Assembly (NCBI GenBank): GCA_018435055.1
Contig: JAHDOA010000046.1
Span: 1 to 64,000, forward strand
Source of the DNA: Pelotomaculum sp.
Lineage (GTDB): Bacteria; Bacillota; Desulfotomaculia; Desulfotomaculales; Pelotomaculaceae
DNA length: 64,000 nt
Reading direction: 5' to 3'
Shown: one piece after another, positions 1 to 64,000 of the stretch
Position numbering within the stretch: the stretch's first letter is position 1
Layout: each line of letters starts with the position of its first letter
Notes under the pieces: model-generated
What the model was told of the DNA's origin: nothing
Databases searched by the model: none
The model's input: the letters and a program-made list of their open reading frames with translations, nothing else
Made by a program: the position numbers and the translations under genes

Positions 1-210
1 CGTTGGGGTCTGTCTGTTAAACGGGCTCGCAGCACCAGGATTATACGACCTCCCTCCGCCAGCCGTAAGAAAGAGATTCTATGAAAGTCATTTTCATCCT
101 TCCGATGGTGCCGCTTTAACGGCATGGATGTCTGTTAATCAATTTTTTAATCCTGTTAATCCTGTCTGTTTGTTTTAGGTCTTGTTAATCCTCTCTATTT
201 GTTTTAAGCC
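1..210. other. Intergenic stretch with a one-armed copy of the 9-mer repeat
   Basis: No convincing gene. The part from about 130 to 208 carries several imperfect copies of a 9-mer close to TGTTAATCC and two of TTTGTTTTA, all in one orientation. It matches the right arm of the better elements at 44751-44955 and 51369-51571. No matching left arm is visible here. The first 120 bases show nothing I can name. Confidence 0.5.
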
Positions 211-1662
211 TTACCTGTCCAACACCATGATGTTATCCACAATCGGGTCGATGGTGCCCTGGATCGTGCATCTTTCCGCCTTGAGCATCTTCACATAATC
301 AATAATGTCCCCGGTAATGATCTCTCCCATGCTAACCAGGGGAATCCCGGGCGGATAGACCATAACCATTTCCCCGGCAATTTCTCCGGCGCACTGTTCC
401 AGCGGAACGGACCTTTTTTTACTGAAAAACGCGTCTCTGGGCGGCATTACCACAGCAGGACTGAACTGGACCGTTTCAATTCTTTTTACTTTTTTCCTTT
501 TGGCTTGAGTGGCGATGTCCCGCAGGGCGGCCACAAAAGACTGCAGGAATTCCTCTTTTTCCCCCAGGCTGATGATGGCCAGGATGTTGTACATGTCCGC
601 CAGCTCGATCAATATGTTGTAGTCTCTGGCCAGTATTTCTTCCACCTCGTACCCGGTCAGGCCCAGTTTTTGCACACTAACCAGAAGTTTTGTTTCATCG
701 AAACTGAATTTGCCGCTCTTTTCAAAATAATTTTTGTCAGGGGCGAACAGGCCGTCAATCTTATTGATTTCTGCCCTGGCCCTGTGGACAAGTTCCAAAA
801 TACGGTCCAGCATCCCCCTGCCGCGCGTAGCCAGTTGCTTTCTGGCCACGTCCAGGGAACACAGCAGGATATACGATGGACTGGATGTGTAGGTCAGGTT
901 AAGTACTTGTTTAATATAATTGGGATTGATCTTGCTGCTGCCGACGAGGAGCGCGGAACTCTGGGTCATGGAACCACCGGTTTTGTGCAGGCTGGCGGCG
1001 CTCATATCAGCCCCGGCCGCCATAGCGGATATGGGGAAATGGGAATGAAAGCCCATGTGAGTGCCGTGCGCCTCGTCCACCAGCACCGGTATACAGCTGT
1101 CGTGCGCGGTTTCCACGATTTGTCTCAGTTCGGAGGCAATTCCGTAATAAGACGGGTTGATGGCCATAACTGCCCTGGCGTCCCGGTTCCGGTCGATGGC
1201 CGCCCGCAGATCCTCAGACGTGATACCGGTGACAATGCCCAGGTAGTCGTCAATTTCCGGCTGGACATAAACCGGGTTGGCGCCGCTCAAGATCAGCCCG
1301 TTAAAAATTGACTTATGGGCGTTTCTGGGAAGGATAATCTTGTCACCGGGTGTACAGGAACTCATAATCATGGCCTGTACGCCGGAGGTCGTCCCGTTAA
1401 TTAAAAAATAAGCGTGGTTGGCCCCTGATGCGGCGGCCAGCAGTTTTTCCGCCTCTGCTATAACTGAGACCGGATCCCAGATCATATCGATGCCGCGGGT
1501 CTCGTTCAGATCCATTTTCAGGACGTTTTCACCGACAAATTCCCTGTATTCGGTCAGGCCGTATCCATGCTTGTGGCCGGGTATCTGCAGCGGGATTGCA
1601 TTCCTTTTGACATGGTATTTAACAGCGTCAAAAAGTGGCGTTCTATTCTGGTCTAAAATCAT
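211..1662 (-). CDS. Orn/Lys/Arg decarboxylase family protein (PLP fold type I)
   Basis: A 483-residue pyridoxal-phosphate enzyme of the short Firmicute Orn/Lys/Arg decarboxylase group, which decarboxylate basic amino acids to polyamines (SpeA/CadA-like). Visible motifs are the N-terminal PGHKHG, the cofactor-binding NGTTSGVQ (about residue 89), the DEAHG pair (196-200) that contacts the pyridine ring and pyridoxal, and the Schiff-base lysine in SLHKTGG (K227). The C-terminal domain ends with the family's PPGIPL stretch near residue 438. In many Firmicutes this gene sits in front of tmk; here a repeat-bearing gap follows. Which of arginine, lysine or ornithine is used cannot be told from the sequence. 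Confidence 0.9.
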   Translation of the reverse strand: MILDQNRTPLFDAVKYHVKRNAIPLQIPGHKHGYGLTEYREFVGENVLKMDLNETRGIDMIWDPVSVIAEAEKLLAAASGANHAYFLINGTTSGVQAMIMSSCTPGDKIILPRNAHKSIFNGLILSGANPVYVQPEIDDYLGIVTGITSEDLRAAIDRNRDARAVMAINPSYYGIASELRQIVETAHDSCIPVLVDEAHGTHMGFHSHFPISAMAAGADMSAASLHKTGGSMTQSSALLVGSSKINPNYIKQVLNLTYTSSPSYILLCSLDVARKQLATRGRGMLDRILELVHRARAEINKIDGLFAPDKNYFEKSGKFSFDETKLLVSVQKLGLTGYEVEEILARDYNILIELADMYNILAIISLGEKEEFLQSFVAALRDIATQAKRKKVKRIETVQFSPAVVMPPRDAFFSKKRSVPLEQCAGEIAGEMVMVYPPGIPLVSMGEIITGDIIDYVKMLKAERCTIQGTIDPIVDNIMVLDR

Positions 1663-1680
1663 TTATGTAGATCATTCTCC

Positions 1681-2349
1681 TTAACCTTGCTGCGCGGCAG
1701 CATTTATTCTGGACATGTTTTCGGGTGATATCAGCACCACAATCGGTGTCTGCTGGTCGTCATTACCATGCGGGTTATCCTTCAGGTAGCTGGTCAGCGC
1801 GTCTGCGTCAACTCCGTCAGTCGCGGCCAGGATGTCCACCTTACCGATGTCGTTAATATCGGTGATCACAGCGTCTATCCCGGTGACCTGTTTGATCCTG
1901 TCCACAACTTTCTGAGTGTCTTTAGGGCCCAGTACAATATGCCGGTCAAAAGGCCACATTGTGCCGGCGAAGTCGTCTATCAGAGCCAGCTGCCTGCCGG
2001 CAACCCGAAAAAAATCACCCCGCCGGCCAATCAGACGGCCCAGGCCCGCCGCCGCCACCCCTAATAGAAAACGCGCCGCGCCGACCTCCTCCATCGCCAC
2101 CTGGATGGAAGGCGGGGCAGCGAGGCTGCCTTCTTTGCCGGGAAAGTGGCACAGGATTTTGGCCAGTATACCCGGCTTAACCGCGTCCGGCAGGATCGCC
2201 CGGCCCTGGCTGATAGCCACAACACTTTCAGCAATGGCTACAATATCGCCCGGCGAGGCGATCTTGCCGGTATATTTTTTTACAACATCGACAATATCGT
2301 CTTTCTCTGTGATGACATGAGTCCTGATTGATATTCTTCCAGCAATCAC
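1681..2349 (-). CDS. CofE-like coenzyme F420-0:gamma-glutamyl ligase family protein
   Basis: 222 residues. The N-terminal half carries the family pattern: a basic RISIRTHVIT strand, a DDIVDVVKKYT helix, then a GDIVAIAESVVAISQGRA stretch. The second half holds GRRGDFF and a DG-rich segment. CofE adds glutamates to F420 in archaea and actinobacteria; relatives are common in Peptococcaceae that are not known to make F420, so the true substrate is uncertain. The GTG start at 2349 follows AAGGTG and overlaps the last base of the amidase stop codon, so the two are translationally coupled. It lies 18 bases upstream of the decarboxylase and probably shares its transcript. Confidence 0.72.
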   Translation of the reverse strand: MIAGRISIRTHVITEKDDIVDVVKKYTGKIASPGDIVAIAESVVAISQGRAILPDAVKPGILAKILCHFPGKEGSLAAPPSIQVAMEEVGAARFLLGVAAAGLGRLIGRRGDFFRVAGRQLALIDDFAGTMWPFDRHIVLGPKDTQKVVDRIKQVTGIDAVITDINDIGKVDILAATDGVDADALTSYLKDNPHGNDDQQTPIVVLISPENMSRINAAAQQG

Positions 2350-3350
2350 TATTTATCACCTTTTGCATTTAGCCTGTCAGAGGCAAAGTATTTGATCAAA
2401 CCGTTCAAAATGCCCTCCGCGGCCCTCTCCTGGATCGTCAGGCCGCGCAGGAATACCTCCTCCACGATATTCGTGATCGTCACAACCTCTACTTCCACGG
2501 CCGGTATTCTTTTGTCCATTCGGGCCAGGCCGGGCTGGCCGGCAGTCCCCCTGTCCCTGACCTTCAATTTTTTAATGATTTCTTCCTGAATATACAGGGC
2601 AAGTCTCGCGCTGCCATTGTCATGGGGCGCGTAAAGGGTAGCAGCCCCCTCCATACCGCTGTCCGCGCTGGCGCCTGTGTGTATGCTGATGTAAGCGTCA
2701 GCATTGACATTAAGCGCCAGGGCCGCTCTTTCTTCCCCTGAGATGTCTTTGTCACTGCTCCTGGTTAATGTAACCTTCGCTCCTATCCTTTTTAAAACAT
2801 TTTCAAGGTTAACGGCTATGGGCATAACCACGTTTTTTTCCAGGAGGCTGACCGGCCCTCTGCCGCCAAAATCCTTGCCTCCATGACCGGGGTCAACCAC
2901 AATTTTTTTACCGGACATTAGCCCGGTTATAAACGAACGGTCCAGGCCGATCACCAGTCGGGAAGGAAATCCTTTATACACGGCATGTTTATATACAGCC
3001 GGATATTCCAGCGACATCTGTATCCTGACTGAGCCATGTCCCGTCTGCGCAATATTAATATCGCGCAGCAGGCCGTCATTCACCTCCAATTTTCCTTCGG
3101 GCATATTTACCTCGACGCCGGAGCATTCCAGCAAAATACCGCCGTTAATCTCTTTTAACGCGTATTCATAGGGCAAGGTAGACTCGACAACCACCCTGGA
3201 CAACCATTCCCTATTTTCTCCGTCGACAATTTTCGACCACAGGTTAGTTATTCTGGGCCTATTCCCCAAAAGCAAAAAGGCTCCCTCCCCGCACATATAC
3301 ATGGAACCGTTTAATAACATCAATCTTCTAAAATTCTTTAGGTTAAACAA
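2349..3350 (-). CDS. N-acetylmuramoyl-L-alanine amidase (Amidase_3) with AMIN-like N-terminal domain
   Basis: 333 residues. The C-terminal half (from about residue 149) is an Amidase_3 domain that cuts the amide bond between muramic acid and the stem peptide. Zinc and catalytic residues are all visible: H in VDPGHGG, E in LLEKNV, H in ISIHTGA and the late E in EVEVVTITN. The first 145 residues are beta-rich and resemble AMIN-type wall-targeting domains. There is no clean signal peptide, only a weakly hydrophobic segment near residues 16-29, which is odd for a wall enzyme. The start is TTG behind AAGGA. First gene of the CofE-like/decarboxylase group. Confidence 0.82.
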   Translation of the reverse strand: MFNLKNFRRLMLLNGSMYMCGEGAFLLLGNRPRITNLWSKIVDGENREWLSRVVVESTLPYEYALKEINGGILLECSGVEVNMPEGKLEVNDGLLRDINIAQTGHGSVRIQMSLEYPAVYKHAVYKGFPSRLVIGLDRSFITGLMSGKKIVVDPGHGGKDFGGRGPVSLLEKNVVMPIAVNLENVLKRIGAKVTLTRSSDKDISGEERAALALNVNADAYISIHTGASADSGMEGAATLYAPHDNGSARLALYIQEEIIKKLKVRDRGTAGQPGLARMDKRIPAVEVEVVTITNIVEEVFLRGLTIQERAAEGILNGLIKYFASDRLNAKGDK

Positions 3351-3712
3351 TTTTCCTTCTTTTTAATTCATTTGAGAAAAATTTAGTGAAAACGGTGGAA
3401 AAATGTCTTTGATTTAGACATGATGTATAAATCTTTTGAGCTGGAAGATTTCAGGGAAAGGAATAGCCGGGCCTGCCGTCTAATGCTATATATTCATTTG
3501 GCAGCTGAGGATTTTTACATTTCTGGTTTTAGTTACATTATTGGCAGTTTTTATACCAATAGCCAACTATTGATTGCTTCATCATTTGGAAAAAAAACTT
3601 ATAATAAGGTAAGTGTCAGAATTGCAATACAAAGAAATATTACCCTTATATACAACACAAATGTTATATTTTTATTGATGTTTAGCAGCGGATTTATCAA
3701 GGGGGGCTATTT
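3351..3712. other. AT-rich intergenic region upstream of the hydrogenase module
   Basis: A divergent region between the amidase gene and the hydrogenase genes. It is clearly more AT-rich than its flanks. A 121-codon open frame crosses it on the plus strand but lacks a binding site and overlaps the next gene, so I do not count it. A TATAAT hexamer at 3600-3605 is a possible -10 element, without a clear -35. Promoters for both sides probably lie here. Confidence 0.4.
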
Positions 3713-3979
3713 TTGCTTATTATACAGGTTTGCGTTGGGAGCTCCTGTTTTTTACGAGGTTCAAAAAAAATTATTACTGAAATAGAAAGATTAATAGCAG
3801 AGTTCCAGCTGGGAGACAAAATTCTACTAAAGGGCTGTTTTTGCCACGAAAAATGCACTGGCGGAGTGACTGTCACGGCCGGGGAAAAATTTTTTACGGG
3901 GGTTACTCCGCAAGACGTTGAGGAACTATTTAAACAAAAAATTTTACCGGCTATAAAGGGGGATACTGAATGCCTTTAA
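3713..3979 (+). CDS. NuoE-like thioredoxin-fold [2Fe-2S] ferredoxin
   Basis: 88 residues with the [2Fe-2S] cysteine layout of the NuoE/HndA family: C7-x4-C12 and C44-x3-C48, plus an extra C42. This is the minimal domain without the N-terminal helices of full NuoE. The TTG start is placed by the strong AAGGGGGG at 3699-3706. It overlaps the hydrogenase gene by 10 bases, so the two are coupled. In family terms such proteins pass electrons between a hydrogenase and partner subunits; here it probably serves the H-cluster protein encoded next. Low GC at the start fades into normal composition by mid-gene. Confidence 0.8.
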   Translation: MLIIQVCVGSSCFLRGSKKIITEIERLIAEFQLGDKILLKGCFCHEKCTGGVTVTAGEKFFTGVTPQDVEELFKQKILPAIKGDTECL

Positions 3980-5688
3980 TTAAAACAAATAACGCCAAAT
4001 GCCGCGACTGTTACAAATGCGTCCGTTCATGTCCGCTCAAAGCAATCTGTGTCAACTCCGGCCCTTACAATATCCAGCCCCACGCCAAAGTCATAGAAGA
4101 AATCTGTGTGCAGTGCGGACATTGCACAGTAGTCTGCCCGCAAAAGGCAAAAGTGGTTAGAAACGACCTGGCGGAGATAAAGGATCTTCTGGCAGATGAG
4201 TCCATCAGGGTAGTCGCCAGCGTCGCGCCATCTTTCCCCGTCCATCTCCCGCTGTCCCAACCCCTGGCGCTGCCGGGTCTGCTGAAGAAACTGGGCTTCT
4301 CCTATGTTGGGCTGACTGCAGTAGGAGCAGAGTTAATCTCCATTGAACATCACCATATTGACAGGCCGGCGCCGGTCATTTCCAGCGCCTGCCCGGCGGT
4401 GGTCAACCTTATTGAACAGCATTACCCGCGACTTCTCCCTTATTTGTCTCCCCTGGTTTCCCCGGTGATCGCCCACGGGAGGCTGCTGAAAAAGCAATAT
4501 CCCGGCTGTGTGGTGGTATTTATCGGACCCTGCATAGCAAAAAAAGGTGAGATCATTTCAGATGAGGCGCCGGGCGCTGTCGATTATGCCCTGGAATTTA
4601 AGGAATTATGGGATTGGATTGGGAAGGAAGCAATTGATTTTAGCAGCATTGAAAACGTGGCCTTTGACGGCTATATACCGGGCAAGGCCAACCTGTTTCC
4701 CGCTGAGGGAGGCCAGCTCCTGACAACATCTCTCAGCACCGACATCATGGACGCCGGTGTGCAAACAGTAACAGGGCTGCAAAACTGTATCAATCTGTTT
4801 GATCACTTCTGCAGCCTTAATGAAAATCAAATGCCGGGGTTTGTAGAGATGCTGGCCTGCAGCGGCGGTTGTCTGGGCGGCCCCGGTGGAGTTACTGAAA
4901 ACGATATTTATTCAAAAAAACAAAAATTACTTGATTTCTACTCCCAATATAAACTGGATGAAAAACCTGAAGCAAGACAAAGGCCGTCACTGCCTGCTGC
5001 GGAGTTGATCCGAAAATTCACGAACAGGAAAGTGAAGCTGCCGGTTCCTGATGAAGAACAAATAAAGAATATCCTGGCGCAGAGCGGCAAATTCACCCCG
5101 CAGGATGAATTAAACTGCGGCGCCTGCGGCTTTGGTTCCTGCCGGGAAAAAGCCGTGGCAGTCTACAGAGGCCACGCTGAACCGCAAATGTGTATCCCCT
5201 ATATGAGAAAAAGGGCTGAATCTATTTCAAACCAGGTCCTCAGCGCCATGCCCAACGCTGTAATCATAGTTGATGAAGACATGGTTGTAACGGAAATCAA
5301 TCCGGCGGCGTTAAAAATGTTTGACCCCCAGAGCAGGCGGATCATCGGCCGGCAGCTTGACCAGTTCATTGATCCGGGAGAATTTCAGCTTGCCTTAAAA
5401 GAAAAGAAAGCAGTGATATCCGATTTCTGCATCTTGAAAAACAGGACTATCGCCCGCCAGATTGTTTTCCCGCTGGAAAATATGGTTGTGGGTATATTTA
5501 CCGACATTACAAAAGAAATAAACCAGCAAGAAGAGCTCTTACATGTAAAAACTCAGACGATCAAGCGGGCCAAGGAGGTCACTAAAAAATTAATGACTGT
5601 TTCCCAGGAAATAGCGGGCCTGCTGGGGGAAACCACTGCGGAGACCAAGATTCTTCTTAACCAGTTAATAAAACTGATGCAGGAATAG
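3970..5688 (+). CDS. Putative sensory [FeFe]-hydrogenase with PAS domain (HydS/HfsB-like)
   Basis: 572 residues. Order: two 4Fe-4S ferredoxin motifs (C11-C21 and C46-C56), an H-cluster domain, a CGACGFGSC Fe-S domain (C383, C386, C391, C408), a PAS domain (about 415-510) and a C-terminal helix. H-cluster motifs are SSACP (C141), GPCIAKKGE (C188) and EMLACSGGC (C297, C301). Catalytic hydrogenases have TSCCP; the first of those two cysteines, which relays protons, is Ala140 here. That replacement and the PAS domain are marks of the sensory group C enzymes (HydS). The SpoIIE-type phosphatase next door fits an H2- or redox-sensing output. Activity with H2 is expected to be low; this is inferred. 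Confidence 0.88.
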   Translation: MPLIKTNNAKCRDCYKCVRSCPLKAICVNSGPYNIQPHAKVIEEICVQCGHCTVVCPQKAKVVRNDLAEIKDLLADESIRVVASVAPSFPVHLPLSQPLALPGLLKKLGFSYVGLTAVGAELISIEHHHIDRPAPVISSACPAVVNLIEQHYPRLLPYLSPLVSPVIAHGRLLKKQYPGCVVVFIGPCIAKKGEIISDEAPGAVDYALEFKELWDWIGKEAIDFSSIENVAFDGYIPGKANLFPAEGGQLLTTSLSTDIMDAGVQTVTGLQNCINLFDHFCSLNENQMPGFVEMLACSGGCLGGPGGVTENDIYSKKQKLLDFYSQYKLDEKPEARQRPSLPAAELIRKFTNRKVKLPVPDEEQIKNILAQSGKFTPQDELNCGACGFGSCREKAVAVYRGHAEPQMCIPYMRKRAESISNQVLSAMPNAVIIVDEDMVVTEINPAALKMFDPQSRRIIGRQLDQFIDPGEFQLALKEKKAVISDFCILKNRTIARQIVFPLENMVVGIFTDITKEINQQEELLHVKTQTIKRAKEVTKKLMTVSQEIAGLLGETTAETKILLNQLIKLMQE

Positions 5689-5706
5689 CGAAAGGACGAG
5701 TTTGTA

Positions 5707-6855
5707 ATGCGGTTTCAAATGGATGTCGGGTATTCTCAACTAAATAAAAAAGGGGAGGAACTCTGCGGGGATTCTATTGAAATCGTCCATGCCGCCGGCT
5801 CGTCCATTATTGTATTGGCTGATGGGCTGGGCAGCGGCGTGAAGGCCAACATACTATCCCGGATTACCGCAAAAACAGCCGCCACAATGTTAAAAATGGG
5901 CGGGCAGATAGACGATGTTATTGAAACCATGATTGAAACCCTGCCTGTCTGCCGGTTGAGGAATATCGCCTACAGCACTTTTTCAATTTTGCAGATATTT
6001 GACGGCGGCCACGCCTACCTCGTTGAATTTGACAACCCATCCGCCTACTGGGGGTATGACGAATCACTGCTGCCCCTTAAAAGGGTGGAACGCCAGGTCG
6101 GCGATAAAATAATTAAAGAATCCCATTTTGAAATAGGGGTTGGCCACTGGCTGGTTCTGTTAAGCGACGGCGTCCTGCACGCCGGCCTTGGCGGTTTCTG
6201 GAATTTAGGTTGGGGTGAAGAATATGTGGGCAATTATTTAAAAGCTCTGGCCGGGGGTGGATACACCACCGGTGAATGGGCGGAAAAAGTAACCGGGATG
6301 TGTAATAAATTCTACTGCGGCGAAGCGGGTGACGATGCCAGCGTTATAGTTGTAAGGCTTAGAAAAGTAAGAAAACTGACCGCCCTGATCGGCCCGCCAC
6401 GGAACCATGATGACGATGAGACAGTCGTAAAAAGCCTGGCCGGCGCTGAAGGGGTTAAGGTTATCTGCGGCGGCACCACCAGCCAGCTGGCCGGTCGCGT
6501 ACTGAAAAGGGAGGTCATGGTGAACCTGGCGGATATGATATCTGACAAGATTCCCCCCACGGGGCAGATTTTGGGGATCGACCTGGTTACCGAGGGAGCG
6601 GTAACACTCTATCACACCCTGCAGCACCTTAAAGAGGATCATAAGGTTCTGGAAAAGATCAAGGATGGTTCAGGCCGTTTAGCTAAAGCGCTGTTGATGG
6701 CCGATGAAATCCATTTCATCGTGGGCCTGGCCATCAACCCGGTTATACATGATCCGGACTTCCCCGTTCCTTTTGCCCTGAAGCACCAGACGGTGAAGGA
6801 TATAGCGGATACCCTGGAACGTTTGGGAAAAAAGGTCACCATGAAATACTATTAG
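5707..6855 (+). CDS. SpoIIE/PP2C-type serine phosphatase partnered with the sensory hydrogenase
   Basis: 382 residues. The first 220 residues are a SpoIIE-type PP2C domain: metal-binding LADGLGSGVKA (about 37-47), LLSDGV (about 149-154) and GDDASVIVV (about 205-213). The last 150 residues form an alpha/beta domain I cannot name; a GGTTSQLAG stretch opens it. PP2C phosphatases remove phosphate from Ser/Thr of partner proteins such as anti-sigma-factor antagonists. The gene starts 19 bases after the hydrogenase stop behind AAAGGACGAG, so it is in the same operon. This pairing is recurrent for group C hydrogenases. The target protein is not in the window. Confidence 0.82.
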   Translation: MRFQMDVGYSQLNKKGEELCGDSIEIVHAAGSSIIVLADGLGSGVKANILSRITAKTAATMLKMGGQIDDVIETMIETLPVCRLRNIAYSTFSILQIFDGGHAYLVEFDNPSAYWGYDESLLPLKRVERQVGDKIIKESHFEIGVGHWLVLLSDGVLHAGLGGFWNLGWGEEYVGNYLKALAGGGYTTGEWAEKVTGMCNKFYCGEAGDDASVIVVRLRKVRKLTALIGPPRNHDDDETVVKSLAGAEGVKVICGGTTSQLAGRVLKREVMVNLADMISDKIPPTGQILGIDLVTEGAVTLYHTLQHLKEDHKVLEKIKDGSGRLAKALLMADEIHFIVGLAINPVIHDPDFPVPFALKHQTVKDIADTLERLGKKVTMKYY

Positions 6856-6886
6856 TAATGCCGGTGCGGCTTCAACCGCACAAATG

Positions 6887-8149
6887 TTACAAGAAACAGG
6901 TGTCCTCAACCTTAGCCGCGCTCTCTCCGGCAACAAAACCGGAAGACCACGCCCACTGGAGGTTGTAACCCCCGCAGTCGCCGTCGATATCAATTACTTC
7001 GCCGGCGAAATACAATTTTGGCACAATTTTTGACTCCATGGTCTCCCCATTGATCTCATTTACATCTATGCCGCCCGCGGTAACCTGCGCCGCCGGCCAG
7101 GAGGTGGTCCCTTTGATGGGAAAGCGCCAGTCCTGCAGGAGATGGGCGATCCTCCCGCGCTCACCGGGGCTGACCTGTCCGGCTGGTTTCCTGATGTCTG
7201 CAATCCCGGCTTCCTTTAATATTACAGGAGCCAGCCTTTTATTGATGTAACCCACGAAACTGAATACCAGCTCTTTTTCAGGGCCGTCGCTGAAACGTTT
7301 GATCAAGTAGCGCTCCAGTTCATCCCGGCCGCATGTGTTGATCAGCGCTAGTTTCAGCCAGGCTGTTTCACCTTTTTGCAGAAATTCCCCGGCCCTGCGG
7401 CTAAGGGCCAGCACCGGGGGCCCGGACGCGCCGTATTCTGTAAACAATATTTCCCCTGAGGCTTTTCCAACGCTTTTTTTGTTTACAATTATCTCAGCGT
7501 CCCCTTCAAATTTGACCCCCTGGATCTGCTTAAAAAATGCTGCCGCCAGCTTGAGCTGGACCAGGGCCGGAAACGGTTCAACAATACTGTGGCCGAGGCT
7601 TTTGGCCAGAGCATAACCGCTCCCGTTCGATCCAAGGTTAGGCGCGGCTTTGCCGCCGGTGGCCAGTATAACCCGGTCAGCCTTAAATACCCCCCCGTTC
7701 TGAAAACTAATTAAAAACCGGCGATCTTTTATTCTAATATTACTGACAGCGGCCTCGCATAAAACCTGTACCCCAACCTGATCCAGCCTGTATCGCAAAA
7801 CGTCCAGCACGCTCGAAGCCTGGTTCGAAACGGGAAAAACCTTACCTCCCTCTTCAACCTTGTGGGCCACGCCCAGCCGCTCAAAAAAATCAATAGTTTT
7901 TTCCACATTAAACTTTGCCAGCGCGCCGCGGGCAAACGCTGGATTTTTTCCATGGTAGTTGGCTGCGCTCAAGTTAACATTGGTCAGGTTGCACCTGCCG
8001 TTACCGGTAGCAAGTATTTTTTTTCCCACCCTGGTGTTTCTCTCCAGGACAGTAACCTCCGCGCCATTAGATGACGCGGCGATGGCCGCCACAATGCCCG
8101 CGGCGCCGCCGCCGATAACCGCGACCCTGACTTTAGGACAACCCGGCAT
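6887..8149 (-). CDS. NAD(P)/FAD-dependent oxidoreductase, HI0933/YhiN/BaiN family
   Basis: About 420 residues. The dinucleotide fold at the N-terminus (VAVIGGGAAGIVAA) is followed by the family signature GKKILATGNGRCNLTN and, near the C-terminus, by FAGEVIDIDGDCGGYNLQWAW, which closes the FAD site. Members include BaiN, which reduces bile-acid intermediates; most have no proven substrate. The start is set at the second ATG of an ATGATG pair, seven bases after AAGGAG (8157-8162). It converges on the phosphatase gene, with 31 bases between their ends. Confidence 0.85.
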   Translation of the reverse strand: MPGCPKVRVAVIGGGAAGIVAAIAASSNGAEVTVLERNTRVGKKILATGNGRCNLTNVNLSAANYHGKNPAFARGALAKFNVEKTIDFFERLGVAHKVEEGGKVFPVSNQASSVLDVLRYRLDQVGVQVLCEAAVSNIRIKDRRFLISFQNGGVFKADRVILATGGKAAPNLGSNGSGYALAKSLGHSIVEPFPALVQLKLAAAFFKQIQGVKFEGDAEIIVNKKSVGKASGEILFTEYGASGPPVLALSRRAGEFLQKGETAWLKLALINTCGRDELERYLIKRFSDGPEKELVFSFVGYINKRLAPVILKEAGIADIRKPAGQVSPGERGRIAHLLQDWRFPIKGTTSWPAAQVTAGGIDVNEINGETMESKIVPKLYFAGEVIDIDGDCGGYNLQWAWSSGFVAGESAAKVEDTCFL

Positions 8150-8421
8150 CATAAGACTCCTTAAACATTTGAAATTATATCCCAATACACATCGGGTCTA
8201 TGACTTTAACCGCTATTTAGAATTATGTTATCAATCATAAATTAACATACCATAAAAATGTGATTTATTTAAGGGCGCTTTAAGTAACCATTTATTTTGT
8301 TAACTCATATTATGAGGTAAAAGATGCAGCAGGATTTCTCAATTAATTTGTGCCAGGATGACCATCTAAAGCTTTGGCGGTTATTGCGAAACTGCAAAAA
8401 AAATAATTGGGAGGTTATATT

Positions 8422-8529
8422 ATGGATACCAAGGCTGAAGGAGTACCGGCAACCGGCAACTGGGCTTTTATCCTCTTCCTGATCCTGATTCTTCTTGTCT
8501 TTGGATTCGGCTTGTTTTTCATTAATTAA
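8422..8529 (+). CDS. Small single-span membrane protein (35 residues)
   Basis: A 35-codon frame behind a strong GGGAGG (8409-8414). The product has a polar head of about 13 residues, then an unbroken run of about 20 hydrophobic residues rich in Leu, Ile and Phe, and ends FFIN. A rho-independent terminator follows 32 bases later, so this is a complete small transcription unit. Size and plan recall the tiny membrane proteins of spore formers (YjcZ/SscA-like), but the glycine/tyrosine-rich head of those is missing, so no family is claimed. Confidence 0.6.
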   Translation: MDTKAEGVPATGNWAFILFLILILLVFGFGLFFIN

Positions 8530-8560
8530 CCAGTATATGCAGAAAAGATACTTAAGGAAT

Positions 8561-8590
8561 AGATGGCCACCATTTGGCCATCTGTTTTTT
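8561..8590 (+). terminator. Rho-independent terminator
   Basis: Perfect 9-bp stem AGATGGCCA/TGGCCATCT with a 3-base loop region, followed by GTTTTTTATT. It closes the small membrane protein unit and separates it from the helicase gene. Confidence 0.85.
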
Positions 8591-8658
8591 ATTGTTATTT
8601 TTGGACAGGATATGCTAGACTACTAATAGCTATCTAACCGGACGAGGTGTCTGTCATT

Positions 8659-11600
8659 TTGGCTAATTCGAAAACAAAACAGGCCAGAGAGCGTCTTTTA
8701 TCTGTTTTAAGCGGGCACGGGCCAGTTCCCCTGGAAGTAGCATACTCTCAATGTGACTGCGATTATGACTCCATAGCCGGCGCGCTTTCTTCGCTTATTG
8801 AAAAAGAGGAAATTTTAATCGGACGGCTGAAAACCAGGGCCGGGTGGATGCTCGGGGAAAAATCCGTTCTGCCTTCAAACGGCGCGGTTGCCTGGAGCAC
8901 TGACCGGGGGGTAATGCGCCGCGACCTCCCCAAGGTACTGAAGGTATTAAGAAAAAAATACGGCCGGGCGCAGGATTTAAGCAGCGAATATAAAGGCGGG
9001 CAGCCCGGGGGGCTTATAACCGCCGCAGACTCGGCAGAAGGCGGGAAGGCGCCGGAAAAGCGCGTAAAGTTAAAGATGGCCCGGGAGACGCTGGATGCCC
9101 TTACCCAACCTTTTTTTATACCCGCCGGGCTGGCCATAGATAACGATGCATTTGCTTATGCCGCAGACAGCCTGGCGGTTAAAGCAGAATTTGGGGGAAA
9201 AGAGTATTACTGCCTGCGCCGGCAATTTCCCGGTGAGGTCCTTGTCGAACAGCTTGGTGATATCTCTGACCGTTATTTTGCTCCGCCGCATGCGGCCAGC
9301 GCTCCCGCCTTTTTAAAAGAACACTCCCTGATTGAAAATGAGGCGGCCGGCGCGCTTGGTTTAGACCTGGACGCGCTAACATGCCTGGTTGAAACAGGAG
9401 AACTGAAGTATTTTTTGCTTGACGAAGGAAAGCGATTCTGGCGGTCTGATATTGAAAGTCTAAAAAGAGACAGGGACAGGATCCACAATATTGCAAGGAA
9501 GCATGAAAAGCTGAATTTAACTGAGGCTGCAACCCTGCTGGGTATCACCCCCGGCCAGGTCGAACGGCTGGTTAAAGAAGGAAGGCTCGCCCCTGTCCTA
9601 TATGAGATAATCAACAGCCGTGCTCCAGTGAACCTGTTCAGGCGCGGTGATTTAGAACGACTGCGCAGCTCTATTCAGGTTATTGTATCCGGATGGGACG
9701 CCGGTACAGGACCGGTCCCGGCTGTTGACCGGGGGCCGGTTGAACGGACTAAAAAAAGACCCCTGCGCCGGCAGGAAACAGCAACCCCGCCGGATGGCAT
9801 ACTGACCCTGGATGATTTTCAGATCGAGGCGGCGGAGGCCCTGCGTGAGGGTCTTTCCGTACTTGTCTCGGCCCCCACCGGAAACGGTAAAACCCTGGTG
9901 GCGGAGATGCTGGCCAGGGACGTGATGTCGCAGGGACTGGGGATGATCTACACCTCACCTTTAAAAGCCCTCTCAAACCAAAAATACAGGGATTTCAAGG
10001 CACTGTTCGGAGATGACTCAGTAGGTCTGGTGACCGGAGACATCAGCATCAATCCGGCAGCGCCGATGCTGATTATGACCACAGAAATATTCAGAAATTG
10101 GTGTCTCAGTGAACCGCAGCAATTAGAAAAAACCTCCTACGTGGTTTTTGACGAAATCCATTACCTGGACGACGCGGAACGCGGTACCACCTGGGAGGAA
10201 AGTATATTATTCGCCCCTCCCCATATTAAAATTTTAGGGCTTTCTGCCACAGTGCCCAATGTAGATGAAATGGCCGACTGGATTAGTTCTGTCCGCGGCG
10301 GCAATGTTGTTGTCATACTGGAGAAGAGAAGGATCGTACCCCTGGCGGTCCGCTGGCTGTTACCCAGCGGGCGCATTGTTTCGGAAAGAGAAGCCCGCGG
10401 GAAAATCGGGGACCTGGCTGAATATTCCAAGGCCTTACGCAACGGGAGATATTGGAATGGTACCAATAAGACCGCAGATCTGCCGGAATTGTCCTGCAGT
10501 GAAATAACCGGGCTGATCCAGGATAAACTTCCCGCCCTCTTTTTTGTTTTCAGCCGGGGAAGGACCGAAATCCTGGCGCAAGAACTGGGACATGACTGGG
10601 ATTTCCTTGACAACAAAGAAAAACGAATGGTGGGGAAACAGATCAGGGAAGCAGAGGCTGAATACCCCGGCGCCTTCAGCGGCCCGGGCTGGCGGAAACT
10701 GCGGCGGCTGCTGTACCAGGGCATCGGCTATCACCACGCCGGTCTATTGCCCCCGGTAAAATACCTTGTCGAACAACTCTATGCCAAACGGATGCTGTGG
10801 GTGGTATTCTGTACGGAAACTTTTGCCGCAGGTGTAAATTTTCCGGCTGCCAGCGCTGTTTTCGATTCTACCAGAAAATGGGATGGACGCGACTTTCGTA
10901 TCCTGCAAAACAGGGAATTCTTTCAAATAGCCGGTCGCGCCGGGCGGCGCGGGTTTGATCAGGTCGGCCATGTATTTGTCCGTATTGACAGCCGCTTTCC
11001 CGAACAAACAGGTTTTTTCAGGGAAAAGGAAGTAGAGCCGGTAACCGGCAGACTGACTATTTCTCCCAATACTGTGCTGAGCCTGCTGTGTTATAAAACT
11101 GATGATGAAATAAAACATTTCTTAAATGGAAATTTCAGAATGCACCAGCTTAAAAAAAGAAAGGATAGCCTTGAGCTGGAAATAAAAATAGTGACAGAAA
11201 AGGTTTCAGAGCTGTCAGTCTGCCCGGATTGCCAGACCCTGGCCTGCCCTCTGGAGCGGTTGAAAGCCCGCAGGCAGCTGAAACGGCTTCGCTGTAAAGG
11301 CAGAACCAGAGAAAAGGATCTTCTTCAGAAAAAATTGTCTTCTTTTGTTCCAAAGAAATGCCGTGACACAGAAAAATGCCGCATCACGTCCGAGAAGCTA
11401 AAACAATCACAGACTTTTTTACACCTGCTCAAACAGGAATACAAGGCAGTTACAGAAAACGCCAACTCGATTTTTAATGAGTTTAAAGAAGTCCGTAACC
11501 TCCTGGAAGAGCTTGGCTACATAAAGGAACGCGAATTTTACCCGCGGGGCATATTTGCGCTGGAACTGCACGTGCAGGAAATATTGGTAACTGAACTGGC

Positions 11601-12009
11601 TTTTTCAGGTTTGCTGGAAGACGCCGATCCGGCTGAGGTTGCCGCTGTCATAGCCGGGGTGGAATATATACCGGGCAGGAACACACATATGGCCGGGTTG
11701 GACCTGCCCGCGCTGCATGAAACCTCTTTAATCAGGCGCAACCTGCTGAAGATGGGCGTGCCCGAGAGGTTCTGCATCTGGTCCGCCCTGCCCGGCGCGC
11801 TGGCCTATGCCTGGTTTAACGGCGCCAGCTTTAATGATCTTCTGGAAATGTCTTCACTCCAGCCGGGCGATATATTCTCGCTCTTCAGAAGGGAGATAGA
11901 CCTGCTGCGCCAGGTAGAGCGCGCGGCGGCGGGCAACCCCGGCCTGGTTGAAAGATTGCAGGCTGTAAGGAGCCGTCTGGATCGCGACGAGGTCGCCCTG
12001 AATTTTTAA
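8659..12009 (+). CDS. Ski2-like DExH-box RNA helicase with N-terminal winged-helix and excisionase-like repeats
   Basis: About 1116 residues. Helicase motifs: I (APTGNGKT, about residue 404), Ia (TSPLKALSNQK), II (DEIH, about 497), III (LSATVPN), then VI (QIAGRAGRRG, about 755). This order and GRAGRRG place it with the Ski2/Mtr4 group, which unwinds RNA for decay or quality control. After the core come CPDC and CPL cysteines (about 854) and a basic coiled segment, then a DSHCT-like helical end. The first 370 residues hold a winged-helix-like part and two MerR/excisionase-like helix-turn-helix segments (about 225-270 and 280-330). The TTG start at 8659 is chosen for its spacing to GACGAGGTG; a GTG at 8647 would add four residues. 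It appears monocistronic. Confidence 0.85.
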   Translation: MANSKTKQARERLLSVLSGHGPVPLEVAYSQCDCDYDSIAGALSSLIEKEEILIGRLKTRAGWMLGEKSVLPSNGAVAWSTDRGVMRRDLPKVLKVLRKKYGRAQDLSSEYKGGQPGGLITAADSAEGGKAPEKRVKLKMARETLDALTQPFFIPAGLAIDNDAFAYAADSLAVKAEFGGKEYYCLRRQFPGEVLVEQLGDISDRYFAPPHAASAPAFLKEHSLIENEAAGALGLDLDALTCLVETGELKYFLLDEGKRFWRSDIESLKRDRDRIHNIARKHEKLNLTEAATLLGITPGQVERLVKEGRLAPVLYEIINSRAPVNLFRRGDLERLRSSIQVIVSGWDAGTGPVPAVDRGPVERTKKRPLRRQETATPPDGILTLDDFQIEAAEALREGLSVLVSAPTGNGKTLVAEMLARDVMSQGLGMIYTSPLKALSNQKYRDFKALFGDDSVGLVTGDISINPAAPMLIMTTEIFRNWCLSEPQQLEKTSYVVFDEIHYLDDAERGTTWEESILFAPPHIKILGLSATVPNVDEMADWISSVRGGNVVVILEKRRIVPLAVRWLLPSGRIVSEREARGKIGDLAEYSKALRNGRYWNGTNKTADLPELSCSEITGLIQDKLPALFFVFSRGRTEILAQELGHDWDFLDNKEKRMVGKQIREAEAEYPGAFSGPGWRKLRRLLYQGIGYHHAGLLPPVKYLVEQLYAKRMLWVVFCTETFAAGVNFPAASAVFDSTRKWDGRDFRILQNREFFQIAGRAGRRGFDQVGHVFVRIDSRFPEQTGFFREKEVEPVTGRLTISPNTVLSLLCYKTDDEIKHFLNGNFRMHQLKKRKDSLELEIKIVTEKVSELSVCPDCQTLACPLERLKARRQLKRLRCKGRTREKDLLQKKLSSFVPKKCRDTEKCRITSEKLKQSQTFLHLLKQEYKAVTENANSIFNEFKEVRNLLEELGYIKEREFYPRGIFALELHVQEILVTELAFSGLLEDADPAEVAAVIAGVEYIPGRNTHMAGLDLPALHETSLIRRNLLKMGVPERFCIWSALPGALAYAWFNGASFNDLLEMSSLQPGDIFSLFRREIDLLRQVERAAAGNPGLVERLQAVRSRLDRDEVALNF

Positions 12010-12292
12010 ACAACGGGAACATTAATTGAGTCGTGGGACGTAAGTCGTGAGTCGTGAGTATACACTGTATTACTTTAGAAGCTTTTATTATAACCCATAA
12101 TGATATCTTGCATTCTCACGTCTCACGTCTCATTTCTCACGTCTCAAACGGTGTGTCCCCATTCCTTACAATCGGGGACATTCCTCAGCATTCAGGAATG
12201 CCTGTGAGAGAGGTGTGTCCCCATTCCGCTGACATAGTATGTTTTGTTACGATACGAGTGTGCTGACATATTAAAAAAGAAGTGAAGTGGAC
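12010..12292. repeat. Two-armed 7-mer repeat element followed by GTGTGTCCCC repeats
   Basis: No gene. From 12027 to 12147 there are two arms of imperfect 7-mers: left arm CGTGGGA, CGTAAGT, CGTGAGT, CGTGAGT; right arm ATTCTCA, CGTCTCA, CGTCTCA, TTTCTCA, CGTCTCA. The arms are inverted relative to each other around an AT-rich core of about 50 bases. Next, GTGTGTCCCCATTCC occurs twice in direct orientation (12151-12165 and 12213-12227), with CGGGGACATTCC between as a partial inverted copy. These look like REP-type intergenic repeats. Confidence 0.7.
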
Positions 12293-13357
12293 ATGAAAAA
12301 TTCGATCTGGGTCTACCGCCTGTTCGACGTAGCAGAGGAAATCGACCTGGAGCAGGTTGAGAAGCTCCTGGCCGACGGGCACCAGGCCGCAAGGATGCGC
12401 CTCTCGCGGATCAGGCCGAAATCGATACAATTCAAGAACCCGCCGGTGGCAGTGGAACTCGGTGAATGCCAGGTGGTGATCGGCCGCCGGAATATAAACG
12501 CGTCCTTTACCGGCAAGATTTATGACCTGGGTGTGATAGGGATAATTATGCGCATTCCGCTCAGGGAAGGCGCGAGCTACGAAGAAGTCTTGGACCTGGC
12601 GGTCGATCTTTACAATGACGAAAAGATGGAATCCGTTTTTGTCAGCATGCTTGACACAACCCGCAAAACCCTCGCGGGCGCCCTGGTCAAGGAGGATTAT
12701 AACGGCTTTATTGAAGACTTTACAGTTTACTACTTCCAGGACTGGGAGCAAAGCTGGGACCCCGTCCCCCTTTTGCTTGCCGAACGCGAACCCCTCAGTG
12801 AACAGGCACGCCGCGAGACCCTGCGCAACTCCTTTTCCTACGGCAAAGACGACCTTACTATCATAACCTGGGACTCCGCCCTTGTTTACGACTCCACCGG
12901 CAGCAACGATATACCCGACCTGCTTGAATTCGCCAACTCCCAGCTCCTGGAGCTGCGCTATTACGACAACCTCCTGACCGGTGAAATGGGGAAAATGTAC
13001 GACGCCATAGAGGAGGCGGAAAATGCTTCCAGCATCAGGCGCCTGGGCCGCTACAGGCGGATTATGAACCAGCTGATGGAGCTGATCGCGGATATTACTG
13101 AGATCACGGAGCGGATTGACAATTCGCTCAAGGTAACCGAGGATGTGTTTTACGCCCGCATCTATGGGACTGCTTTGTCAATTTTTCGCACCAAGGCCTG
13201 GGAGGAGAGCATTAACAGAAAAATATCTATTATAAACCAGAGCTACACCATGCTGAGCAACCGCATCATCAACCAGCGTTCAGAACTCCTGGAACTAACA
13301 ATTATTATTTTAATCGCGCTGGAAGTGGTCCTCGGCCTGCTGGGAGTAATGAAGTAA
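12293..13357 (+). CDS. DUF155 (RMD1/YagE) family protein with C-terminal membrane anchor
   Basis: About 354 residues. The central region (VYDLGVIGI-type strands, then DDLTIITWDSALVYD near 190-205) is the DUF155 pattern shared with yeast RMD1 and human RMND1, which are mitochondrial proteins tied to translation or membrane anchoring. A long helical stretch follows and the last 25 residues form one hydrophobic span with a short cytoplasmic tail. The bacterial role is unknown. ATG 12293 is preferred; GTG 12287 is two codons upstream and in frame. Its end is one base from the end of the convergent methyltransferase gene. Confidence 0.72.
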   Translation: MKNSIWVYRLFDVAEEIDLEQVEKLLADGHQAARMRLSRIRPKSIQFKNPPVAVELGECQVVIGRRNINASFTGKIYDLGVIGIIMRIPLREGASYEEVLDLAVDLYNDEKMESVFVSMLDTTRKTLAGALVKEDYNGFIEDFTVYYFQDWEQSWDPVPLLLAEREPLSEQARRETLRNSFSYGKDDLTIITWDSALVYDSTGSNDIPDLLEFANSQLLELRYYDNLLTGEMGKMYDAIEEAENASSIRRLGRYRRIMNQLMELIADITEITERIDNSLKVTEDVFYARIYGTALSIFRTKAWEESINRKISIINQSYTMLSNRIINQRSELLELTIIILIALEVVLGLLGVMK

Positions 13358-13358
13358 A

Positions 13359-13991
13359 CTATTCGTCACCGTTTTTATCTGTCAATTCGGTTTCAGAAGA
13401 CTTGCGAAAACTAGGTATCAGGAACGGCACTTTCCGCCTGTATTCCCTGTAAGAATCCCCAAATCGAATTTCCAACTCGCGTTCCTCAAAGTATTTTAAG
13501 AAGAAAACATGTACAGGAATAAGCACTATCAGCGACCATAATATAAAGAACGTCGAGCCTCCCAATAAACTCAGCCCTATGCAAATTAAATAAAAACCGA
13601 GAGACATAGGGTTCCTGGTGCGCTTATATATATCCTTCGCAGCCAATTTTTTCGTAAGCTCAAAAGCAAGCAGCCCTTCCCCGCGATCCAGCAGAACAAC
13701 GATGGATATTACAAAAAAAACAACCCCAACCAGCATTACAACCGCACCTGTTACCAGTGAAATCATTGAAAACGGCAGGGGTGGCATACCCAGCAGCTCA
13801 TCGTATTCAGTAAGAATGGTTAATCCAGTTCCTATGGGAATTACCCAGGTAATAATCATAATGAAATGCATAATTCTAGTAGTTATCTCAGCGGTTTTCT
13901 TTGAAGGGTGACGCTTGAGCCAGATGCCAAGGGCAAATGAGCTGACGACAAAGACCACACATCCAATCGCCTGCAGGTAGATTAGAACCAT
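13359..13991 (-). CDS. Isoprenylcysteine/phospholipid methyltransferase-like membrane protein (ICMT/PEMT family)
   Basis: About 210 residues with four to five membrane spans. The C-terminal part carries the family pattern: YKRTRNPMSLGFYL (SAM-binding RxP-type motif, about residue 130), then FEERELEIRFGDSYREYRRKVP. Bacterial members methylate small lipid or thiol substrates, mostly unproven. The start is set at the ATG after GGAG at 13991; the upstream in-frame ATG at 14012 has no binding site of its own and itself encodes part of an AAGGGGG. Confidence 0.75.
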   Translation of the reverse strand: MVLIYLQAIGCVVFVVSSFALGIWLKRHPSKKTAEITTRIMHFIMIITWVIPIGTGLTILTEYDELLGMPPLPFSMISLVTGAVVMLVGVVFFVISIVVLLDRGEGLLAFELTKKLAAKDIYKRTRNPMSLGFYLICIGLSLLGGSTFFILWSLIVLIPVHVFFLKYFEERELEIRFGDSYREYRRKVPFLIPSFRKSSETELTDKNGDE

Positions 13992-14101
13992 CTCCGGCTG
14001 AACCCCCTTCATGTTATTTATAATTCTGTTTTATGTTTTGAAAGCTAATAAGCAAAAAAGTTCAGCCCGACCCCGATATAATACTACCCCATTATAAAAA
14101 A

Positions 14102-14128
14102 GGAACGGCTATCAAATGATGTCGTTCC
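14102..14128. terminator. Stem-loop in the gap between two minus-strand genes
   Basis: GGAACG pairs with CGTTCC across a 15-base loop that can extend the stem. The plus-strand side is followed by a T-rich stretch (TTTTCCTTTTTATTTAT). On the minus strand it lies after the SIR2-like gene; the run there is weaker, so direction is uncertain. Confidence 0.4.
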
Positions 14129-14224
14129 CTGCTGTTTTCCTTTTTATTTATAAGCCCCGTTCATGGGCTATCAGACGCAGTTTTACCGTAATACTAGTAC
14201 AATAATACTTTTATGTCAATCTTT

Positions 14225-15196
14225 TTAAATTACCTGTCCGGTGAAAGCGCCGCATGTAATCCTGCATTTCCCGCCGAAAATCTGGCTATAACGTTCGCAG
14301 GCGCGCTTGTTGGGATTTATGACAATAATTTCCCTGTCCTTATCCACCGTGTTTAACGACCTTTTTATGGTGGCGATAATCGAAGTGTCGGCGGGGTCCA
14401 GCGAATAGCCTATGATCACCAGGCGGCCGGCCTGGCTTACGGCCCCCCCCGCGCTGTCCCAGACATTCTGCAGCCTGCTTATTTCATAAGATTTATACAG
14501 GGTGGGCGCGATAATAACGGCCTGGGAGTTCTCGCCCCCGCAGTTTAAGCAGGAGATGGCGTTGTTTTCTTTAAACAGGAAATGCGCTACTTTTTCCTCG
14601 TGTTCTGAAATTTCGCCGCAGAGCGGACATAAGGACCAGTTCAGTGAACCATGCAGTTTGTAAAGGGGAACCTTTTCTCTCGACGCCAGATGGTCGCTGT
14701 GTTTACCGTAAAAACCGTATTCCGGGGTGTAACCAGCAGCCCGTATCGCCTTATCCAGGACAATATCGTAATTCATGGAGATAAAGGCCGGCAGTTCATC
14801 CTCTTTTTCTATCACCCCGGCAACAAAAGAATGGTGAATTCCCTGGTGCGGCGGCAGCGACCTGTCCAGGGTCATGCTGATCAGTTTTACCAGCGCCGTC
14901 TTCAAGTCATGCAGCCTGGGCCGGGAAAAGCGCCGCGAGAAAGCCTGGTTTTGCAGCAGGTACCAGTCCACGATATTAAATATTTCATCAATGCCCGGGT
15001 ACCTGTCCAGGTCCTCGCCGCAGCTTATTTTGGCGCCGTAACCGTAAAAATGTTCCAGGTACTCCCATACTATCTCCAGGTCCCGGTCATAGTCCTCCTC
15101 TTTAAAATAGCGGTAAGCCACACGCAGGAAGTTGCGCACAACAGGCGCGCCTTCTGCGGCGGACGCACCCGCGCCGAATATATAAACTGTTTTCAT
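14225..15196 (-). CDS. SIR2-like domain protein with zinc-binding cysteines
   Basis: 323 residues. The N-terminus has the NAD-type loop FGAGAS (residues 7-12). A long helical insert follows, then ISMNYD (140-144), the LHGSLNW motif (181-187) typical of SIR2-like (SIR2_2) proteins, a four-cysteine zinc site (C190, C193, C216, C219) and IGYSLDPAD (262-270). True sirtuins remove acetyl groups from lysine using NAD; many stand-alone SIR2-like proteins in bacteria instead destroy NAD during phage defence. Which applies is not decidable here. It begins 4 bases after the end of the small ORF at 15201 and is divergent from the dynamin-like gene. Confidence 0.75.
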   Translation of the reverse strand: MKTVYIFGAGASAAEGAPVVRNFLRVAYRYFKEEDYDRDLEIVWEYLEHFYGYGAKISCGEDLDRYPGIDEIFNIVDWYLLQNQAFSRRFSRPRLHDLKTALVKLISMTLDRSLPPHQGIHHSFVAGVIEKEDELPAFISMNYDIVLDKAIRAAGYTPEYGFYGKHSDHLASREKVPLYKLHGSLNWSLCPLCGEISEHEEKVAHFLFKENNAISCLNCGGENSQAVIIAPTLYKSYEISRLQNVWDSAGGAVSQAGRLVIIGYSLDPADTSIIATIKRSLNTVDKDREIIVINPNKRACERYSQIFGGKCRITCGAFTGQVI

Positions 15197-15200
15197 TGAT

Positions 15201-15383
15201 CTAGTCTCCCAGGTAAGACTTCAGTTCACGGACAACTTCTTCCAGGGTGACCGCCCTGGCTTCACCCTCGGATATAGGCCGGCCGAAGGGCAGGGCTTCC
15301 TCTTTCCCCTGCTGCCGCGCTTTCTGCGGCAGTTCACTAATATTTTCAAACCATTTCCCAAACGTTATAACGATTCTACCCAA
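15201..15383 (-). CDS. Small hypothetical protein upstream of the SIR2-like gene
   Basis: 60 residues, TTG start, no strong binding site. The sequence is hydrophilic with an FGRPISEGEAR middle and a helical VVRELKSYLGD end. Its stop lies 4 bases before the SIR2-like start, so the two could be coupled. I do not recognise a family; it may be an antitoxin-like or regulatory partner, or not a gene at all. Confidence 0.4.
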   Translation of the reverse strand: MGRIVITFGKWFENISELPQKARQQGKEEALPFGRPISEGEARAVTLEEVVRELKSYLGD

Positions 15384-15459
15384 TCTGCCCGGATAATATC
15401 AAGTCATAAAAAAAGATGCCCGTTAATATATAAAATCGTAAGAAACATTTGCCATACGC

Positions 15460-15467
15460 GGAGGGGG
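15460..15467 (+). promoter_or_regulatory. Strong ribosome binding site deciding the dynamin-like start
   Basis: GGAGGGGG five bases before the ATG at 15473. It excludes the TTG eight codons upstream (15449) as the start. Confidence 0.7.
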
Positions 15468-15472
15468 TTCAT

Positions 15473-17872
15473 ATGCCTGATCTGGATCAATTCATCAACA
15501 GCCTCGAAGCCTTAAGGGAACTGACCGGGCAGGTTTTTAAGCCCCTGGTGGCGGTCCTGGGCCCCTTTAACTCGGGCAAATCGACACTTTTAAACAGCCT
15601 GCTTGATTTACCACTCAGCCCGGTAGGAATCATACCCACAACTTCCCGCCTGATATATTTTGACTACGGAAATTCCTTCAGGGCATCAGTATATAACCCG
15701 CCCAGAAAAAAAATGTTTTTGCAGCAGGCTGAACTGTACCCCTTTCTGGCCGGAGAGAAGGTTTACGGCGGCCGGGTTGAGATCGAGGCCCCGGCGCCTA
15801 TTTTAAAAAAATGCAGGCTTTTGGACACTCCCGGCATAGATTCCCCCGACATGGATTCACTAAATATCTCCGAACTGGCCGCCAAAAAAGCCGATAAGAT
15901 CATCTACCTTTTTCACCAGAGGGGAATAGATGAGAGCGACCGGCTATTTTTATATAAATTGGCTAAAATCTGGAAAACAAAAAACCTTGACGACATTTTT
16001 TTTTGGCTGAACTGTAACCTGGGCACAAGCGACGGCGCCTCACTGGAAACGACACGCGCAGCGCTCAGGGAAATCTTTTTGTCTCCAGTGAGGATTTACA
16101 CTATTAATACCCTGTTACGGGAAAACATAGAGACACTCCGCCTTTTTCTAGAGGTGCAACTGGCTAAAGAAAATTTCCGCCGGGCTGCCGGAGAACTGAG
16201 AAAAATAGACGCGGATCTGCCGCGCAAATTAAAAAAAATCGCCTCAATTAAAGATGAAGCGCTTTTCCTGGCCGAATTTTGGCATATCCAGCAAACTGCC
16301 CGGACAGTTTTGGAGGCCGGCCGGCTCATCCATACAGCGCCCTCTTTTGTTCGGGAAATGGATTACAGGCTGGCCTCGATGAGTTCACTTAACCTTACGG
16401 CAGCAGAAAAAAAAGCCGGCGGCGCAGCATACCGCCCCCGCCCGCAAACAATTAGAGAAAACCGGAAAATACTTGAGGGCATAATCAGGCAGCTTGTAAA
16501 CGATCCTGTGATTAAAGGTTATATAGACCGGCTGAAGCTCGCGCAGATCTCCGGTTCAATCGCATCTGAACGCTATACCGTGGTAGTTGCCGGCGGTTTT
16601 TCAACCGGCAAGTCAACCTTTATTAACGCTCTGTTAAAAGATGATCTCCTGCCTGCCGCTGACGGGCCGACAACATCCGTGATTACCAGAATAGCGCACG
16701 GCAGCGTTAAAAAAGCAACAATCCACACTCCCCTGCAAACAACCGTGCAGATTTATGAGCAGGTTGAAGACAAAGCAGTCTTGAACCGGGCCGCGCTGGA
16801 GGCGCTGGAAAGATGGATAACAGTAGACGGATCGAACTTATCCCTGCTGGAAGCGTTTATCGACGGGAATTTTGAGGTTGTTGACAGGCGGCAAATGGCG
16901 GGGCTGATCAAAAGGACCAGAGAGCTATTTGCCGCGGGCGCTTTTGCCAGGACTGCGCGCACGGCCCTGCCATCCATATACAGGCGTATACCTGTTAAAG
17001 CGCTGCAGGGCAGCCGGGCGCCGCAAATAATAAGGGTAACATGCCAAAATCCGGGCGCCAGGGAATACAACATCTCGGAACCGGCAGCCCTGCAGGCCTT
17101 CTGGAAGGCCATGGGACCAGACTGCGCGTTTAAAATCGGGGAGGTGGAAATTCAACATCCTTCAGAATTTCTAGAACTGGCGTCGCTTGTTGACACACCC
17201 GGCCTGGACTGGATCCACAGACACCACCATAAAGAAATATCGTCCAGCATAAAAAGCAGTGACGCCTGCCTGGTTTTTCTAAACGGCAAACACATTTTAA
17301 GCCGTATTGAAAAGGATAATTTTGCGTCCTTGTTCCAGCTTAAAGATATAGCGCAGGCCGGAAAAAAAGAGTTGCCAAAAGACAATGAAAAAATATTTTA
17401 TGTGATCAGTTTTGCTGATACCCTCACCCCGCCGCAGCGGGAGGCAGTTTACAACTATGTCAGGGGTTTCCTGGAAAAATCAACCTTCCCCAAAATATTC
17501 ATGATCTCCGGCCTGAAAGGTCTCACCGGCAGTGAAAGCGGGATTAGCAGGCTTTTAAAAACCCTGGAAGAGTCCGTCTTGAAATATCGCGGTAGAGAGT
17601 TTTGCCTAAACAGGTTAAACGAAATATATTACATTCTTGAAGCGGCTACTCAAAAGATAAACAGTGCGCTCCACTCAGGGCAGCCGGCTCATGACGAGAA
17701 AAAAACGCTGCGCGCCGCGCTGCGGAACTTAAGGGAATACAAATCACAGATTAAAGGCGTCCGGAACACAATTTTTGATACCGGGAGGTTTGAAATGAGT
17801 GGAAAACGCGAGACATTTAGACGAACGGCTGAAGAGGATTATACGCGAAGTCAGCATAAGGACAGGCGGTGA
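15473..17872 (+). CDS. Dynamin-like protein with two tandem GTPase domains
   Basis: About 799 residues in one frame. Two dynamin-type GTPase heads: the first has GPFNSGKST (about 30-38), a TTS switch and DTPGID (about 118); the second has GGFSTGKST (about 374-382), a TTS switch and DTPGLD (about 574). Helical segments follow each head, as in bacterial dynamins such as DynA and LeoA, which remodel membranes; some protect against phage. Two heads in one chain recall DynA of Bacillus. No membrane span is evident. The last 25 residues (after about 17795) are arginine-rich and poor, while a good helical sequence continues in another frame (17799-17993), so the end is probably shifted. It opens an operon with two small genes. 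Confidence 0.85.
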   Translation: MPDLDQFINSLEALRELTGQVFKPLVAVLGPFNSGKSTLLNSLLDLPLSPVGIIPTTSRLIYFDYGNSFRASVYNPPRKKMFLQQAELYPFLAGEKVYGGRVEIEAPAPILKKCRLLDTPGIDSPDMDSLNISELAAKKADKIIYLFHQRGIDESDRLFLYKLAKIWKTKNLDDIFFWLNCNLGTSDGASLETTRAALREIFLSPVRIYTINTLLRENIETLRLFLEVQLAKENFRRAAGELRKIDADLPRKLKKIASIKDEALFLAEFWHIQQTARTVLEAGRLIHTAPSFVREMDYRLASMSSLNLTAAEKKAGGAAYRPRPQTIRENRKILEGIIRQLVNDPVIKGYIDRLKLAQISGSIASERYTVVVAGGFSTGKSTFINALLKDDLLPAADGPTTSVITRIAHGSVKKATIHTPLQTTVQIYEQVEDKAVLNRAALEALERWITVDGSNLSLLEAFIDGNFEVVDRRQMAGLIKRTRELFAAGAFARTARTALPSIYRRIPVKALQGSRAPQIIRVTCQNPGAREYNISEPAALQAFWKAMGPDCAFKIGEVEIQHPSEFLELASLVDTPGLDWIHRHHHKEISSSIKSSDACLVFLNGKHILSRIEKDNFASLFQLKDIAQAGKKELPKDNEKIFYVISFADTLTPPQREAVYNYVRGFLEKSTFPKIFMISGLKGLTGSESGISRLLKTLEESVLKYRGREFCLNRLNEIYYILEAATQKINSALHSGQPAHDEKKTLRAALRNLREYKSQIKGVRNTIFDTGRFEMSGKRETFRRTAEEDYTRSQHKDRR

Positions 17873-17993
17873 AATTAATAAAACCCTGCTGCATGATTTT
17901 GCGCACAGCACCCGGGTCGTCCTGGAAGAACATTGCCGGCAGGAAACCACCAGGTTCCTGGCGCTGTTTAAAAACGCTGTTGACAAAATCTAA
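17799..17993 (+). CDS. Out-of-frame C-terminal extension of the dynamin-like protein, or a separate 64-residue protein
   Basis: A 64-codon frame, shifted +1 relative to the dynamin-like gene and overlapping its last 74 bases. The product is a well-formed amphipathic helix (LDERLKRIIREV at its start, then HDFAHSTRVVLEE) ending AVDKI. It looks like the natural helical end of the GTPase, which would need a one-base shift near the GGAAAA at 17800-17805. Alternatively it starts at GTG 17799 with the GGGAGG at 17782-17787, giving a separate small protein translated by coupling. Confidence 0.5.
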   Translation: MENARHLDERLKRIIREVSIRTGGEINKTLLHDFAHSTRVVLEEHCRQETTRFLALFKNAVDKI

Positions 17994-18014
17994 TTTAAAA
18001 AAGGGGGTGTAGCT

Positions 18015-18314
18015 TTGGAACAAAAAAAGGAACGGGTTGTGGTTGAAAAAACCGGGGACGAGTTTATGCAGAAAATGATTGGTGATATTCTTCTGGGACT
18101 AAAAGCAAAAATGGTCCAGCCTGTCATGGACGGAAACGCTAAAATAGACTCCCGCCTGGAAGAATTAGCGGCCGGCAACCTGGCGCAGCACGCTGAAATA
18201 ATAAAACAGCTGGAAAAGCTGGAGGGCGATGTGCAAAAATTACCCCTGGTAATACTTACTGCTATTAGAGACGCCATCAACCAGGCCGGCGGAGGAAACC
18301 GGGATGGACTCTGA
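18015..18314 (+). CDS. Small coiled-coil protein of the dynamin-like operon
   Basis: 99 residues, TTG start behind AAGGGGGTG. Charged head, then a long helix with heptad character (KIDSRLEELAAGNLAQHAEI, about 46-65) and a second helix ending in a glycine-rich tail. No membrane span. It overlaps the next gene by 11 bases. I know no family for it; its place suggests it binds the dynamin-like protein or the membrane partner. Confidence 0.65.
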   Translation: MEQKKERVVVEKTGDEFMQKMIGDILLGLKAKMVQPVMDGNAKIDSRLEELAAGNLAQHAEIIKQLEKLEGDVQKLPLVILTAIRDAINQAGGGNRDGL

Positions 18315-18564
18315 AAAGCTGCGCACTCAATCTGAACTGGTCAGGTCCCTGGCATCAACTATACACAAAAAAATGATGGCGCCGTCCGCTGACAGGGCAG
18401 ATATAGTAAATAGGGAAATACAACAAATTAACCAGCGGCTGGCTGTACTGGAGAATGAACTAACCCAACTGTACGGCTCCTGCCGGACAACCCGGTTTTT
18501 AGCCTTTTCCCTGACGGGGTGCGCCGTCCTCCTATCCCTCGTATTATTTTATTTTGTGTCTTAA
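18304..18564 (+). CDS. Small tail-anchored coiled-coil membrane protein of the dynamin-like operon
   Basis: 86 residues. A helical cytoplasmic part with a coiled-coil stretch (INQRLAVLENELTQLY, about 43-58) is followed by one hydrophobic span (about 65-85) at the extreme C-terminus, so it is a tail-anchored protein. ATG 18304 follows GGAGGAAA and overlaps the upstream gene by 11 bases. It could be the membrane dock for the soluble dynamin-like GTPase. No family recognised. Confidence 0.68.
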   Translation: MDSEKLRTQSELVRSLASTIHKKMMAPSADRADIVNREIQQINQRLAVLENELTQLYGSCRTTRFLAFSLTGCAVLLSLVLFYFVS

Positions 18565-18587
18565 ATCAGGTGGATATGGCCAAATAA

Positions 18588-18648
18588 AAGGTTGCCGGTG
18601 TATTTTGCCGGCAACCTGAAACGGCGCCCTGCGCCGTTTTTTTATCCG
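18588..18648. terminator. Double stem-loop between convergent genes
   Basis: First stem GGTTGCCGG/CCGGCAACC, then AAACGGCG/CGCCGTTT followed by a T run. The second is a standard rho-independent terminator for the dynamin-like operon. The T run reaches into the last codons of the convergent gene ending at 18642. Confidence 0.8.
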
Positions 18649-18950
18649 TCTTTTTTTTCGCGGTCATTCTTCATCATGGCGTAAACAAAGGCGCTTGCTC
18701 CGGAAATAATCAGGACCTTGACGATAAAACCTATTGTCTCCGCCTTAAACCTTGCTTTTTCTTCCTTTAATTTTACTGCGGGATCTGATTTTAAATCTAT
18801 GTAGGCGCCCTTAGTTTCAAACAGGACCAGCTGCTTTTCCAGTTTTGCCATTCTTTCTTCATGTTTTGATATGCCGCTCATAAAACCTATAACCTGAATG
18901 GCCAGGAAAGCCAGGGCAAATAAAATTAGAAGCGTACGAGGGTTATTCAC
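18642..18950 (-). CDS. Small two-span membrane protein
   Basis: About 102 residues, GTG start eight bases after AAAGGAG. Two hydrophobic segments (about residues 5-22 and 72-92) flank a charged helical loop with KHEERMAKLEKQL. The last residues are basic and charged. It is convergent with the dynamin-like operon and shares its terminator region. No family recognised. Confidence 0.6.
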   Translation of the reverse strand: MNNPRTLLILFALAFLAIQVIGFMSGISKHEERMAKLEKQLVLFETKGAYIDLKSDPAVKLKEEKARFKAETIGFIVKVLIISGASAFVYAMMKNDREKKDG

Positions 18951-19165
18951 CAAACATTCTCCTTTTTTAGTGTTATTCCCCTTTGGCAAAAAACTGCGCC
19001 GGCTTTAATCAATTTAGGTTTGCATAAATCCAACTTATTCTTTATAATACTGTCGCAAATTATCAATAAAAATAGTAAGATTATTTAACTCTAATACAAA
19101 TTATAAACCACATCCAGGCATAACACAATCTGTAAGCATTTTTTCATATAATAACAATTTCAATA

Positions 19166-19174
19166 TGGTATAAT
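19166..19174 (+). promoter_or_regulatory. Extended -10 promoter element
   Basis: TGGTATAAT, an extended -10, 51 bases before the mutase start. No good -35 hexamer at 17 bases, which is tolerated with an extended -10. Confidence 0.45.
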
Positions 19175-19225
19175 TATCCTGACCAGTAAATTTGCTTAAA
19201 CAATAAAACGCTAAGGGGGTTGGCA

Positions 19226-20611
19226 GTGTTGGCAGATATTAACCCGCAAATCTTCCGGCAATATGACATCCGCGGGGTAGCAGAAAGGGATCTGCAAGAC
19301 GAAACAATCGAGCTGCTGGGAAAAGCATTTGGCTCTTATATTAAAAAATCAGGAACTAAACAGGTCTTAATCGGCAGGGATAACCGCCTCAGTTCAAACC
19401 GCCTGCGGGACGCGCTTACCAGGGGGTTGCTGTCCGCTGGCTGTGATGTTGTTGACATAGGCATGGTGGTAACTCCGGTCTTGTATTATGCCCGTATCCA
19501 CTACGGGATAGACGGGGGGGTAATGATCACCGGCAGCCACAACCCGCCGGAGGATAACGGCTTTAAACTGGCCCTTGGCGACGGTACCATATATGGCGAG
19601 GAAATCCAAAAACTAAAGCAAATGATGATTGCCGGCGCATACCCGGCCGGACAAGGCAGCCTGGCGGAACGGGACGCGCTGCCCCACTACCTGGCTATGT
19701 TAAAAGAAAAAATTGCGCTGGGTCCGCGCCGGCTAAAGGTAGCGGTTGACTGCGGCAACGGTACCGCTTCACTTGTGGCTGTGCAGATCCTGGAAAACTG
19801 GGGCTGTGAGGTTATCCCTCTCTACTGCGAATCTGACGGCTCCTTCCCCAATCACCAGCCGGACCCGGTCAAAACCGCCAACCTTACTGTATTAAGGAAA
19901 ACCGTTACTGATAAAGGAGCGGACCTGGGTATCGCCTTTGACGGCGACGCTGACCGGATTGGCGTCGTTGACGAGACCGGCGCGATCATCTGGGGGGACA
20001 TGATGATGTGCCTGTACTGGCGGGAAATCATGGCGACGCACCCCGGCGCGCAGGCCATTATCGAGGTGAAATGTTCCCAGGCGCTGGTTGATGAGGTCGT
20101 CCGCCTGGGCGGCAAACCCTTCTTCTATAAAACGGGGCATTCTCTGATCAAGGCAAAAATGAAAGAAATTGGCGCCGTATTTACCGGTGAAATGTCGGGG
20201 CACATATTTTTCGCAGACGAATATTACGGCTATGATGACGCCTTCTACGCCGCTGGCCGCCTCTTGAGGATACTGTCCAACAGCGACGAGCCGCTTTCAA
20301 AAATGCTGGCCGGCATACCCAAATATTATTCAACAGCGGAAACAAGGGTACCCTGCCCGGATCAGGATAAATTCAGGGTGGTGCAGAATCTGGTGGAGCA
20401 ATTTAAACGCCGGTATGAAGTAATCGACGTTGACGGTTTGCGGGTTCTGTTCGGTGACGGCTGGGGTCTGATCAGGGCTTCCAATACCCAGCCGGTCCTG
20501 GTGGCCCGGTGCGAGGCCAGGACTCCGGCAGGGCTGGAAAGGATTTGCGATATCATGATGGGCGCCCTGGAGCAATACCCCGAGGTTGGAAAGTTTAACT
20601 GGGAATACTAA
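19226..20611 (+). CDS. Phosphomannomutase/phosphoglucomutase
   Basis: About 461 residues of the alpha-D-phosphohexomutase family, which moves phosphate between C6 and C1 of hexoses. Visible motifs: FRQYDIRG at the N-terminus, the active-site serine in ITGSHNPP (about 101-108), magnesium-binding DGDADR (about 239-244), sugar-binding GEMSGH (about 323-328) and a C-terminal phosphate loop RASNTQP. GTG 19226 is chosen for its six-base spacing to AAGGGGG; TTG 19220 would be too close. It leads a group of sugar genes and may supply glucose-1-P or mannose-1-P for storage or surface glycans. Confidence 0.92.
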   Translation: MLADINPQIFRQYDIRGVAERDLQDETIELLGKAFGSYIKKSGTKQVLIGRDNRLSSNRLRDALTRGLLSAGCDVVDIGMVVTPVLYYARIHYGIDGGVMITGSHNPPEDNGFKLALGDGTIYGEEIQKLKQMMIAGAYPAGQGSLAERDALPHYLAMLKEKIALGPRRLKVAVDCGNGTASLVAVQILENWGCEVIPLYCESDGSFPNHQPDPVKTANLTVLRKTVTDKGADLGIAFDGDADRIGVVDETGAIIWGDMMMCLYWREIMATHPGAQAIIEVKCSQALVDEVVRLGGKPFFYKTGHSLIKAKMKEIGAVFTGEMSGHIFFADEYYGYDDAFYAAGRLLRILSNSDEPLSKMLAGIPKYYSTAETRVPCPDQDKFRVVQNLVEQFKRRYEVIDVDGLRVLFGDGWGLIRASNTQPVLVARCEARTPAGLERICDIMMGALEQYPEVGKFNWEY

Positions 20612-20682
20612 TTTTGAAGGTGTATCATATTTCCTCCGGCGCCCATATTATACACAAGAATGCTATAACCGGAGTGAGTTAG

Positions 20683-21708
20683 ATGGAATACACCGCCAGG
20701 GCTTCAGAATTAATTTACGCCCTTAAAAGCAATATGGCGGCGCAGATATACTGGCTAAAAAGCTGCCAGATCCTGAAGCCCGGCAATCCCGCCGACGGGG
20801 CGATCACCAGGTACCCGGATCAAGGCTGGGTAACGCCATATTTCTCCAATTTTGCGGCCAGGGCCATGCTGGAAGAGCCCTCCTGCTACCATTCAGTGGA
20901 ACGCTATCTGGACTGGTACTTACGCCACCTGGAGGAAAATGGTACCATCTTCGACTACCATTACGACGAGAATTTCCATGTCAAAACTGCCGCTCCCGAT
21001 TCCGAAGACGCTTATGCGGGGACTCTCCTGTCCCTTGCTTTTAACTATCACCAAAAAACGGGCCGCGATGACTGGATCAGGGAAAACCTCCCAGACCTGA
21101 AAAAAGTGGCGCAAGCCATTATAAACTTGATGGACCGCGACGGCCTGACATTCGCGTCAGCCGGCTACAGGGTAAAATATCTAATGGATAACTGCGAAAC
21201 ATACCGCGGCCTGGCAGATTTTGCGGTACTGCTTGAACATATCGGCGAACAGGAAGCCCCGTATTATAAGCTTAAAGCGAAAGCTGTCGCCAGTGGTATA
21301 GAGAAGGTCCTCCTGCACCGCATCTACAATTACTACCACTCAAGCAAAACCGGTTGGATTAAGCAGGTGATTAACTTAAAAAATTTTTACCCTGATGCCG
21401 CCTGTCAGGCCTTTCCCGTACTATACGGGCTGATAGAACCGGGATCAGGCCGGAGCGTCCGTCTTTACAATATTTTTAATGAGCGCCATGGCAACTGGGT
21501 TACTATAGAGCCACCCGATTACCCCTGGATGATCCTGGGCCTCTACGCGTGTCTCCAGGGGGATTACAGCAAGGCTTATGAAAAAATCCGCCACGCCAGG
21601 AAAGCGTATATTGATACCGGGTCCGGCAATTGGTTCTGCGCGGAAAGCGCTTTTTTCGTACTTACCTGCGCCAGGCTGATTAGGGACAGGGACAGATGGC
21701 TATATTAA
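20683..21708 (+). CDS. Six-hairpin glycosidase-like protein
   Basis: 341 residues. The chain is a series of paired helices with aromatic loops (WVTPYFSNFAA near 48, IFDYHYDENFHV near 89, PDSEDAYAGT near 106), which suggests an (alpha/alpha)6 toroid as in GH8, GH15 or GH88-type enzymes. The acidic pair DSEDAYAG could hold catalytic residues, but no family signature is complete. No signal peptide, so it would act in the cytoplasm. It lies between the mutase and the inositol-phosphatase-like gene. Function is unknown; a role in oligosaccharide trimming is inferred from context. Confidence 0.6.
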   Translation: MEYTARASELIYALKSNMAAQIYWLKSCQILKPGNPADGAITRYPDQGWVTPYFSNFAARAMLEEPSCYHSVERYLDWYLRHLEENGTIFDYHYDENFHVKTAAPDSEDAYAGTLLSLAFNYHQKTGRDDWIRENLPDLKKVAQAIINLMDRDGLTFASAGYRVKYLMDNCETYRGLADFAVLLEHIGEQEAPYYKLKAKAVASGIEKVLLHRIYNYYHSSKTGWIKQVINLKNFYPDAACQAFPVLYGLIEPGSGRSVRLYNIFNERHGNWVTIEPPDYPWMILGLYACLQGDYSKAYEKIRHARKAYIDTGSGNWFCAESAFFVLTCARLIRDRDRWLY

Positions 21709-21742
21709 CGCGCAGGCCGGAGAAAACAAAAGGAGCAAAACA

Positions 21743-22531
21743 GTGCAATATAATATTTATATCGATACCGCCGCCGCCCTGGCCAAAGAGGCCGGCGCGA
21801 TAATCAGGGACAAGTTCGGCGGGGACTTTGCGAGGGGATATAAATCATGCCCCTCAGACCTGGTGACAGAGGTCGACCGCAGATCCGAGTCACTCATTAC
21901 CGCAGGATTGAACGAAAAATTTCCCGGACATACCATTATCGGCGAGGAAAACAGCGGCGGCGTGAAAAATATTCCGGAAGGCTATGCCTGGTACGTGGAC
22001 CCGCTGGACGGCACCACCAATTTCGTCTACGGCATCCCTTTCTGCAGCGTTTCCATCGGGCTGGCCCGCAGCGGGAAAATGGTGGCCGGGGTGGTGTACG
22101 ACCCGTTCCGGGACGAATGCTTCTGCGCCGCCGCAGGATATGGGACAAGCCTTAACGGCAGGCCGGTAAAGGTAGACCGCGCCAGGAAAAAGCTCCAGGA
22201 GGCGCTCCTGGTAACAGGCTACCCGGAAAATAAAAAATTCAGCGCCCGGCTGCAGCGGATAAACTACCAGCAAGTGGCCGCAAGCTGCGGCAACCTGCGG
22301 GCGCTTGGGTCAGCCGCCCTGGAACTGGCTTACATATCCTGCGGTCGCCTCACGGGCTTCTGGGAAAATACGCTGATGCCCTGGGACGTGGCTGCCGGCT
22401 GGCTGCTGGTGGAAGAGGCCGGCGGAAAAGTTACCGGCATTAACGGCCATGCCCTCATCCTGGAAAATTATCTTTCCATCGCGGCCACCAACGGCCTGAT
22501 CCACGGGGAACTCTTAAAAACACTCCAGTAA
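21743..22531 (+). CDS. Inositol monophosphatase family protein (SuhB-like)
   Basis: 262 residues. Magnesium-site motifs are complete: GEEN (about 73-76), DPLDGTTNF (about 88-96) and WDVAAGWLLVEEAGG (about 211-225). The family removes phosphate from inositol-1-P, and also from fructose-1,6-bisphosphate, histidinol-P or glucosylglycerol-P in some bacteria. The GTG start follows AAGGAG. Placed between two putative glycosidase genes, it may dephosphorylate a sugar or compatible-solute precursor; the substrate cannot be read. Confidence 0.88.
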   Translation: MQYNIYIDTAAALAKEAGAIIRDKFGGDFARGYKSCPSDLVTEVDRRSESLITAGLNEKFPGHTIIGEENSGGVKNIPEGYAWYVDPLDGTTNFVYGIPFCSVSIGLARSGKMVAGVVYDPFRDECFCAAAGYGTSLNGRPVKVDRARKKLQEALLVTGYPENKKFSARLQRINYQQVAASCGNLRALGSAALELAYISCGRLTGFWENTLMPWDVAAGWLLVEEAGGKVTGINGHALILENYLSIAATNGLIHGELLKTLQ

Positions 22532-22635
22532 TACTCCCAATCCGCTATCTAAAAAATTCATATTTAAATATTTCTCAGCATTTTTCAATTTAAACAGGAT
22601 AAAAAGAGCATACTAATTATTAATCAATACCTAAA

Positions 22636-24648
22636 ATGGCGGTGGTGAATATAAGAAGTCAAAATTCCTTGCCTGAAATGCCCGCAGCGATCACGGGGAA
22701 TTCAAAAATGCTGGTGTGCCACAGAGAAAACGGCGAAATTTTCAGGCTGTTCTGGCCATACATTGAATACGGACAGCACCTGGGCCATTTTTGGCCCGGT
22801 ATCAGGGTCGCCTTCCCGGAATGGCAGGGTTTTACCAAGTGGTTCCACTTAAACATCTGGAAAAATACCCAGCGCTATATAGAAAACACAAATATTTTAG
22901 AAACGACACTGGTTAACCTTGCCCAGCGCCTGAAAGTAACTCAGAGTGACTTTGTCCTTCCTGACAGCGACATCCTGGTCAGGCATTATGAACTCATAAA
23001 TGAAGGGGAAAAAAACGAAAAAATTACTTTCTTTGTTTACTGCTCTTTTAACATCGAAGAATCAGCCGTACAGGACGGCGCCTACATTGATTTTTCTAAT
23101 AACTCGCTGGTCTTTTTCCGCAGAAACGTATACCTGGCCCTGGCCGGGGCCGGCTACCCGCTGGCCGGGTACCAGTGCGGCCGGCGCGGCGCCGCGTCCG
23201 ACCCTTTCCAGGACGCCTCCAAGGGATTTCTCCAGGGAACCCGCGATAACATCCTGCATAGCGCGGGCAGCCTGGCCTGGGATTTGGGCGAACTGGGCCC
23301 GAGGGAGCATAAAACCTTCAGCCTTTACCTGGCTGCAGGTGAAAACGAGGAACAGGCGCGGGCCCTTTTGGCTGAAGCTTGCTCAAAAGAAGGCGGGCTC
23401 TGGCTGGAGGAAACCAAAAAGTACTGGCGGGGCTGGCTGGAACCTGGCCTGCTCCGGGTTGAAGGACACGGGCACAGCGCGTTTAACAGGTCACTTTTGA
23501 CAATAAAGCTGCTTACAAGCAAAGAAACAGGCGCTTCTATCGCAGCCCCCGAGTTTGACCCTTATTATACTGCCAGCGGCGGTTATGGCTACTGCTGGCC
23601 ACGGGACTCAGTATTTATCACAGCTGCCCTGGACGAGGCCGGCTATCACGATCTCGCCGCCCAGTTTTATGGCTTTGCCGCCTCAATCCAAGACACGGAC
23701 GGCAGCTGGCGCCAGCGCTTTTTTACTGATGGTTCGCCGGCGCCATTCTGGGGGAAACAAATTGATCAGGTGGGTTCGGTGTTATGGGGTTACGGGCATC
23801 ACTACAGCCTTACAGATGATGAGGGTTTTATAAGAAAAATTTGGCCTTCGCTGGATGCCGGAGCAAATCATCTTTCAGTCAATATCCAGGAAAACGGCCT
23901 GCCCGCAGTAAGTTTTGACCCATGGGAGGATACATACGGCCAGGGGACATACTCTGCCGCAGCAGTATGCGGCGGCTTAAAAGCTGCTGCAGATATCGCC
24001 GGCTCGCTGGGAGAAAAAGAAAAGTCCGGGTACTGGCTTAAAAATTCTGAAAGAGTAAGGGAAGCCATCTTAAAATACCAGTGGTCTGACCGCCGCAACA
24101 GTTTTATACGCGGGGTCAACCACAAAGTCCACCAGGACCACTACAACCATATCCTGCACACGGGAGGGAAGGCTTACACCACAAAAGACCCCACCGGCCT
24201 TTATTTGACCCACTGGGCAGGGGAAGACGGGCGCATTGACGCCGCCCTGCTGGGCCTGGTCTTCCCCTTTGCTGTCCTGGCGCCGTCAGACAAAAGAATG
24301 GCAGCCACTGTCCGCGCTATTGAAGAAAACCTGTGGAACCACGATGTCGGCGGCATCCACCGCTATGAAGGTGACTCTTACCGGGGCGGCAACCCCTGGC
24401 TGATCACGACCCTCTGGCTGGCTATATATTATTGTGCCGCCGGCAACCGCAGCCGGGCGGAGGAACTCTGCCAGTGGTCCCTGGCCCAGGCCAATGGGCG
24501 CCAGCTCCTGCCGGAGCAGGCAGATAAACGCCACGGCGGCCCCGCCTGGGTGCTGCCTTTAAATTGGTCCCATGCCATGTTCGTGCTTGTGCGCCTGGCG
24601 CTTAACGGCAGGCTTTCACAGCCGGGCAAAACGCCACTGCCAAAATAA
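22636..24648 (+). CDS. Glycoside hydrolase family 15 (glucoamylase/glucodextranase-like)
   Basis: 670 residues. An N-terminal beta-rich domain (to about 270) precedes a helical toroid. GH15 marks are YGYCWPRDSVF (about 316-326) and the acid-bearing DPWEDTYGQG (about 425-434); the C-terminal GGNPWLITTLWLA also fits. GH15 enzymes release glucose from the ends of alpha-glucans, trehalose or dextran. No signal peptide, so an intracellular substrate such as glycogen or trehalose is likely. It follows the IMPase gene by 104 bases and may have its own promoter. Start ATG 22636; a GTG pair lies just downstream. Confidence 0.85.
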   Translation: MAVVNIRSQNSLPEMPAAITGNSKMLVCHRENGEIFRLFWPYIEYGQHLGHFWPGIRVAFPEWQGFTKWFHLNIWKNTQRYIENTNILETTLVNLAQRLKVTQSDFVLPDSDILVRHYELINEGEKNEKITFFVYCSFNIEESAVQDGAYIDFSNNSLVFFRRNVYLALAGAGYPLAGYQCGRRGAASDPFQDASKGFLQGTRDNILHSAGSLAWDLGELGPREHKTFSLYLAAGENEEQARALLAEACSKEGGLWLEETKKYWRGWLEPGLLRVEGHGHSAFNRSLLTIKLLTSKETGASIAAPEFDPYYTASGGYGYCWPRDSVFITAALDEAGYHDLAAQFYGFAASIQDTDGSWRQRFFTDGSPAPFWGKQIDQVGSVLWGYGHHYSLTDDEGFIRKIWPSLDAGANHLSVNIQENGLPAVSFDPWEDTYGQGTYSAAAVCGGLKAAADIAGSLGEKEKSGYWLKNSERVREAILKYQWSDRRNSFIRGVNHKVHQDHYNHILHTGGKAYTTKDPTGLYLTHWAGEDGRIDAALLGLVFPFAVLAPSDKRMAATVRAIEENLWNHDVGGIHRYEGDSYRGGNPWLITTLWLAIYYCAAGNRSRAEELCQWSLAQANGRQLLPEQADKRHGGPAWVLPLNWSHAMFVLVRLALNGRLSQPGKTPLPK

Positions 24649-24746
24649 TGCATATTTACTAATCCTGCAATCTTGTTACCTGTTTCCAGTATTATGCTCT
24701 TGATACGGTTGATCCACCCATATCGACGCAACAGCGAAGGTGTAAA

Positions 24747-25637
24747 ATGGTCAACAAGGGACCAGGCAGTAAAAAAATATATTTCCCATCTGCGGAAGAT
24801 AGCAGGATACTAATACTGAATCTCCTCTACATTACTGCCGGAGCGTTATTGATATCGTTCAGCCTGAATACCATCCTGATCCCTTACGGCCTGTTAGCGG
24901 GCGGTATTACCGGACTGTCCTTAATCTTTTTTTACCTGTTCAAAATTCCGGTTTTTATAGGCATACTGGCGCTGAACATCCCTGTTTTCTGGTGGGGCGC
25001 CAGAGAGATCAGCCGCAGTTTTTTCTTTTACAGTCTGGCCGGGACAGTCCTGCTCAGCGTCCTGCAGCCGGCGACTTACGGCTATATCCAGCCATTCCAG
25101 CTGGATATGGTCCTGGCGGCCGTTTTTGGCGGCGCCCTTAGCGGGGCCGGTTTCGGGCTGATATTCAGAGGACACGGCAGCACGGGCGGCACTGATATCA
25201 TCTCTGTAGTTATGAGAAAAAAGAAAGGGCTCGGCATCGGCGAGGTAACTTTTTATTCCAACCTTCTTGTTATCATTATATCGCTGTTTTTCTTTCCGCT
25301 TAATATCGGCCTTTACACCATCATATCCATATTTATCACCGGCAAAATGATCGATGTGATCATAACCGGCCTGAACATCAGCAAGTCGGTATTTATCATC
25401 TCCAACAAATCTGCCGAAATAAGCGTCAGGATTATCGGCGAACTGCACCGGGGGGTAACCCACCTCACGGGGGAAGGCGCTTATACCCGCCATCAAAAAA
25501 CTATCATAAACTGCGTAATCAACCGGTTTGAACTGGCCAGGCTGAAAAGGATAGTTGCTGAAACCGACCCTGACGCTTTTATGTATATCTCCGACGCCAG
25601 CGAGGTCCTGGGCCGGGGCTTTTCCAGGTCAAGATAA
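24747..25637 (+). CDS. YitT family membrane protein (DUF161 + DUF2179)
   Basis: 296 residues. Five hydrophobic spans occupy residues 25-195, with the conserved LLAGGITGLSLI and the GHGSTGGTDI loop. The last 90 residues are the soluble DUF2179 domain, with GVTHLTGEGAYT. Such proteins are frequent in Firmicutes and their transport role, if any, is not settled. Monocistronic by spacing; a hairpin-rich repeat follows at once. Confidence 0.88.
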   Translation: MVNKGPGSKKIYFPSAEDSRILILNLLYITAGALLISFSLNTILIPYGLLAGGITGLSLIFFYLFKIPVFIGILALNIPVFWWGAREISRSFFFYSLAGTVLLSVLQPATYGYIQPFQLDMVLAAVFGGALSGAGFGLIFRGHGSTGGTDIISVVMRKKKGLGIGEVTFYSNLLVIIISLFFFPLNIGLYTIISIFITGKMIDVIITGLNISKSVFIISNKSAEISVRIIGELHRGVTHLTGEGAYTRHQKTIINCVINRFELARLKRIVAETDPDAFMYISDASEVLGRGFSRSR

Positions 25638-25641
25638 AAAT

Positions 25642-25731
25642 AAACACACGGGGACTCACGGGGACGGTTCCCGTGTGTTTCCATTTTGGATGTAAATTTT
25701 ACAAACACACAAGAACCTTCCCCGTGTGTTT
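25642..25731. repeat. Pair of REP-like hairpins built on CACGGGGAC
   Basis: Two adjacent imperfect palindromes. The first runs 25642-25680, from AAACACACGGGGA to TCCCGTGTGTTT; inside it CACGGGGAC is repeated directly. The second runs 25703-25731, from AAACACACAAG to CCCGTGTGTTT. The two share the outer AAACACAC/GTGTGTTT ends. They could also end the YitT transcript, but lack a T run. Confidence 0.7.
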
Positions 25732-25779
25732 GCATTCATTTAGGAGAGCTTAAATGTTTTGGGATTTTTCGTCAACTAA

Positions 25780-25808
25780 TTGTAATTATACCCTTAAAAT
25801 TATATAAT
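25780..25808 (+). promoter_or_regulatory. Sigma-A type promoter for the ABC export operon
   Basis: TTGTAA, 17-base spacer, TATAAT, ending 49 bases before the ATPase start. Confidence 0.55.
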
Positions 25809-25857
25809 ACGCGCAAAACACAAAAGTAATTTAGATATACCTGAAAAGGCTGTTACT

Positions 25858-26568
25858 ATGAACAAAAATGTGCTGATGAAATTAATAAACATTACCAAAA
25901 CCTACGTTATGGGCGAGGTAACTGTAGAAGCATTAAAAGAAACGTCCCTTGAAATTTATGAAGGCGAGCTGCTGGTTATTTTGGGACCAAGCGGTTCGGG
26001 CAAAAGCACCCTGCTCAACATTATGGGGGGGATGGACCTGCCGTCCAGCGGCGAGGTCTATTTCGGCAGTGACAACCTCAGCCAGGCCGGTGAGGCTAAA
26101 CTTACCCAGTACCGGCGCAGCGAGGTTGGCTTTGTTTTTCAATTCTACAACCTGATCCCCGACTTAACCGCCAGTGAAAATGTGGATCTGGCGGCCAACC
26201 TGGTGGACAGCCCCCTGCCCACGGCTGAAGTCCTGCGGGAAGTGGGTATGGAAACGCGTATGGACCACTTCCCCGCCCAGCTGAGCGGCGGCGAGCAGCA
26301 GCGTGTCTCCATCGCCCGGGCTGTTGTAAAAAACCCCCGGCTGCTGCTGTGCGATGAGCCCACAGGTTCCCTGGACTCCCACACCGGCAGGCTGATCCTG
26401 TCGATGCTGCTCCACGTCAACAAGGAATACAACAGCACTGTGGTAATCGTCACCCACAACGCCGTCATTGGCGATATGGCGAGCCGGGTGCTGCGCATGA
26501 GCAGCGGCAGGATCGTGGAAGTCATAGAGAACGAATCCCCCCTGCCGCCGGAAAGGATTGAGTGGTAA
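25858..26568 (+). CDS. ABC transporter ATP-binding protein (MacB/LolD type)
   Basis: 236 residues. Walker A GPSGSGKST (about 42-50), Q-loop in FQFYNLIP, signature LSGGEQQR (about 141-148), Walker B LLLCDEPTGSLD and the switch His in VTHN are all present. The LNIMGGMD stretch after Walker A is typical of the MacB/LolD branch, which drives mechanical export or lipoprotein release rather than import. Its stop overlaps the permease start (TAATG), and a MacA-like adaptor follows, so it powers a three-part system. Confidence 0.92.
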   Translation: MNKNVLMKLINITKTYVMGEVTVEALKETSLEIYEGELLVILGPSGSGKSTLLNIMGGMDLPSSGEVYFGSDNLSQAGEAKLTQYRRSEVGFVFQFYNLIPDLTASENVDLAANLVDSPLPTAEVLREVGMETRMDHFPAQLSGGEQQRVSIARAVVKNPRLLLCDEPTGSLDSHTGRLILSMLLHVNKEYNSTVVIVTHNAVIGDMASRVLRMSSGRIVEVIENESPLPPERIEW

Positions 26569-28955
26569 TGAGCATCCTGGCCAAAAAATTGTGGCGGACG
26601 GTCAAGACCACCCGGGGGCAGTTCCTGGCTGTAACAGCGGTAGTAATGTTGGGCATCACCATCTACATCTCCATGAGCACCGTGTCCTACAACATGCTCC
26701 GTTCCAGGGATACGTTTTACCGCGAATACAACTTTGCCGATTATTATTTCCATGTAATTAAGGCGCCCGAGGGAGTGCTCAGGCAGATCGAGTCAGTCCC
26801 CGGCGTGACCAAAGCCACCGGGCGCATTCAAAAAGATGTGCCGGTGATCGGGGATAACGGCGAGAGGGCCACTGCACGCCTGACCAGCTACCCTCTGCCC
26901 ATGAATACGGAGTTAAACCGCTTGCGTGTTCTCTCCGGACGTCTTTTCGAAAAATACCCCGCAGGCAGCGAGGCGGAAGTCCTGCTGGATCCCCGGTACG
27001 CCGCCGCCACCCGGCTGGCGCCGGGCGATACGGTGAAGATCGTGGCTGAGGGCAGGCAGATCCCGTTAACCGTGGTCGGCGCCGCCACAGCGCCCGAGTT
27101 CATATATCCGATGAAAGACGCGGCCAGTATAATACCCGAGTATGGCAGTTTTGGCATTTTTATGGTTCCCCATAACCAGGCCCAGGAGATCCTGAACCTC
27201 TCCGGGCAGGTAAACCAGGTAGTTATAAAGATAGCGCCGGGCGCTGATGAAAAAGTAATAGCGGACAGGGTCGAAAGCATCCTGGAACCTTACGGTAGCC
27301 TGGCCAGCTATCCGCGCAGGCTTCAGCTGAGTGATGCCGTCCTGGGCGGAGAAATGGACCAGCTGAAGATAATGGCCCGCTTCCTGCCTTCTATATTCCT
27401 GGGGATTGCGGCATTGATTGAGTTTGTGATGCTGGGACGGATGGTCAAGACCCAGCGCTCACAAATCGGGACCATGAAAGCCATTGGCTACAACAACCCG
27501 CAAATCCTCTGGCACTATACAAGCTATGCCGTGCTGGTAGGCCTGCTGGGCGCCGCGCTGGGTTCTCTGGCCGGAGTCCTCCTGGCTTCGTCCCTTTCCA
27601 AAGTATATGCCATGTTCTTCAACCTGCCCGGGGTAATCAGCGGCGTCAGCTTTCAGGCCTTGTTATACGGTTTCATCCTGAGTATTGCTGTCGGCGCCGG
27701 CGCAGGCCTGACCGCGTCCCGCGGAGTACTGGCCATACAGCCTGCAGAATCCATGCGGGCTGAAATCCCAAAGGCGGCCGGAAATATATTCATGGAAAGC
27801 TGGTCCTGGTTTTGGCACAGGCTGTCCGCTACCTGGAAGATGGGCCTGCGGACCGTCTTCCGCAACCGTTTCCGCACCGCCGTTACCATGCTGGGCGTGA
27901 CTTTCGCCACGGGCATGATGGTAGTGTCGTTCTTCTACCAGGACACAGTAGACGTAATGATTGATGAATACTTCTCACAAAAATATGATTACTTTGTACG
28001 ATTCACAGAACCGGTAAAAGAGACCGGACTGCTGTCCATTTCCCGTCTGGAAGGAGTGACAAAAGCCGAGCCTGTCTTCGAGATACCTGTTAAGATATAC
28101 TATGAAGGCCGCTCACAGGAAGAGCTGCTTACAGGCCTTCGCCCCGGCCCGGGCATGCAGGCGCTGACAAGCCCTGACGGGAACCCTCTGGCTCTGCCGG
28201 ATGAAGGAGTGCTGATCAGCAGCAGCACGGCTAAAAAACTGCAGGTGGGCGTGGGTGACGAGGTCGAGGTGGAGACCCTCCTGCCCATTGGTCCCGCCCG
28301 GATCAGCAAGATAAAAATAATGGGCGTGCACGAGCGGTTCATAGGCGGCGCTTCTTACCTGTCCCTGCAGCAGGCCAACCGGGTAATCCAGGAAGACCAG
28401 CTGATCTCCGGCGCCATGCTCAAGACCGACGCGGGGCTGGCCCCGCTGGTGGAAACGAAGCTGAACGATATGACCGGTGTATCTTCCATACTGAGCCAGC
28501 AGGCGGTAATGGAGAGCTTTACCGAACAGTTGGGTTTCATGTATTACTTTATATTCGTAATGGTCGCCTTCGCCCTGGTGCTTGGTTTTGCTATCGTGTA
28601 TAACGCCTCGGTGATCAGTTTTGCTGAACGCAAAAGAGAATTGGCTTCCCTGCGGGTAATCGGCTTTACCTTTCAGGAAGTCTCCGGCCTCCTGCTGAAA
28701 GAAAACCTGCTGCAGACACTTCTCGGGGTGGCCCTGGGCCTTCCCTTCGGCCGTTACCTGGCCGGCGCCTACATTAATGCCATGATGACGTCATCTGATG
28801 TATACAGCACTTATTCTTTTAAAATTGTGATATACCCGCTGACTTACGCCCTATCGGCTTTGGGCGGGATACTCTTCATTATGGCCGCCTACCGGCTGGC
28901 GGTCAGAGGTGTGAAAACGCTGGATCTGGTAGAGGTATTAAAGACCAGGGATTAG
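26568..28955 (+). CDS. FtsX/MacB-type ABC transporter permease
   Basis: About 795 residues with two repeats, each a MacB-like extracytoplasmic domain plus an FtsX domain. Hydrophobic spans occur near residues 18-40, 265-290, 320-350, 370-390, then 435-455, 665-690, 720-745 and 760-785. This two-repeat plan is common for Firmicute lipoprotein or peptide exporters. The ATG at 26568 overlaps the ATPase stop; a GTG two codons upstream is possible. What is exported is not evident. Confidence 0.9.
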   Translation: MSILAKKLWRTVKTTRGQFLAVTAVVMLGITIYISMSTVSYNMLRSRDTFYREYNFADYYFHVIKAPEGVLRQIESVPGVTKATGRIQKDVPVIGDNGERATARLTSYPLPMNTELNRLRVLSGRLFEKYPAGSEAEVLLDPRYAAATRLAPGDTVKIVAEGRQIPLTVVGAATAPEFIYPMKDAASIIPEYGSFGIFMVPHNQAQEILNLSGQVNQVVIKIAPGADEKVIADRVESILEPYGSLASYPRRLQLSDAVLGGEMDQLKIMARFLPSIFLGIAALIEFVMLGRMVKTQRSQIGTMKAIGYNNPQILWHYTSYAVLVGLLGAALGSLAGVLLASSLSKVYAMFFNLPGVISGVSFQALLYGFILSIAVGAGAGLTASRGVLAIQPAESMRAEIPKAAGNIFMESWSWFWHRLSATWKMGLRTVFRNRFRTAVTMLGVTFATGMMVVSFFYQDTVDVMIDEYFSQKYDYFVRFTEPVKETGLLSISRLEGVTKAEPVFEIPVKIYYEGRSQEELLTGLRPGPGMQALTSPDGNPLALPDEGVLISSSTAKKLQVGVGDEVEVETLLPIGPARISKIKIMGVHERFIGGASYLSLQQANRVIQEDQLISGAMLKTDAGLAPLVETKLNDMTGVSSILSQQAVMESFTEQLGFMYYFIFVMVAFALVLGFAIVYNASVISFAERKRELASLRVIGFTFQEVSGLLLKENLLQTLLGVALGLPFGRYLAGAYINAMMTSSDVYSTYSFKIVIYPLTYALSALGGILFIMAAYRLAVRGVKTLDLVEVLKTRD

Positions 28956-28967
28956 GGAGGAATAACA

Positions 28968-30122
28968 TTGAAACGGAAAAAAATATTTTATGTGGTTTTG
29001 GCAGTACTGGCGGCGCTGGCGCTGGCCGCCTGGTCCTATGCCAGCGGCGGCAAAGAGGTGGAGACAGTCCAGGCGCGGCAGGACAGTATTATCCGTTCCG
29101 TGGCTGACACCGGCTACGTGCAGGCTGCCACAAATTATGACATACACGCCACCCAGAGCGCCAGGGTGGTGGAGGTACCGGTAGAAATAGGCCAGGCTGT
29201 GGAAAGAGGCCAAACCCTGGCAGTATTGGAAAACCTCGACCTGGCGCTCCAGATCAGTGACGTAAACTCCCAGATATCCCAGTCAGCGGCTGCCGCCGCC
29301 GGCGCCCGCGCCGCCCTGGAACGCCTCCAGCTGGAACTAAAGGACGCCCAGGACAACCTGGCCCGCTCAGAGACATTATTTCAGGCCGGAGCAATCAGCC
29401 GGGCGGATTTTGATCAGGCCAGGTTAAGGGTTGATACTGCCCGGCAGAGTATAAGTGAGCAGAACTCCGTCCTGGAAAGCGCCCTGGCCCTGGGGGCAGG
29501 CTTGAACAGGTCCCTGCAGCAGCTCAGCGCCAAGGAAGGGCAACTGGTAATCAAGAGCCCGGTCAACGGAATTGTGCTTACACTACCAGTCAAACAGGAA
29601 CAGGTGGTCAGCCCCGGCTCCCTGCTGGTCAACGTGGCGGAATCAGGTCAGCTTGAGGTTAAAGCTGACATTTTAAGCGACGACCTGGCAGATGTCAAAA
29701 TAGGCCAGAGAGTTATTATAACTGCCCCGATATTGGGCCGGCAGACACTGGTGGGGGAAGTAAAAAAAATCTACCCGCAGGCGGAAGAAAAGACCTCGGC
29801 CCTGGGCGTCATCCAGCGCCGCGTGCCGGTAATAATCAGCCTGCCCGATCCGGCCAGTTTGAAACCCGGCTACGAGGTGCGCGTGTCTATTGAAACCCTG
29901 ACCAGGCAGAATGTCCTGGTACTGCCCAGGGAGGCCGTACGCACCAGGGCGGACGGACAAAAGGAAGTAATGGTTGTAATCAATAAACGTATCCAACGTC
30001 AGCTGGTAAAAACAGGAATCAGCGACCAGGAAAATATAGAAATTACCGGCGGCCTTACAGCGGACGAGCTGGTTGTTCTGGACGGCAGCCTGAGCCTGTC
30101 TGAAAAAACAAGGGTCAAATGA
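28968..30122 (+). CDS. MacA-like periplasmic adaptor (HlyD/RND adaptor family)
   Basis: 384 residues. An N-terminal membrane anchor (about 6-23) leads to a lipoyl-like domain (VPVEIGQAVERGQTLAVLEN), a coiled-coil hairpin rich in Ala, Gln and Leu (about 90-185), the second lipoyl half (SPVNGIVL) and beta-barrel domains. In a one-membrane cell, this would dock with the permease on the outer face. TTG start behind GGGAGG, 12 bases after the permease stop. With the two upstream genes it completes a MacAB-like exporter; no outer-membrane factor is expected. Confidence 0.9.
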   Translation: MKRKKIFYVVLAVLAALALAAWSYASGGKEVETVQARQDSIIRSVADTGYVQAATNYDIHATQSARVVEVPVEIGQAVERGQTLAVLENLDLALQISDVNSQISQSAAAAAGARAALERLQLELKDAQDNLARSETLFQAGAISRADFDQARLRVDTARQSISEQNSVLESALALGAGLNRSLQQLSAKEGQLVIKSPVNGIVLTLPVKQEQVVSPGSLLVNVAESGQLEVKADILSDDLADVKIGQRVIITAPILGRQTLVGEVKKIYPQAEEKTSALGVIQRRVPVIISLPDPASLKPGYEVRVSIETLTRQNVLVLPREAVRTRADGQKEVMVVINKRIQRQLVKTGISDQENIEITGGLTADELVVLDGSLSLSEKTRVK

Positions 30123-30214
30123 TCTGCAGACTCGTGTCTACGCTTTACGTTTATTTTTCAGTTTTCTGCAAATAATAATACAGGCTGCCGCCCCACAAAA
30201 AAGGGGGTTGGCTA

Positions 30215-30400
30215 ATGGGCAGAAGTCGTAGAGGAGTAATGTCCGAAAGGCTGAAATACGAATTAGCCGATGAACTTGGTGTAGGCGACGTGGTGCGCAG
30301 GGACGGAGGTTACTTCGGAAATGTTTCGTCAAAGGACTGCGGTAACCTTGTCCGGCTAGCCATCGAAAGAGCCGAAAGGTCCATGGCCGGCGGGCGGTAA
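30215..30400 (+). CDS. Alpha/beta-type small acid-soluble spore protein
   Basis: 61 residues with the alpha/beta SASP marks: RLKYELADELGV (about 11-22), which includes the germination-protease site region, and GNLVRLAIERAE near the C-terminus. These proteins coat and protect spore DNA and are degraded on germination. Start ATG behind AAGGGGG. The middle is a little different from the major SASPs, closer to the SspF-like minor type. A strong terminator follows. It is the best evidence here that the organism makes endospores. Confidence 0.85.
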   Translation: MGRSRRGVMSERLKYELADELGVGDVVRRDGGYFGNVSSKDCGNLVRLAIERAERSMAGGR

Positions 30401-30405
30401 GCCAA

Positions 30406-30441
30406 AACAGGGTGCCCCAAAAGGGGCATCCTGTTTTTTTT
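30406..30441 (+). terminator. Rho-independent terminator after the SASP gene
   Basis: ACAGGGTGCCCC pairs with GGGGCATCCTGT (one G-T pair) around AAAA, followed by TTTTTTT. Confidence 0.92.
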
Positions 30442-30508
30442 GATCGTATAGCCATATAAAAGAGTTAATATGCTATATTATAGGTAAAAACTGAAGGGGG
30501 ATATTAAA

Positions 30509-31003
30509 CTGCCCATCGACGAAAAAGAAATAGCCTTAAGACTGTTCCTGGCATTTTTAGTCGGCGCTGTTATCGGCACCGAAAGAAAGTTCAAGCATAA
30601 ACCGGCCGGGCTAAGGACTCATGCGCTGGTAGGGCTCGGCGCCGCCCTCTTTACAATTATAGGTGTTTATGGTTTTCAAGATCTTAGCGGCCCGCCATAC
30701 AACCGGACAAATATGGATCCGGCCCGGATAGCGGCCCAAATTGTGACCGGGGTTGGTTTTATCGGGGGAGGGCTAATCTTCAAGGATAAAAACCATCTAA
30801 GCGGGCTGACTACTGCAGCCAGCATCTGGCTTACAGCCGGTCTGGGCACAGGGATAGGGGCAGGTATGTATTTTACTGTATCCATCGCAGGTATTTTAGG
30901 ATTTATCGCCCTGTGGTTAAACCTTATCTTTAAAAAAATAGGCCTTGATCATCTGGCCGAGGACCACCATGCTCATGATGACAATCATGAGACAAATCAT
31001 TGA
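30509..31003 (+). CDS. MgtC/SapB family membrane protein with apparent CTG start
   Basis: 164 residues if translation starts at CTG 30509, eight bases after GAAGGGGG (30493-30500). A start at ATG 30713 would remove the first two spans and the conserved opening LVGAVIGTERKFKHKPAGLR, so it cannot be right. An in-frame stop at 30485 limits any upstream start. The family pattern continues with THALVGLGAALFT, then GVGFIGGGLI and LTTAASIWLTAGLG. The tail is histidine- and aspartate-rich (after about 150), possibly metal-binding. MgtC proteins aid survival under low magnesium, often by acting on membrane ATPase. An extended -10 TGCTATATT lies at 30471-30479. Confidence 0.8.
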   Translation: MPIDEKEIALRLFLAFLVGAVIGTERKFKHKPAGLRTHALVGLGAALFTIIGVYGFQDLSGPPYNRTNMDPARIAAQIVTGVGFIGGGLIFKDKNHLSGLTTAASIWLTAGLGTGIGAGMYFTVSIAGILGFIALWLNLIFKKIGLDHLAEDHHAHDDNHETNH

Positions 31004-31083
31004 ATTGCCTGCGCCATACTATAAAACAGGCCGGCACGCCATCCGCCAGGGCTTTAATAAATTAAAATATTATTAAATAAATC

Positions 31084-31130
31084 TTAACACAAATTTAACA
31101 TAAACAGGTTTTTTTAACATGGGTTTAACA
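31084..31130 (+). promoter_or_regulatory. PhoP-box-like array of TTAACA repeats
   Basis: TTAACA occurs exactly at 31084, 31095, 31114 and 31125. The first and last pairs are spaced 11 bases, as in the Bacillus PhoP box; the middle gap of 19 could hold one degenerate unit. It precedes the PhoU-like/PiT phosphate genes by 125 bases, so phosphate-starvation control is the natural reading. Confidence 0.7.
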
Positions 31131-31254
31131 TTTATAAATTCAAGATATGGTAAGATATCAGGAGGATACAAGTAGCCAATTGCTTCGGAAAATAAAAAGA
31201 TAAGCCTGCGGGGCAGAATTATATAATATAAACTTAAATTTTTGGGGTGAAGCT

Positions 31255-31869
31255 ATGTTACATAGGAAAAGAGACCCTTTTTTTGAATACTTCGTTGCGG
31301 TGGTCGAAAACATAATGACAGCCTCCAAGATTTTCCGGGAAGAGCTCAATAACCTTGAAGACGCTGAAAAATTTGCTATTCAAATAAAATCTATTGAATC
31401 CAGAGGAGATCAGTACACCCACGAAATAATCAAAGCCCTTAACAATACTTTTATCACACCTCTAGACCGCGAGGATATCCTTGGCCTGACGATAAAGCTT
31501 GACGACGTGCTTGATCTGCTGGAGGCTTGCGCCTGGAGTTTTGATCTCTTCAGCGTAACTGAAGTTGATGACTTTATGAAACTTTTTGCCAGGAATATTG
31601 AAATGTGCACCCAGGAAATAGCCTGCGCGATAAATTGTCTGGCGGATAAGAAATTAAAAGAGATCCCCCGCCATACTCATAAAATCAATGACCTGGAAAA
31701 TGTAGCCGACGACCTTTTAAGGGACAGCCTGAAAACACTGTTCTCCAATTTTACCGACCCCATTGAAATCATAAAAAGGAAAGAAATCTATTACATGATG
31801 GAAGAAGTATCGGATGCGTGTGAAGACGTTGCGAACATACTGGAAGGCATCATCATGCGTAATTCTTAA
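31255..31869 (+). CDS. DUF47 (PhoU-like) phosphate transport regulator
   Basis: 204 residues, nearly all helical, matching the TIGR00153/DUF47 family, which is related to PhoU and is almost always encoded next to PiT transporters. Recognisable stretches are IKSIESRGDQYTHEI (about 43-57), with metal-binding acidic residues, and NTFITPLDREDI (about 64-75). It probably gates or tunes the adjacent transporter. Start ATG; GGGGTGAAG lies upstream. Spaced 11 bases from the transporter gene. Confidence 0.92.
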   Translation: MLHRKRDPFFEYFVAVVENIMTASKIFREELNNLEDAEKFAIQIKSIESRGDQYTHEIIKALNNTFITPLDREDILGLTIKLDDVLDLLEACAWSFDLFSVTEVDDFMKLFARNIEMCTQEIACAINCLADKKLKEIPRHTHKINDLENVADDLLRDSLKTLFSNFTDPIEIIKRKEIYYMMEEVSDACEDVANILEGIIMRNS

Positions 31870-31880
31870 GAGGGGTTAAA

Positions 31881-32882
31881 ATGTTTGATCCTGTAATGGC
31901 CCATATTTCTATTATTGTTTTTCTGGCGCTTTCTTTTGACTTTATAAATGGTTTTCACGATACAGCAAACACAATAGCCACCTCAATCTCCACCAAAGCC
32001 CTGCCTCCCCGGGTAGCTATTCTTTTTTCCGCGTTTATGAACCTCCTCGGCGCATTGACCTTCACCGGGGTGGCGCAAACAATCGGCGGAAAAATAGCAG
32101 ACCCGCTGGTGCTTGAGAACGGCATTACCATAGTAGCGGCCGCGCTGATAGCGGCTATCTCCTGGAACCTGATTACCTGGTATTTTGGCATACCCAGCAG
32201 TTCTTCTCATGCCCTGATCGGTTCCTTAGCCGGAGCGGTAATCATAGCGGAAGGCTACATGGCGGTTAACTACGCCGGTTTCATTACAATTCTTGAAGCC
32301 CTGATTTTTTCCCCGCTGATTGCCTTTGCTACAGGTTATATAATTATGAACCTGATTAAAATAATCTTTAAAAACAGTAACCCGGGTAAGATAAACAGGA
32401 ATTTTCGTGTCCTGCAAATATTTACTGCCGCCTGGCAGGCATTCAGCCACGGTACCAACGACGCCCAAAAATCTATGGGCATTATCACTTTCGCCCTGGT
32501 GGCAGGCGGCTTTCAACCTACCCTGGACGTGCCAAACTGGGTAAAAGTCTCCTGTGCCCTGGCCATGGCTCTTGGCACTTCTGTTGGCGGGTGGCGGATC
32601 ATTAAGACCATCGGCACCAGGATTATTAAACTGGATCCGGCCAGCGGTTTTGCCTCGGATTTTTCGTCGGCAACTATTATTATCCTGGCTACCCTGATAA
32701 AACTGCCGGTCAGCACTACCCACGTAATATCATCATCTATAATGGGAGTGGGCTCAGCCAGGCGTTTTTCTTCTGTGCGGTGGTCTACAGCCCAGCAGAT
32801 GGTCGTGGCCTGGGTAATCACATTACCGATCACAGCCGCATTTGCCAGTGTGACTTACTTGCTAATCTCCTTTTTTTTCTAA
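31881..32882 (+). CDS. pit: PiT family inorganic phosphate transporter
   Basis: 333 residues with the two PiT signature repeats: FDFINGFHDTANTIAT (about 14-29) and FSHGTNDAQKSMGI (about 191-204). About ten hydrophobic spans. PiT proteins import metal-phosphate using the proton or sodium gradient. It forms an operon with the PhoU-like gene behind a PhoP-box-like array. Its last 21 bases overlap the convergent carbonic-anhydrase-like gene. Confidence 0.93.
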   Translation: MFDPVMAHISIIVFLALSFDFINGFHDTANTIATSISTKALPPRVAILFSAFMNLLGALTFTGVAQTIGGKIADPLVLENGITIVAAALIAAISWNLITWYFGIPSSSSHALIGSLAGAVIIAEGYMAVNYAGFITILEALIFSPLIAFATGYIIMNLIKIIFKNSNPGKINRNFRVLQIFTAAWQAFSHGTNDAQKSMGIITFALVAGGFQPTLDVPNWVKVSCALAMALGTSVGGWRIIKTIGTRIIKLDPASGFASDFSSATIIILATLIKLPVSTTHVISSSIMGVGSARRFSSVRWSTAQQMVVAWVITLPITAAFASVTYLLISFFF

Positions 32883-33431
32883 TAGTTTTTTGTGATTTTC
32901 CGCTAATTTCAGGTAGCGTCCCACAGCGCCCCGAAACCTTTCCGTCTCTCCTTCTTTAATAAGCCTGACTACTTTTGCCGGCGCTCCCACAGCAATTGTT
33001 CCCGGCGGCACCTCCTGGCCCTGCAGCACCAGGGAACCAGCGCCTACTACCGCCCCGGCGCCGATGCGGGCGCCGTTTAAGATCATCGCTCCCATACCGA
33101 TATAGGCGTCATCTTCAACCGTACAGCCGTGCAGCAAAGCTCTGTGCCCCACCGTCACCCTTTCCCCCACATAAAGCGGGGACCCCGCGTGTTCATGCAG
33201 AACAGAGCCGTCCTGTATATTTGAGCAGGCTCCTATTTTTATGGAATCATAATCCCCGCGAACCACGCAGTTGTACCATATACTCACCATCGGTCCAATT
33301 TCGACTTTCCCGGCCACAACCGCGCCGGGCGCTATAAAAGCAGTCGCATCAATAACCGGGGCTACCCCTTCATACGGATAAATCAAATGATGACATCTCC
33401 CTTCAAACAAACAATTACCAACCAATCGCAT
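32862..33431 (-). CDS. Gamma-class carbonic anhydrase family protein (left-handed beta helix)
   Basis: 189 residues of hexapeptide repeats (for example GAVVAGKVEIGPMVSIWYNCVVRGD in style), as in YrdA/CamH-like proteins. The three zinc histidines are in place: H in GSVLHEHAG and two in VGHRALLHGC. The proton-shuttle glutamates of true Cam are absent, so hydration activity is possible but uncertain. Some members bind metals or chaperone cofactors. The first 20 residues before the helix are extra relative to the usual start; an ATG at about residue 1 is nonetheless the only clear start. Confidence 0.85.
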   Translation of the reverse strand: MRLVGNCLFEGRCHHLIYPYEGVAPVIDATAFIAPGAVVAGKVEIGPMVSIWYNCVVRGDYDSIKIGACSNIQDGSVLHEHAGSPLYVGERVTVGHRALLHGCTVEDDAYIGMGAMILNGARIGAGAVVGAGSLVLQGQEVPPGTIAVGAPAKVVRLIKEGETERFRGAVGRYLKLAENHKKLLEKKGD

Positions 33432-33558
33432 TTTACAACATTATCCCTTTAATTGTACCTGTAATCGTCATTTTTGCTATAACTAATTAACTTTCTTATT
33501 TTTTTATTATCCCGTAGCCCAAAATTTAAATTGTGAAAGTGCTAAATACACCTCAACC

Positions 33559-33567
33559 TGCTATAAT
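33559..33567 (+). promoter_or_regulatory. Extended -10 promoter for the two-component operon
   Basis: TGCTATAAT, a consensus extended -10, 32 bases before the kinase start. No convincing -35. Confidence 0.55.
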
Positions 33568-33598
33568 AGAAATATATCTTATATGAAAGGGGGATTTC

Positions 33599-34900
33599 AT
33601 GCCGGCTATCAGAACAGACAACAGTGAAGTTTTTAATAAAGAACTTGCGTTGGAAGAGCTCGAAATACTTTTAGAAATAAACAACATCGTTGCCTCAAAT
33701 ATCGCTCTTGACGAAATCCTGCAATCTGTTCACTCTTACCTGCCAAAACTAATCCAACACACAAAGAGCGGCATTTTCTTTTACCATGAAAGCACAGGCA
33801 TGGTTACGATCCACTCAAATATTGGCCTGAGCGAAAGGTTACTTAAACAATTCAGAGAAAACATATCCAGCCATTTCCTCTTTATGAAACAGCTTCTAAC
33901 CAAAAAAGGCTGGCGTGCCACGGATATATTTCCGGCCGAAGAAATTAAAAAACTTCCTTATTTTCAATCCGCCCTCAGGCGCGACGGCGTCCTTTACAGT
34001 ATCGGGGCGCCAATCCTCCTGGCAGATAACTTTATCGGCACAATTCATGTAATGCGTCCGGAAAGCAAAGGGGATTTTTCCATAAGGGACCTGCGCATGC
34101 TGGAATTGATCTGCAACCAGATCAGTATTGCCGTTAAAAATTCGCTAACCTATGAAAAAGATCTGAAAGAAAAAGAGGAAATAATTACTATCCTGCAACA
34201 AAAGGTAAAACAGGCGGAGAGACTGGCATCCCTCGGCCGGGCGGCAGCTATTATCGCCCATGAAATTAAAAATCCCCTGACCTCAATCAGGGTATCCCTC
34301 TATTCTATTGAAAAAAAATCTTCCTGGAAGATGGATATCAGCGAGGATTTAAAAATTGTAAAAGAAGCTGTGGACCGGGTCAGCAGGACGGCGGAGGATC
34401 TTCTGCGTTTTTCCAGCAACACCTACCTGCGGCTGGAAGAGATCGAATTAAACGAATTGTTGAAAGAGTTAGTGTCTGAATATAGAGAGCGTTGCGGCAA
34501 AAATTTTATTATCGAGACCTCTTTGAACAAACCTATTCCCTGCACCCTGGGTGATGTAGAAAAGCTTAAGGAGATATTCGGCAACCTGTTGACAAACGCC
34601 CTTGCAGCTACTGAAGGCGGCGGTACCGTAAGGATATCCACCAACCACCATTTTGATAAGGTAGTTGTCATTGTTGAAGACTGGGGCAGCGGGATATCCA
34701 AGGAGATCCAACAAAATATTTTCGAACCTTTTTTTACTACCAAACAATCCGGCACAGGCCTTGGTCTGGCCATAGCCAAAAAAAATATCGAGGCGCACCG
34801 CGGCTCAATTAAACTAGAAAGCGAACCGGGCTGGGGCACAAAATTTATCGTTACCCTGCCAGTATTTAATCAAGCCCGGCATGGTGATTCAGATGAATGA
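33599..34900 (+). CDS. GAF-domain sensor histidine kinase
   Basis: 433 residues, no membrane span. An N-terminal GAF domain (about 25-185) is joined by a short coiled coil to HisKA (AHEIKNPLTS, H221) and HATPase_c: N-box NLLTNALAA, G1 EDWGSGI, F-box EPFFTTK and G2 GTGLGLAIAK. The layout resembles NtrB-like or oxygen/redox-sensing soluble kinases. The GAF ligand is not evident. Its stop overlaps the regulator gene by 20 bases, so they form a pair. Start ATG with AAGGGGG. Confidence 0.92.
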   Translation: MPAIRTDNSEVFNKELALEELEILLEINNIVASNIALDEILQSVHSYLPKLIQHTKSGIFFYHESTGMVTIHSNIGLSERLLKQFRENISSHFLFMKQLLTKKGWRATDIFPAEEIKKLPYFQSALRRDGVLYSIGAPILLADNFIGTIHVMRPESKGDFSIRDLRMLELICNQISIAVKNSLTYEKDLKEKEEIITILQQKVKQAERLASLGRAAAIIAHEIKNPLTSIRVSLYSIEKKSSWKMDISEDLKIVKEAVDRVSRTAEDLLRFSSNTYLRLEEIELNELLKELVSEYRERCGKNFIIETSLNKPIPCTLGDVEKLKEIFGNLLTNALAATEGGGTVRISTNHHFDKVVVIVEDWGSGISKEIQQNIFEPFFTTKQSGTGLGLAIAKKNIEAHRGSIKLESEPGWGTKFIVTLPVFNQARHGDSDE

Positions 34901-35567
34901 ATTCCTTAATAGTGATATCCGCTTATTGCTGGTGGATGATGACCCGCTTGTACGCCGCAGCTTGAAGATGCTTTTTGACCTGCACGATATTACCGTGGTA
35001 GGTGAAGCTACTAACGGTGAGGAAGCTATAGACTGCATTAAAAAGCTAAAGCCGACAATGGTACTGATGGATGTAAATATGCCTAAAATGGACGGCATAC
35101 GGGCGGCAAAAGTGATCAAAGCAAAAAGCCCTGACATTCAGATCATTATTCTCACCGTAAGCAACCAGCACGACAAGGTAGTCCAGGCCATCCGCGATGG
35201 ATGTTCGGCTTATGTCTTAAAAGACAGCCCGGCGGAACAACTGATTGAGATTGTGGAAAGCGTTGCTGAGGGCCGTTATTTTGTTGATACCGCCATTGCT
35301 AACGACCTTTTAGTAAACCTGGTACAGGGCACACCACACTACCAGATCCCCAAAGAACCCTCCCTGCTGACGTTTCGCGAAAAAGAAGTGCTGCAACTAA
35401 TTGTAAACGGTAACAGCAATAAGGAGATTGCGGGCAAATTAAATATTACCCTGCGTACCGTAAAAGCTCATGTCAGCAGTATCCTCATCAAGCTGGACGT
35501 AAACGACCGCACCCAGGCGGCCGTCCTGGCCATCCAGCAGAAACTGGTGGACACCAGCCCGAAGTAA
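34881..35567 (+). CDS. NarL/FixJ-type response regulator
   Basis: 228 residues. Receiver: acidic pair in LLVDDDPL, phosphoacceptor D64 in LMDVNMP, T/S in ILTVSN and K in YVLKDSP. LuxR-type helix-turn-helix: LTFREKEVLQLIVNGNSNKEIA (about 171-192). It should bind DNA as a dimer when phosphorylated by the kinase encoded just upstream. ATG 34881 overlaps the kinase end; ATG 34893 is an alternative, giving a product four residues shorter. The regulated genes are unknown; the CoA-transferase cluster downstream is a candidate only by closeness. Confidence 0.92.
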   Translation: MVIQMNEFLNSDIRLLLVDDDPLVRRSLKMLFDLHDITVVGEATNGEEAIDCIKKLKPTMVLMDVNMPKMDGIRAAKVIKAKSPDIQIIILTVSNQHDKVVQAIRDGCSAYVLKDSPAEQLIEIVESVAEGRYFVDTAIANDLLVNLVQGTPHYQIPKEPSLLTFREKEVLQLIVNGNSNKEIAGKLNITLRTVKAHVSSILIKLDVNDRTQAAVLAIQQKLVDTSPK

Positions 35568-35633
35568 CACCATTAAAATATTTATCACAGTAAATAATAA
35601 AATAAATATGGCCAGATATAAAAACAATAATAA

Positions 35634-35670
35634 AATCTTGTTAACCTTTAAAATCCTGTTAATCCTGTGA
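35634..35670. repeat. One-armed copy of the 9-mer repeat
   Basis: Units TTGTTAACC, TTTAAAATCC and TGTTAATCC in tandem, the same orientation as the right arm of the elements at 44751 and 51369. No inverted partner is clear. Confidence 0.5.
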
Positions 35671-35746
35671 GAATTCTTTAATAAAAAAAATTGCGCCCTT
35701 TGCCAAGGCGCAGTTGAGTAGGGGGTAGTTTTCTTTATTAAACTCA

Positions 35747-35768
35747 AGCCTTTTTTAGGCTATTTTTT
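35747..35768 (+). terminator. Probable terminator of the two-component operon
   Basis: AGCC TTTTTT AGGCT stem, then ATTTTTTATT. A second stem, GCGCC/GGCGC, lies about 40 bases upstream, at 35694-35712. Confidence 0.5.
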
Positions 35769-35820
35769 ATTACTTATAGTCCTATATCAACACCTCCCGC
35801 AGTAAAATTGTATTTTTGGA

Positions 35821-36606
35821 CTACTTTTTAATAACTCTCTTCAGGAAGTAGCCCTCAGCGTCAATAACATCCCTTAAAAGCCTGAGGTCTTCATCTGTTG
35901 GCTCAACCATATCCTTAACATCCGGCGGGATAATTAGTTCAAAATCAACCAGCTCCTGTATATCAGCCGGAGTACGGCCCGGTTTTACTTCCAGGAGCAT
36001 CATCCTCTTTGTTTCCTCATCAAAACCAAACAGCGCCTGGTTGGTAATAATCCGGTACGGGCCTGATCCCAAAACGCCGGCCTTCTCCCGGTAATCAGGC
36101 GACCCGTCTCCGAAGCCGATACTGGTTACAAAATCAAGCTTTTTAACAAATCTCCTTTTTTCCAGGGCCATAATAGCGATGGTTTTTTCACAGTTGGCCG
36201 CCATAGCGCCGGCGCCGCCGCTCCCCGGGAAACGGATGCCGGGTTTGTCATAATTATGGCCTTCAATAGTCGAACAGATATTGCCATACATATCAACCTG
36301 GGCGCCGCCGATGAAGGCATAGTCCGCGCAGCCTCTCTGGGTAAGCTCGAAAGCGCCGCACAGACCTTTGAGGTAACAGGCTTTACGGGCAGCCCTGGTG
36401 TCGCCCACGGATAACGGCATCCCCATTTCCAGAATAGGGGCTAATGAACCCGCTTCATAAATCATGTAAAGGTTGGGGGCATGGGTAAGCTGCGCATGCA
36501 TAGCCGCGATAATCGGCAACCCGGTGCCAACAAATACTATTTTCTCGTCTTCGAGAATTCTGGAGCCGGTAAAGGCTATCATTTCAAATGGCGTATATTC
36601 AGACAT
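35821..36606 (-). CDS. Family I CoA-transferase, beta subunit (GctB/IpdB-like), copy A
   Basis: 261 residues. The probable catalytic glutamate lies in IYEAGSLAP (about residue 50), matching the EAG motif of glutaconate CoA-transferase beta chains, where a glutamyl-CoA thioester forms. FIGGAQVDMYGN and LPGSGGAG-type loops fit too. With the alpha chain encoded 45 bases upstream it should make a heteromeric enzyme moving CoA between carboxylic acids. Closely similar to the beta chain at 39412. The acid used cannot be told. Confidence 0.88.
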   Translation of the reverse strand: MSEYTPFEMIAFTGSRILEDEKIVFVGTGLPIIAAMHAQLTHAPNLYMIYEAGSLAPILEMGMPLSVGDTRAARKACYLKGLCGAFELTQRGCADYAFIGGAQVDMYGNICSTIEGHNYDKPGIRFPGSGGAGAMAANCEKTIAIMALEKRRFVKKLDFVTSIGFGDGSPDYREKAGVLGSGPYRIITNQALFGFDEETKRMMLLEVKPGRTPADIQELVDFELIIPPDVKDMVEPTDEDLRLLRDVIDAEGYFLKRVIKK

Positions 36607-36651
36607 TTTTTTACCTCCTTAGTATAATAATTCTGTTAGCTAAACTATTAA

Positions 36652-37710
36652 CTAGGTTAAGATAATTGGTTGGCCACCGTCCATTTCCTTAAGTTTCTTA
36701 ATGGTTTTATAACCAATTTTATCGATGAAGTCGTCATGATTTTCACAACCAAAAATATACTCGTCATAATATTTTTTCAGCGCGTCCTTGCTGCCGGTTT
36801 TACGGAAGTCTTCACAGATGCTCCTGAACATTTTCAGGTGGTCCATGTCAAACCAGTAATTACCGTAGCTGGCCCCCGGATAAGCGCCATACTGCACTTC
36901 AGTGACGGTGTCCACCACCGGGAAGGGGATTTCGGTGAGGTTTGGATAGGACCTGATGCTTTCACTGGCTATTATTTTTTCAGTGGTCATAATCGTGGCG
37001 TTGGCCGCCATAGCTATTTCGGGGCAGGTGCAGTAGGCCCCAAAAATCCGGGCGTTCCCGTACATATCCGCGGCAGTGGTATGGACAATGCCTACATCGG
37101 GATGGCAGGCCGGAAGCAGGTAAACATTTTTGCCGGTAAACGGGCATTCAATCATTTTACCTCTGTTGACAAGCTCCATGTCTGAGCCGCCGTGGTCCCT
37201 GACCGGGATGAAGGGAATCCCCATTGACACGGCTTTAAACCTTACGGACATGCCGTAGTTGGTGTAATCATCCATTTCAATGATGCCGTTTGTGGCCAGA
37301 TAGCGGACCATCGGCGCGATGCCGATAATTTCATATCCCCACCAGGCCAGCTCAACGCGTTTTATAGAAACACGGTCGGGATCCAAAATCATAGCCCCTG
37401 CCAGCAATTCCGGGCATATGGAATTTGACTGGAAGGAAAGGGTCAGGTCTGTAGCCCCGTGCCTAATAATTTCATGAATAATAGCAACTGGGACCCTGGT
37501 GTTTACAAAGCCCCCAATGCCCAGGTTGATGCCGTTTCTAACGTGTTTGGCGACGGCTTCCTTTAATGTCATGGTCTTGTCTTTGAGGGCGTGCGATTTG
37601 TTGACCATAAGCTTCCTGGATTCATCCGGAGTCGGTCCCCAGTACTCAAGCTTTTTCTCTTTATACTCCAAACTTGATATGTTCTTAATTTTAGAACTTG
37701 CACTATTCAT
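36652..37710 (-). CDS. Family I CoA-transferase, alpha subunit (GctA/IpdA-like), copy A
   Basis: 352 residues. The GIGGFVNTRVPVAIIHEII loop (about 59-77) is the CoA-binding GxGG-type region of the family. ADMYGNARIFG (about 220) matches the second conserved loop. It has about 13 extra N-terminal residues over the paralogue at 38380. Starts ATG behind GGGAGG. First gene of a two-gene operon with the beta chain; divergent from the second pair. Confidence 0.88.
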   Translation of the reverse strand: MNSASSKIKNISSLEYKEKKLEYWGPTPDESRKLMVNKSHALKDKTMTLKEAVAKHVRNGINLGIGGFVNTRVPVAIIHEIIRHGATDLTLSFQSNSICPELLAGAMILDPDRVSIKRVELAWWGYEIIGIAPMVRYLATNGIIEMDDYTNYGMSVRFKAVSMGIPFIPVRDHGGSDMELVNRGKMIECPFTGKNVYLLPACHPDVGIVHTTAADMYGNARIFGAYCTCPEIAMAANATIMTTEKIIASESIRSYPNLTEIPFPVVDTVTEVQYGAYPGASYGNYWFDMDHLKMFRSICEDFRKTGSKDALKKYYDEYIFGCENHDDFIDKIGYKTIKKLKEMDGGQPIILT

Positions 37711-38379
37711 TAATTTTTTACCTCCCTTAATAAATATTTCTTTAGACAGCCTTTCTAATAACGGAGTTTAAATGCCAAATATCACCACCTTTATTAATAA
37801 TCTAGCTGAAGAGGGGAATATGCGGCCTCTTATATAAACTATGAAAATCCCATTTTTCATAATATTATCCTCATTTTGTCCCCCCCACAATGTGCGGTTG
37901 TACTAGTCCTTTGATACATGTCAGGTATGTATCCATAAGACAATAATTTAAAATCCTAATTAAAACTATATTTTGTGCGCATGCTAATATAACTCAAAAA
38001 TGCAGCAATTTGCCTCTATTGTTCTGAATATTTGAAATTATAACTATTTTCAACTTAATTGGTATTAGTACTTTAGTACAGGGCTTATTGTTCCTTTGAA
38101 CAATGGAATAGGAATTATCGGTACAATAAAATTAATTTTTAAGGGGGTAAATTTTTTATAGAAAAAATTTTTAAACTGTGAAAGGAAAGGTTTCGAACAG
38201 TCACTTCAACAGCTTAAATAATTTTATGGAGCAATTACCCGTATTAGAACATGGCCCTGCTCCCGGCAATTGACACAAAGGCCGGGGAATTAACAGCAAA
38301 AACAGTGACTGTCTCCCGATTAGTCGGCGGGAAAGTTATCCAAAAAACCAACTTTGGATTTTAGAAACCACAAAGGAGA
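37711..38379. promoter_or_regulatory. Long divergent control region between the two CoA-transferase operons
   Basis: 669 bases without a gene, AT-rich. Three palindromes stand out: GATACAT-N7-ATGTATC at 37913-37933, GTACTTTAGTAC at 38068-38079 and ATTGTTC-N4-GAACAAT at 38087-38104. They are likely operators for one or two regulators. I could not find a clean sigma-54 or sigma-A promoter. A CAGTCAC/GTGACTG inverted pair lies further downstream, near 38198 and 38305. Confidence 0.5.
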
Positions 38380-39399
38380 GTGAATATGTACTGGACAGGC
38401 CTATCACCCGATGAAGCCAGGCAATTCCTGGCAAACAAGGACAAGTCAAAAAGAGACAAAAGAATAAGCCTGAAAGAGGCGGTCCAAAAGTATGTAAAAG
38501 ATGGAGACAACCTTGGCATAGCCGGCTTTGTCAACGCCAGGCAGCCTATCGCCATCGTGCATGAGATTATCAGGCAGGGAAGAAAAGACTTAACCCTTTC
38601 CTTCCAGTCCGCCGGCCTTGCCCCTGAGTATTTAGCCGGGGCCATGTGCCTCGACGACAGCAAAAACAGTATCAAGAGGATGGAGCTTGCCTATCTGGCG
38701 CATGAAGCCTTCGGCATCTCCCCGCTGCTGCGCTACCTGACTGAAAATTCCCTTATAGAGTTGGAAGACTGGAGCAACTACAACATGTCCGCCCGGTTCA
38801 AAGCAGGCTCCATGGGTCTGCCTTTCATCCCCTGCCGCAGCCCGCTTGGCAGCGATATGCTCAAGACGAACAGGGCTGTGGTCCAGGACTGCCCATTCAC
38901 CGACAGGCCGATTATGCTTCTGCCGGCGTCTCATCCAAACGTCGCCCTGGTACACGTCCAGGAGGCGGACATCTACGGCAACTGCAGGATCCAGGGCCCG
39001 ACCTTCACCTGCCCTGAAATAGCCATGGCTTCCGCGCACTGCATCGTAACCTGCGACCGCCTGATCGAGCACGACGACATGACCCGCTACCCGAACCGGA
39101 TCAGCATCCCCTACTTCTCTGTTGACGCGGTCATTGAAGTGCCTTACGGCGCCTATCCGGGCAACAGCGGCGGGCTTTACTATTATGATGAAAAACATAT
39201 TCCCGAGTTCAGGAACGCCTGTGAAAAATTCCGCAAGGGCGACCGTGCCCCGCTCCAGGAATACTACGACAATTATATCTTCGGCGTGGAAAACACAACC
39301 GGGTTTATCAACAAGATCCCGCTCAGCCAGATCCAGTATGTCGAGAAAATCGAGCCCGGCATCCGGCTAGACGCGGCCTATACAGTATTAGGAAGTTAG
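38380..39399 (+). CDS. Family I CoA-transferase, alpha subunit (GctA/IpdA-like), copy B
   Basis: 339 residues, collinear with copy A over the whole length: GIAGFVNARQPIAIVHEII (about 46-64) and ADIYGNCRIQG (about 203-213) are the matching loops. Starts about five codons into the region where copy A reads YWGPTPDES. ATG behind AAGGAGAG. Paired with the beta chain 12 bases downstream. The C-rich segments and fuller GC at third positions differ slightly from copy A, which would fit different ages or expression levels. Confidence 0.88.
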   Translation: MNMYWTGLSPDEARQFLANKDKSKRDKRISLKEAVQKYVKDGDNLGIAGFVNARQPIAIVHEIIRQGRKDLTLSFQSAGLAPEYLAGAMCLDDSKNSIKRMELAYLAHEAFGISPLLRYLTENSLIELEDWSNYNMSARFKAGSMGLPFIPCRSPLGSDMLKTNRAVVQDCPFTDRPIMLLPASHPNVALVHVQEADIYGNCRIQGPTFTCPEIAMASAHCIVTCDRLIEHDDMTRYPNRISIPYFSVDAVIEVPYGAYPGNSGGLYYYDEKHIPEFRNACEKFRKGDRAPLQEYYDNYIFGVENTTGFINKIPLSQIQYVEKIEPGIRLDAAYTVLGS

Positions 39400-39411
39400 G
39401 AGGTGGAATTA

Positions 39412-40218
39412 GTGCCAAAATATTCAGAAGACTTTACTCCCCAAGAGATGATCGTTGTAGCGGGGTCCAGGACCCTGATTGACAATAAAGTGGTGTTTGC
39501 CGGCACCGGCCTGCCGATGGTGGCCATCACCCTGGCCCAGTTGACACACGGCCCTGGCATCGTCCCTGTATTTGAAGCCGGCGCTGTTGGCCCGGAACTC
39601 TCCCGCGGCCTGCCTCTCTCAGTAGGTGGTTCCAGGACTACCTACAAGGCCAACTACCTGCTCGGGCTAAACTCGGCATTTGAACTGACCCAGCGCGGCT
39701 TCTGCGACTTCGGGTTCATCGGCGGCGCCGAGATCGACCCCTATGGCAACCTGAACTCGACCATGATGGGATCGTTCCCCGATGGCTATAATAAACCCAA
39801 AACACGCCTGCCCGGCAGCGGCGGCGCCAGCGACATGGCCTGCTCCTGCGAGCGCACTATCATCATCATGGTGCACGAACCCAGGCGGTTTAACGAAAAG
39901 ATTGACTATATCACCAGCCCCGGTTACCTGGACGGCTCACCCAACGCCCGCTGGCGCGCCGGAATGGCCGGGCAGGGCCCCTACAGGGTCATCACCACTA
40001 AAGCTATCATGGGCTTTGACGATGAGACCAAGCGGATGAAACTGATTGCGACTCTCCCCGGCGAAACTGTCGAGAGCGTACAGGAAGCAACCGGTTTCAA
40101 ACTGATTATTCCTGATGACGTGTACGCCTTTGAACCACCCACGGTTGAAGAGGTCCGCCTGATCAGGGAAGTCATCGATCCCAAGGGCTATTTCGTCAGA
40201 AAGAAAATTAAAGAATAA
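39412..40218 (+). CDS. Family I CoA-transferase, beta subunit (GctB/IpdB-like), copy B
   Basis: 268 residues from GTG 39412, six to eight bases after AGGAGGTGG; a GTG three codons earlier lies inside that binding site. The catalytic glutamate is in VFEAGAVGPE, and FIGGAEIDPYGN and LPGSGGASD follow as in copy A. Ends with a YFVRKKIKE tail like that of copy A (YFLKRVIKK). A terminator closes the operon. Confidence 0.88.
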   Translation: MPKYSEDFTPQEMIVVAGSRTLIDNKVVFAGTGLPMVAITLAQLTHGPGIVPVFEAGAVGPELSRGLPLSVGGSRTTYKANYLLGLNSAFELTQRGFCDFGFIGGAEIDPYGNLNSTMMGSFPDGYNKPKTRLPGSGGASDMACSCERTIIIMVHEPRRFNEKIDYITSPGYLDGSPNARWRAGMAGQGPYRVITTKAIMGFDDETKRMKLIATLPGETVESVQEATGFKLIIPDDVYAFEPPTVEEVRLIREVIDPKGYFVRKKIKE

Positions 40219-40256
40219 ATATTTCATTATTTGTACAACATAAAATTTTATTACTA

Positions 40257-40285
40257 ACGCGCCTGTCAAAAGGCGCGTTTTTTTT
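40257..40285 (+). terminator. Rho-independent terminator of CoA-transferase operon B
   Basis: ACGCGCCT/AGGCGCGT stem with a 6-base loop, followed by eight T. Confidence 0.92.
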
Positions 40286-40411
40286 GCATTACTGATTGGC
40301 TATAAAATCTTTGGTCTAAATCCTGTTGCGCATAATATAAAGGATGTGTATTATGTAGATCAAACAACTGGGAAATGTCCCCATATCATTTATAAATGGA
40401 GGTGGAAACAG

Positions 40412-40834
40412 GTGTGCGTACCTATTTTGGCATGCCCCCGCTGCAGCCGGGAATGGCAAATAACCGGTGATGGGTGGGTTCGCTGCAGTTCGTGCGGATA
40501 TGAGGCCGACAGTTATACCGGCGCCATAGAATATATTAGAATACATAAAGGGCTGAAAAGCCTTGACGGGATTGATGCAAAGTCAAAACCGCAGATTTAT
40601 AGCTGCCCGGCATGTGGCGCTCTGGCGCTATTAGAACGGGCAGAGACAGATCTTCATGCAAATTTTCAATTCCTGTGTTTCTCATGCGGTGGTTTTTGGG
40701 CCGCCAATGAGTTGGCACGCTGCCCCGAGTGTATGGAGTGGAAGCCCGGTGAAGAATTTGAAGAATTAATTATCTGTCGCAGCGCTGTAGGATTCTACGT
40801 CTGCCGCGCCTGTTACGAAAAAATATTTAAATGA
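40412..40834 (+). CDS. Cysteine-rich zinc-ribbon protein
   Basis: About 140 residues from GTG 40412 behind GGAGGTGG. Six CxxC pairs form about three zinc ribbons: CPRC with CSSC (about 8-30), CPAC with CFSC (about 66-95) and CPEC with CRAC (about 105-135). The middle sections carry aromatic residues. Such proteins often bind nucleic acid or a protein partner. No family is recognised. It lies between the CoA-transferases and the transporter but has its own terminator. Confidence 0.68.
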   Translation: MCVPILACPRCSREWQITGDGWVRCSSCGYEADSYTGAIEYIRIHKGLKSLDGIDAKSKPQIYSCPACGALALLERAETDLHANFQFLCFSCGGFWAANELARCPECMEWKPGEEFEELIICRSAVGFYVCRACYEKIFK

Positions 40835-40892
40835 AACAGTTTTTCGGAACAAATCCGCAATTTTCAAAAAGCATGTTTCCTTAACAACAAGT

Positions 40893-40925
40893 CAGAGGCG
40901 CCCCGCCATGCAGGGCGCCTCTATA
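40893..40925. terminator. Bidirectional terminator between convergent genes
   Basis: AGAGGCGCCC/GGGCGCCTCT perfect 10-bp stem with loop CGCCATGCA, then ATATTTTG on the plus strand. On the minus strand only a weak T run follows. Confidence 0.75.
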
Positions 40926-40952
40926 TTTTGTCATTTAGTCAGTTGATGGACA

Positions 40953-42224
40953 CTAAGCCGAGAGACGCCGGGGCGGTTTTGTTAGTACCAGTACAACAAC
41001 ACCAATCGCGACAAAAACCGCGCCAATAGTAAAGGACATCGCGTAAGTGCCAAACATGTCGAACATCCTGCCGGCCAGCAGGTTGGAAACAAAGCCCGCT
41101 ATACCCCAGGAAGTGAACAACAGGCCGTAGTTGGAACCCTGCGCCGACGGGCCGAAATACTGCAGGCAGGCGGACGGGAACAGGGTGAACATGGCGCCGT
41201 AGTTCCAGCCAATGATAATGGCTACTATACAGAGGAGGAAAAGGGTTTTGCCTACTGGGAATAATACCGCCATAGCTACAACCTGAAGCACGAAAGTAAC
41301 CATGAAACAAATCCTTACGCCTGCCTTGTCGGCAATGGCGCCGATCAGTACCCTGACTATAGCATTTGCTGCGTTCAAACTACTGGTCGCAAGGGCAGCC
41401 TGCATGGCTATTGCCCCCGTGACATCCTTGGGCAAGGCGCTGACAGCCACCCCAGCCAGGGCTGCCGCCTCCTTGTTCATCTCGTTAATGCCGTGGGCCG
41501 CTATCACCCCGATAACCATTAAACCGGCAAAGGAGCCGCAGAAATATGCCAGGTATAACATCCAGAACTGGACGGTTTTGACGGTCTCGTTAAACGTATA
41601 GTCCCGCCCGGCCTTGGGCGCGCCAGCCTTGGGAGCGGGCGGGTTCCAGCCGGCAGGCTTGTAGCCGGCCGGCGGGTTGGACAAACACAACCCGGCAATG
41701 ATAGCCATGAAAAACATCGCTATGCCGACATACCGGAATACCGGCAGCGCGCCGCCGAAGGTGTTAATCATCGATGTAGCCAGCGGTCCCATGATGAACG
41801 AACCCAGGCCGAGGCCAACCACTGTGAGACCGGTGGCCAGCGCTCTCCGGTCAGGCCACCACTTGGGCGCGGTGGCAATCGGCGGCAGGTAAACCAGGCC
41901 GCCGCCAAAACCGGCGATAAGGCCGTAATAAAGATATAACTCAAACGGTGTCTTAATGGTTGAAGTCAGAAAGAAACCAATACCAACGATAGCGCCCCCG
42001 ATAACGACCACGGGCCTGGGACCGAACCTGTCGCTCAGTTTGCCGGCCGGGAAGGTCATCAGGCCGAATACCAATACGCAAATGGCGTATGCCAGCCCCA
42101 CCTCAGTAGCTGTCCAGCCGAACTGTGCTCTAAGGGGCTTGATAAAAACGCTAAACGCATATAGAAGTAAACCGCAGGTGGTGCTGCCCAGTACTCCGCC
42201 TAAAAGAGGAACCCATCTAGGCAT
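40953..42224 (-). CDS. MFS transporter, OFA (oxalate/formate antiporter) family
   Basis: About 423 residues with twelve hydrophobic spans. The start [12 protein letters not shown] and [17 protein letters not shown] match the OFA family opening; [13 protein letters not shown] (about 70-82) is the MFS loop motif. OFA members carry small carboxylates such as oxalate, formate, lactate or pyruvate. The ATG at 42224 follows AAGGACG; an upstream frame start adds 17 residues without support. Closeness to the CoA-transferase operons suggests uptake of an acid later activated with CoA; this is inference. Confidence 0.85.
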
Positions 42225-42583
42225 AACTTCACGTCCTTTCTTTTTTTTAGTTAAATAATATTGCCTAAACGACACCTAAAATTAGAATTATGCCGGCGCT
42301 TTATTGTCCTTATCACCTCCCCCACCCCCTAAAAACAAAAATAGTTTTTAGGATCTATAGATAACCGCGCCGTAACCGGCATGCGCCACTGGAACAATAA
42401 GCTCCAACGGCAATACCGTTTACGAAGGGTTACTATACCCCCAAAAACCATTTAAATCAGAGGCGATCCTTTAAAGCGACCCGGCAAATAGGTCAAATCT
42501 GCCTCTTGATCTATATTATACACCAACTTGCAAAAAAATTCCTCAAAATTAACTGTATTTTTAAAAAATTATTTTTTGTCTTT
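42225..42583 (-). promoter_or_regulatory. Leader of the OFA transporter gene with a stem-loop
   Basis: About 360 bases without a gene. On the minus strand, a perfect 9-bp stem CCTAAAAAC/GTTTTTAGG (42328-42352) sits about 105 bases before the start, just upstream of a GGGGGTGGGGGAGGTG run. More GC-rich pairing (GGAGC..GTTCC, near 42392-42406) lies upstream. It could be an untranslated leader with an attenuator; no known riboswitch class is recognised. Confidence 0.35.
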
Positions 42584-42907
42584 TTAATTTATTTGATTTG
42601 TCCGCCTGGCTAGAATTTTGGCGTTTATCCGCGCCATAATATTAATTGTGCTCAGCTCGTGGAATACCTGAATTATAGCGCTTTCTACGGGACCATCAAC
42701 ACCTAAAAGCCGCCGGTTAACGGCAAATTCCACACCGTATTTTTTCTGAAGTTTTTTATTTAGCGTTTCCAATATATCCCGCCTGCATTTCTCATCACCC
42801 AGATCAAGCCATTGCTTTTTATTGCATAAAAGCGGATCTATTTTGTAATCAAGACTGAGACATTCTAAAAAGAGTTCCCTAAAATCATCGAATTCCGGCC
42901 TTTTCAA
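42584..42907 (-). CDS. Small hypothetical protein
   Basis: 107 residues, TTG start behind AGGAGACG. Helical and charged. A central RRDILETLNKKLQKKYGVEF stretch is followed by a helix rich in small hydrophobics and the end ARRTNQIN. No membrane span, no cysteine motif. I recognise no family. It is flanked by long AT-rich gaps and is probably transcribed alone. Confidence 0.55.
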   Translation of the reverse strand: MKRPEFDDFRELFLECLSLDYKIDPLLCNKKQWLDLGDEKCRRDILETLNKKLQKKYGVEFAVNRRLLGVDGPVESAIIQVFHELSTINIMARINAKILARRTNQIN

Positions 42908-43034
42908 TTTCTCGTCTCCTGCCCGTCATAATAAATTAATAATACCCTTAAAACAAATTCTAAATCAACAGCAGTGTTTCTACAACATATAAATACCCAA
43001 AAAAATAAAATAACCGGCAAATACCGGAGTTATA

Positions 43035-43066
43035 AAACTGGGGCCAGTCCTTAAAGACCGGCCCCA
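43035..43066 (-). terminator. Terminator downstream of the C_GCAxxG_C_C gene
   Basis: GGGGCC-A-GTC / GAC-C-GGCCCC, an imperfect stem with loop CTTAAA. On the minus strand AGTTTTATAAC follows, giving a modest T run. Confidence 0.65.
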
Positions 43067-43126
43067 TCCAAAAATCCTTAACCGGAACCCTGTGCATTAT
43101 TCAGTTCAAAAATGTTCGACGGTCAG

Positions 43127-43645
43127 TTAAACTCTTCCGGCCACGTTTTTACCAAAAGGCTGCGTATAACCTTCTTTTTCGCCTTTCTGAATATACTCTA
43201 CCGCCATCCCGGCCGCATAAATCACCATTTTCATGCATTCTCTGAACCTGTCCTTGTCAAACCATTCCGGGTAATTTTCATTTAGTTTCTGACAGTCCAG
43301 CGCTCCGAATTTTTCTTGAAATTCATGGGACATACCATTGAATAAACGGTACAGGCCGGGATTGCCGTACAGGCGGTCTACCCGGTCTTGAAATTCGCCC
43401 TCCAGCGGGTTTTTCCGCCCGTGTACTGCCCCAACCGCCATCACCGCCCCGATCAGGGCGCCGCAGTTGTTACCAGCCAGCCCCATACCGCCGCCGAAAC
43501 CAGTGGCCAGGGCAACCGCTTCAGGATCAAGACCGGTTATCCCCGTGTCGATAACGGCTTTAAACACGGATTCCGAACAGTTAAGGCCATCTCTAAAATT
43601 TTGTTTGGCATTGTCTTTTGCCTGTTGCACTAAATCACCGCTCAT
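43127..43645 (-). CDS. C_GCAxxG_C_C family redox protein
   Basis: 172 residues from ATG 43645 behind GGAGAGGTGG. The four family cysteines are visible: LNCSES, AGNNCGALIGA (the GCAxxG site), LDCQ and RECMK. Between them lies a glycine-rich GFGGGMG. The family is common in anaerobes, often next to redox enzymes, and is thought to form redox-active disulfides or bind a cofactor. No partner redox gene is adjacent here. Confidence 0.85.
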   Translation of the reverse strand: MSGDLVQQAKDNAKQNFRDGLNCSESVFKAVIDTGITGLDPEAVALATGFGGGMGLAGNNCGALIGAVMAVGAVHGRKNPLEGEFQDRVDRLYGNPGLYRLFNGMSHEFQEKFGALDCQKLNENYPEWFDKDRFRECMKMVIYAAGMAVEYIQKGEKEGYTQPFGKNVAGRV

Positions 43646-43759
43646 AGCCCACCTCTCCTTAATATAAATTTGCAACACAACAATTGTTATATTAATTGTA
43701 GCAAAAATTCCCGCTGTTTTGTCTAAATATTTTGTAATTTTTCGCTGCTGAAAACATTT

Positions 43760-44041
43760 TTATAAAAGTTCTGTTTGCAAATCTGTAATCAGGACACTAC
43801 CCTGCGCTTCAACAGACTTGATTACTGCAGCCAGGACCTTATGCACATGCGCCTGTTCGCAGCTGACCATGGAAATTCCAAGGGTGGCGCACTGCCTTAA
43901 GTCTTGTTGGCCTACCTCGGCCACGGAAACATTAAAACGGTTTTTGATCCGGTCAATTAAACTTTTTAATATCCGTCTTTTATCCTTTAGAGAATTTGCT
44001 TCCCCCAGGTGTAATTGCAGCGTTAATACCCCGATAATCAT
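43760..44041 (-). CDS. DUF503 family protein
   Basis: 93 residues from ATG 44041. The opening MIIGVLTLQLHLGEANSLKDKR and the RIKNRFNVSVAEVGQQD stretch are the DUF503 pattern, a small ferredoxin-like fold often encoded near rbfA and infB. Function unknown; here it is placed beside the PpaX-type phosphatase, 27 bases downstream of its end. Confidence 0.88.
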   Translation of the reverse strand: MIIGVLTLQLHLGEANSLKDKRRILKSLIDRIKNRFNVSVAEVGQQDLRQCATLGISMVSCEQAHVHKVLAAVIKSVEAQGSVLITDLQTELL

Positions 44042-44068
44042 CTGTCGCGCCTCCAACACAAAAACCTG

Positions 44069-44698
44069 CTATATATATTCCATCAGTTCATCCCAGTGGT
44101 CTATTATCCCGTCGGGCTGCAGTGACGCCAGTTCTTCACGGCCGGCCAGCCCCCATGTTACACCCAGAGTACGGGCCCCGGCGTGCCGGCCGGTTAAAAT
44201 GTCAAATCTGCTGTCGCCGATATATATCGCCCTGGAAACATGCGTGCCGAGGAGCCCCACAGCATGCAGCAGCGGCGCCGGGTCTGGTTTGTGCTTTAAC
44301 AAATCATGAGCGGTAATGATTACGTCCATAAAACGGTCAATACCGGTAAAAGCCATGGTCTTTGCCGTGCCGGGCTTTCCCTTGGAAGTGACAACACCCA
44401 GTTTTATTTGCTTCTCCTTAAGGTTGCTCAACATGGCATAAGTGCCGGGAAAAAGAACGGTAAAACGATCAAGATCACGGTGGTAGTGTTTCTGGTAAAG
44501 GTCCTCAAAGCAGGACTCTTCTTTCCCTGTAAAATGTTTCCCGATATCCTTTAACGGCAGGCCGATCATTTTTTCAATACCTTTTTCATCCCACGGTATA
44601 CCCATTTCATCGAACACATGCCGGTAGGTCCTGAATATCAAAGGCAATGAATCAACGAGTGTACCGTCCAGGTCAAACAAAACCGCTTCCGTCTGCAA
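44069..44698 (-). CDS. ppaX: HAD phosphatase, PpaX/Gph type
   Basis: 209 residues. HAD motifs: FDLDGTLVDS (8-17) with the nucleophile Asp, TSKGK (about 104) as motif II, KPDP (about 137) with the Lys of motif III, and GDSRFDILTGRHAGA (about 161-175) as motif IV. PpaX in Bacillus hydrolyses the pyrophosphate released by HPr-Ser-P phosphorolysis; relatives act on phosphoglycolate. Length and TSKG fit PpaX, but substrate choice is not certain. Confidence 0.78.
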   Translation of the reverse strand: MQTEAVLFDLDGTLVDSLPLIFRTYRHVFDEMGIPWDEKGIEKMIGLPLKDIGKHFTGKEESCFEDLYQKHYHRDLDRFTVLFPGTYAMLSNLKEKQIKLGVVTSKGKPGTAKTMAFTGIDRFMDVIITAHDLLKHKPDPAPLLHAVGLLGTHVSRAIYIGDSRFDILTGRHAGARTLGVTWGLAGREELASLQPDGIIDHWDELMEYI

Positions 44699-44750
44699 AA
44701 ATATCGCTCCGTTTCTAACTAGAGTTAGGCGCTGTCCTTTATAAGAATTA

Positions 44751-44955
44751 AAACAAATTAACAGAATTTACAGGATTATTCAGGATTAACGGATTTAATG
44801 AATAGATTTTTATCAGTAATCTATATTCCAAATGAGACGGGCTTATTTTATTTATGAATTTAATTATTTTTTATTTTTTAAAAATCCTGTTAATCCTTTA
44901 AATCCTGTTAATCCTGTCAGATTGTTTTAGATCTAATTTGCCCTGTCAAATTGTT
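44751..44955. repeat. Two-armed 9-mer repeat element
   Basis: Left arm 44751-44800 with units such as TTAACAGAA, TTTACAGGA, TTCAGGA and TTAACGGA. AT-rich core of about 80 bases. Right arm 44880-44955 with TGTTAATCC, TTTAAATCC, TGTTAATCC and TGTCAGATTGTTTTA. The arms are inverted to each other. The stretch 44908-44929 is identical to 51546-51567. Overall size about 205 bases, like the copy at 51369. Confidence 0.7.
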
Positions 44956-45687
44956 TCAAAATTCCTTGATAAGTAGAGGTGTAAAGTCCAGAAAGTCTGC
45001 GCTAACCAGGTGGAAATCAATACCCCAGGCGTTTTCCGGCAGGCGCAGGCGCGCTGCCCCGCCATGCAGGTGGCTGTAAATAACCGTGCTCACCCCGTAT
45101 TTTTGAAACATTTCAATAAATTCATTTTTTTCGTGGCTCTCAGCTGTGGGCATAAAATGAATTAAGACAATTATATCTCTAACCTTTTTCAAATCAACAG
45201 TTCCAAGAGAATTGTCCATCCGGATTAATTCCCTGCGGTATATCTTCATATCATCACTGGTAAAGCATTGTGAACCGGGGCACCACCACCCTCTGGAACC
45301 GCATATGGCGATATCACCGGCAAGTACGTGGTCATTTTGAATGACTGCCATGTTACCGGGCAGGACCGCCCGGACCTGCGTCAGGCTCTGCCACCAGTAA
45401 TCATGATTGCCGGCCACACATATGACGGCGCCCGGCAGCAAGCCGAGAAATTCCAGATCAAACCTTGCCTCAGCAAGTTTTAAGGCCCAGGAAATATCAC
45501 CGGGCATTAGGACTATATCACCTTTTTTTACTGTATTCAGCCAGTTTTCATAAATCTTCCTGTAATGTTCCCGCCATCCGTCTCCAAATATATCCATTGG
45601 TTTATACACCTCAACGCTGCCCCAGGCAGCAGGGTCAACCCTTTTACGAAAGGACAGATGGAGGTCCCCAATGGCAAAAAATTTCAT
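44956..45687 (-). CDS. Metallophosphoesterase (calcineurin-like)
   Basis: 243 residues from ATG 45687, where MKFFAIGDLHLS begins. Metal-site motifs: GDLH (7-10), GDIS with W (about 63), AGNHDYWW (about 94-101), HF in LIHFMP and SHLHGGA (about 206-212). These are the five blocks of the family; it belongs to the YkuE-like/predicted phosphoesterase group of Firmicutes. Substrate unknown. A longer reading from 45786 overlaps the toxin gene and lacks a binding site. Confidence 0.85.
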   Translation of the reverse strand: MKFFAIGDLHLSFRKRVDPAAWGSVEVYKPMDIFGDGWREHYRKIYENWLNTVKKGDIVLMPGDISWALKLAEARFDLEFLGLLPGAVICVAGNHDYWWQSLTQVRAVLPGNMAVIQNDHVLAGDIAICGSRGWWCPGSQCFTSDDMKIYRRELIRMDNSLGTVDLKKVRDIIVLIHFMPTAESHEKNEFIEMFQKYGVSTVIYSHLHGGAARLRLPENAWGIDFHLVSADFLDFTPLLIKEF

Positions 45688-45773
45688 TTTTATAGCATCC
45701 CCTTCTTGAAGCAAAAAAACATAAAAAAATACCTTGTAACTAAAATAATTTGGCTGTGGCCGTACTTGTCTAA

Positions 45774-46076
45774 TCACAACAGCCATTCATAATTGCGTTT
45801 GCCGTAAACAATGCGACGAATCTGTACTATATCGTCCTTAATCACAAAAAACACCAGATAGTTTTCCACAATTAAATACCGGTATCCTTTAGCTTTCAAT
45901 GCAATATCCCGGGCAAAGGGACACCGCTCCGGCATTTCTGCAAGGCTGCTGACTTTTTCTACAATCTTATCGTAGTATCTCAGTGCGGCCTGAGGCGACA
46001 GTGTATTGAGGTAGTTTACAATATCCTTTAAATCCATTTTAGCATAGGAATATATCCTAATTTTATATTTGCCCAT
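45774..46076 (-). CDS. ParE/RelE-family toxin
   Basis: 100 residues with the ParE/RelE plan: YSYAKMDLKDIVNYLN helix pair, RCPFARDI, YRYLIVENYLVFFVI beta core and RIVYGKRNYEWLL at the end. ParE members poison gyrase; RelE members cut mRNA in the ribosome; this looks closer to ParE/YafQ-like. The antitoxin overlaps its start by 14 bases, the usual order of antitoxin first. Confidence 0.88.
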   Translation of the reverse strand: MGKYKIRIYSYAKMDLKDIVNYLNTLSPQAALRYYDKIVEKVSSLAEMPERCPFARDIALKAKGYRYLIVENYLVFFVIKDDIVQIRRIVYGKRNYEWLL

Positions 46077-46335
46077 GCACGCTATTCCTCAACTGCCTGG
46101 CAACCTCACGAAAATCTTCGCCCGCCTCACCGTTTGCTATTTCCGCCTCGGCCTCAGCAAGTTTTGCATATAGGTTAATCAATGCCTGTTGTCGCTCATA
46201 AGTTTCAACACTCATCACAACCATATCCCCGATGCCGTTCTTAGTAATAAAAACAGGCTCTCTTGATTTGCGGCAGAACTCTGAGATATCATTGGCGTTG
46301 TTTCTTAAATCAGAAATCGGTCTGATATTCGGCAT
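46063..46335 (-). CDS. Phd/YefM-family antitoxin
   Basis: 90 residues from ATG 46335 seven bases after GGAGG. PNIRPISDLRNNANDISEFC is the Phd/YefM DNA-binding opening; PVFITKNGIGDMVVMSVETYE follows as the usual beta hairpin. The C-terminal helix should wrap the toxin. It likely represses its own operon. Confidence 0.9.
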   Translation of the reverse strand: MPNIRPISDLRNNANDISEFCRKSREPVFITKNGIGDMVVMSVETYERQQALINLYAKLAEAEAEIANGEAGEDFREVARQLRNSVHGQI

Positions 46336-46675
46336 ATTCAAATCCTCCTATCGGTATTTATGAATAAATTATATCAGGATATTGAGAGGCCGATCAACTG
46401 CAAAAGTCCCCGTTATCGTCAATATCAAGCATTACGCCTGGAAATACCCTGGTGTATAAGGCCCGGCGGCCGCCCCGCAGTGTAGTATCTATAAGTCTAA
46501 AAACTTACAAAAAATAAAAACCGCCCAATAGCGGCGAGCTGTTTACTGCTCAAGATTTTTGCTGAGTATTTACGCTTAAGCAACGCATAGCAAGACCAGA
46601 ACCATAGCGATAAAGCGGAAAGCAAATCCGCCCCATAGATGGTTGATGATGCCATAAATAGGGCTTCAGGCGTAA
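46336..46675. other. Gap between the toxin-antitoxin pair and the flagellar operon
   Basis: 340 bases without a firm gene. A minus-strand stem-loop at 46505-46534 is listed separately. Between it and fliY a 27-codon minus-strand frame encodes a hydrophobic end (FIAMVLVLLCVA) but has no ordinary start codon. Confidence 0.4.
46505..46534 (-). terminator. Probable terminator of the flagellar operon
   Basis: On the minus strand CCGC-TATTGG-GCGG, short stem, followed by TTTTTATTTTTTG. It lies 140 bases after the fliY stop. Confidence 0.55.
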
Positions 46676-47953
46676 TTATGATCCCAGGTTTTGGATTCTT
46701 TCTCTGGGTCCAATGATATTGGCGATCCTTACCCCAAAGTTTTCGTTTACCACTACCACCTCGCCTGTGGCTACCAGCGTGCCGTTAACCAGGATTTCCA
46801 CCGGTTCATCCACAAGGCTTTGCAGCTCGACTACAGAACCAGGCGCCAGGCCCAGTATGTTTTTAATCGGCCACCTCGTTTTTCCCAATAACACAGTAAC
46901 CTTTAAAGGGATATCAAGGATTAAATCCAGGCGTTGCTGGTCAAAACCTTGAGCCGCCGGTTCAGCCCTTGACGATGCGGAAGGAGTCGTGGCGGGATGA
47001 GGTATCATCGTTCCTGCTGCCGGCGGTTCATATAGCCCTGCCGGTTCAACAAATGCCGGAGGTTCCTGCACAACTTCCTCAATTTCAGTAAAATTACCGG
47101 CGCTCCTTTCATCCACGCCGGCGGATAATTCTTCAACCGGCTGTTCTTTTGCTTCCAGCGCGGGTTTATCATCGTGCGGCTGTATTAATTCACCGAGGAT
47201 CAGGCCGGCTTCTTCCCTGGCGGTATCAAAGCCCATTACTTGCATAATATGGGTATCGAGTATATCTCCTATCTTCATATTAAACCAGACCACCACTACC
47301 GGCCCTTCCACGCCATATTCCGAGAAACCTGAATCATCAGCGTTGTAATATACTCTTGTTTCAGGCGGAGAAATATTTACAGTACGGTTAAACATCGTAG
47401 CCATTGAGGTGGAGGCTGTACCGATCATCTGGTTCATAGCCTCGGACGCCGCGCTTACGCTGATCTCATCTATTTCTTCAGATGCGCTTACACCTTCCCC
47501 GCCCATCATCAAATCAGCCAAAATGTTGGCGTCACTGACCCTAATAATTAACAGGTTGAACCCTGACAGACCTTCAGTGAAACGCACATGGATAGTCAGG
47601 TGCGGTTTTATGAAAGTGTCAAAAAGTTCTTCCAACGTTGATATTGTAATCTTTGGGCTGGTAATACTTACCTTCTGGTTCAGTAGTATGGACAGTGTGG
47701 TGGCCGCTGAACCCATGCAGATGTTGCCGATCTCCCCCAGGGCGTCCATTTCCTCCGCTGTTATATACTGCCCGCCATGCTGTCCCCCGGGCGGCGCCGT
47801 ATCTCTCTCAGCGGGGGGTGCGCCTTCTCCGGCGATATATTCCTCTTGCTGCTCACCGGATGCGACTGTCTGCTCCTCTCCGGGCGAATCAGGCTCATTA
47901 TTTTGCGCGCTCAAGAGAGCGTCAATTTCTTCCTGTTTTAAAAGTCTAGTCAT
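46676..47953 (-). CDS. fliY: Flagellar motor switch phosphatase FliY
   Basis: About 425 residues from ATG 47953. The N-terminus LKQEEIDALLSAQ is the CheY-P binding motif shared with FliM. Next a CheC-like domain (about 70-250) with two phosphatase motifs, MDALGEIGNICMGSA and ASEAMNQMIGT. A Pro/Glu-rich linker follows and the C-terminal FliN/SpoA domain (about 345-425). FliY joins the C-ring and removes phosphate from CheY. It overlaps fliM by 8 bases. A separate FliN is also encoded at 61592. Confidence 0.92.
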   Translation of the reverse strand: MTRLLKQEEIDALLSAQNNEPDSPGEEQTVASGEQQEEYIAGEGAPPAERDTAPPGGQHGGQYITAEEMDALGEIGNICMGSAATTLSILLNQKVSITSPKITISTLEELFDTFIKPHLTIHVRFTEGLSGFNLLIIRVSDANILADLMMGGEGVSASEEIDEISVSAASEAMNQMIGTASTSMATMFNRTVNISPPETRVYYNADDSGFSEYGVEGPVVVVWFNMKIGDILDTHIMQVMGFDTAREEAGLILGELIQPHDDKPALEAKEQPVEELSAGVDERSAGNFTEIEEVVQEPPAFVEPAGLYEPPAAGTMIPHPATTPSASSRAEPAAQGFDQQRLDLILDIPLKVTVLLGKTRWPIKNILGLAPGSVVELQSLVDEPVEILVNGTLVATGEVVVVNENFGVRIANIIGPRERIQNLGS

Positions 47954-48935
47954 CCTTTTCCCCTTCCACCAGCGCCGTAATTTGCACAGCAAGCTTGCTG
48001 CCGAGCGTACCAGCCTGCACCTTGAATTTCATCTGTTCTTCTATGTACATATCCATATCCTGGTCCACCCTTCTGTCCAGCAGCAACACATCTCCTTCCT
48101 GCAGCTGGAGAAAATCGTTGATGTTCACCCATGTTTGCCCGGCCAGGACCGTAAGTTCCACAGTGGGCAGGCCAAGCCAGTGGAACATTCTTTTCCTCTC
48201 CGCTTCGCTCAGGTCTGATGACGGCGGCCCGAAACGCCTTTGCAAAGAAAGATGGGAAACCACCGGGTCAAGCAGGGTAAAGGGAAAACAAAGGTTGATA
48301 AAACCTCTGGCAGTCTCGCCAACCTGTGTTGTAAAAGAGATTAAAGCTACAATTTCGTTAAATGAATATACCTGGTGCAGGTGGGGTGTGGTCTCCACAG
48401 ATTCAATGGCCGGCTCGACCTGGACAATGTCCTTCCAGGCCAGGGCCAGGTTATCTAATATCTTGACAGCTAAGTTCCTGGCTACTGAAAGCTCTATGTC
48501 AGTCAGGTCACGGATGGTTTTGGGCGCCGTACCGCTCCCGCCAAAAAAGAGGTCTATCACCGGAAATAAAAAAACAGGATCCAGCTGGGCTATCGCGGTT
48601 CCTTTTAAAGGACTTAAAGAAAACACCACCAGCACCGTCGGGGTTGGAATCGAACGGATAAAATCTTCAAATGTCAATTGATCAACGGAAGCGACTTCAA
48701 TTTGAATATCGCTGCGCAGGTAACCTGTCAAAAAATTGGATAGCAGGCGGACAAACCCGCCGTGTAAAACCTGCAGTGTGCGGAGCTGTTCCTTGGAAAA
48801 TTTATTCGGGCGCCGGAAATCATACGGCTTGCAATCTAATTGTTTTTGGGAATCCTGCAACTCGCTCATATTTACCTCGCCGGTTGAAAGAGCGTCCAGC
48901 AAGGCGTCTATTTCATTTTGGGATAAAATATCCAT
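47946..48935 (-). CDS. fliM: Flagellar motor switch protein FliM
   Basis: 329 residues. LSQNEIDALLDAL (4-16) is the CheY-P docking motif. The central CheC-like domain holds the KPYDFRRPNKFSKEQLRTL opening (about 36-54). The C-terminal SpoA domain (about 245-325) binds FliN. It forms the middle of the C-ring that sets rotation direction. Lies 51 bases downstream of cheY. Confidence 0.95.
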   Translation of the reverse strand: MDILSQNEIDALLDALSTGEVNMSELQDSQKQLDCKPYDFRRPNKFSKEQLRTLQVLHGGFVRLLSNFLTGYLRSDIQIEVASVDQLTFEDFIRSIPTPTVLVVFSLSPLKGTAIAQLDPVFLFPVIDLFFGGSGTAPKTIRDLTDIELSVARNLAVKILDNLALAWKDIVQVEPAIESVETTPHLHQVYSFNEIVALISFTTQVGETARGFINLCFPFTLLDPVVSHLSLQRRFGPPSSDLSEAERKRMFHWLGLPTVELTVLAGQTWVNINDFLQLQEGDVLLLDRRVDQDMDMYIEEQMKFKVQAGTLGSKLAVQITALVEGEKDD

Positions 48936-48986
48936 AGTTTACCAACCTAAATTTATTATTATATTGCCTAACAAGTCCGCCGCCGT

Positions 48987-49358
48987 TTACCCGGCCCGGG
49001 CCAGTACCCTGCCGATAGCCTGCAGGATCCGGTCCTGCTGAAAGGGTTTTACGATAAAATCTTTCGCTCCCGCCTGGATAGCCTCCATTACCATGGCCTG
49101 CTGTCCCATGGCGCTGCACATGATGATGTTTGCGCCCGGATCGAACGCGCGGATAGCCTTGACCACTTCTATACCGTTCATTTCAGGCATGGTAATATCC
49201 ATAGTAATAAGATCAGGTTTAAGTTCCTTATATAATTCTATCGCCGTCTGCCCGTTTTCCGCCTCACCGCAAATTTCATAGCCGTTTTTGATTAATATAT
49301 TTTTAATCATCATTCTCATAAAAGCCGCGTCGTCGACAATAAGAATCCTTTTGCCCAA
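48987..49358 (-). CDS. cheY: Chemotaxis response regulator CheY
   Basis: 123 residues from TTG 49358, seven bases after GGGAGG. Single receiver domain: acidic DD near 8-9, phosphoacceptor D54 in TMDITMP, S82 in CSAMG and K104 in VKPFQ. Phospho-CheY binds FliM and FliY. Its kinase CheA is not in the window. The CheC gene lies directly upstream. Confidence 0.93.
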   Translation of the reverse strand: MGKRILIVDDAAFMRMMIKNILIKNGYEICGEAENGQTAIELYKELKPDLITMDITMPEMNGIEVVKAIRAFDPGANIIMCSAMGQQAMVMEAIQAGAKDFIVKPFQQDRILQAIGRVLARAG

Positions 49359-49379
49359 AGAAATCACCTCCCGTATCTA

Positions 49380-50003
49380 TCAACACTCAACAGGCATGCC
49401 GAGGGCCTCGAACAGCCTGTCTAAAGCTCCTGTTTCCGGCAGCAGAAAAAAATGCCCTTTGATCTGGCCGTAGTTCTGCAAAAACAAAGTCTCAATCACA
49501 AGAATTTTATCACTCCAGGCGCCGCTGGCCGCAAAAGAAGCGCTCAGCACCGCCCCCAGCATATCGAAAGCAAACATCGGCACTGTGGTGATCATGTTTA
49601 AACCGGTCATATCGCCAATAGCATTGATAAAAGAGCCGGTTAAAACATTTCCTATTTCCGCTATGGCGGAGATCCCCAGATCATCAAGCCCGGAGGTAGT
49701 ACCAAGTTCATATCCCATCAGCATGTCAATAAGGTTAAAAGTGCTTTGCTCCGAAAACACAAACATCACGGCGCCGGGAATGTCTCCTTCCAGACTTAAA
49801 TTAGCACAGGATACAACCTCTTCTATCCCGCCCGTCAGGGCATATACCTGTTCAAAATCAAGGAACCTGGCCTTCGGCACATCTATTTCCACCCTCTTAT
49901 TCAGTAAATCCGCAAGGGCTGTCGCGGCATTACCGAGTCCAATATTGCTGATTTCCTGAAGGGCGTCCATATGAATATATGAAATTGTGTCACCTGCAGT
50001 CAA
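49380..50003 (-). CDS. cheC: CheY-P phosphatase CheC
   Basis: 207 residues, TTG start with GGGGAGGGG. Two phosphatase motifs are visible: MDALQEISNIGLGNA (about 12-26) and ISAIAEIGNVLTG (about 110-122), each with the E-x2-N pair. CheC removes phosphate from CheY and is boosted by CheD. Adjacent to cheD, as in Bacillus. Confidence 0.93.
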   Translation of the reverse strand: MTAGDTISYIHMDALQEISNIGLGNAATALADLLNKRVEIDVPKARFLDFEQVYALTGGIEEVVSCANLSLEGDIPGAVMFVFSEQSTFNLIDMLMGYELGTTSGLDDLGISAIAEIGNVLTGSFINAIGDMTGLNMITTVPMFAFDMLGAVLSASFAASGAWSDKILVIETLFLQNYGQIKGHFFLLPETGALDRLFEALGMPVEC

Positions 50004-50019
50004 TATCCACCCCTCCCCT

Positions 50020-50550
50020 TTAGATCACCTTTATTTGCATACCTACAGCCCGGATGTAAACCAGCCCGCTGGCGGTGTCCAGGATCATTGTCCGGCCCCT
50101 GCCGCCTCCCACCTCTTCAGCGAGCACCCTGATGCCCAGCCCTTTTAATATGAATTTGGTCGTAACAATATTGCGGGCGCCAATATTTAACATAAACTTA
50201 TCATTTGCCCCGGAAAACATTTGCGCCCCTCCGGCCATCTTGGCCTGCAGGTTGCTGACCCTGCCTCCCCGCCGCTTAATCTCCGCGATTAGCAGTGGTA
50301 TGCCCAGGTCAGCAAATTTAGCGGGTTTCGTTACTTCACTGAATAAGGCGCTGTCGGGAAGCATAATATGCAGCAATCCACCAATCTTTGTCAGGGGATC
50401 GTATAATGTAAGACCAACGCATGATCCAAGGCCCATTGTAATTAAACGGTCCGGTTGACCGGCAACTTTTAATTCGGCAATACCTACCTGGATTTCCGCA
50501 GCAGGCGGCGCATACTCACGCCCGCTGTCCCGTACTGGCAAACCATGCAC
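50020..50550 (-). CDS. cheD: Chemoreceptor glutamine deamidase CheD
   Basis: About 176 residues. The GTG start at 50550 follows AAGGTGG by five bases; a longer reading would run into flgG. The catalytic triad region is clear: GLGSCVGL (Cys) and GLLHIMLPDS (His). CheD turns receptor glutamines into glutamates and binds CheC. It overlaps the end of the flgG gene only at its binding site. Confidence 0.93.
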   Translation of the reverse strand: MHGLPVRDSGREYAPPAAEIQVGIAELKVAGQPDRLITMGLGSCVGLTLYDPLTKIGGLLHIMLPDSALFSEVTKPAKFADLGIPLLIAEIKRRGGRVSNLQAKMAGGAQMFSGANDKFMLNIGARNIVTTKFILKGLGIRVLAEEVGGGRGRTMILDTASGLVYIRAVGMQIKVI

Positions 50551-50560
50551 GCAAACCACC

Positions 50561-51331
50561 TTATTTCCGCAAATTGTTGGCCAGGCCAAACATCTCATCA
50601 GCCAGGCGCAAGATGCGGGCGCTAAAATTGTAAGCGCGCTGGACTTCGATCAGGCTTGCCATTTCCTCCGTAAAATCGACATTTGACCCTTCCAGGCAGC
50701 CCTGCTTGATCGCGCCGAAACCCTGACTGCCGGGGATCCCTTCCACAGCTTCTCCCACAGCTGAAAAAAGGTTTTTCCCTTCCGCCCGCAGCGCCGCGGC
50801 GCTGTTGAACTTATAGAGCTTAACCTGCCCCGCCCCGGTTATTCTTCCCGCATCATTGACACTAATTTCTCCATCGGCCGCTATGGTAATATCCACTGTG
50901 CCGGGAGGCGTCTCTATCCCATCCAGCCTGTAACCGGAAGGTGTCGTCATATAGCCGTTTGCGTCAAGGCTGAAGGTCCCGTCGCGGGTATACCGCTCCT
51001 CTCCATCCGGAAGGACAACCTTGAAAAACCCCTCTCCAAAAACAGCGAGATCCAGCGGCCTCTGTGTCTCGACTAGCTGACCGGGTCTTAAATTGTTTGT
51101 TATCCCGGATACTTTCACGCCGCTTCCCACCGTTAACATATCCTGATCCTGGCTGCCGGCGGCGACTGGAATACCGTTACTGCTAAATTCCTGGCCTACA
51201 AGCTCAGCAAAATCAGCCCTGCTCTTTTTATAGCCCGTGGTGTTTACATTGGCCAGGTTATTGGCAATGGTGTCAGTTTTTATTTGTTTGGCGTTCATCG
51301 CCGACGCAGCCCCGGCGATAGCGCGCAGCAT
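50561..51331 (-). CDS. flgG: Flagellar rod protein FlgG-like (hook-basal body protein)
   Basis: About 256 residues from ATG 51331 with GAGGTG. The rod-protein N-terminal signature is TIANNLANVNTTGYKK (about 25-40). The C-terminal helix ends with EEMASLIEVQRAYNFSARI, which packs in the coaxial rod. Together with the paralogue upstream it makes the rod. Choice between FlgF and FlgG for the pair rests on gene order. A repeat element separates it from the paralogue. Confidence 0.85.
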   Translation of the reverse strand: MLRAIAGAASAMNAKQIKTDTIANNLANVNTTGYKKSRADFAELVGQEFSSNGIPVAAGSQDQDMLTVGSGVKVSGITNNLRPGQLVETQRPLDLAVFGEGFFKVVLPDGEERYTRDGTFSLDANGYMTTPSGYRLDGIETPPGTVDITIAADGEISVNDAGRITGAGQVKLYKFNSAAALRAEGKNLFSAVGEAVEGIPGSQGFGAIKQGCLEGSNVDFTEEMASLIEVQRAYNFSARILRLADEMFGLANNLRK

Positions 51332-51368
51332 AAACATCACCTCAATCTGAAAAAATTACCTAAACATA

Positions 51369-51571
51369 TTGACAGGATTTACAGGATTATTTGGATTTAA
51401 GGATTAATAATTGTTATTAGTATAAACATTGATAGTACTAATTTTAAAGATTCTTGTTTAATTCCAAGTATATTCTTACCTCAAGATGTCAGTAAAAATG
51501 GTAGTAATGAATTAAAAATCATGTTAATCCTTTTTTTAAATCATGTTAATCCTGTCAGATTGTTTTAATGT
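51369..51571. repeat. Two-armed 9-mer repeat element inside the flagellar operon
   Basis: Left arm 51369-51410 (GACAGGATT, TACAGGATT, TTTGGATT, TAAGGATTAA). Core of about 100 AT-rich bases. Right arm 51514-51571 (TGTTAATCC twice, then TGTCAGATTGTTTTA). It shares 22 identical bases with the 44751 copy at 51546-51567. It fills most of the 260-base gap between flgF and flgG, genes which otherwise run nearly end to end. Confidence 0.72.
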
Positions 51572-51591
51572 TTTTATAAATTTTTATTATC

Positions 51592-52380
51592 TTACCTGAT
51601 GCTGCCGACCTGGTTTACCGCCTTGTTGAGAATTTCATCATAGTTCTGGATAATCCTCTGGTTGGCCTCATAGGCCCGCATAACAGCTATTGATTGGGCT
51701 ATTTCTTCAATGACGTTGACATTGGACATCTCCAGTTTGCCCTGTACAACAGTTGTGCCGGCAGCCTGCCCGGCGCTATCCGGGGGCGCGCTAAAAAGGG
51801 CTTCCCCTTCTTTGGTGAGGTCGCTTCGATCGGCAAATTCAACCAGCCGCAGCCTGTCCACAGCTGTCCCACCGGCATCAATTGAGCCATCGGCGGATAC
51901 CGTGAAATTATCGTTCTCCACCCTTATTACGCCGGCCTCTCCAAGCACGTGGTATTTTCCGTTGAGCATAAGGTAGCCTTCATTGTCCACCTGAAAATTC
52001 CCGCCGCGGGTGTAATAAACCTGATCAGGATCCTCCTGCCCGGCAATCCTGACCACAAAAAAACCGGGCCCCATAATTGCTATATCGGTTAGATTTCCTG
52101 TTTCCTTAAGTATTCCAACCCCATAATCGGTGGCAGTCCCCGCTATTAAAGAACCGTTTCCCAGAGGTCCGATTGTTGTGACCGGGTTGTTTAAAGGCGG
52201 CCCCTCTGTGCGTTTGGGGCCTCCCTGCTGGATCAGAAGGTGTTCAGGAAAACTTTTCAGGAAGACCTCTTCTCTTTTATAACCAGGCGTAGAGGCGTTG
52301 GCCAGGTTGTTAGAAATTTTTTCAACCCTGGCCTGCTGTACATCCATACCAGCGGCGGAGCTGTATAGACCTCTGAGCAT
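51592..52380 (-). CDS. flgF: Flagellar rod protein FlgF-like (hook-basal body protein)
   Basis: 262 residues. N-terminal LYSSAAGMDVQQARVEKISNN (5-25) and NASTPGYKR (28-36) are rod-protein marks. The C-terminal IAVMRAYEANQRIIQNYDE is the matching helix. Start ATG with AAAGGAGG. It lies 35 bases after the sigma factor gene. FlhO is the Bacillus name for the related protein. Confidence 0.85.
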   Translation of the reverse strand: MLRGLYSSAAGMDVQQARVEKISNNLANASTPGYKREEVFLKSFPEHLLIQQGGPKRTEGPPLNNPVTTIGPLGNGSLIAGTATDYGVGILKETGNLTDIAIMGPGFFVVRIAGQEDPDQVYYTRGGNFQVDNEGYLMLNGKYHVLGEAGVIRVENDNFTVSADGSIDAGGTAVDRLRLVEFADRSDLTKEGEALFSAPPDSAGQAAGTTVVQGKLEMSNVNVIEEIAQSIAVMRAYEANQRIIQNYDEILNKAVNQVGSIR

Positions 52381-52415
52381 TCAAATCCTCCTTTGACAAA
52401 TTACTTCCTCGCGCA

Positions 52416-53171
52416 TTAGTAGGCTGCCCGTTCCAACTTGCTTCTCAACCCGTTCAGCGCTCTTGTGTGCAGTTGACAAACCCGCGATTCGGAGACGTCA
52501 AGGACCTTGCCGATTTCCTTTAATGTCAGTTCCTCCTGGTAATAAAGCGCCAGGACAAGGCGGTCTTTCTCCGGCAGTTCCTCAATAGCTTTTATAAGAA
52601 GTTGCCTGCTCTCTTCCTTCTCAACCAGGTCCAATGGATCAGGGCTGTCATTATCCTTGATCATATCCACCCACCTCACTCGTTCGCCATCAACCGCTGA
52701 CACCGTTTCATCCAGGGAGGACAGGGAAAGAAGATTTACCTGCCCTTCCAGTTTGTACAGTTCAGTCAACGTTATCCCCATAGCGCCGGCCAGCGCTTCA
52801 TGGGTGACCTGTTCCCCGAGCTCTTTATGCAGCCTTTCCTTGGTGGCGTTCAGCTGCTGAATTTTTTGCCACAAGGTGCGGGGGATCCAGTTTAATTTTC
52901 TTACTTCATCGATCATAGACCCGCGTACCCTGTTGTACGCATAAGTTTTAAAACTCACACCCAAATCGGGGTTAAACTTTTCCACGGCTTCCAGGAGCCC
53001 GAACACACCATAGCTCTCCAGATCCTCCTGGCTGATAAATGCGGGCAGCTTTACAGCCAGCCGGCCAGCGAGATATTTTACTAGAGACAGATGAGCCAGC
53101 ACGATTTCATTTTTCAGACCCCCGTCCCTGGACCGGCGATATTTTCGCCACATCTCATCGGTGACAGCCAT
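52416..53171 (-). CDS. fliA: Sigma-28 family RNA polymerase sigma factor (FliA/SigD)
   Basis: 251 residues. Region 2: AYNRVRGSMIDEVRKLNWIPRTL (about 81-103), the typical FliA signature. Region 4: LTLKEIGKVLDVSESRVCQLHTRAL (about 216-240), with the helix-turn-helix. It drives late flagellar and chemotaxis genes. Lies inside the early operon, as sigD does in Bacillus. No anti-sigma FlgM is seen in the window. Confidence 0.95.
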   Translation of the reverse strand: MAVTDEMWRKYRRSRDGGLKNEIVLAHLSLVKYLAGRLAVKLPAFISQEDLESYGVFGLLEAVEKFNPDLGVSFKTYAYNRVRGSMIDEVRKLNWIPRTLWQKIQQLNATKERLHKELGEQVTHEALAGAMGITLTELYKLEGQVNLLSLSSLDETVSAVDGERVRWVDMIKDNDSPDPLDLVEKEESRQLLIKAIEELPEKDRLVLALYYQEELTLKEIGKVLDVSESRVCQLHTRALNGLRSKLERAAY

Positions 53172-53209
53172 GTATTCACATCCCCCGTGTAATTAGGCGC
53201 CCTGCGGAC

Positions 53210-53860
53210 TCAATAAAAACGCCTTTGCTCCGACATCCTCATAATGGTATACCGGACAATCAAATCCTGCTGCCTGGGGCTAATATCCGTGAACTGCACC
53301 GCTACCTTGTACATCTTGCGGTTTTCTTCCAGCCATGTCCGTACTACAACACCGCTTAATTCCAGGCATACCTTTTCTTTTTTAAAGGGAACCATTATTT
53401 TTAGTATAAGTTTCGTATTAACTGCAAAATTTTTTTTGTGCAGCAACTGTATCCCGCCGGCGCTTATGTCAAGACCACAACATTTAGTAAAGACAGGATC
53501 CTTGCCTTCAACAGGCATTTCCGCGCATAAAATGTCCAGCAAAGCGGATATCCTGACAAATTGCCTCAACTGCACCCTTTTATATTCAGCGGGCGGGGTC
53601 AGCGCATACATCGGTATATTGTCATAACGCCGCCCGATAACTCTTGTGTTGAACTCATACTTGGCGTCTTCAGTAACAAAAGATATAGTAAGATGATCAT
53701 CTCTCTCTAAAACCAGCGGGTTTGTCTTATTAGTAGGGATAGAGATCAGCAATTCATCATCAGTGATATCCTGAACGCTGGCCTGGTACCAGTCATCCTG
53801 GTTTTCTAATCTCGTCACATGGACCTTCTGCTTAATCCGGATTCCGGTAATTTCAGCCAT
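53210..53860 (-). CDS. PilZ-domain flagellar brake protein (YcgR/MotI-like)
   Basis: 216 residues. N-terminal YcgR-type barrel (about 1-95), then a PilZ domain opening with RVQLRQFVRI (the RxxxR c-di-GMP site, about 98-107) and D-S/A-G motif DISAGGIQL (about 128-136). When it binds c-di-GMP it slows or clutches the motor. Placed between flhG and sigD as in several clostridia. Confidence 0.9.
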   Translation of the reverse strand: MAEITGIRIKQKVHVTRLENQDDWYQASVQDITDDELLISIPTNKTNPLVLERDDHLTISFVTEDAKYEFNTRVIGRRYDNIPMYALTPPAEYKRVQLRQFVRISALLDILCAEMPVEGKDPVFTKCCGLDISAGGIQLLHKKNFAVNTKLILKIMVPFKKEKVCLELSGVVVRTWLEENRKMYKVAVQFTDISPRQQDLIVRYTIMRMSEQRRFY

Positions 53861-53870
53861 ATAAAGCCTC

Positions 53871-54737
53871 CTAGCTGAATAAACCCATCAGTTTGGACCA
53901 AAATCCTTCTTGTGGGGTTAAACGGGCATTCCCTACAAGGAGTTCAGCTATCCTGGTTATACCCCGTGAAGCAGGTGAATTTCGGTTAGTTATGTAGTAT
54001 GGCTGCTGTATTTTAACTGCCTGGGAAACCGACTTGTCGTCCGGCACCCACCCCAGATAATTAACTTTTATTTCCAGAAACCGGCCGGCAGCCGTGGAGA
54101 TCCTCTCCAGAGTGCGCATGGCCTCTTTACTGTCCGCCGCGCGGTTGACCACTACATTTACTTCCGTATGCAGTTTAAAATTGGCCAGAATTTTGATCAG
54201 GGCATATGCGTCGGTCAGTGAGGTCGGCTCCGGTGTAACCACAATAATTACTTCCCCGGCGGCAGCTACAAAACCAAGCACATTTTTATTGATGCCGGCG
54301 CTTGTATCAATAAGAACAATTTCATCCTTATTGACAAACTGGTTAAACATCCTGAGCAGCTGCCGGCGGTGGGAGTGGTCCAGGTTGGCCATTTCCAGAA
54401 AACCTGATCCGCCGGAAATCACTCTAATGCCGCATGGCCCCTGAGCAGCAATTTCATCCAAAGTCATACCACCATAGAGGACTTCAAAAAGACTGTATGG
54501 AGGAGTTATCCCAAATAAAACCTCGGCATTGGCCAAACCCAGGTCCGCGTCAAAAATAGTTACCCGGTTACCCATTTTTGCCAGACAAATGGCTAAATTA
54601 ACTGTTATTGACGTCTTGCCGACCCCGCCCTTGCCGCTGGCCACAGCGATAGCCCGGGGACCCCATAAGCCGCCTTCATTTTTAATTACATTCTCATGGT
54701 GATAGTCGTGACCTTTCCCATGATGCCATAATTTCAC
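53871..54737 (-). CDS. flhG: MinD/ParA-type ATPase FlhG (YlxH)
   Basis: About 288 residues if started at GTG 54737. The deviant Walker A is ASGKGGVGKTS, with DADLGLANAEVLFG as switch I and VLIDTSAGI as switch II. FlhG sets flagellar number and place by acting on FlhF. A reading from 54818 would overlap flhF by 125 bases; GTG 54737 cuts that to 44. No strong binding site is seen, so the start is uncertain. Confidence 0.92.
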   Translation of the reverse strand: MKLWHHGKGHDYHHENVIKNEGGLWGPRAIAVASGKGGVGKTSITVNLAICLAKMGNRVTIFDADLGLANAEVLFGITPPYSLFEVLYGGMTLDEIAAQGPCGIRVISGGSGFLEMANLDHSHRRQLLRMFNQFVNKDEIVLIDTSAGINKNVLGFVAAAGEVIIVVTPEPTSLTDAYALIKILANFKLHTEVNVVVNRAADSKEAMRTLERISTAAGRFLEIKVNYLGWVPDDKSVSQAVKIQQPYYITNRNSPASRGITRIAELLVGNARLTPQEGFWSKLMGLFS

Positions 54738-56019
54738 CAGGGTCAACCTCTCTAAACAATAATTTAGCAATGATATTCGGGTTCGCCTCAGTAATGTCAT
54801 CGGGTATATTTTGGCCATTGGCCAGGTAAGCCACGGGAACGCCGGTTTTTAGCGCCAGGTTCAGAATAGAGCCGTGTGTTTCCGTCTCGTCGACCCTGGT
54901 AAATATAAACTTGCTAAAACCAACCCTGCGGAATTCTTCGGCTGTTTTTATCAAGTCATTGTTCTTTGAAGTAGCGCTAAGTACCAAAAAGTTACCCTGC
55001 GGTTCGCTCGAAACATTTAAAAAACTCTTTAATTCCAGCACCTGCCCGGTGTCCCAGGCCGATCGCCCGTCGGTGTCAATCAAAATATAGTCTTTGTCGT
55101 CATGGTTTTCCAATATTTTGGCAAGTTCGACGGGGGTCATAGCCACATTCACCGGGACATCCAGAAAATTACCGTAGGACTGCAGCTGGTCAAAACCCCC
55201 GATCCGGTATTTACTAATTCCCACCAGGGCGATCTTTTTGTTGTTAAAAATTTTAAATCGGGTGGCGAGCTTGGCCAGGCTGGTCGTCTTACCCCCGCCA
55301 GGCGGACCCATAAATGTTAAAATCCGCGGGCTATTTGCCGCCTGATAGGCCGGTTCAAGAAGGTTTACCACCTGTTTCAATAGTGAAAAATAAATGTGCT
55401 GCCCGTCAGGCTGATCTTTGCCCGCGCATTCCGTGGGGATCAGGCGTTCGACGATGTCGGCGCCTATATCCATGTCCAGAAGCATCCTTCTCCATCCGGC
55501 GCCGGGGCCTTCATTTAAACCCGCTTCTAACTGCCTGTTTAACATTTTTTCAAACAGGCGCCCCTTTTCTTCTTCGGATCCGTTTATCTCTTCAATAATC
55601 GGCCAGCCGGAAAATTTTTTTGTTGTCAGACTTTTTTTCAATTCCCTGGATAGGGGATCGAAATATTTCCATCCGGCGTCCTTTTTTGCGGCGGCATCAG
55701 GCTCCCTGTCAATATCAGGCTCGATAAGTCTACCCGCCGGATGGACCTCGCCCGTATCTCCACCAAAGATTATTTCTCCCGCAGATTCAGCGCTTGCTGC
55801 TACAGCCATCTGGGCCGGCGGGCAGCCAACATTTAGTTGGATTTCAGGTTTGTCATCCAAAACAGCGGTAATTTCTAGAAGACGCGGCGAAAAGAGTCCG
55901 ATCAAGCCCCTGGCAGGAACTTTGTAACTACTGACAATTACCGCGTCGGATCCCAAATCCTCCTTGATCAGCCGGATGGCCTCCTGCATCTCCCTTACCA
56001 GATAACGTTTAATTTTCAA
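54694..56019 (-). CDS. flhF: Flagellar SRP-like GTPase FlhF
   Basis: 441 residues. An N-terminal B domain (MKIKRYLVREMQEAIRLIKE), a variable linker and the NG domain: G1 FMGPPGGGKTTSLAKLA (about 237-253), DTDGRSAWD as G3 and TRVDET as G4. FlhF recruits early flagellar parts. TTG start overlaps the flhA stop (TTGA). Confidence 0.94.
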   Translation of the reverse strand: MKIKRYLVREMQEAIRLIKEDLGSDAVIVSSYKVPARGLIGLFSPRLLEITAVLDDKPEIQLNVGCPPAQMAVAASAESAGEIIFGGDTGEVHPAGRLIEPDIDREPDAAAKKDAGWKYFDPLSRELKKSLTTKKFSGWPIIEEINGSEEEKGRLFEKMLNRQLEAGLNEGPGAGWRRMLLDMDIGADIVERLIPTECAGKDQPDGQHIYFSLLKQVVNLLEPAYQAANSPRILTFMGPPGGGKTTSLAKLATRFKIFNNKKIALVGISKYRIGGFDQLQSYGNFLDVPVNVAMTPVELAKILENHDDKDYILIDTDGRSAWDTGQVLELKSFLNVSSEPQGNFLVLSATSKNNDLIKTAEEFRRVGFSKFIFTRVDETETHGSILNLALKTGVPVAYLANGQNIPDDITEANPNIIAKLLFREVDPGEIMASWERSRLSP

Positions 56020-58091
56020 TCAAGCATCACCGTCCCAATGGCCTCTATTTCAATACTAGGCGCTATCTCGTTCAGGGAAAGAACCGCCACGTTTGGCAGA
56101 TACCTCTCTAATAGCCTTCTAAAAGGCAGCCTGGCCCGGGCAGAGCAAAGCACTACCGGCGGGAGACCAATAATTGTTAATTTCTCTATCGATTCCTTCA
56201 GCTTGTCCAGAATCCGCCTGGCCAGGCCCGGTTCCAGCACCGGGTAGGAACCAAGCTGAGTCTGCTCAATGGAGTCAACGATCGTTTGCTCCAGCCTGGG
56301 ATGGAGAGTTAAAACGGATATCTTTGCGCCGGCGCCTATATATTGGCGGCATATGGTCCTGGCCAGGGACTGCCTGGCATGCTCCGTTAAATAGTCGGTG
56401 TCCCTGCTGACCCTGGCGCCGTCAGCCAGAGCCTCCAGGATACTTGCCAGATCACGGATCGGCACCCTTTCCCTGAGAAGGTTTTGCATTACCTTCTGGA
56501 CTTCACCCAGGGTTAAAAGGTCGGGGAGCAGCTCGTCCACCACCACCGGGTTCCTTTCCTTGACCACGTCTATCAACTCTTTTACTTCCTGCCTGCCCAG
56601 CAGTTCATGGGCATACCGCTTGATCACTTCCGTGATATGGGTCACCAGCACTGTTGAGCAGTCTACCACCGTAAAACCGGTAAGTTCCACCCGATCCCGG
56701 TCCTCCGGCGACACCCACCAGGCCGGCAGGCCAAATGTCGGCTCCGTAGTGGCAATACCCTTTACCTGCAAATCCTGCCCCAGCGGGTCCATGGCCAGGT
56801 AATGGCCGGGCATCAATTCGCCTGACGCAATTTCAGCGCCCCGCAATTTAAATGAATAGGCGTTCGGGTTGAGCTGCAGGTTGTCCCTGATCCGGATCGG
56901 CCGGACGTAAATACCCATTTCCCCGGCGCATTGCCGCCTGACCGCGGCGAGCCGCTGCAGCAGGTCGCCGCCCTGTTTTTCATCCGTCAGTGAAATGAGA
57001 TTATATCCTATTTCTATCTCCAGAGTATCCACCTGGAAATATGTGAATACATTCTCGGGCTCCTTCTTCTGCTCCTGGGCCTGCAGCGCCGCGGCCCGCT
57101 CTTTGTCCAAAATTTTTTCTTTATTATCCTTCCGGATCATATAATATGAATAATACCCCATACCGCCGGCCAGGGCCATAAACAATAAATTGGGCATGGC
57201 CGGGATTAGTCCCAGCACAAACAGCATACACGCGACGATCATCAATACCCTGGGATAATTGGTAAATTGCCTGGACAGATCCTTGCCGAAACTGGCGTCG
57301 GATGTGGATCTGGTGACCATAATACCGGTAGCCGTTGAAATCAGCAGAGCCGGGATCTGGGCCACCAGGCCGTCACCTATGGTAAGCATTGTATATGTTT
57401 GCACCGCCTGGAGCAACTCCATGTTTTTCTGGGCCACGCCTATTATAAAACCACCCAGGATATTAATCATGATGATGATTATGCCGGCGATGGCGTCACC
57501 CCTGACAAATTTGCTGGCGCCGTCCATAGCGCCGAAAAAATCCGCTTCCCTTTGCAGGCGCCTTCTTCTCTCGCGGGCTTCTTTTTCATTGATTAACCCG
57601 GCGTTAAATTCCGCGTCGATACTCATTTGTTTGCCCGGCATGGCGTCCAGGGTAAATCTGGCCGCCACTTCCGCTACTCTGCCCGCCCCGTTGGTTATTA
57701 CCACGAACTGGATTACGGTAATGATGATAAAAACAACCATGCCGACGACATAATTACCGCCGACCACAAACTGCCCGAAGGCCGCGATCACTTTACCGGC
57801 GGCGGCGTGGCTCAGGATCAGCCTGGTTGCCGAAATATTCAGGGCCAGCCGGAAGAGCGTGGTTACCAGCAACAATGACGGAAAAACGGAAAATTGCAGC
57901 GGCTCTACGGTAAACATGGTAATCAGCAGGATAACCATGCCTATGGTGATGTTAAGGGTCAGCAGGATATCCAGGACACCCGGACTAAGCGGAACAATAA
58001 TCAGCAGGACTATACTAATAATCAATCCCGAGATGACCAAATCGCTGCTTCTTTTTAAATAAGCCATAACCGCAAGCGGCGGAGTAGCCAT
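56016..58091 (-). CDS. flhA: Flagellar export protein FlhA
   Basis: 691 residues. Eight hydrophobic spans fill the first 320 residues with the cytoplasmic loop KQMSIDAEFNAGLI (about 153-166) of the FHIPEP family. The C-terminal cytoplasmic half docks chaperone-cargo pairs. It forms the proton-driven core of the export gate. 111 bases separate it from flhB, longer than other gaps here. Confidence 0.95.
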   Translation of the reverse strand: MATPPLAVMAYLKRSSDLVISGLIISIVLLIIVPLSPGVLDILLTLNITIGMVILLITMFTVEPLQFSVFPSLLLVTTLFRLALNISATRLILSHAAAGKVIAAFGQFVVGGNYVVGMVVFIIITVIQFVVITNGAGRVAEVAARFTLDAMPGKQMSIDAEFNAGLINEKEARERRRRLQREADFFGAMDGASKFVRGDAIAGIIIIMINILGGFIIGVAQKNMELLQAVQTYTMLTIGDGLVAQIPALLISTATGIMVTRSTSDASFGKDLSRQFTNYPRVLMIVACMLFVLGLIPAMPNLLFMALAGGMGYYSYYMIRKDNKEKILDKERAAALQAQEQKKEPENVFTYFQVDTLEIEIGYNLISLTDEKQGGDLLQRLAAVRRQCAGEMGIYVRPIRIRDNLQLNPNAYSFKLRGAEIASGELMPGHYLAMDPLGQDLQVKGIATTEPTFGLPAWWVSPEDRDRVELTGFTVVDCSTVLVTHITEVIKRYAHELLGRQEVKELIDVVKERNPVVVDELLPDLLTLGEVQKVMQNLLRERVPIRDLASILEALADGARVSRDTDYLTEHARQSLARTICRQYIGAGAKISVLTLHPRLEQTIVDSIEQTQLGSYPVLEPGLARRILDKLKESIEKLTIIGLPPVVLCSARARLPFRRLLERYLPNVAVLSLNEIAPSIEIEAIGTVMLD

Positions 58092-58154
58092 TAATTACCT
58101 CCGTGGCGTAAAGGATAATAATTATCCGACTTAAGTATTAATTCTAATAAAAAA

Positions 58155-58197
58155 GGCTTAATCCTGTTAACAACGCCATGATTTGCTGGATTAACGC
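58155..58197. repeat. Short possible copy of the 9-mer repeat between flhB and flhA
   Basis: TTAATCCTGTTAAC, 16 unrelated bases, then GCTGGATTAACG. The two are inverted and match single units of the larger elements. Confidence 0.4.
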
Positions 58198-58202
58198 AAA
58201 TA

Positions 58203-59279
58203 TTACGTGGCTCTGTAATTCTCCCTGGCTTTCAGCCGGTGGACCATAGCCAGGATCTGCGCTACCGCCTGGTAAATTTCGATCGGTATTTCCTGGCCTA
58301 TTTCGACCGCCTGGTAGAGAAAGCGCGCCACTTCCTTATCCTCGATAAGAGGAACCGAGTTTTTTCCGGCAATATCTTTAATTTTTTCCGCCAGCAATTC
58401 TGCGCCTTTAGCCACAACAACCGGGGCCTGCATTTCACCCTGCCGGTATTTCAAAGCCACAGCCAGGTGGGTCGGGTTTGTCACCACTACAGTAGCCTGA
58501 GGCACCTCGCTGATAATTCTATTCATAGACATACTGCGGCGCATTTCCCGCAGTTTGGACTTAATATGCGGGTCTCCTTCGGTTTGCTTGTATTCTTCTT
58601 TGACCTCCTGCTTGCTCATCATCAGGTTTTTTTTGTAATCGTAACGCTGGAACATATAATCAAAGACCGCTAAAGCGAGATAGGCCAGCGCGCCCCACCT
58701 GGCCACGCTGATAATGAAACCGGTAAAAGCGCTGTATATACCCTGGGCGGGCAGGTTGAAAACCAGCATCAGCTCGACGAGATTGGACTTGATCAGGTAA
58801 AATGTTATGCCTCCAATGAGAGCAAATTTTAATACGGACTTGACCAGCTCTACCAGGCTGCGGCGGGAAAACATCTTCTGCAAACCCGCCACCGGGTTCA
58901 AAACGTTGGGTTTTGGTTTCAAAGATTCAGTGGAAAAAATGAACCCGACCTGGGCGAGGTTGGAAGCCACCACTACCAGCACAGCCATCCCAAAAAACGG
59001 GGCGATCAATTTTAGTGTAAACAGCGAGGCATTGTTCAGGACCAGCAGCAGGTTATTTTCTAAAACCCGCGCCTCGGCCACACCGCTGAAATAGCTGGTA
59101 AAATACCGCTGCAGATCCAGTATAAATTGCTCCCGCACCATATACAGCAGCGTGATCATGGCAAGCAGAAGCAGCGCCCCTGTTAAATCGGCGCTTCTGG
59201 CCACCTGCCCCTTGCGCCGCGCTTCCTGCAACCGCCGCGGCGTCGCCTGTTCTGTTTTTTCCTGCGCGCTGCCGGCCAT
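58203..59279 (-). CDS. flhB: Flagellar export switch protein FlhB
   Basis: 358 residues. Four hydrophobic spans (about 30-50, 85-110, 140-165, 185-210), then a cytoplasmic domain with the self-cleavage site NPTH (about 267-270). Cleavage switches export from rod/hook to filament proteins. N-terminus GSAQEKTEQATPRRLQEARRKG-type is typical. Confidence 0.95.
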   Translation of the reverse strand: MAGSAQEKTEQATPRRLQEARRKGQVARSADLTGALLLLAMITLLYMVREQFILDLQRYFTSYFSGVAEARVLENNLLLVLNNASLFTLKLIAPFFGMAVLVVVASNLAQVGFIFSTESLKPKPNVLNPVAGLQKMFSRRSLVELVKSVLKFALIGGITFYLIKSNLVELMLVFNLPAQGIYSAFTGFIISVARWGALAYLALAVFDYMFQRYDYKKNLMMSKQEVKEEYKQTEGDPHIKSKLREMRRSMSMNRIISEVPQATVVVTNPTHLAVALKYRQGEMQAPVVVAKGAELLAEKIKDIAGKNSVPLIEDKEVARFLYQAVEIGQEIPIEIYQAVAQILAMVHRLKARENYRAT

Positions 59280-59280
59280 A

Positions 59281-60051
59281 TTATAACTGCGCTTTCATCA
59301 AGGTATATAAATCCTTCTCAATCGTGCTGAATAAAAAACGGAGCATAGCCCCCAGCAAAGGGATAAGCAAACTGAGTGTCAGTAAACCGGCCGCTATTTT
59401 AATCGGAAAACCGGTTATAAAAACATTTATCTGCGGGGTGGTGCGGGCCAGAAAACCAAGGGTCAGATCGCACATTAACAGGACCGCCAGTATCGGCGCG
59501 CTGACTTTGAGGCCGATAGTAAAAGCGCCGGAAAATATTTTTACCAGCGTGTAGACGACCCCTCCGTCAAAAGAAGCCGCGCTAATCGGCACTATCTGGT
59601 AACTGCCGGCCAGTCCCATGATTAACGTATAATGACCGTCCAGCAAAAACCAGAACACCAGCGCCAAAAGATAAAGGTACTGGGCCAGCAGTGTGTTTTG
59701 CACATTGTTAACCGGATCAACCAGGTTGGCCATGGAATAACCTATTTGAATATCAATAAACTGCCCCGCCATCCTGATACTGTTGAGAATTATCGTAACC
59801 GCAGTCCCCAGGAGCAACCCAAACGCGGTCTCACTCACCACAGCCAGCCCGTAGCCCCAGGCGTCTCCGGGCACGCCGGCCAAGTTGTCCGGCGTGACCA
59901 ACGGATAGGTGACCACAGTCAGGGCCAGAGAAAAACCAATCTTAAAAAACGCCGGTATCCCGCCAAAGGAAAGAAGCGGGCCGGAAACCAGGAAGGCCAG
60001 GGCTCTGAGGAAAACAAGAAAGAAAATTGACAACTGGCTCAAATCGGGCAA
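59281..60051 (-). CDS. fliR: Flagellar export gate protein FliR
   Basis: 256 residues, about six hydrophobic spans. TTG start after GAGGAAG. Conserved mid-part LVDPVNNVQNTLLAQYLYLLAL and C-terminal TPQINVFITGFPIKI. With FliP and FliQ it builds the spiral gate. One base separates it from flhB. Confidence 0.94.
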   Translation of the reverse strand: MPDLSQLSIFFLVFLRALAFLVSGPLLSFGGIPAFFKIGFSLALTVVTYPLVTPDNLAGVPGDAWGYGLAVVSETAFGLLLGTAVTIILNSIRMAGQFIDIQIGYSMANLVDPVNNVQNTLLAQYLYLLALVFWFLLDGHYTLIMGLAGSYQIVPISAASFDGGVVYTLVKIFSGAFTIGLKVSAPILAVLLMCDLTLGFLARTTPQINVFITGFPIKIAAGLLTLSLLIPLLGAMLRFLFSTIEKDLYTLMKAQL

Positions 60052-60064
60052 ATTTCTTCCTCCG

Positions 60065-60334
60065 CTAGCGTATCAGATTTGGAATCTGCGTATACAAACC
60101 GGTGGTAAAGGTTATGGCGCTGTTCAACAGCCATGAACCAAGCAAAAGTATTACCAAAAACACCCCGATAATTTTCGGTACCATATTCAACATCTGGTCC
60201 TGTATCTGGGTGGTGGCCTGCAGGACACTGATTATCAGCCCGATTAAAAGGGCTGTGCCCATGGCCGGACCGGCAAGTATCAACACCAAAAAAAGAGCGT
60301 CCCGGGCCAGGTGGATCACAAAGGTCTGGGTCAA
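60065..60334 (-). CDS. fliQ: Flagellar export gate protein FliQ
   Basis: 89 residues, two hydrophobic spans (about 15-38 and 50-72). GTALLIGLIISVLQATTQIQDQ is the family core. TTG start. Confidence 0.94.
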   Translation of the reverse strand: MTQTFVIHLARDALFLVLILAGPAMGTALLIGLIISVLQATTQIQDQMLNMVPKIIGVFLVILLLGSWLLNSAITFTTGLYTQIPNLIR

Positions 60335-60346
60335 CCCGTCTCACCT

Positions 60347-61117
60347 CTATCTAAAGCTCTCGACAAGAGACTTAACAACCAGATACCAGCCGTCTACCAT
60401 GACGAACAGAAGCAGTTTGAACGGCAGCGCGATCATTATCGGCGGCAGCATAAACATACCCATGGACATGAGGATGCTGGCCACTACCATATCGATTACC
60501 AGGAAAGGAACGAAAAGCAAGAACCCTATTTCAAACGCGGTCTTCAGTTCACTGATCACAAACGAAGGAATAACCACATGCAGCGGGACATCTTCAGGTC
60601 TTTCCGGCTGTTCGATTTTGGCCAGGCTGATGAACAGCGCCAGGTCCTTTTCCCTGGTCTGCCGCAGCATAAAGTCGGAAAGCGGCCTGGCGCCCAACTG
60701 CTGGGCCTCCTCCTGGGTAATTTCGTTTCTTAAATAGGGTTGCACAGCCTGCTCGTTAACCTGTTTGTAGGTAGGCGCCATAATAAATATTGTCAGAAAA
60801 AGTGTCAGTCCGATAATTATCTGGTTGGCAGGCGCCGCCTGTACCCCCAGGGCGCTGCGCAGCAAGGACAGGACAATGACAATCCTGGTAAAGGAAGTCA
60901 TCATAATCAAGAACGCCGGCGCCATGGCTAAAAGAGTCAGGAGAACCAAAAGCTTTACGCTGTCAACCACCTGCTCGGGACTGTCCGCCGGCCGAATGTT
61001 TAAATCAATAGCCGGCAGGGGCGCGGCGGCGGTTTCCCGGGCAAACAAAAAAATAACGGCTGCCACCAGAAATAATCCCAGGAACTTAACCCTCAATATT
61101 TTTTCCACCCTTACCAT
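60347..61117 (-). CDS. fliP: Flagellar export gate protein FliP
   Basis: About 256 residues with an N-terminal signal-like span (about 10-25). Family marks are MMTSFTRIVIVLSLLRSALG (about 97-116) and the two last spans with MGMFMLPPIMIALPFKLLLF. The start is uncertain: ATG 61117 overlaps fliO by 32 bases; a GTG lies four codons on. Confidence 0.94.
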   Translation of the reverse strand: MVRVEKILRVKFLGLFLVAAVIFLFARETAAAPLPAIDLNIRPADSPEQVVDSVKLLVLLTLLAMAPAFLIMMTSFTRIVIVLSLLRSALGVQAAPANQIIIGLTLFLTIFIMAPTYKQVNEQAVQPYLRNEITQEEAQQLGARPLSDFMLRQTREKDLALFISLAKIEQPERPEDVPLHVVIPSFVISELKTAFEIGFLLFVPFLVIDMVVASILMSMGMFMLPPIMIALPFKLLLFVMVDGWYLVVKSLVESFR

Positions 61118-61595
61118 CACCGGCCATCCTGCCGGTTAACCTGCCTATAACGGACCTGCGTATGTGCGCAGCCTGCCCGGCCAGCCTGCGCAGTTTTAAA
61201 ACTACCATATCACCAGTCCGGCCGGGCGGATTTTTTTTAACGGACGCGCCGCCGGCCGCCTGGCCCAGGTCGTAATCCTGAACAGAGTGCGGCGTTAACT
61301 CCACAACACCGGCAATTTCGAGCTCATTCATCTCCGGCAGCTCGCCCAGTTCCTTGACCAGGCTGATAGAATTTTCCTGATGGGCAAGAAGATAATAAAC
61401 ACCGCCCAGAGTAACCAGGCTCAGCGCCGACTTGGGTCCCAGGGGAAGCTGTTCAACCAGCCTCATCCGGCGGTTCCCGGCAGTCGTTGCATATCGCCTG
61501 GCCAGACCATATTTCAAAACCAGGTAGATTAACCCCAGTACGATGGGCAGGGTCACCAGCATACGTACCACAGCCCAGACCAGTTCGCCGCTCAT
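61086..61595 (-). CDS. fliO: Flagellar biosynthesis protein FliO/FliZ
   Basis: 169 residues. One N-terminal span (about 4-25), then a small beta-rich domain with LVEQLPLGPKSALSLVTLGG, the FliO pattern. The tail is basic and glycine-rich. FliO helps FliP assemble. Its ATG overlaps the fliN stop (ATGA). Confidence 0.9.
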   Translation of the reverse strand: MSGELVWAVVRMLVTLPIVLGLIYLVLKYGLARRYATTAGNRRMRLVEQLPLGPKSALSLVTLGGVYYLLAHQENSISLVKELGELPEMNELEIAGVVELTPHSVQDYDLGQAAGGASVKKNPPGRTGDMVVLKLRRLAGQAAHIRRSVIGRLTGRMAGDGKGGKNIEG

Positions 61596-61972
61596 GTCAA
61601 TCCCTCGGTCAGTTTTAAATGGTAAGAACGCTTGACGGAAAGTATCCTCACACCAAAATTGTCATTAATAACAACAACCTCACCCCGCGCGAAGCGCAGC
61701 TGGTTCATTATTACCTCGACTTCATCGCCTACAGCCTTGTTCAATTTAATTACGGAGCCCGGGGCCAGGCCGAGCACTTCCTTTACTTTAAGGCTGGCCT
61801 GGCCCAGTTCCACACTTAATTCAATCTGGACGTCTTCCAGGTGGGACACGCTGGTTGAAACCAGGTTAATCCCCTTTACCGGCTGCAGGTTGGGAAACTT
61901 GACCCTTTTAACACCGTTCCCGGCAGTGTTCCTGCGGGATAGAAATGATTTAATTTCCTCTTCGGTCAACAC
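61592..61972 (-). CDS. fliN: Flagellar motor switch protein FliN
   Basis: 126 residues. A short N-terminal helix (LTEEEIKSFLSRR) leads to a FliN/SpoA domain: IELSVELGQASLKVKEVLGLAPGSVI and a KRSYHLKLTEG end. Having this and FliY means two FliN-type chains for the C-ring; the one here may work in export docking or early assembly. GTG start. Confidence 0.9.
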   Translation of the reverse strand: MLTEEEIKSFLSRRNTAGNGVKRVKFPNLQPVKGINLVSTSVSHLEDVQIELSVELGQASLKVKEVLGLAPGSVIKLNKAVGDEVEVIMNQLRFARGEVVVINDNFGVRILSVKRSYHLKLTEGLT

Positions 61973-62027
61973 AACCTGTCCCTCCCCGAGTAATCAAAAT
62001 GAAAAAGCGCCCTCCCGTCCTACTGGA

Positions 62028-62447
62028 TCAGGAAGTCAGTGAAAAATACCCCTGATATCTCACCTGACTCAAGATGGCTGTTGATTTCCTCAATAATACT
62101 GTTTTTAGCGCCCCGGCTGATTCCGCCGCACTGACCTCGGTATATGTCTTGCTGCGCAGGGCTGTGATAATGGCGTCCGCAACCGTGTGCCTTTTCTTTT
62201 GTAATTCCGCGGCCAGCCATTTGTCCCTGGGGTACTCGATGACTACCTTTGTCCTGAGATAATGGCTGCTGCCGCTGAGGTTCACAATCAGTTCACCCAT
62301 ATCCAGGCTCTCGTTCGGCACAGTTTTCTTAACCTTACCGGCCGGGGCGTATGGTTGGCTGAAATAGGAATAGGCGCCGGCAAATGATCCGGCCAGGGCT
62401 GCCAGCACAACTATAATTATCAGTATGTTTTTTTTCTTTTTCGACAA
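62028..62447 (-). CDS. fliL: Flagellar basal-body-associated protein FliL
   Basis: 139 residues, TTG start. One N-terminal span (about 8-28) with a KKKKN head, then a FliL domain ending YQGYFSLTS. It supports stator function around the motor. It lies 55 bases before fliN. Confidence 0.9.
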   Translation of the reverse strand: MSKKKKNILIIIVVLAALAGSFAGAYSYFSQPYAPAGKVKKTVPNESLDMGELIVNLSGSSHYLRTKVVIEYPRDKWLAAELQKKRHTVADAIITALRSKTYTEVSAAESAGALKTVLLRKSTAILSQVRYQGYFSLTS

Positions 62448-62536
62448 GGTTTTTGCACCTGCCTTTTTTCACTGCCCACATTGGGTAACTCGAATTTTAG
62501 CTAGATACCGCCTGCTGTTCTGACTCCCGCTATAAA

Positions 62537-63358
62537 TTAGCGCTTGACATTCAGCAGTTCCTCCAGCATTTGGTCCGACGTGGTAATAGTCCTGGCGCTG
62601 GCCTGGTAGCCCCGCTGGGTGATGATCATATTGGTAAACTCATCGGTCAGGTCTACGTTGGACATCTCCAGGTAGTGGGAACTGATGGACCCATACCCGT
62701 CCACGGTAGGTTCACCTAATCTATCACCTATGGGTTTGCCGCTGGCAGCGCTCTGACGAAAAAGGTTTTGTCCTGCCCGCTCCAGCCCGTCCTGGTTGGG
62801 AAACATGGCCAGGCCGATCGTGAAGGGACCCAGGTCATTGTCATTAAGATCTTTGCCGGTAATGATACCGGCCTCGGAAATGCTCAGCGTGGCCACCCCA
62901 TCCGTGCCCAGCGATATTATGCCTTCTTCGCTGTCCAACAGGTAGTAGCCGTTCGAGTTTACCAGGTTGCCTTCGTTGTCGATGTAGAACACGCCTTCCC
63001 TGGTATAGAAGGTATTTGTTTCTAAGTCGGGCGAGTTGCTCTTTGAAACCGCAAACCAGCCGTTGCCCTGGATGGCCAGGTCGAGGGTGCGGCCCGTCGA
63101 TTGCATGTTTCCCTGCCCCATGTTGCTGGTGACGCTGGAAACCGACATGCCCATTCCCACCTGGGACGGGCTAATTCCGCCCAGGTCGGCGTCGGCTGCG
63201 CTGGCGGAACGGATCGCCTGGTAGAGGGTGTCCTGAAAATTTGCCCGGCTGCTTTTAAAACCGAAGGTATTGACGTTGGCGATGTTATTGCCGATGACGT
63301 CCATGCGTATCTGGTGGTTTTTCATGCCCGATACTCCGGAGTAAAGGGATCTAATCAT
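62537..63358 (-). CDS. flgE: Flagellar hook protein FlgE (short form)
   Basis: 273 residues. N-terminal LYSGVSGMKNHQIRMDVIGN (5-24) and NVNTFGFKSSR (28-38); C-terminal DEFTNMIITQRGYQASARTI. Its length matches the short Bacillus FlgE, which lacks the large outer domain of enteric hooks. It follows the TIGR02530 gene, the usual Firmicute order after flgD. Start ATG with AAAGGAGGAAA. Confidence 0.88.
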   Translation of the reverse strand: MIRSLYSGVSGMKNHQIRMDVIGNNIANVNTFGFKSSRANFQDTLYQAIRSASAADADLGGISPSQVGMGMSVSSVTSNMGQGNMQSTGRTLDLAIQGNGWFAVSKSNSPDLETNTFYTREGVFYIDNEGNLVNSNGYYLLDSEEGIISLGTDGVATLSISEAGIITGKDLNDNDLGPFTIGLAMFPNQDGLERAGQNLFRQSAASGKPIGDRLGEPTVDGYGSISSHYLEMSNVDLTDEFTNMIITQRGYQASARTITTSDQMLEELLNVKR

Positions 63359-63418
63359 TATACATTTCCTCCTTTTTTGTGGGGCCGCTTCAGTCGTTCG
63401 GCGGCCGCGCAGCCTCCT

Positions 63419-63530
63419 TCCGGGCCGGCTGCATATTAGTAGTTAGTGGTTGGCCGTTGGCCGTGAGAAATCAGGTATTCCTCTTCGGTCTTTTTGACTG
63501 CACACGTCTCATATCTCACGACTCATTTTA
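63419..63530. repeat. Second 7-mer repeat element
   Basis: Left part has GTTGGCC, GTTGGCC, GTGAGAA in tandem (about 63450-63472); right part has CGTCTCA, TATCTCA, CGACTCA (63504-63525). The right units match those at 12115-12147. The gap lies in the flagellar operon between flgE and the TIGR02530 gene. Confidence 0.55.
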
Positions 63531-63915
63531 CGATGACGGCGCTGTCGATGTTGGTAAATACATGCTCCCGCGATGACTTGCCGTCCAGGGCGGTTACTAC
63601 GGTTTTATTGCGCACGCTGGCAACCAGGGCCAGGTCGCCGTATATAATCAGCGAATCCCGTGACCCTTTGGCTGCGGCCTGACTCATAGCCCTGCTGATT
63701 TTGGCCAGGTCTTCGCCGGCCAGCGCTATGCTGCGCTCTTTAAGACGCTTTGCCGCATGCGCCGAGAATTGCAGCCCCGGGCTTTTTTCCAGCTCCTTTT
63801 GCAACGCCTTTTGAAAAGCGTCGTCGTCTCCTTTTACGCCCGCGGCCCTGCCGCTGGTTTTCGACTCCGGCAGCTGCGGCCTTACTGGCTGTATTGAATT
63901 GATATCCCTGTGCAT
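63523..63915 (-). CDS. Flagellar operon protein, TIGR02530-like
   Basis: 130 residues. Disordered N-terminal 40, then LQFSAHAAKRLKERSIAL, the mark of this family, which is encoded before flgE in many Firmicutes. The C-terminal part ends VFTNIDSAVIVK. Role unknown; it may help hook assembly. Start ATG after GGTGGTGGG. The genes expected further upstream (flgD, fliK) would lie outside the window. Confidence 0.85.
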   Translation of the reverse strand: MHRDINSIQPVRPQLPESKTSGRAAGVKGDDDAFQKALQKELEKSPGLQFSAHAAKRLKERSIALAGEDLAKISRAMSQAAAKGSRDSLIIYGDLALVASVRNKTVVTALDGKSSREHVFTNIDSAVIVK

Positions 63916-64000
63916 ATCCCACCACCCCGAATTATAGTCTTTCGTGATATTTGTTTTAAATCAAGGTTGGCCTGACGATTCGTTTGCAGGATGCCGGGGC

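Follow-up and report, generated by a model that had tools for sequence, protein, structure and literature searches.

A four-gene operon combining a tandem dynamin-like GTPase with three small helical proteins, one of them tail-anchored, in Desulfotomaculales

In a 3.28-Mb genome of a Pelotomaculum-like family, a two-headed dynamin-like GTPase is encoded together with three small proteins, here called X, A, and B, the last of which ends in a C-terminal membrane span. Across the order, the dynamin, X, and A genes were shown to be kept and lost as one unit, and the association of the dynamin with small-protein partners was shown to be obligate. This joint retention or loss of the four genes suggests a bacterial membrane machine that has not been described before and that comes with its own recruitment components. 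On the best reading, to which we give a probability of about 0.5, the operon would specify a chromosomal membrane-remodeling GTPase whose membrane anchor, B, and helical assembly components, X and A, are supplied in trans. No described set of such a form was found in the open-licence literature, in keeping with the claim of novelty made in the original prediction, and no joint mention of Pelotomaculum and a dynamin-like protein was found there; Desulfotomaculum was mentioned together with such a protein in one paper, listed as a review on spore formation.

The genes were analyzed within a stretch of 64,000 nucleotides of one contig (the window), where they lie on one strand in the order dynamin-X-A-B between a single conserved promoter-like element and a single terminator (Table 1). 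The original prediction, made from the sequence, had described a three-gene system; the genes do form one system, as their co-conservation indicates, but their number is four, since X, which had been missed, sits between the dynamin gene and A. The 142 bases that separate the dynamin stop codon from the start of A accommodate gene X and do not constitute a gap. The tight packing and single terminator that had been noted were both borne out, with A and B overlapping by 11 nt and with B followed by a pair of stacked hairpins and a run of U residues.

Table 1. Features of the operon and their positions in the window
Feature	Position	Strand	Basis
Promoter-like element GTCATAA-N14-TAATATATA	15403-15432	+	Fixed spacing at loci across the order
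Tandem dynamin-like GTPase, 799 aa	15473-17872 (ATG to stop)	+	Pfam, AlphaFold2, fold matches, hydropathy
X, 64-aa helical protein	17799-17993 (GTG to stop)	+	Conservation, co-occurrence, codon-position pattern
A, 99-aa soluble all-helical protein	18015-18314 (TTG start)	+	Profile searches, structure model
B, coiled-coil protein of 86 aa ending in a C-terminal span (tail anchor)	18304-18564 (ATG start)	+	Profile searches, hydropathy, PDB profiles
Membrane span of B, residues about 65-85	18496-18558	+	Sequence, hydropathy of 39 B sequences
Terminator, two stacked hairpins and T run, common to the convergent gene	18589-18640	+	-38.3 kcal/mol, z -4.9

Gene X was found by inspecting the region between the dynamin gene and A in relatives. 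An open reading frame of 64 to 65 residues with its own ribosome-binding site (GGGAGG) was present at all 23 loci of the window's family and also at 20/20 loci from other families. Within the family, identity to the window copy ranged from 48 to 95%, X being the best conserved of the small proteins, and substitutions fell mostly at third codon positions, the stretch overlapping the dynamin gene included. This overlap with the 3' end of the dynamin gene is 74 nt long in the window, whereas X starts 1 to 232 nt after the dynamin gene in most other members of the family; the larger distance in genome G010 reflects only the frame-shifted dynamin of that genome. Because X lies downstream of the dynamin gene in most family members, it is a separate gene and not a dynamin tail. 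The possibility that X is a dynamin C terminus reached via a frame shift was ruled out by its own ribosome-binding site and by its downstream position elsewhere. X is short and overlapping and hence is easily overlooked by eye.

Co-occurrence was determined in 101 genomes of the order (Desulfotomaculales-type) that were at least 80% complete, with the dynamin counted as present at an E value below 1e-20. The dynamin, X, and A occurred in the identical 53 genomes, and all three were absent from the remaining 48; their coordinates were adjacent in every carrier except G037, in which they are split over two contigs. At all completeness levels, A was found in 57/113 genomes of the order. The same order and strand, dynamin-X-A-B, were seen at each of the 43 loci read (23 from the family and 20 from other families), and B, for which the genome-wide search covered the window's family, adjoined dynamin, X, and A at every complete locus read. 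In the family search, the dynamin was present in 24/25 genomes, with G015 (64% complete) counted on the basis of short, weak matches to other dynamins alone, and A and B were present in 23/25 genomes, the exceptions being G015 and G019 (85% complete). A control gene, c11, occurred in a different set of genomes (48/101); its unrelated distribution indicates that the co-occurrence of the module does not reflect shared ancestry alone, as equal distributions are not automatic. The original prediction had held that co-conservation would support such a system and that small proteins occurring without the GTPase would speak against it. Presence together in 53/53 genomes, absence together in 48/48, a constant gene order, and joint loss in congeners all agree with the former, and the latter was not seen, order-wide, for either A or X. 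A sample of 398 genomes of the phylum yielded no second member from outside the order: dynamin scores were at least 885 bits within the order and at most 85 bits outside it, and X matched only members of this order, apart from a single weak match within a 599-aa frame. Inspection of 20 other dynamin loci of Bacillota showed no comparable tail-anchored partner, the one automatic flag being an implausible open reading frame.

Within one genus, the cassette was present in G086 and absent from G087 and G089. Alignment of G087 (L211) with G086 (L218) showed bases 10580 to 13599 (3,020 bp) to be missing, with 19 bp in their place; in G089 (L212), bases 10490 to 13599 of L218 (3,110 bp) were missing, with 11 bp in their place, and the flanks of the deletions were about 90 to 93% identical to G086. 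The deleted piece begins shortly before the promoter element, takes in this element and the dynamin, X, and A genes, and ends in the middle of B, removing its 5' part; in G087, the 3' stump of B is retained. Congeners with and without the cassette thus constitute natural knock-outs. In the dynamin tree and in the tree of X and A combined, every family was monophyletic, and no copies were found on viral contigs, phages, or plasmids. The module is vertically inherited, single copy, and chromosomal.

The 99-residue and 86-residue proteins of the original prediction were both recovered. A was predicted as one continuous helix over residues 2 to 93 (pLDDT of 86) and has conserved motifs at its N terminus (K.[VIL].P[VL]) and C terminus (P-L-V-I-L-.-A-.-R-D-A-I). 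In B, a coiled coil, which gave matches in a PDB profile search, is followed by a single C-terminal membrane span, the architecture of a tail-anchored adaptor; the hydrophobic stretch ended 0 to 5 residues before the C terminus in 39/39 B sequences measured. PDB profile searches with X and A gave nothing informative. None of the three small proteins had a confident match, or any GTPase match, in Pfam, NCBIfam, or PADLOC, and a search of Rfam gave no match. A and B share a motif composed of a helix, a lysine, a hydrophobic pair, a proline, and then an acidic residue or asparagine. Profiles of A and B cross-hit at 5 of 20 loci outside the family, with few other open reading frames scoring, and the two were weakly similar by hhalign (P = 2e-4; probability, 45%), a similarity that is inflated by coiled-coil bias. 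These comparisons suggest, but do not prove, that A is a soluble paralogue of B; no relationship between X and A was found by profile comparison. The length of the spacer in B and the length of the dynamin after its last DTPG motif were correlated only suggestively (Spearman, 0.71; P = 0.07; seven families).

The largest protein of the operon had been predicted to carry two dynamin-type heads and no membrane span, and both features were seen: Dynamin_N matched it twice (Pfam; whole-protein E value, 1.6e-35), and hydropathy revealed no membrane segment (best 19-residue mean, 1.17). The P-loop, switch threonine, and DxxG of the dynamin superfamily were present in the Dynamin_N GTPase domain, the conserved motifs being GxxNSGKST, PTT, and DTPG in head 1 and GFSxGKSTF, PTT, and DTPG in head 2. 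At the G4 position, where a motif of the (N/T)KxD type would be expected, head 2 has NFxD and head 1 has an invariant N-x-N....DG; since head 1 is without the normal N/TKxD motif, it may hydrolyze GTP abnormally. In the AlphaFold2 model (pLDDT, 79.6; pTM, 0.66), two G domains are each followed by a helical neck (residues 216 to 342 and 690 to 771), with no further trunk or paddle. The nearest folds by Foldseek were the SynDLP minimal GTPase domain, truncated mitofusin-1 (mini-mitofusin-1), BDLP, and the Cj-DLP pair, and sequence profile searches agreed with these head-and-neck matches. The best NCBIfam match was the DynA model (E value, 4e-25); the full equivalog score of this model (NF052648) was not reached, at 87.9 bits versus a cut-off of 1600 bits, and the protein has 799 aa versus the approximately 1,190 aa expected for the DynA type. 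In a tree resolved for head 2 only, head 2 grouped with the DynA-type head 2 of long tandem Bacillota dynamins (support, 0.99). By these comparisons, the two-headed dynamin is DynA-like, with an ancestry probably common with that of the DynA heads. The tail of the dynamin in the window and in its four nearest relatives extends past the point at which most other copies stop. In the complete genome G010 (L104; C1:2140127-2142429), the dynamin gene is broken and X, A, and B are intact. The break falls inside head 2; therefore, gene fission was ruled out, and the break reads as a frame shift, whether through recent decay, sequencing error, or a programmed frameshift.

Bacterial dynamins have been described mostly as pairs or fused pairs, with some occurring alone (PMC4159319 among sources). 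Like DynA of Bacillus subtilis, the module dynamin has two dynamin heads in one chain, but it is shorter (about 800 aa in the window's family versus about 1,190 to 1,320 aa), has short necks only, and, unlike the DynA type, always has X, A, and B encoded beside it, three genes that were not present at the 20 other Bacillota dynamin loci. Its head-and-neck fold resembles those of Cj-DLP1/DLP2 of Campylobacter, Nostoc BDLP, SynDLP, and mitofusin, whereas in these proteins a trunk and paddle, or else membrane segments, are part of the same chain. The LeoABC system of ETEC and the LeoA relatives of Helicobacter are similar in forming a multigene dynamin operon and at the level of the heads, although the LeoA model (NF041922) gave only 16.9 bits versus a cut-off of 325. 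LeoB and LeoC each represent a portion of a second dynamin (PMC4159319), whereas X, A, and B are no fragments of a GTPase and a split second dynamin is absent from the module; moreover, the LeoABC and Cj-DLP operons are without tail-anchored coiled-coil partners. The one described dynamin-like GTPase with a nondynamin partner that was found in the open-licence literature is RdcA/RdcB, in which the soluble GTPase and the partner encoded with it bind to the membrane domain of a diguanylate cyclase (PMC6510439). In the module, too, a dynamin-like GTPase is encoded alongside non-GTPase partners, but RdcA has a single head and one large soluble partner and is not accompanied by a tail-anchored protein.

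In eukaryotes, Drp1 is a soluble dynamin and Mff is a tail-anchored coiled-coil adaptor. The likeness of the module to this pair is a works-like one only, a soluble dynamin with a tail-anchored coiled-coil protein as its putative adaptor; Mff is presented as a receptor in PMC5429825. In the mechanism that we propose, B would insert by its C-terminal span, leaving its coiled coil in the cytosol, and would recruit the dynamin to the cytoplasmic membrane, docking being inferred. A and X would bind the coiled coil of B as well as the dynamin's short helical necks, providing in trans the trunk or assembly part that other dynamins have in cis, and GTP-driven dimerization of the heads could then tether or bend the membrane. 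A more specific version, in which the machine is split such that the GTPase contributes heads and necks and the obligate X, A, and tail-anchored B give the trunk or assembly helices and the anchor, is put forward tentatively, as we consider it somewhat more likely to be wrong than right. In families f4, f6, and f18, the C-terminal helical part of the dynamin is longer and X, A, and B are still there; therefore, replacement of a trunk explains only part of the pattern. If the split machine were real, it would be a bacterial counterpart of Drp1-Mff adaptor recruitment that is private to Desulfotomaculales, and an adaptor-recruited bacterial dynamin could be rebuilt from four short genes.

The role of such a membrane-remodeling GTPase might be in membrane maintenance, repair, or a step related to division or sporulation; the vertical inheritance, single copy, and chromosomal location of the module make any of these more likely than defence. 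A dedicated sporulation machine, expressed from an alternative-sigma promoter during endospore formation and acting in septation, engulfment, or membrane fission, is the alternative to be taken most seriously, although we regard it as rather unlikely. The carriers of the module belong to a spore-forming, anaerobic lineage, and a Coat_F gene adjoins the operon at many loci of the family. The promoter-like element precedes the dynamin start at a fixed spacing at 32 of 41 loci across the order, its window copy being the only exact match in the whole genome, and its -35 is of the ATA type; we take it to resemble the promoters of sporulation sigma factors, with a clean match to none. In G017, one copy with two mismatches lies 44 bp ahead of a SpoIIGA-like gene, which is a lead only. 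Against this explanation, two-mismatch copies were no commoner than those of a reversed control in seven genomes, for which reason a regulon of the element was dropped, and 48 genomes of the same order, among them what is probably a spore-forming family, are without the module.

It is improbable that the GTPase signals instead of remodeling membranes, as E. coli RdcA/RdcB (YjdA/YjcZ) would suggest. That system provides a precedent for a dynamin-like GTPase acting with a co-encoded nondynamin partner on a membrane protein (PMC6510439), and the unusual G4 motif of head 1 would fit; however, RdcA is single-headed with a large partner (32.9 kDa), the heads of the module dynamin are DynA-like, and no conserved signaling enzyme adjoins the operon. 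Anti-phage defence, to which the original prediction had linked the genes, would have the dynamin act on membranes during infection, while sensing and anchoring would fall to the small proteins. B. subtilis DynA has been reported to act in this way, LeoABC is listed in PADLOC, and the PADLOC models matched the module (LeoA, E value of 1.2e-18; LeoBC, 4e-8), though weakly and in the head domains only; a SIR2-like gene (PADLOC Aga_SIR2) also lies divergently upstream in 12 loci of the family. The SIR2-like gene adjoins the operon only in the window's family, however, and housekeeping genes occupy the flanks. Neither a patchy or mobile distribution nor presence in defence islands, phages, or plasmids was found; the families are monophyletic, with one copy per genome at one location, and viral contigs carry none. 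The link to phage defence was therefore not upheld, and we consider this explanation quite improbable.

Several neighboring genes were also noted. The SIR2-like protein (14225-15196, minus strand) has CxxC pairs and weak similarity to PADLOC Aga_SIR2 (E value of about 1e-10). Between it and the operon lies a C-terminal remnant (15201-15383, minus strand) of c14, a 290-aa HTH_17 protein whose gene is complete in relatives such as L085 and L087, where it lies upstream of the dynamin gene in divergent orientation; c14 is a decaying gene in the window. As an operon regulator it was ruled out, since it adjoins the operon in some families only and the window has a remnant. Convergent with B and having the terminator region in common with it is a gene for a short protein with two hydrophobic stretches (18642-18989, minus strand), whose conservation is confined to 18 loci of the window's family. 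The c11 gene (12287-13357, plus strand) encodes a 356-aa protein with a hydrophobic C-terminal end and no Pfam match; it is widespread in the order, with 57 to 82% identity among nine aligned copies, and lies upstream of the dynamin gene on the same strand in four families. Its differing distribution ruled it out as a fifth component. Another gene without a Pfam match, c9 (230 to 270 aa), lies near the operon at L134, L136, L138, L141, L146, L147, L151, and L152, on the upstream side in two families and on the downstream side in a further two; it is absent from beside the operon in the window's family. Further upstream in the window, a large DEAD/DSHCT (SKI2-like) helicase with an HTH_17 domain is encoded (8647-12009, plus strand), and in some relatives (L091, L092, and L096) it is split into two genes.
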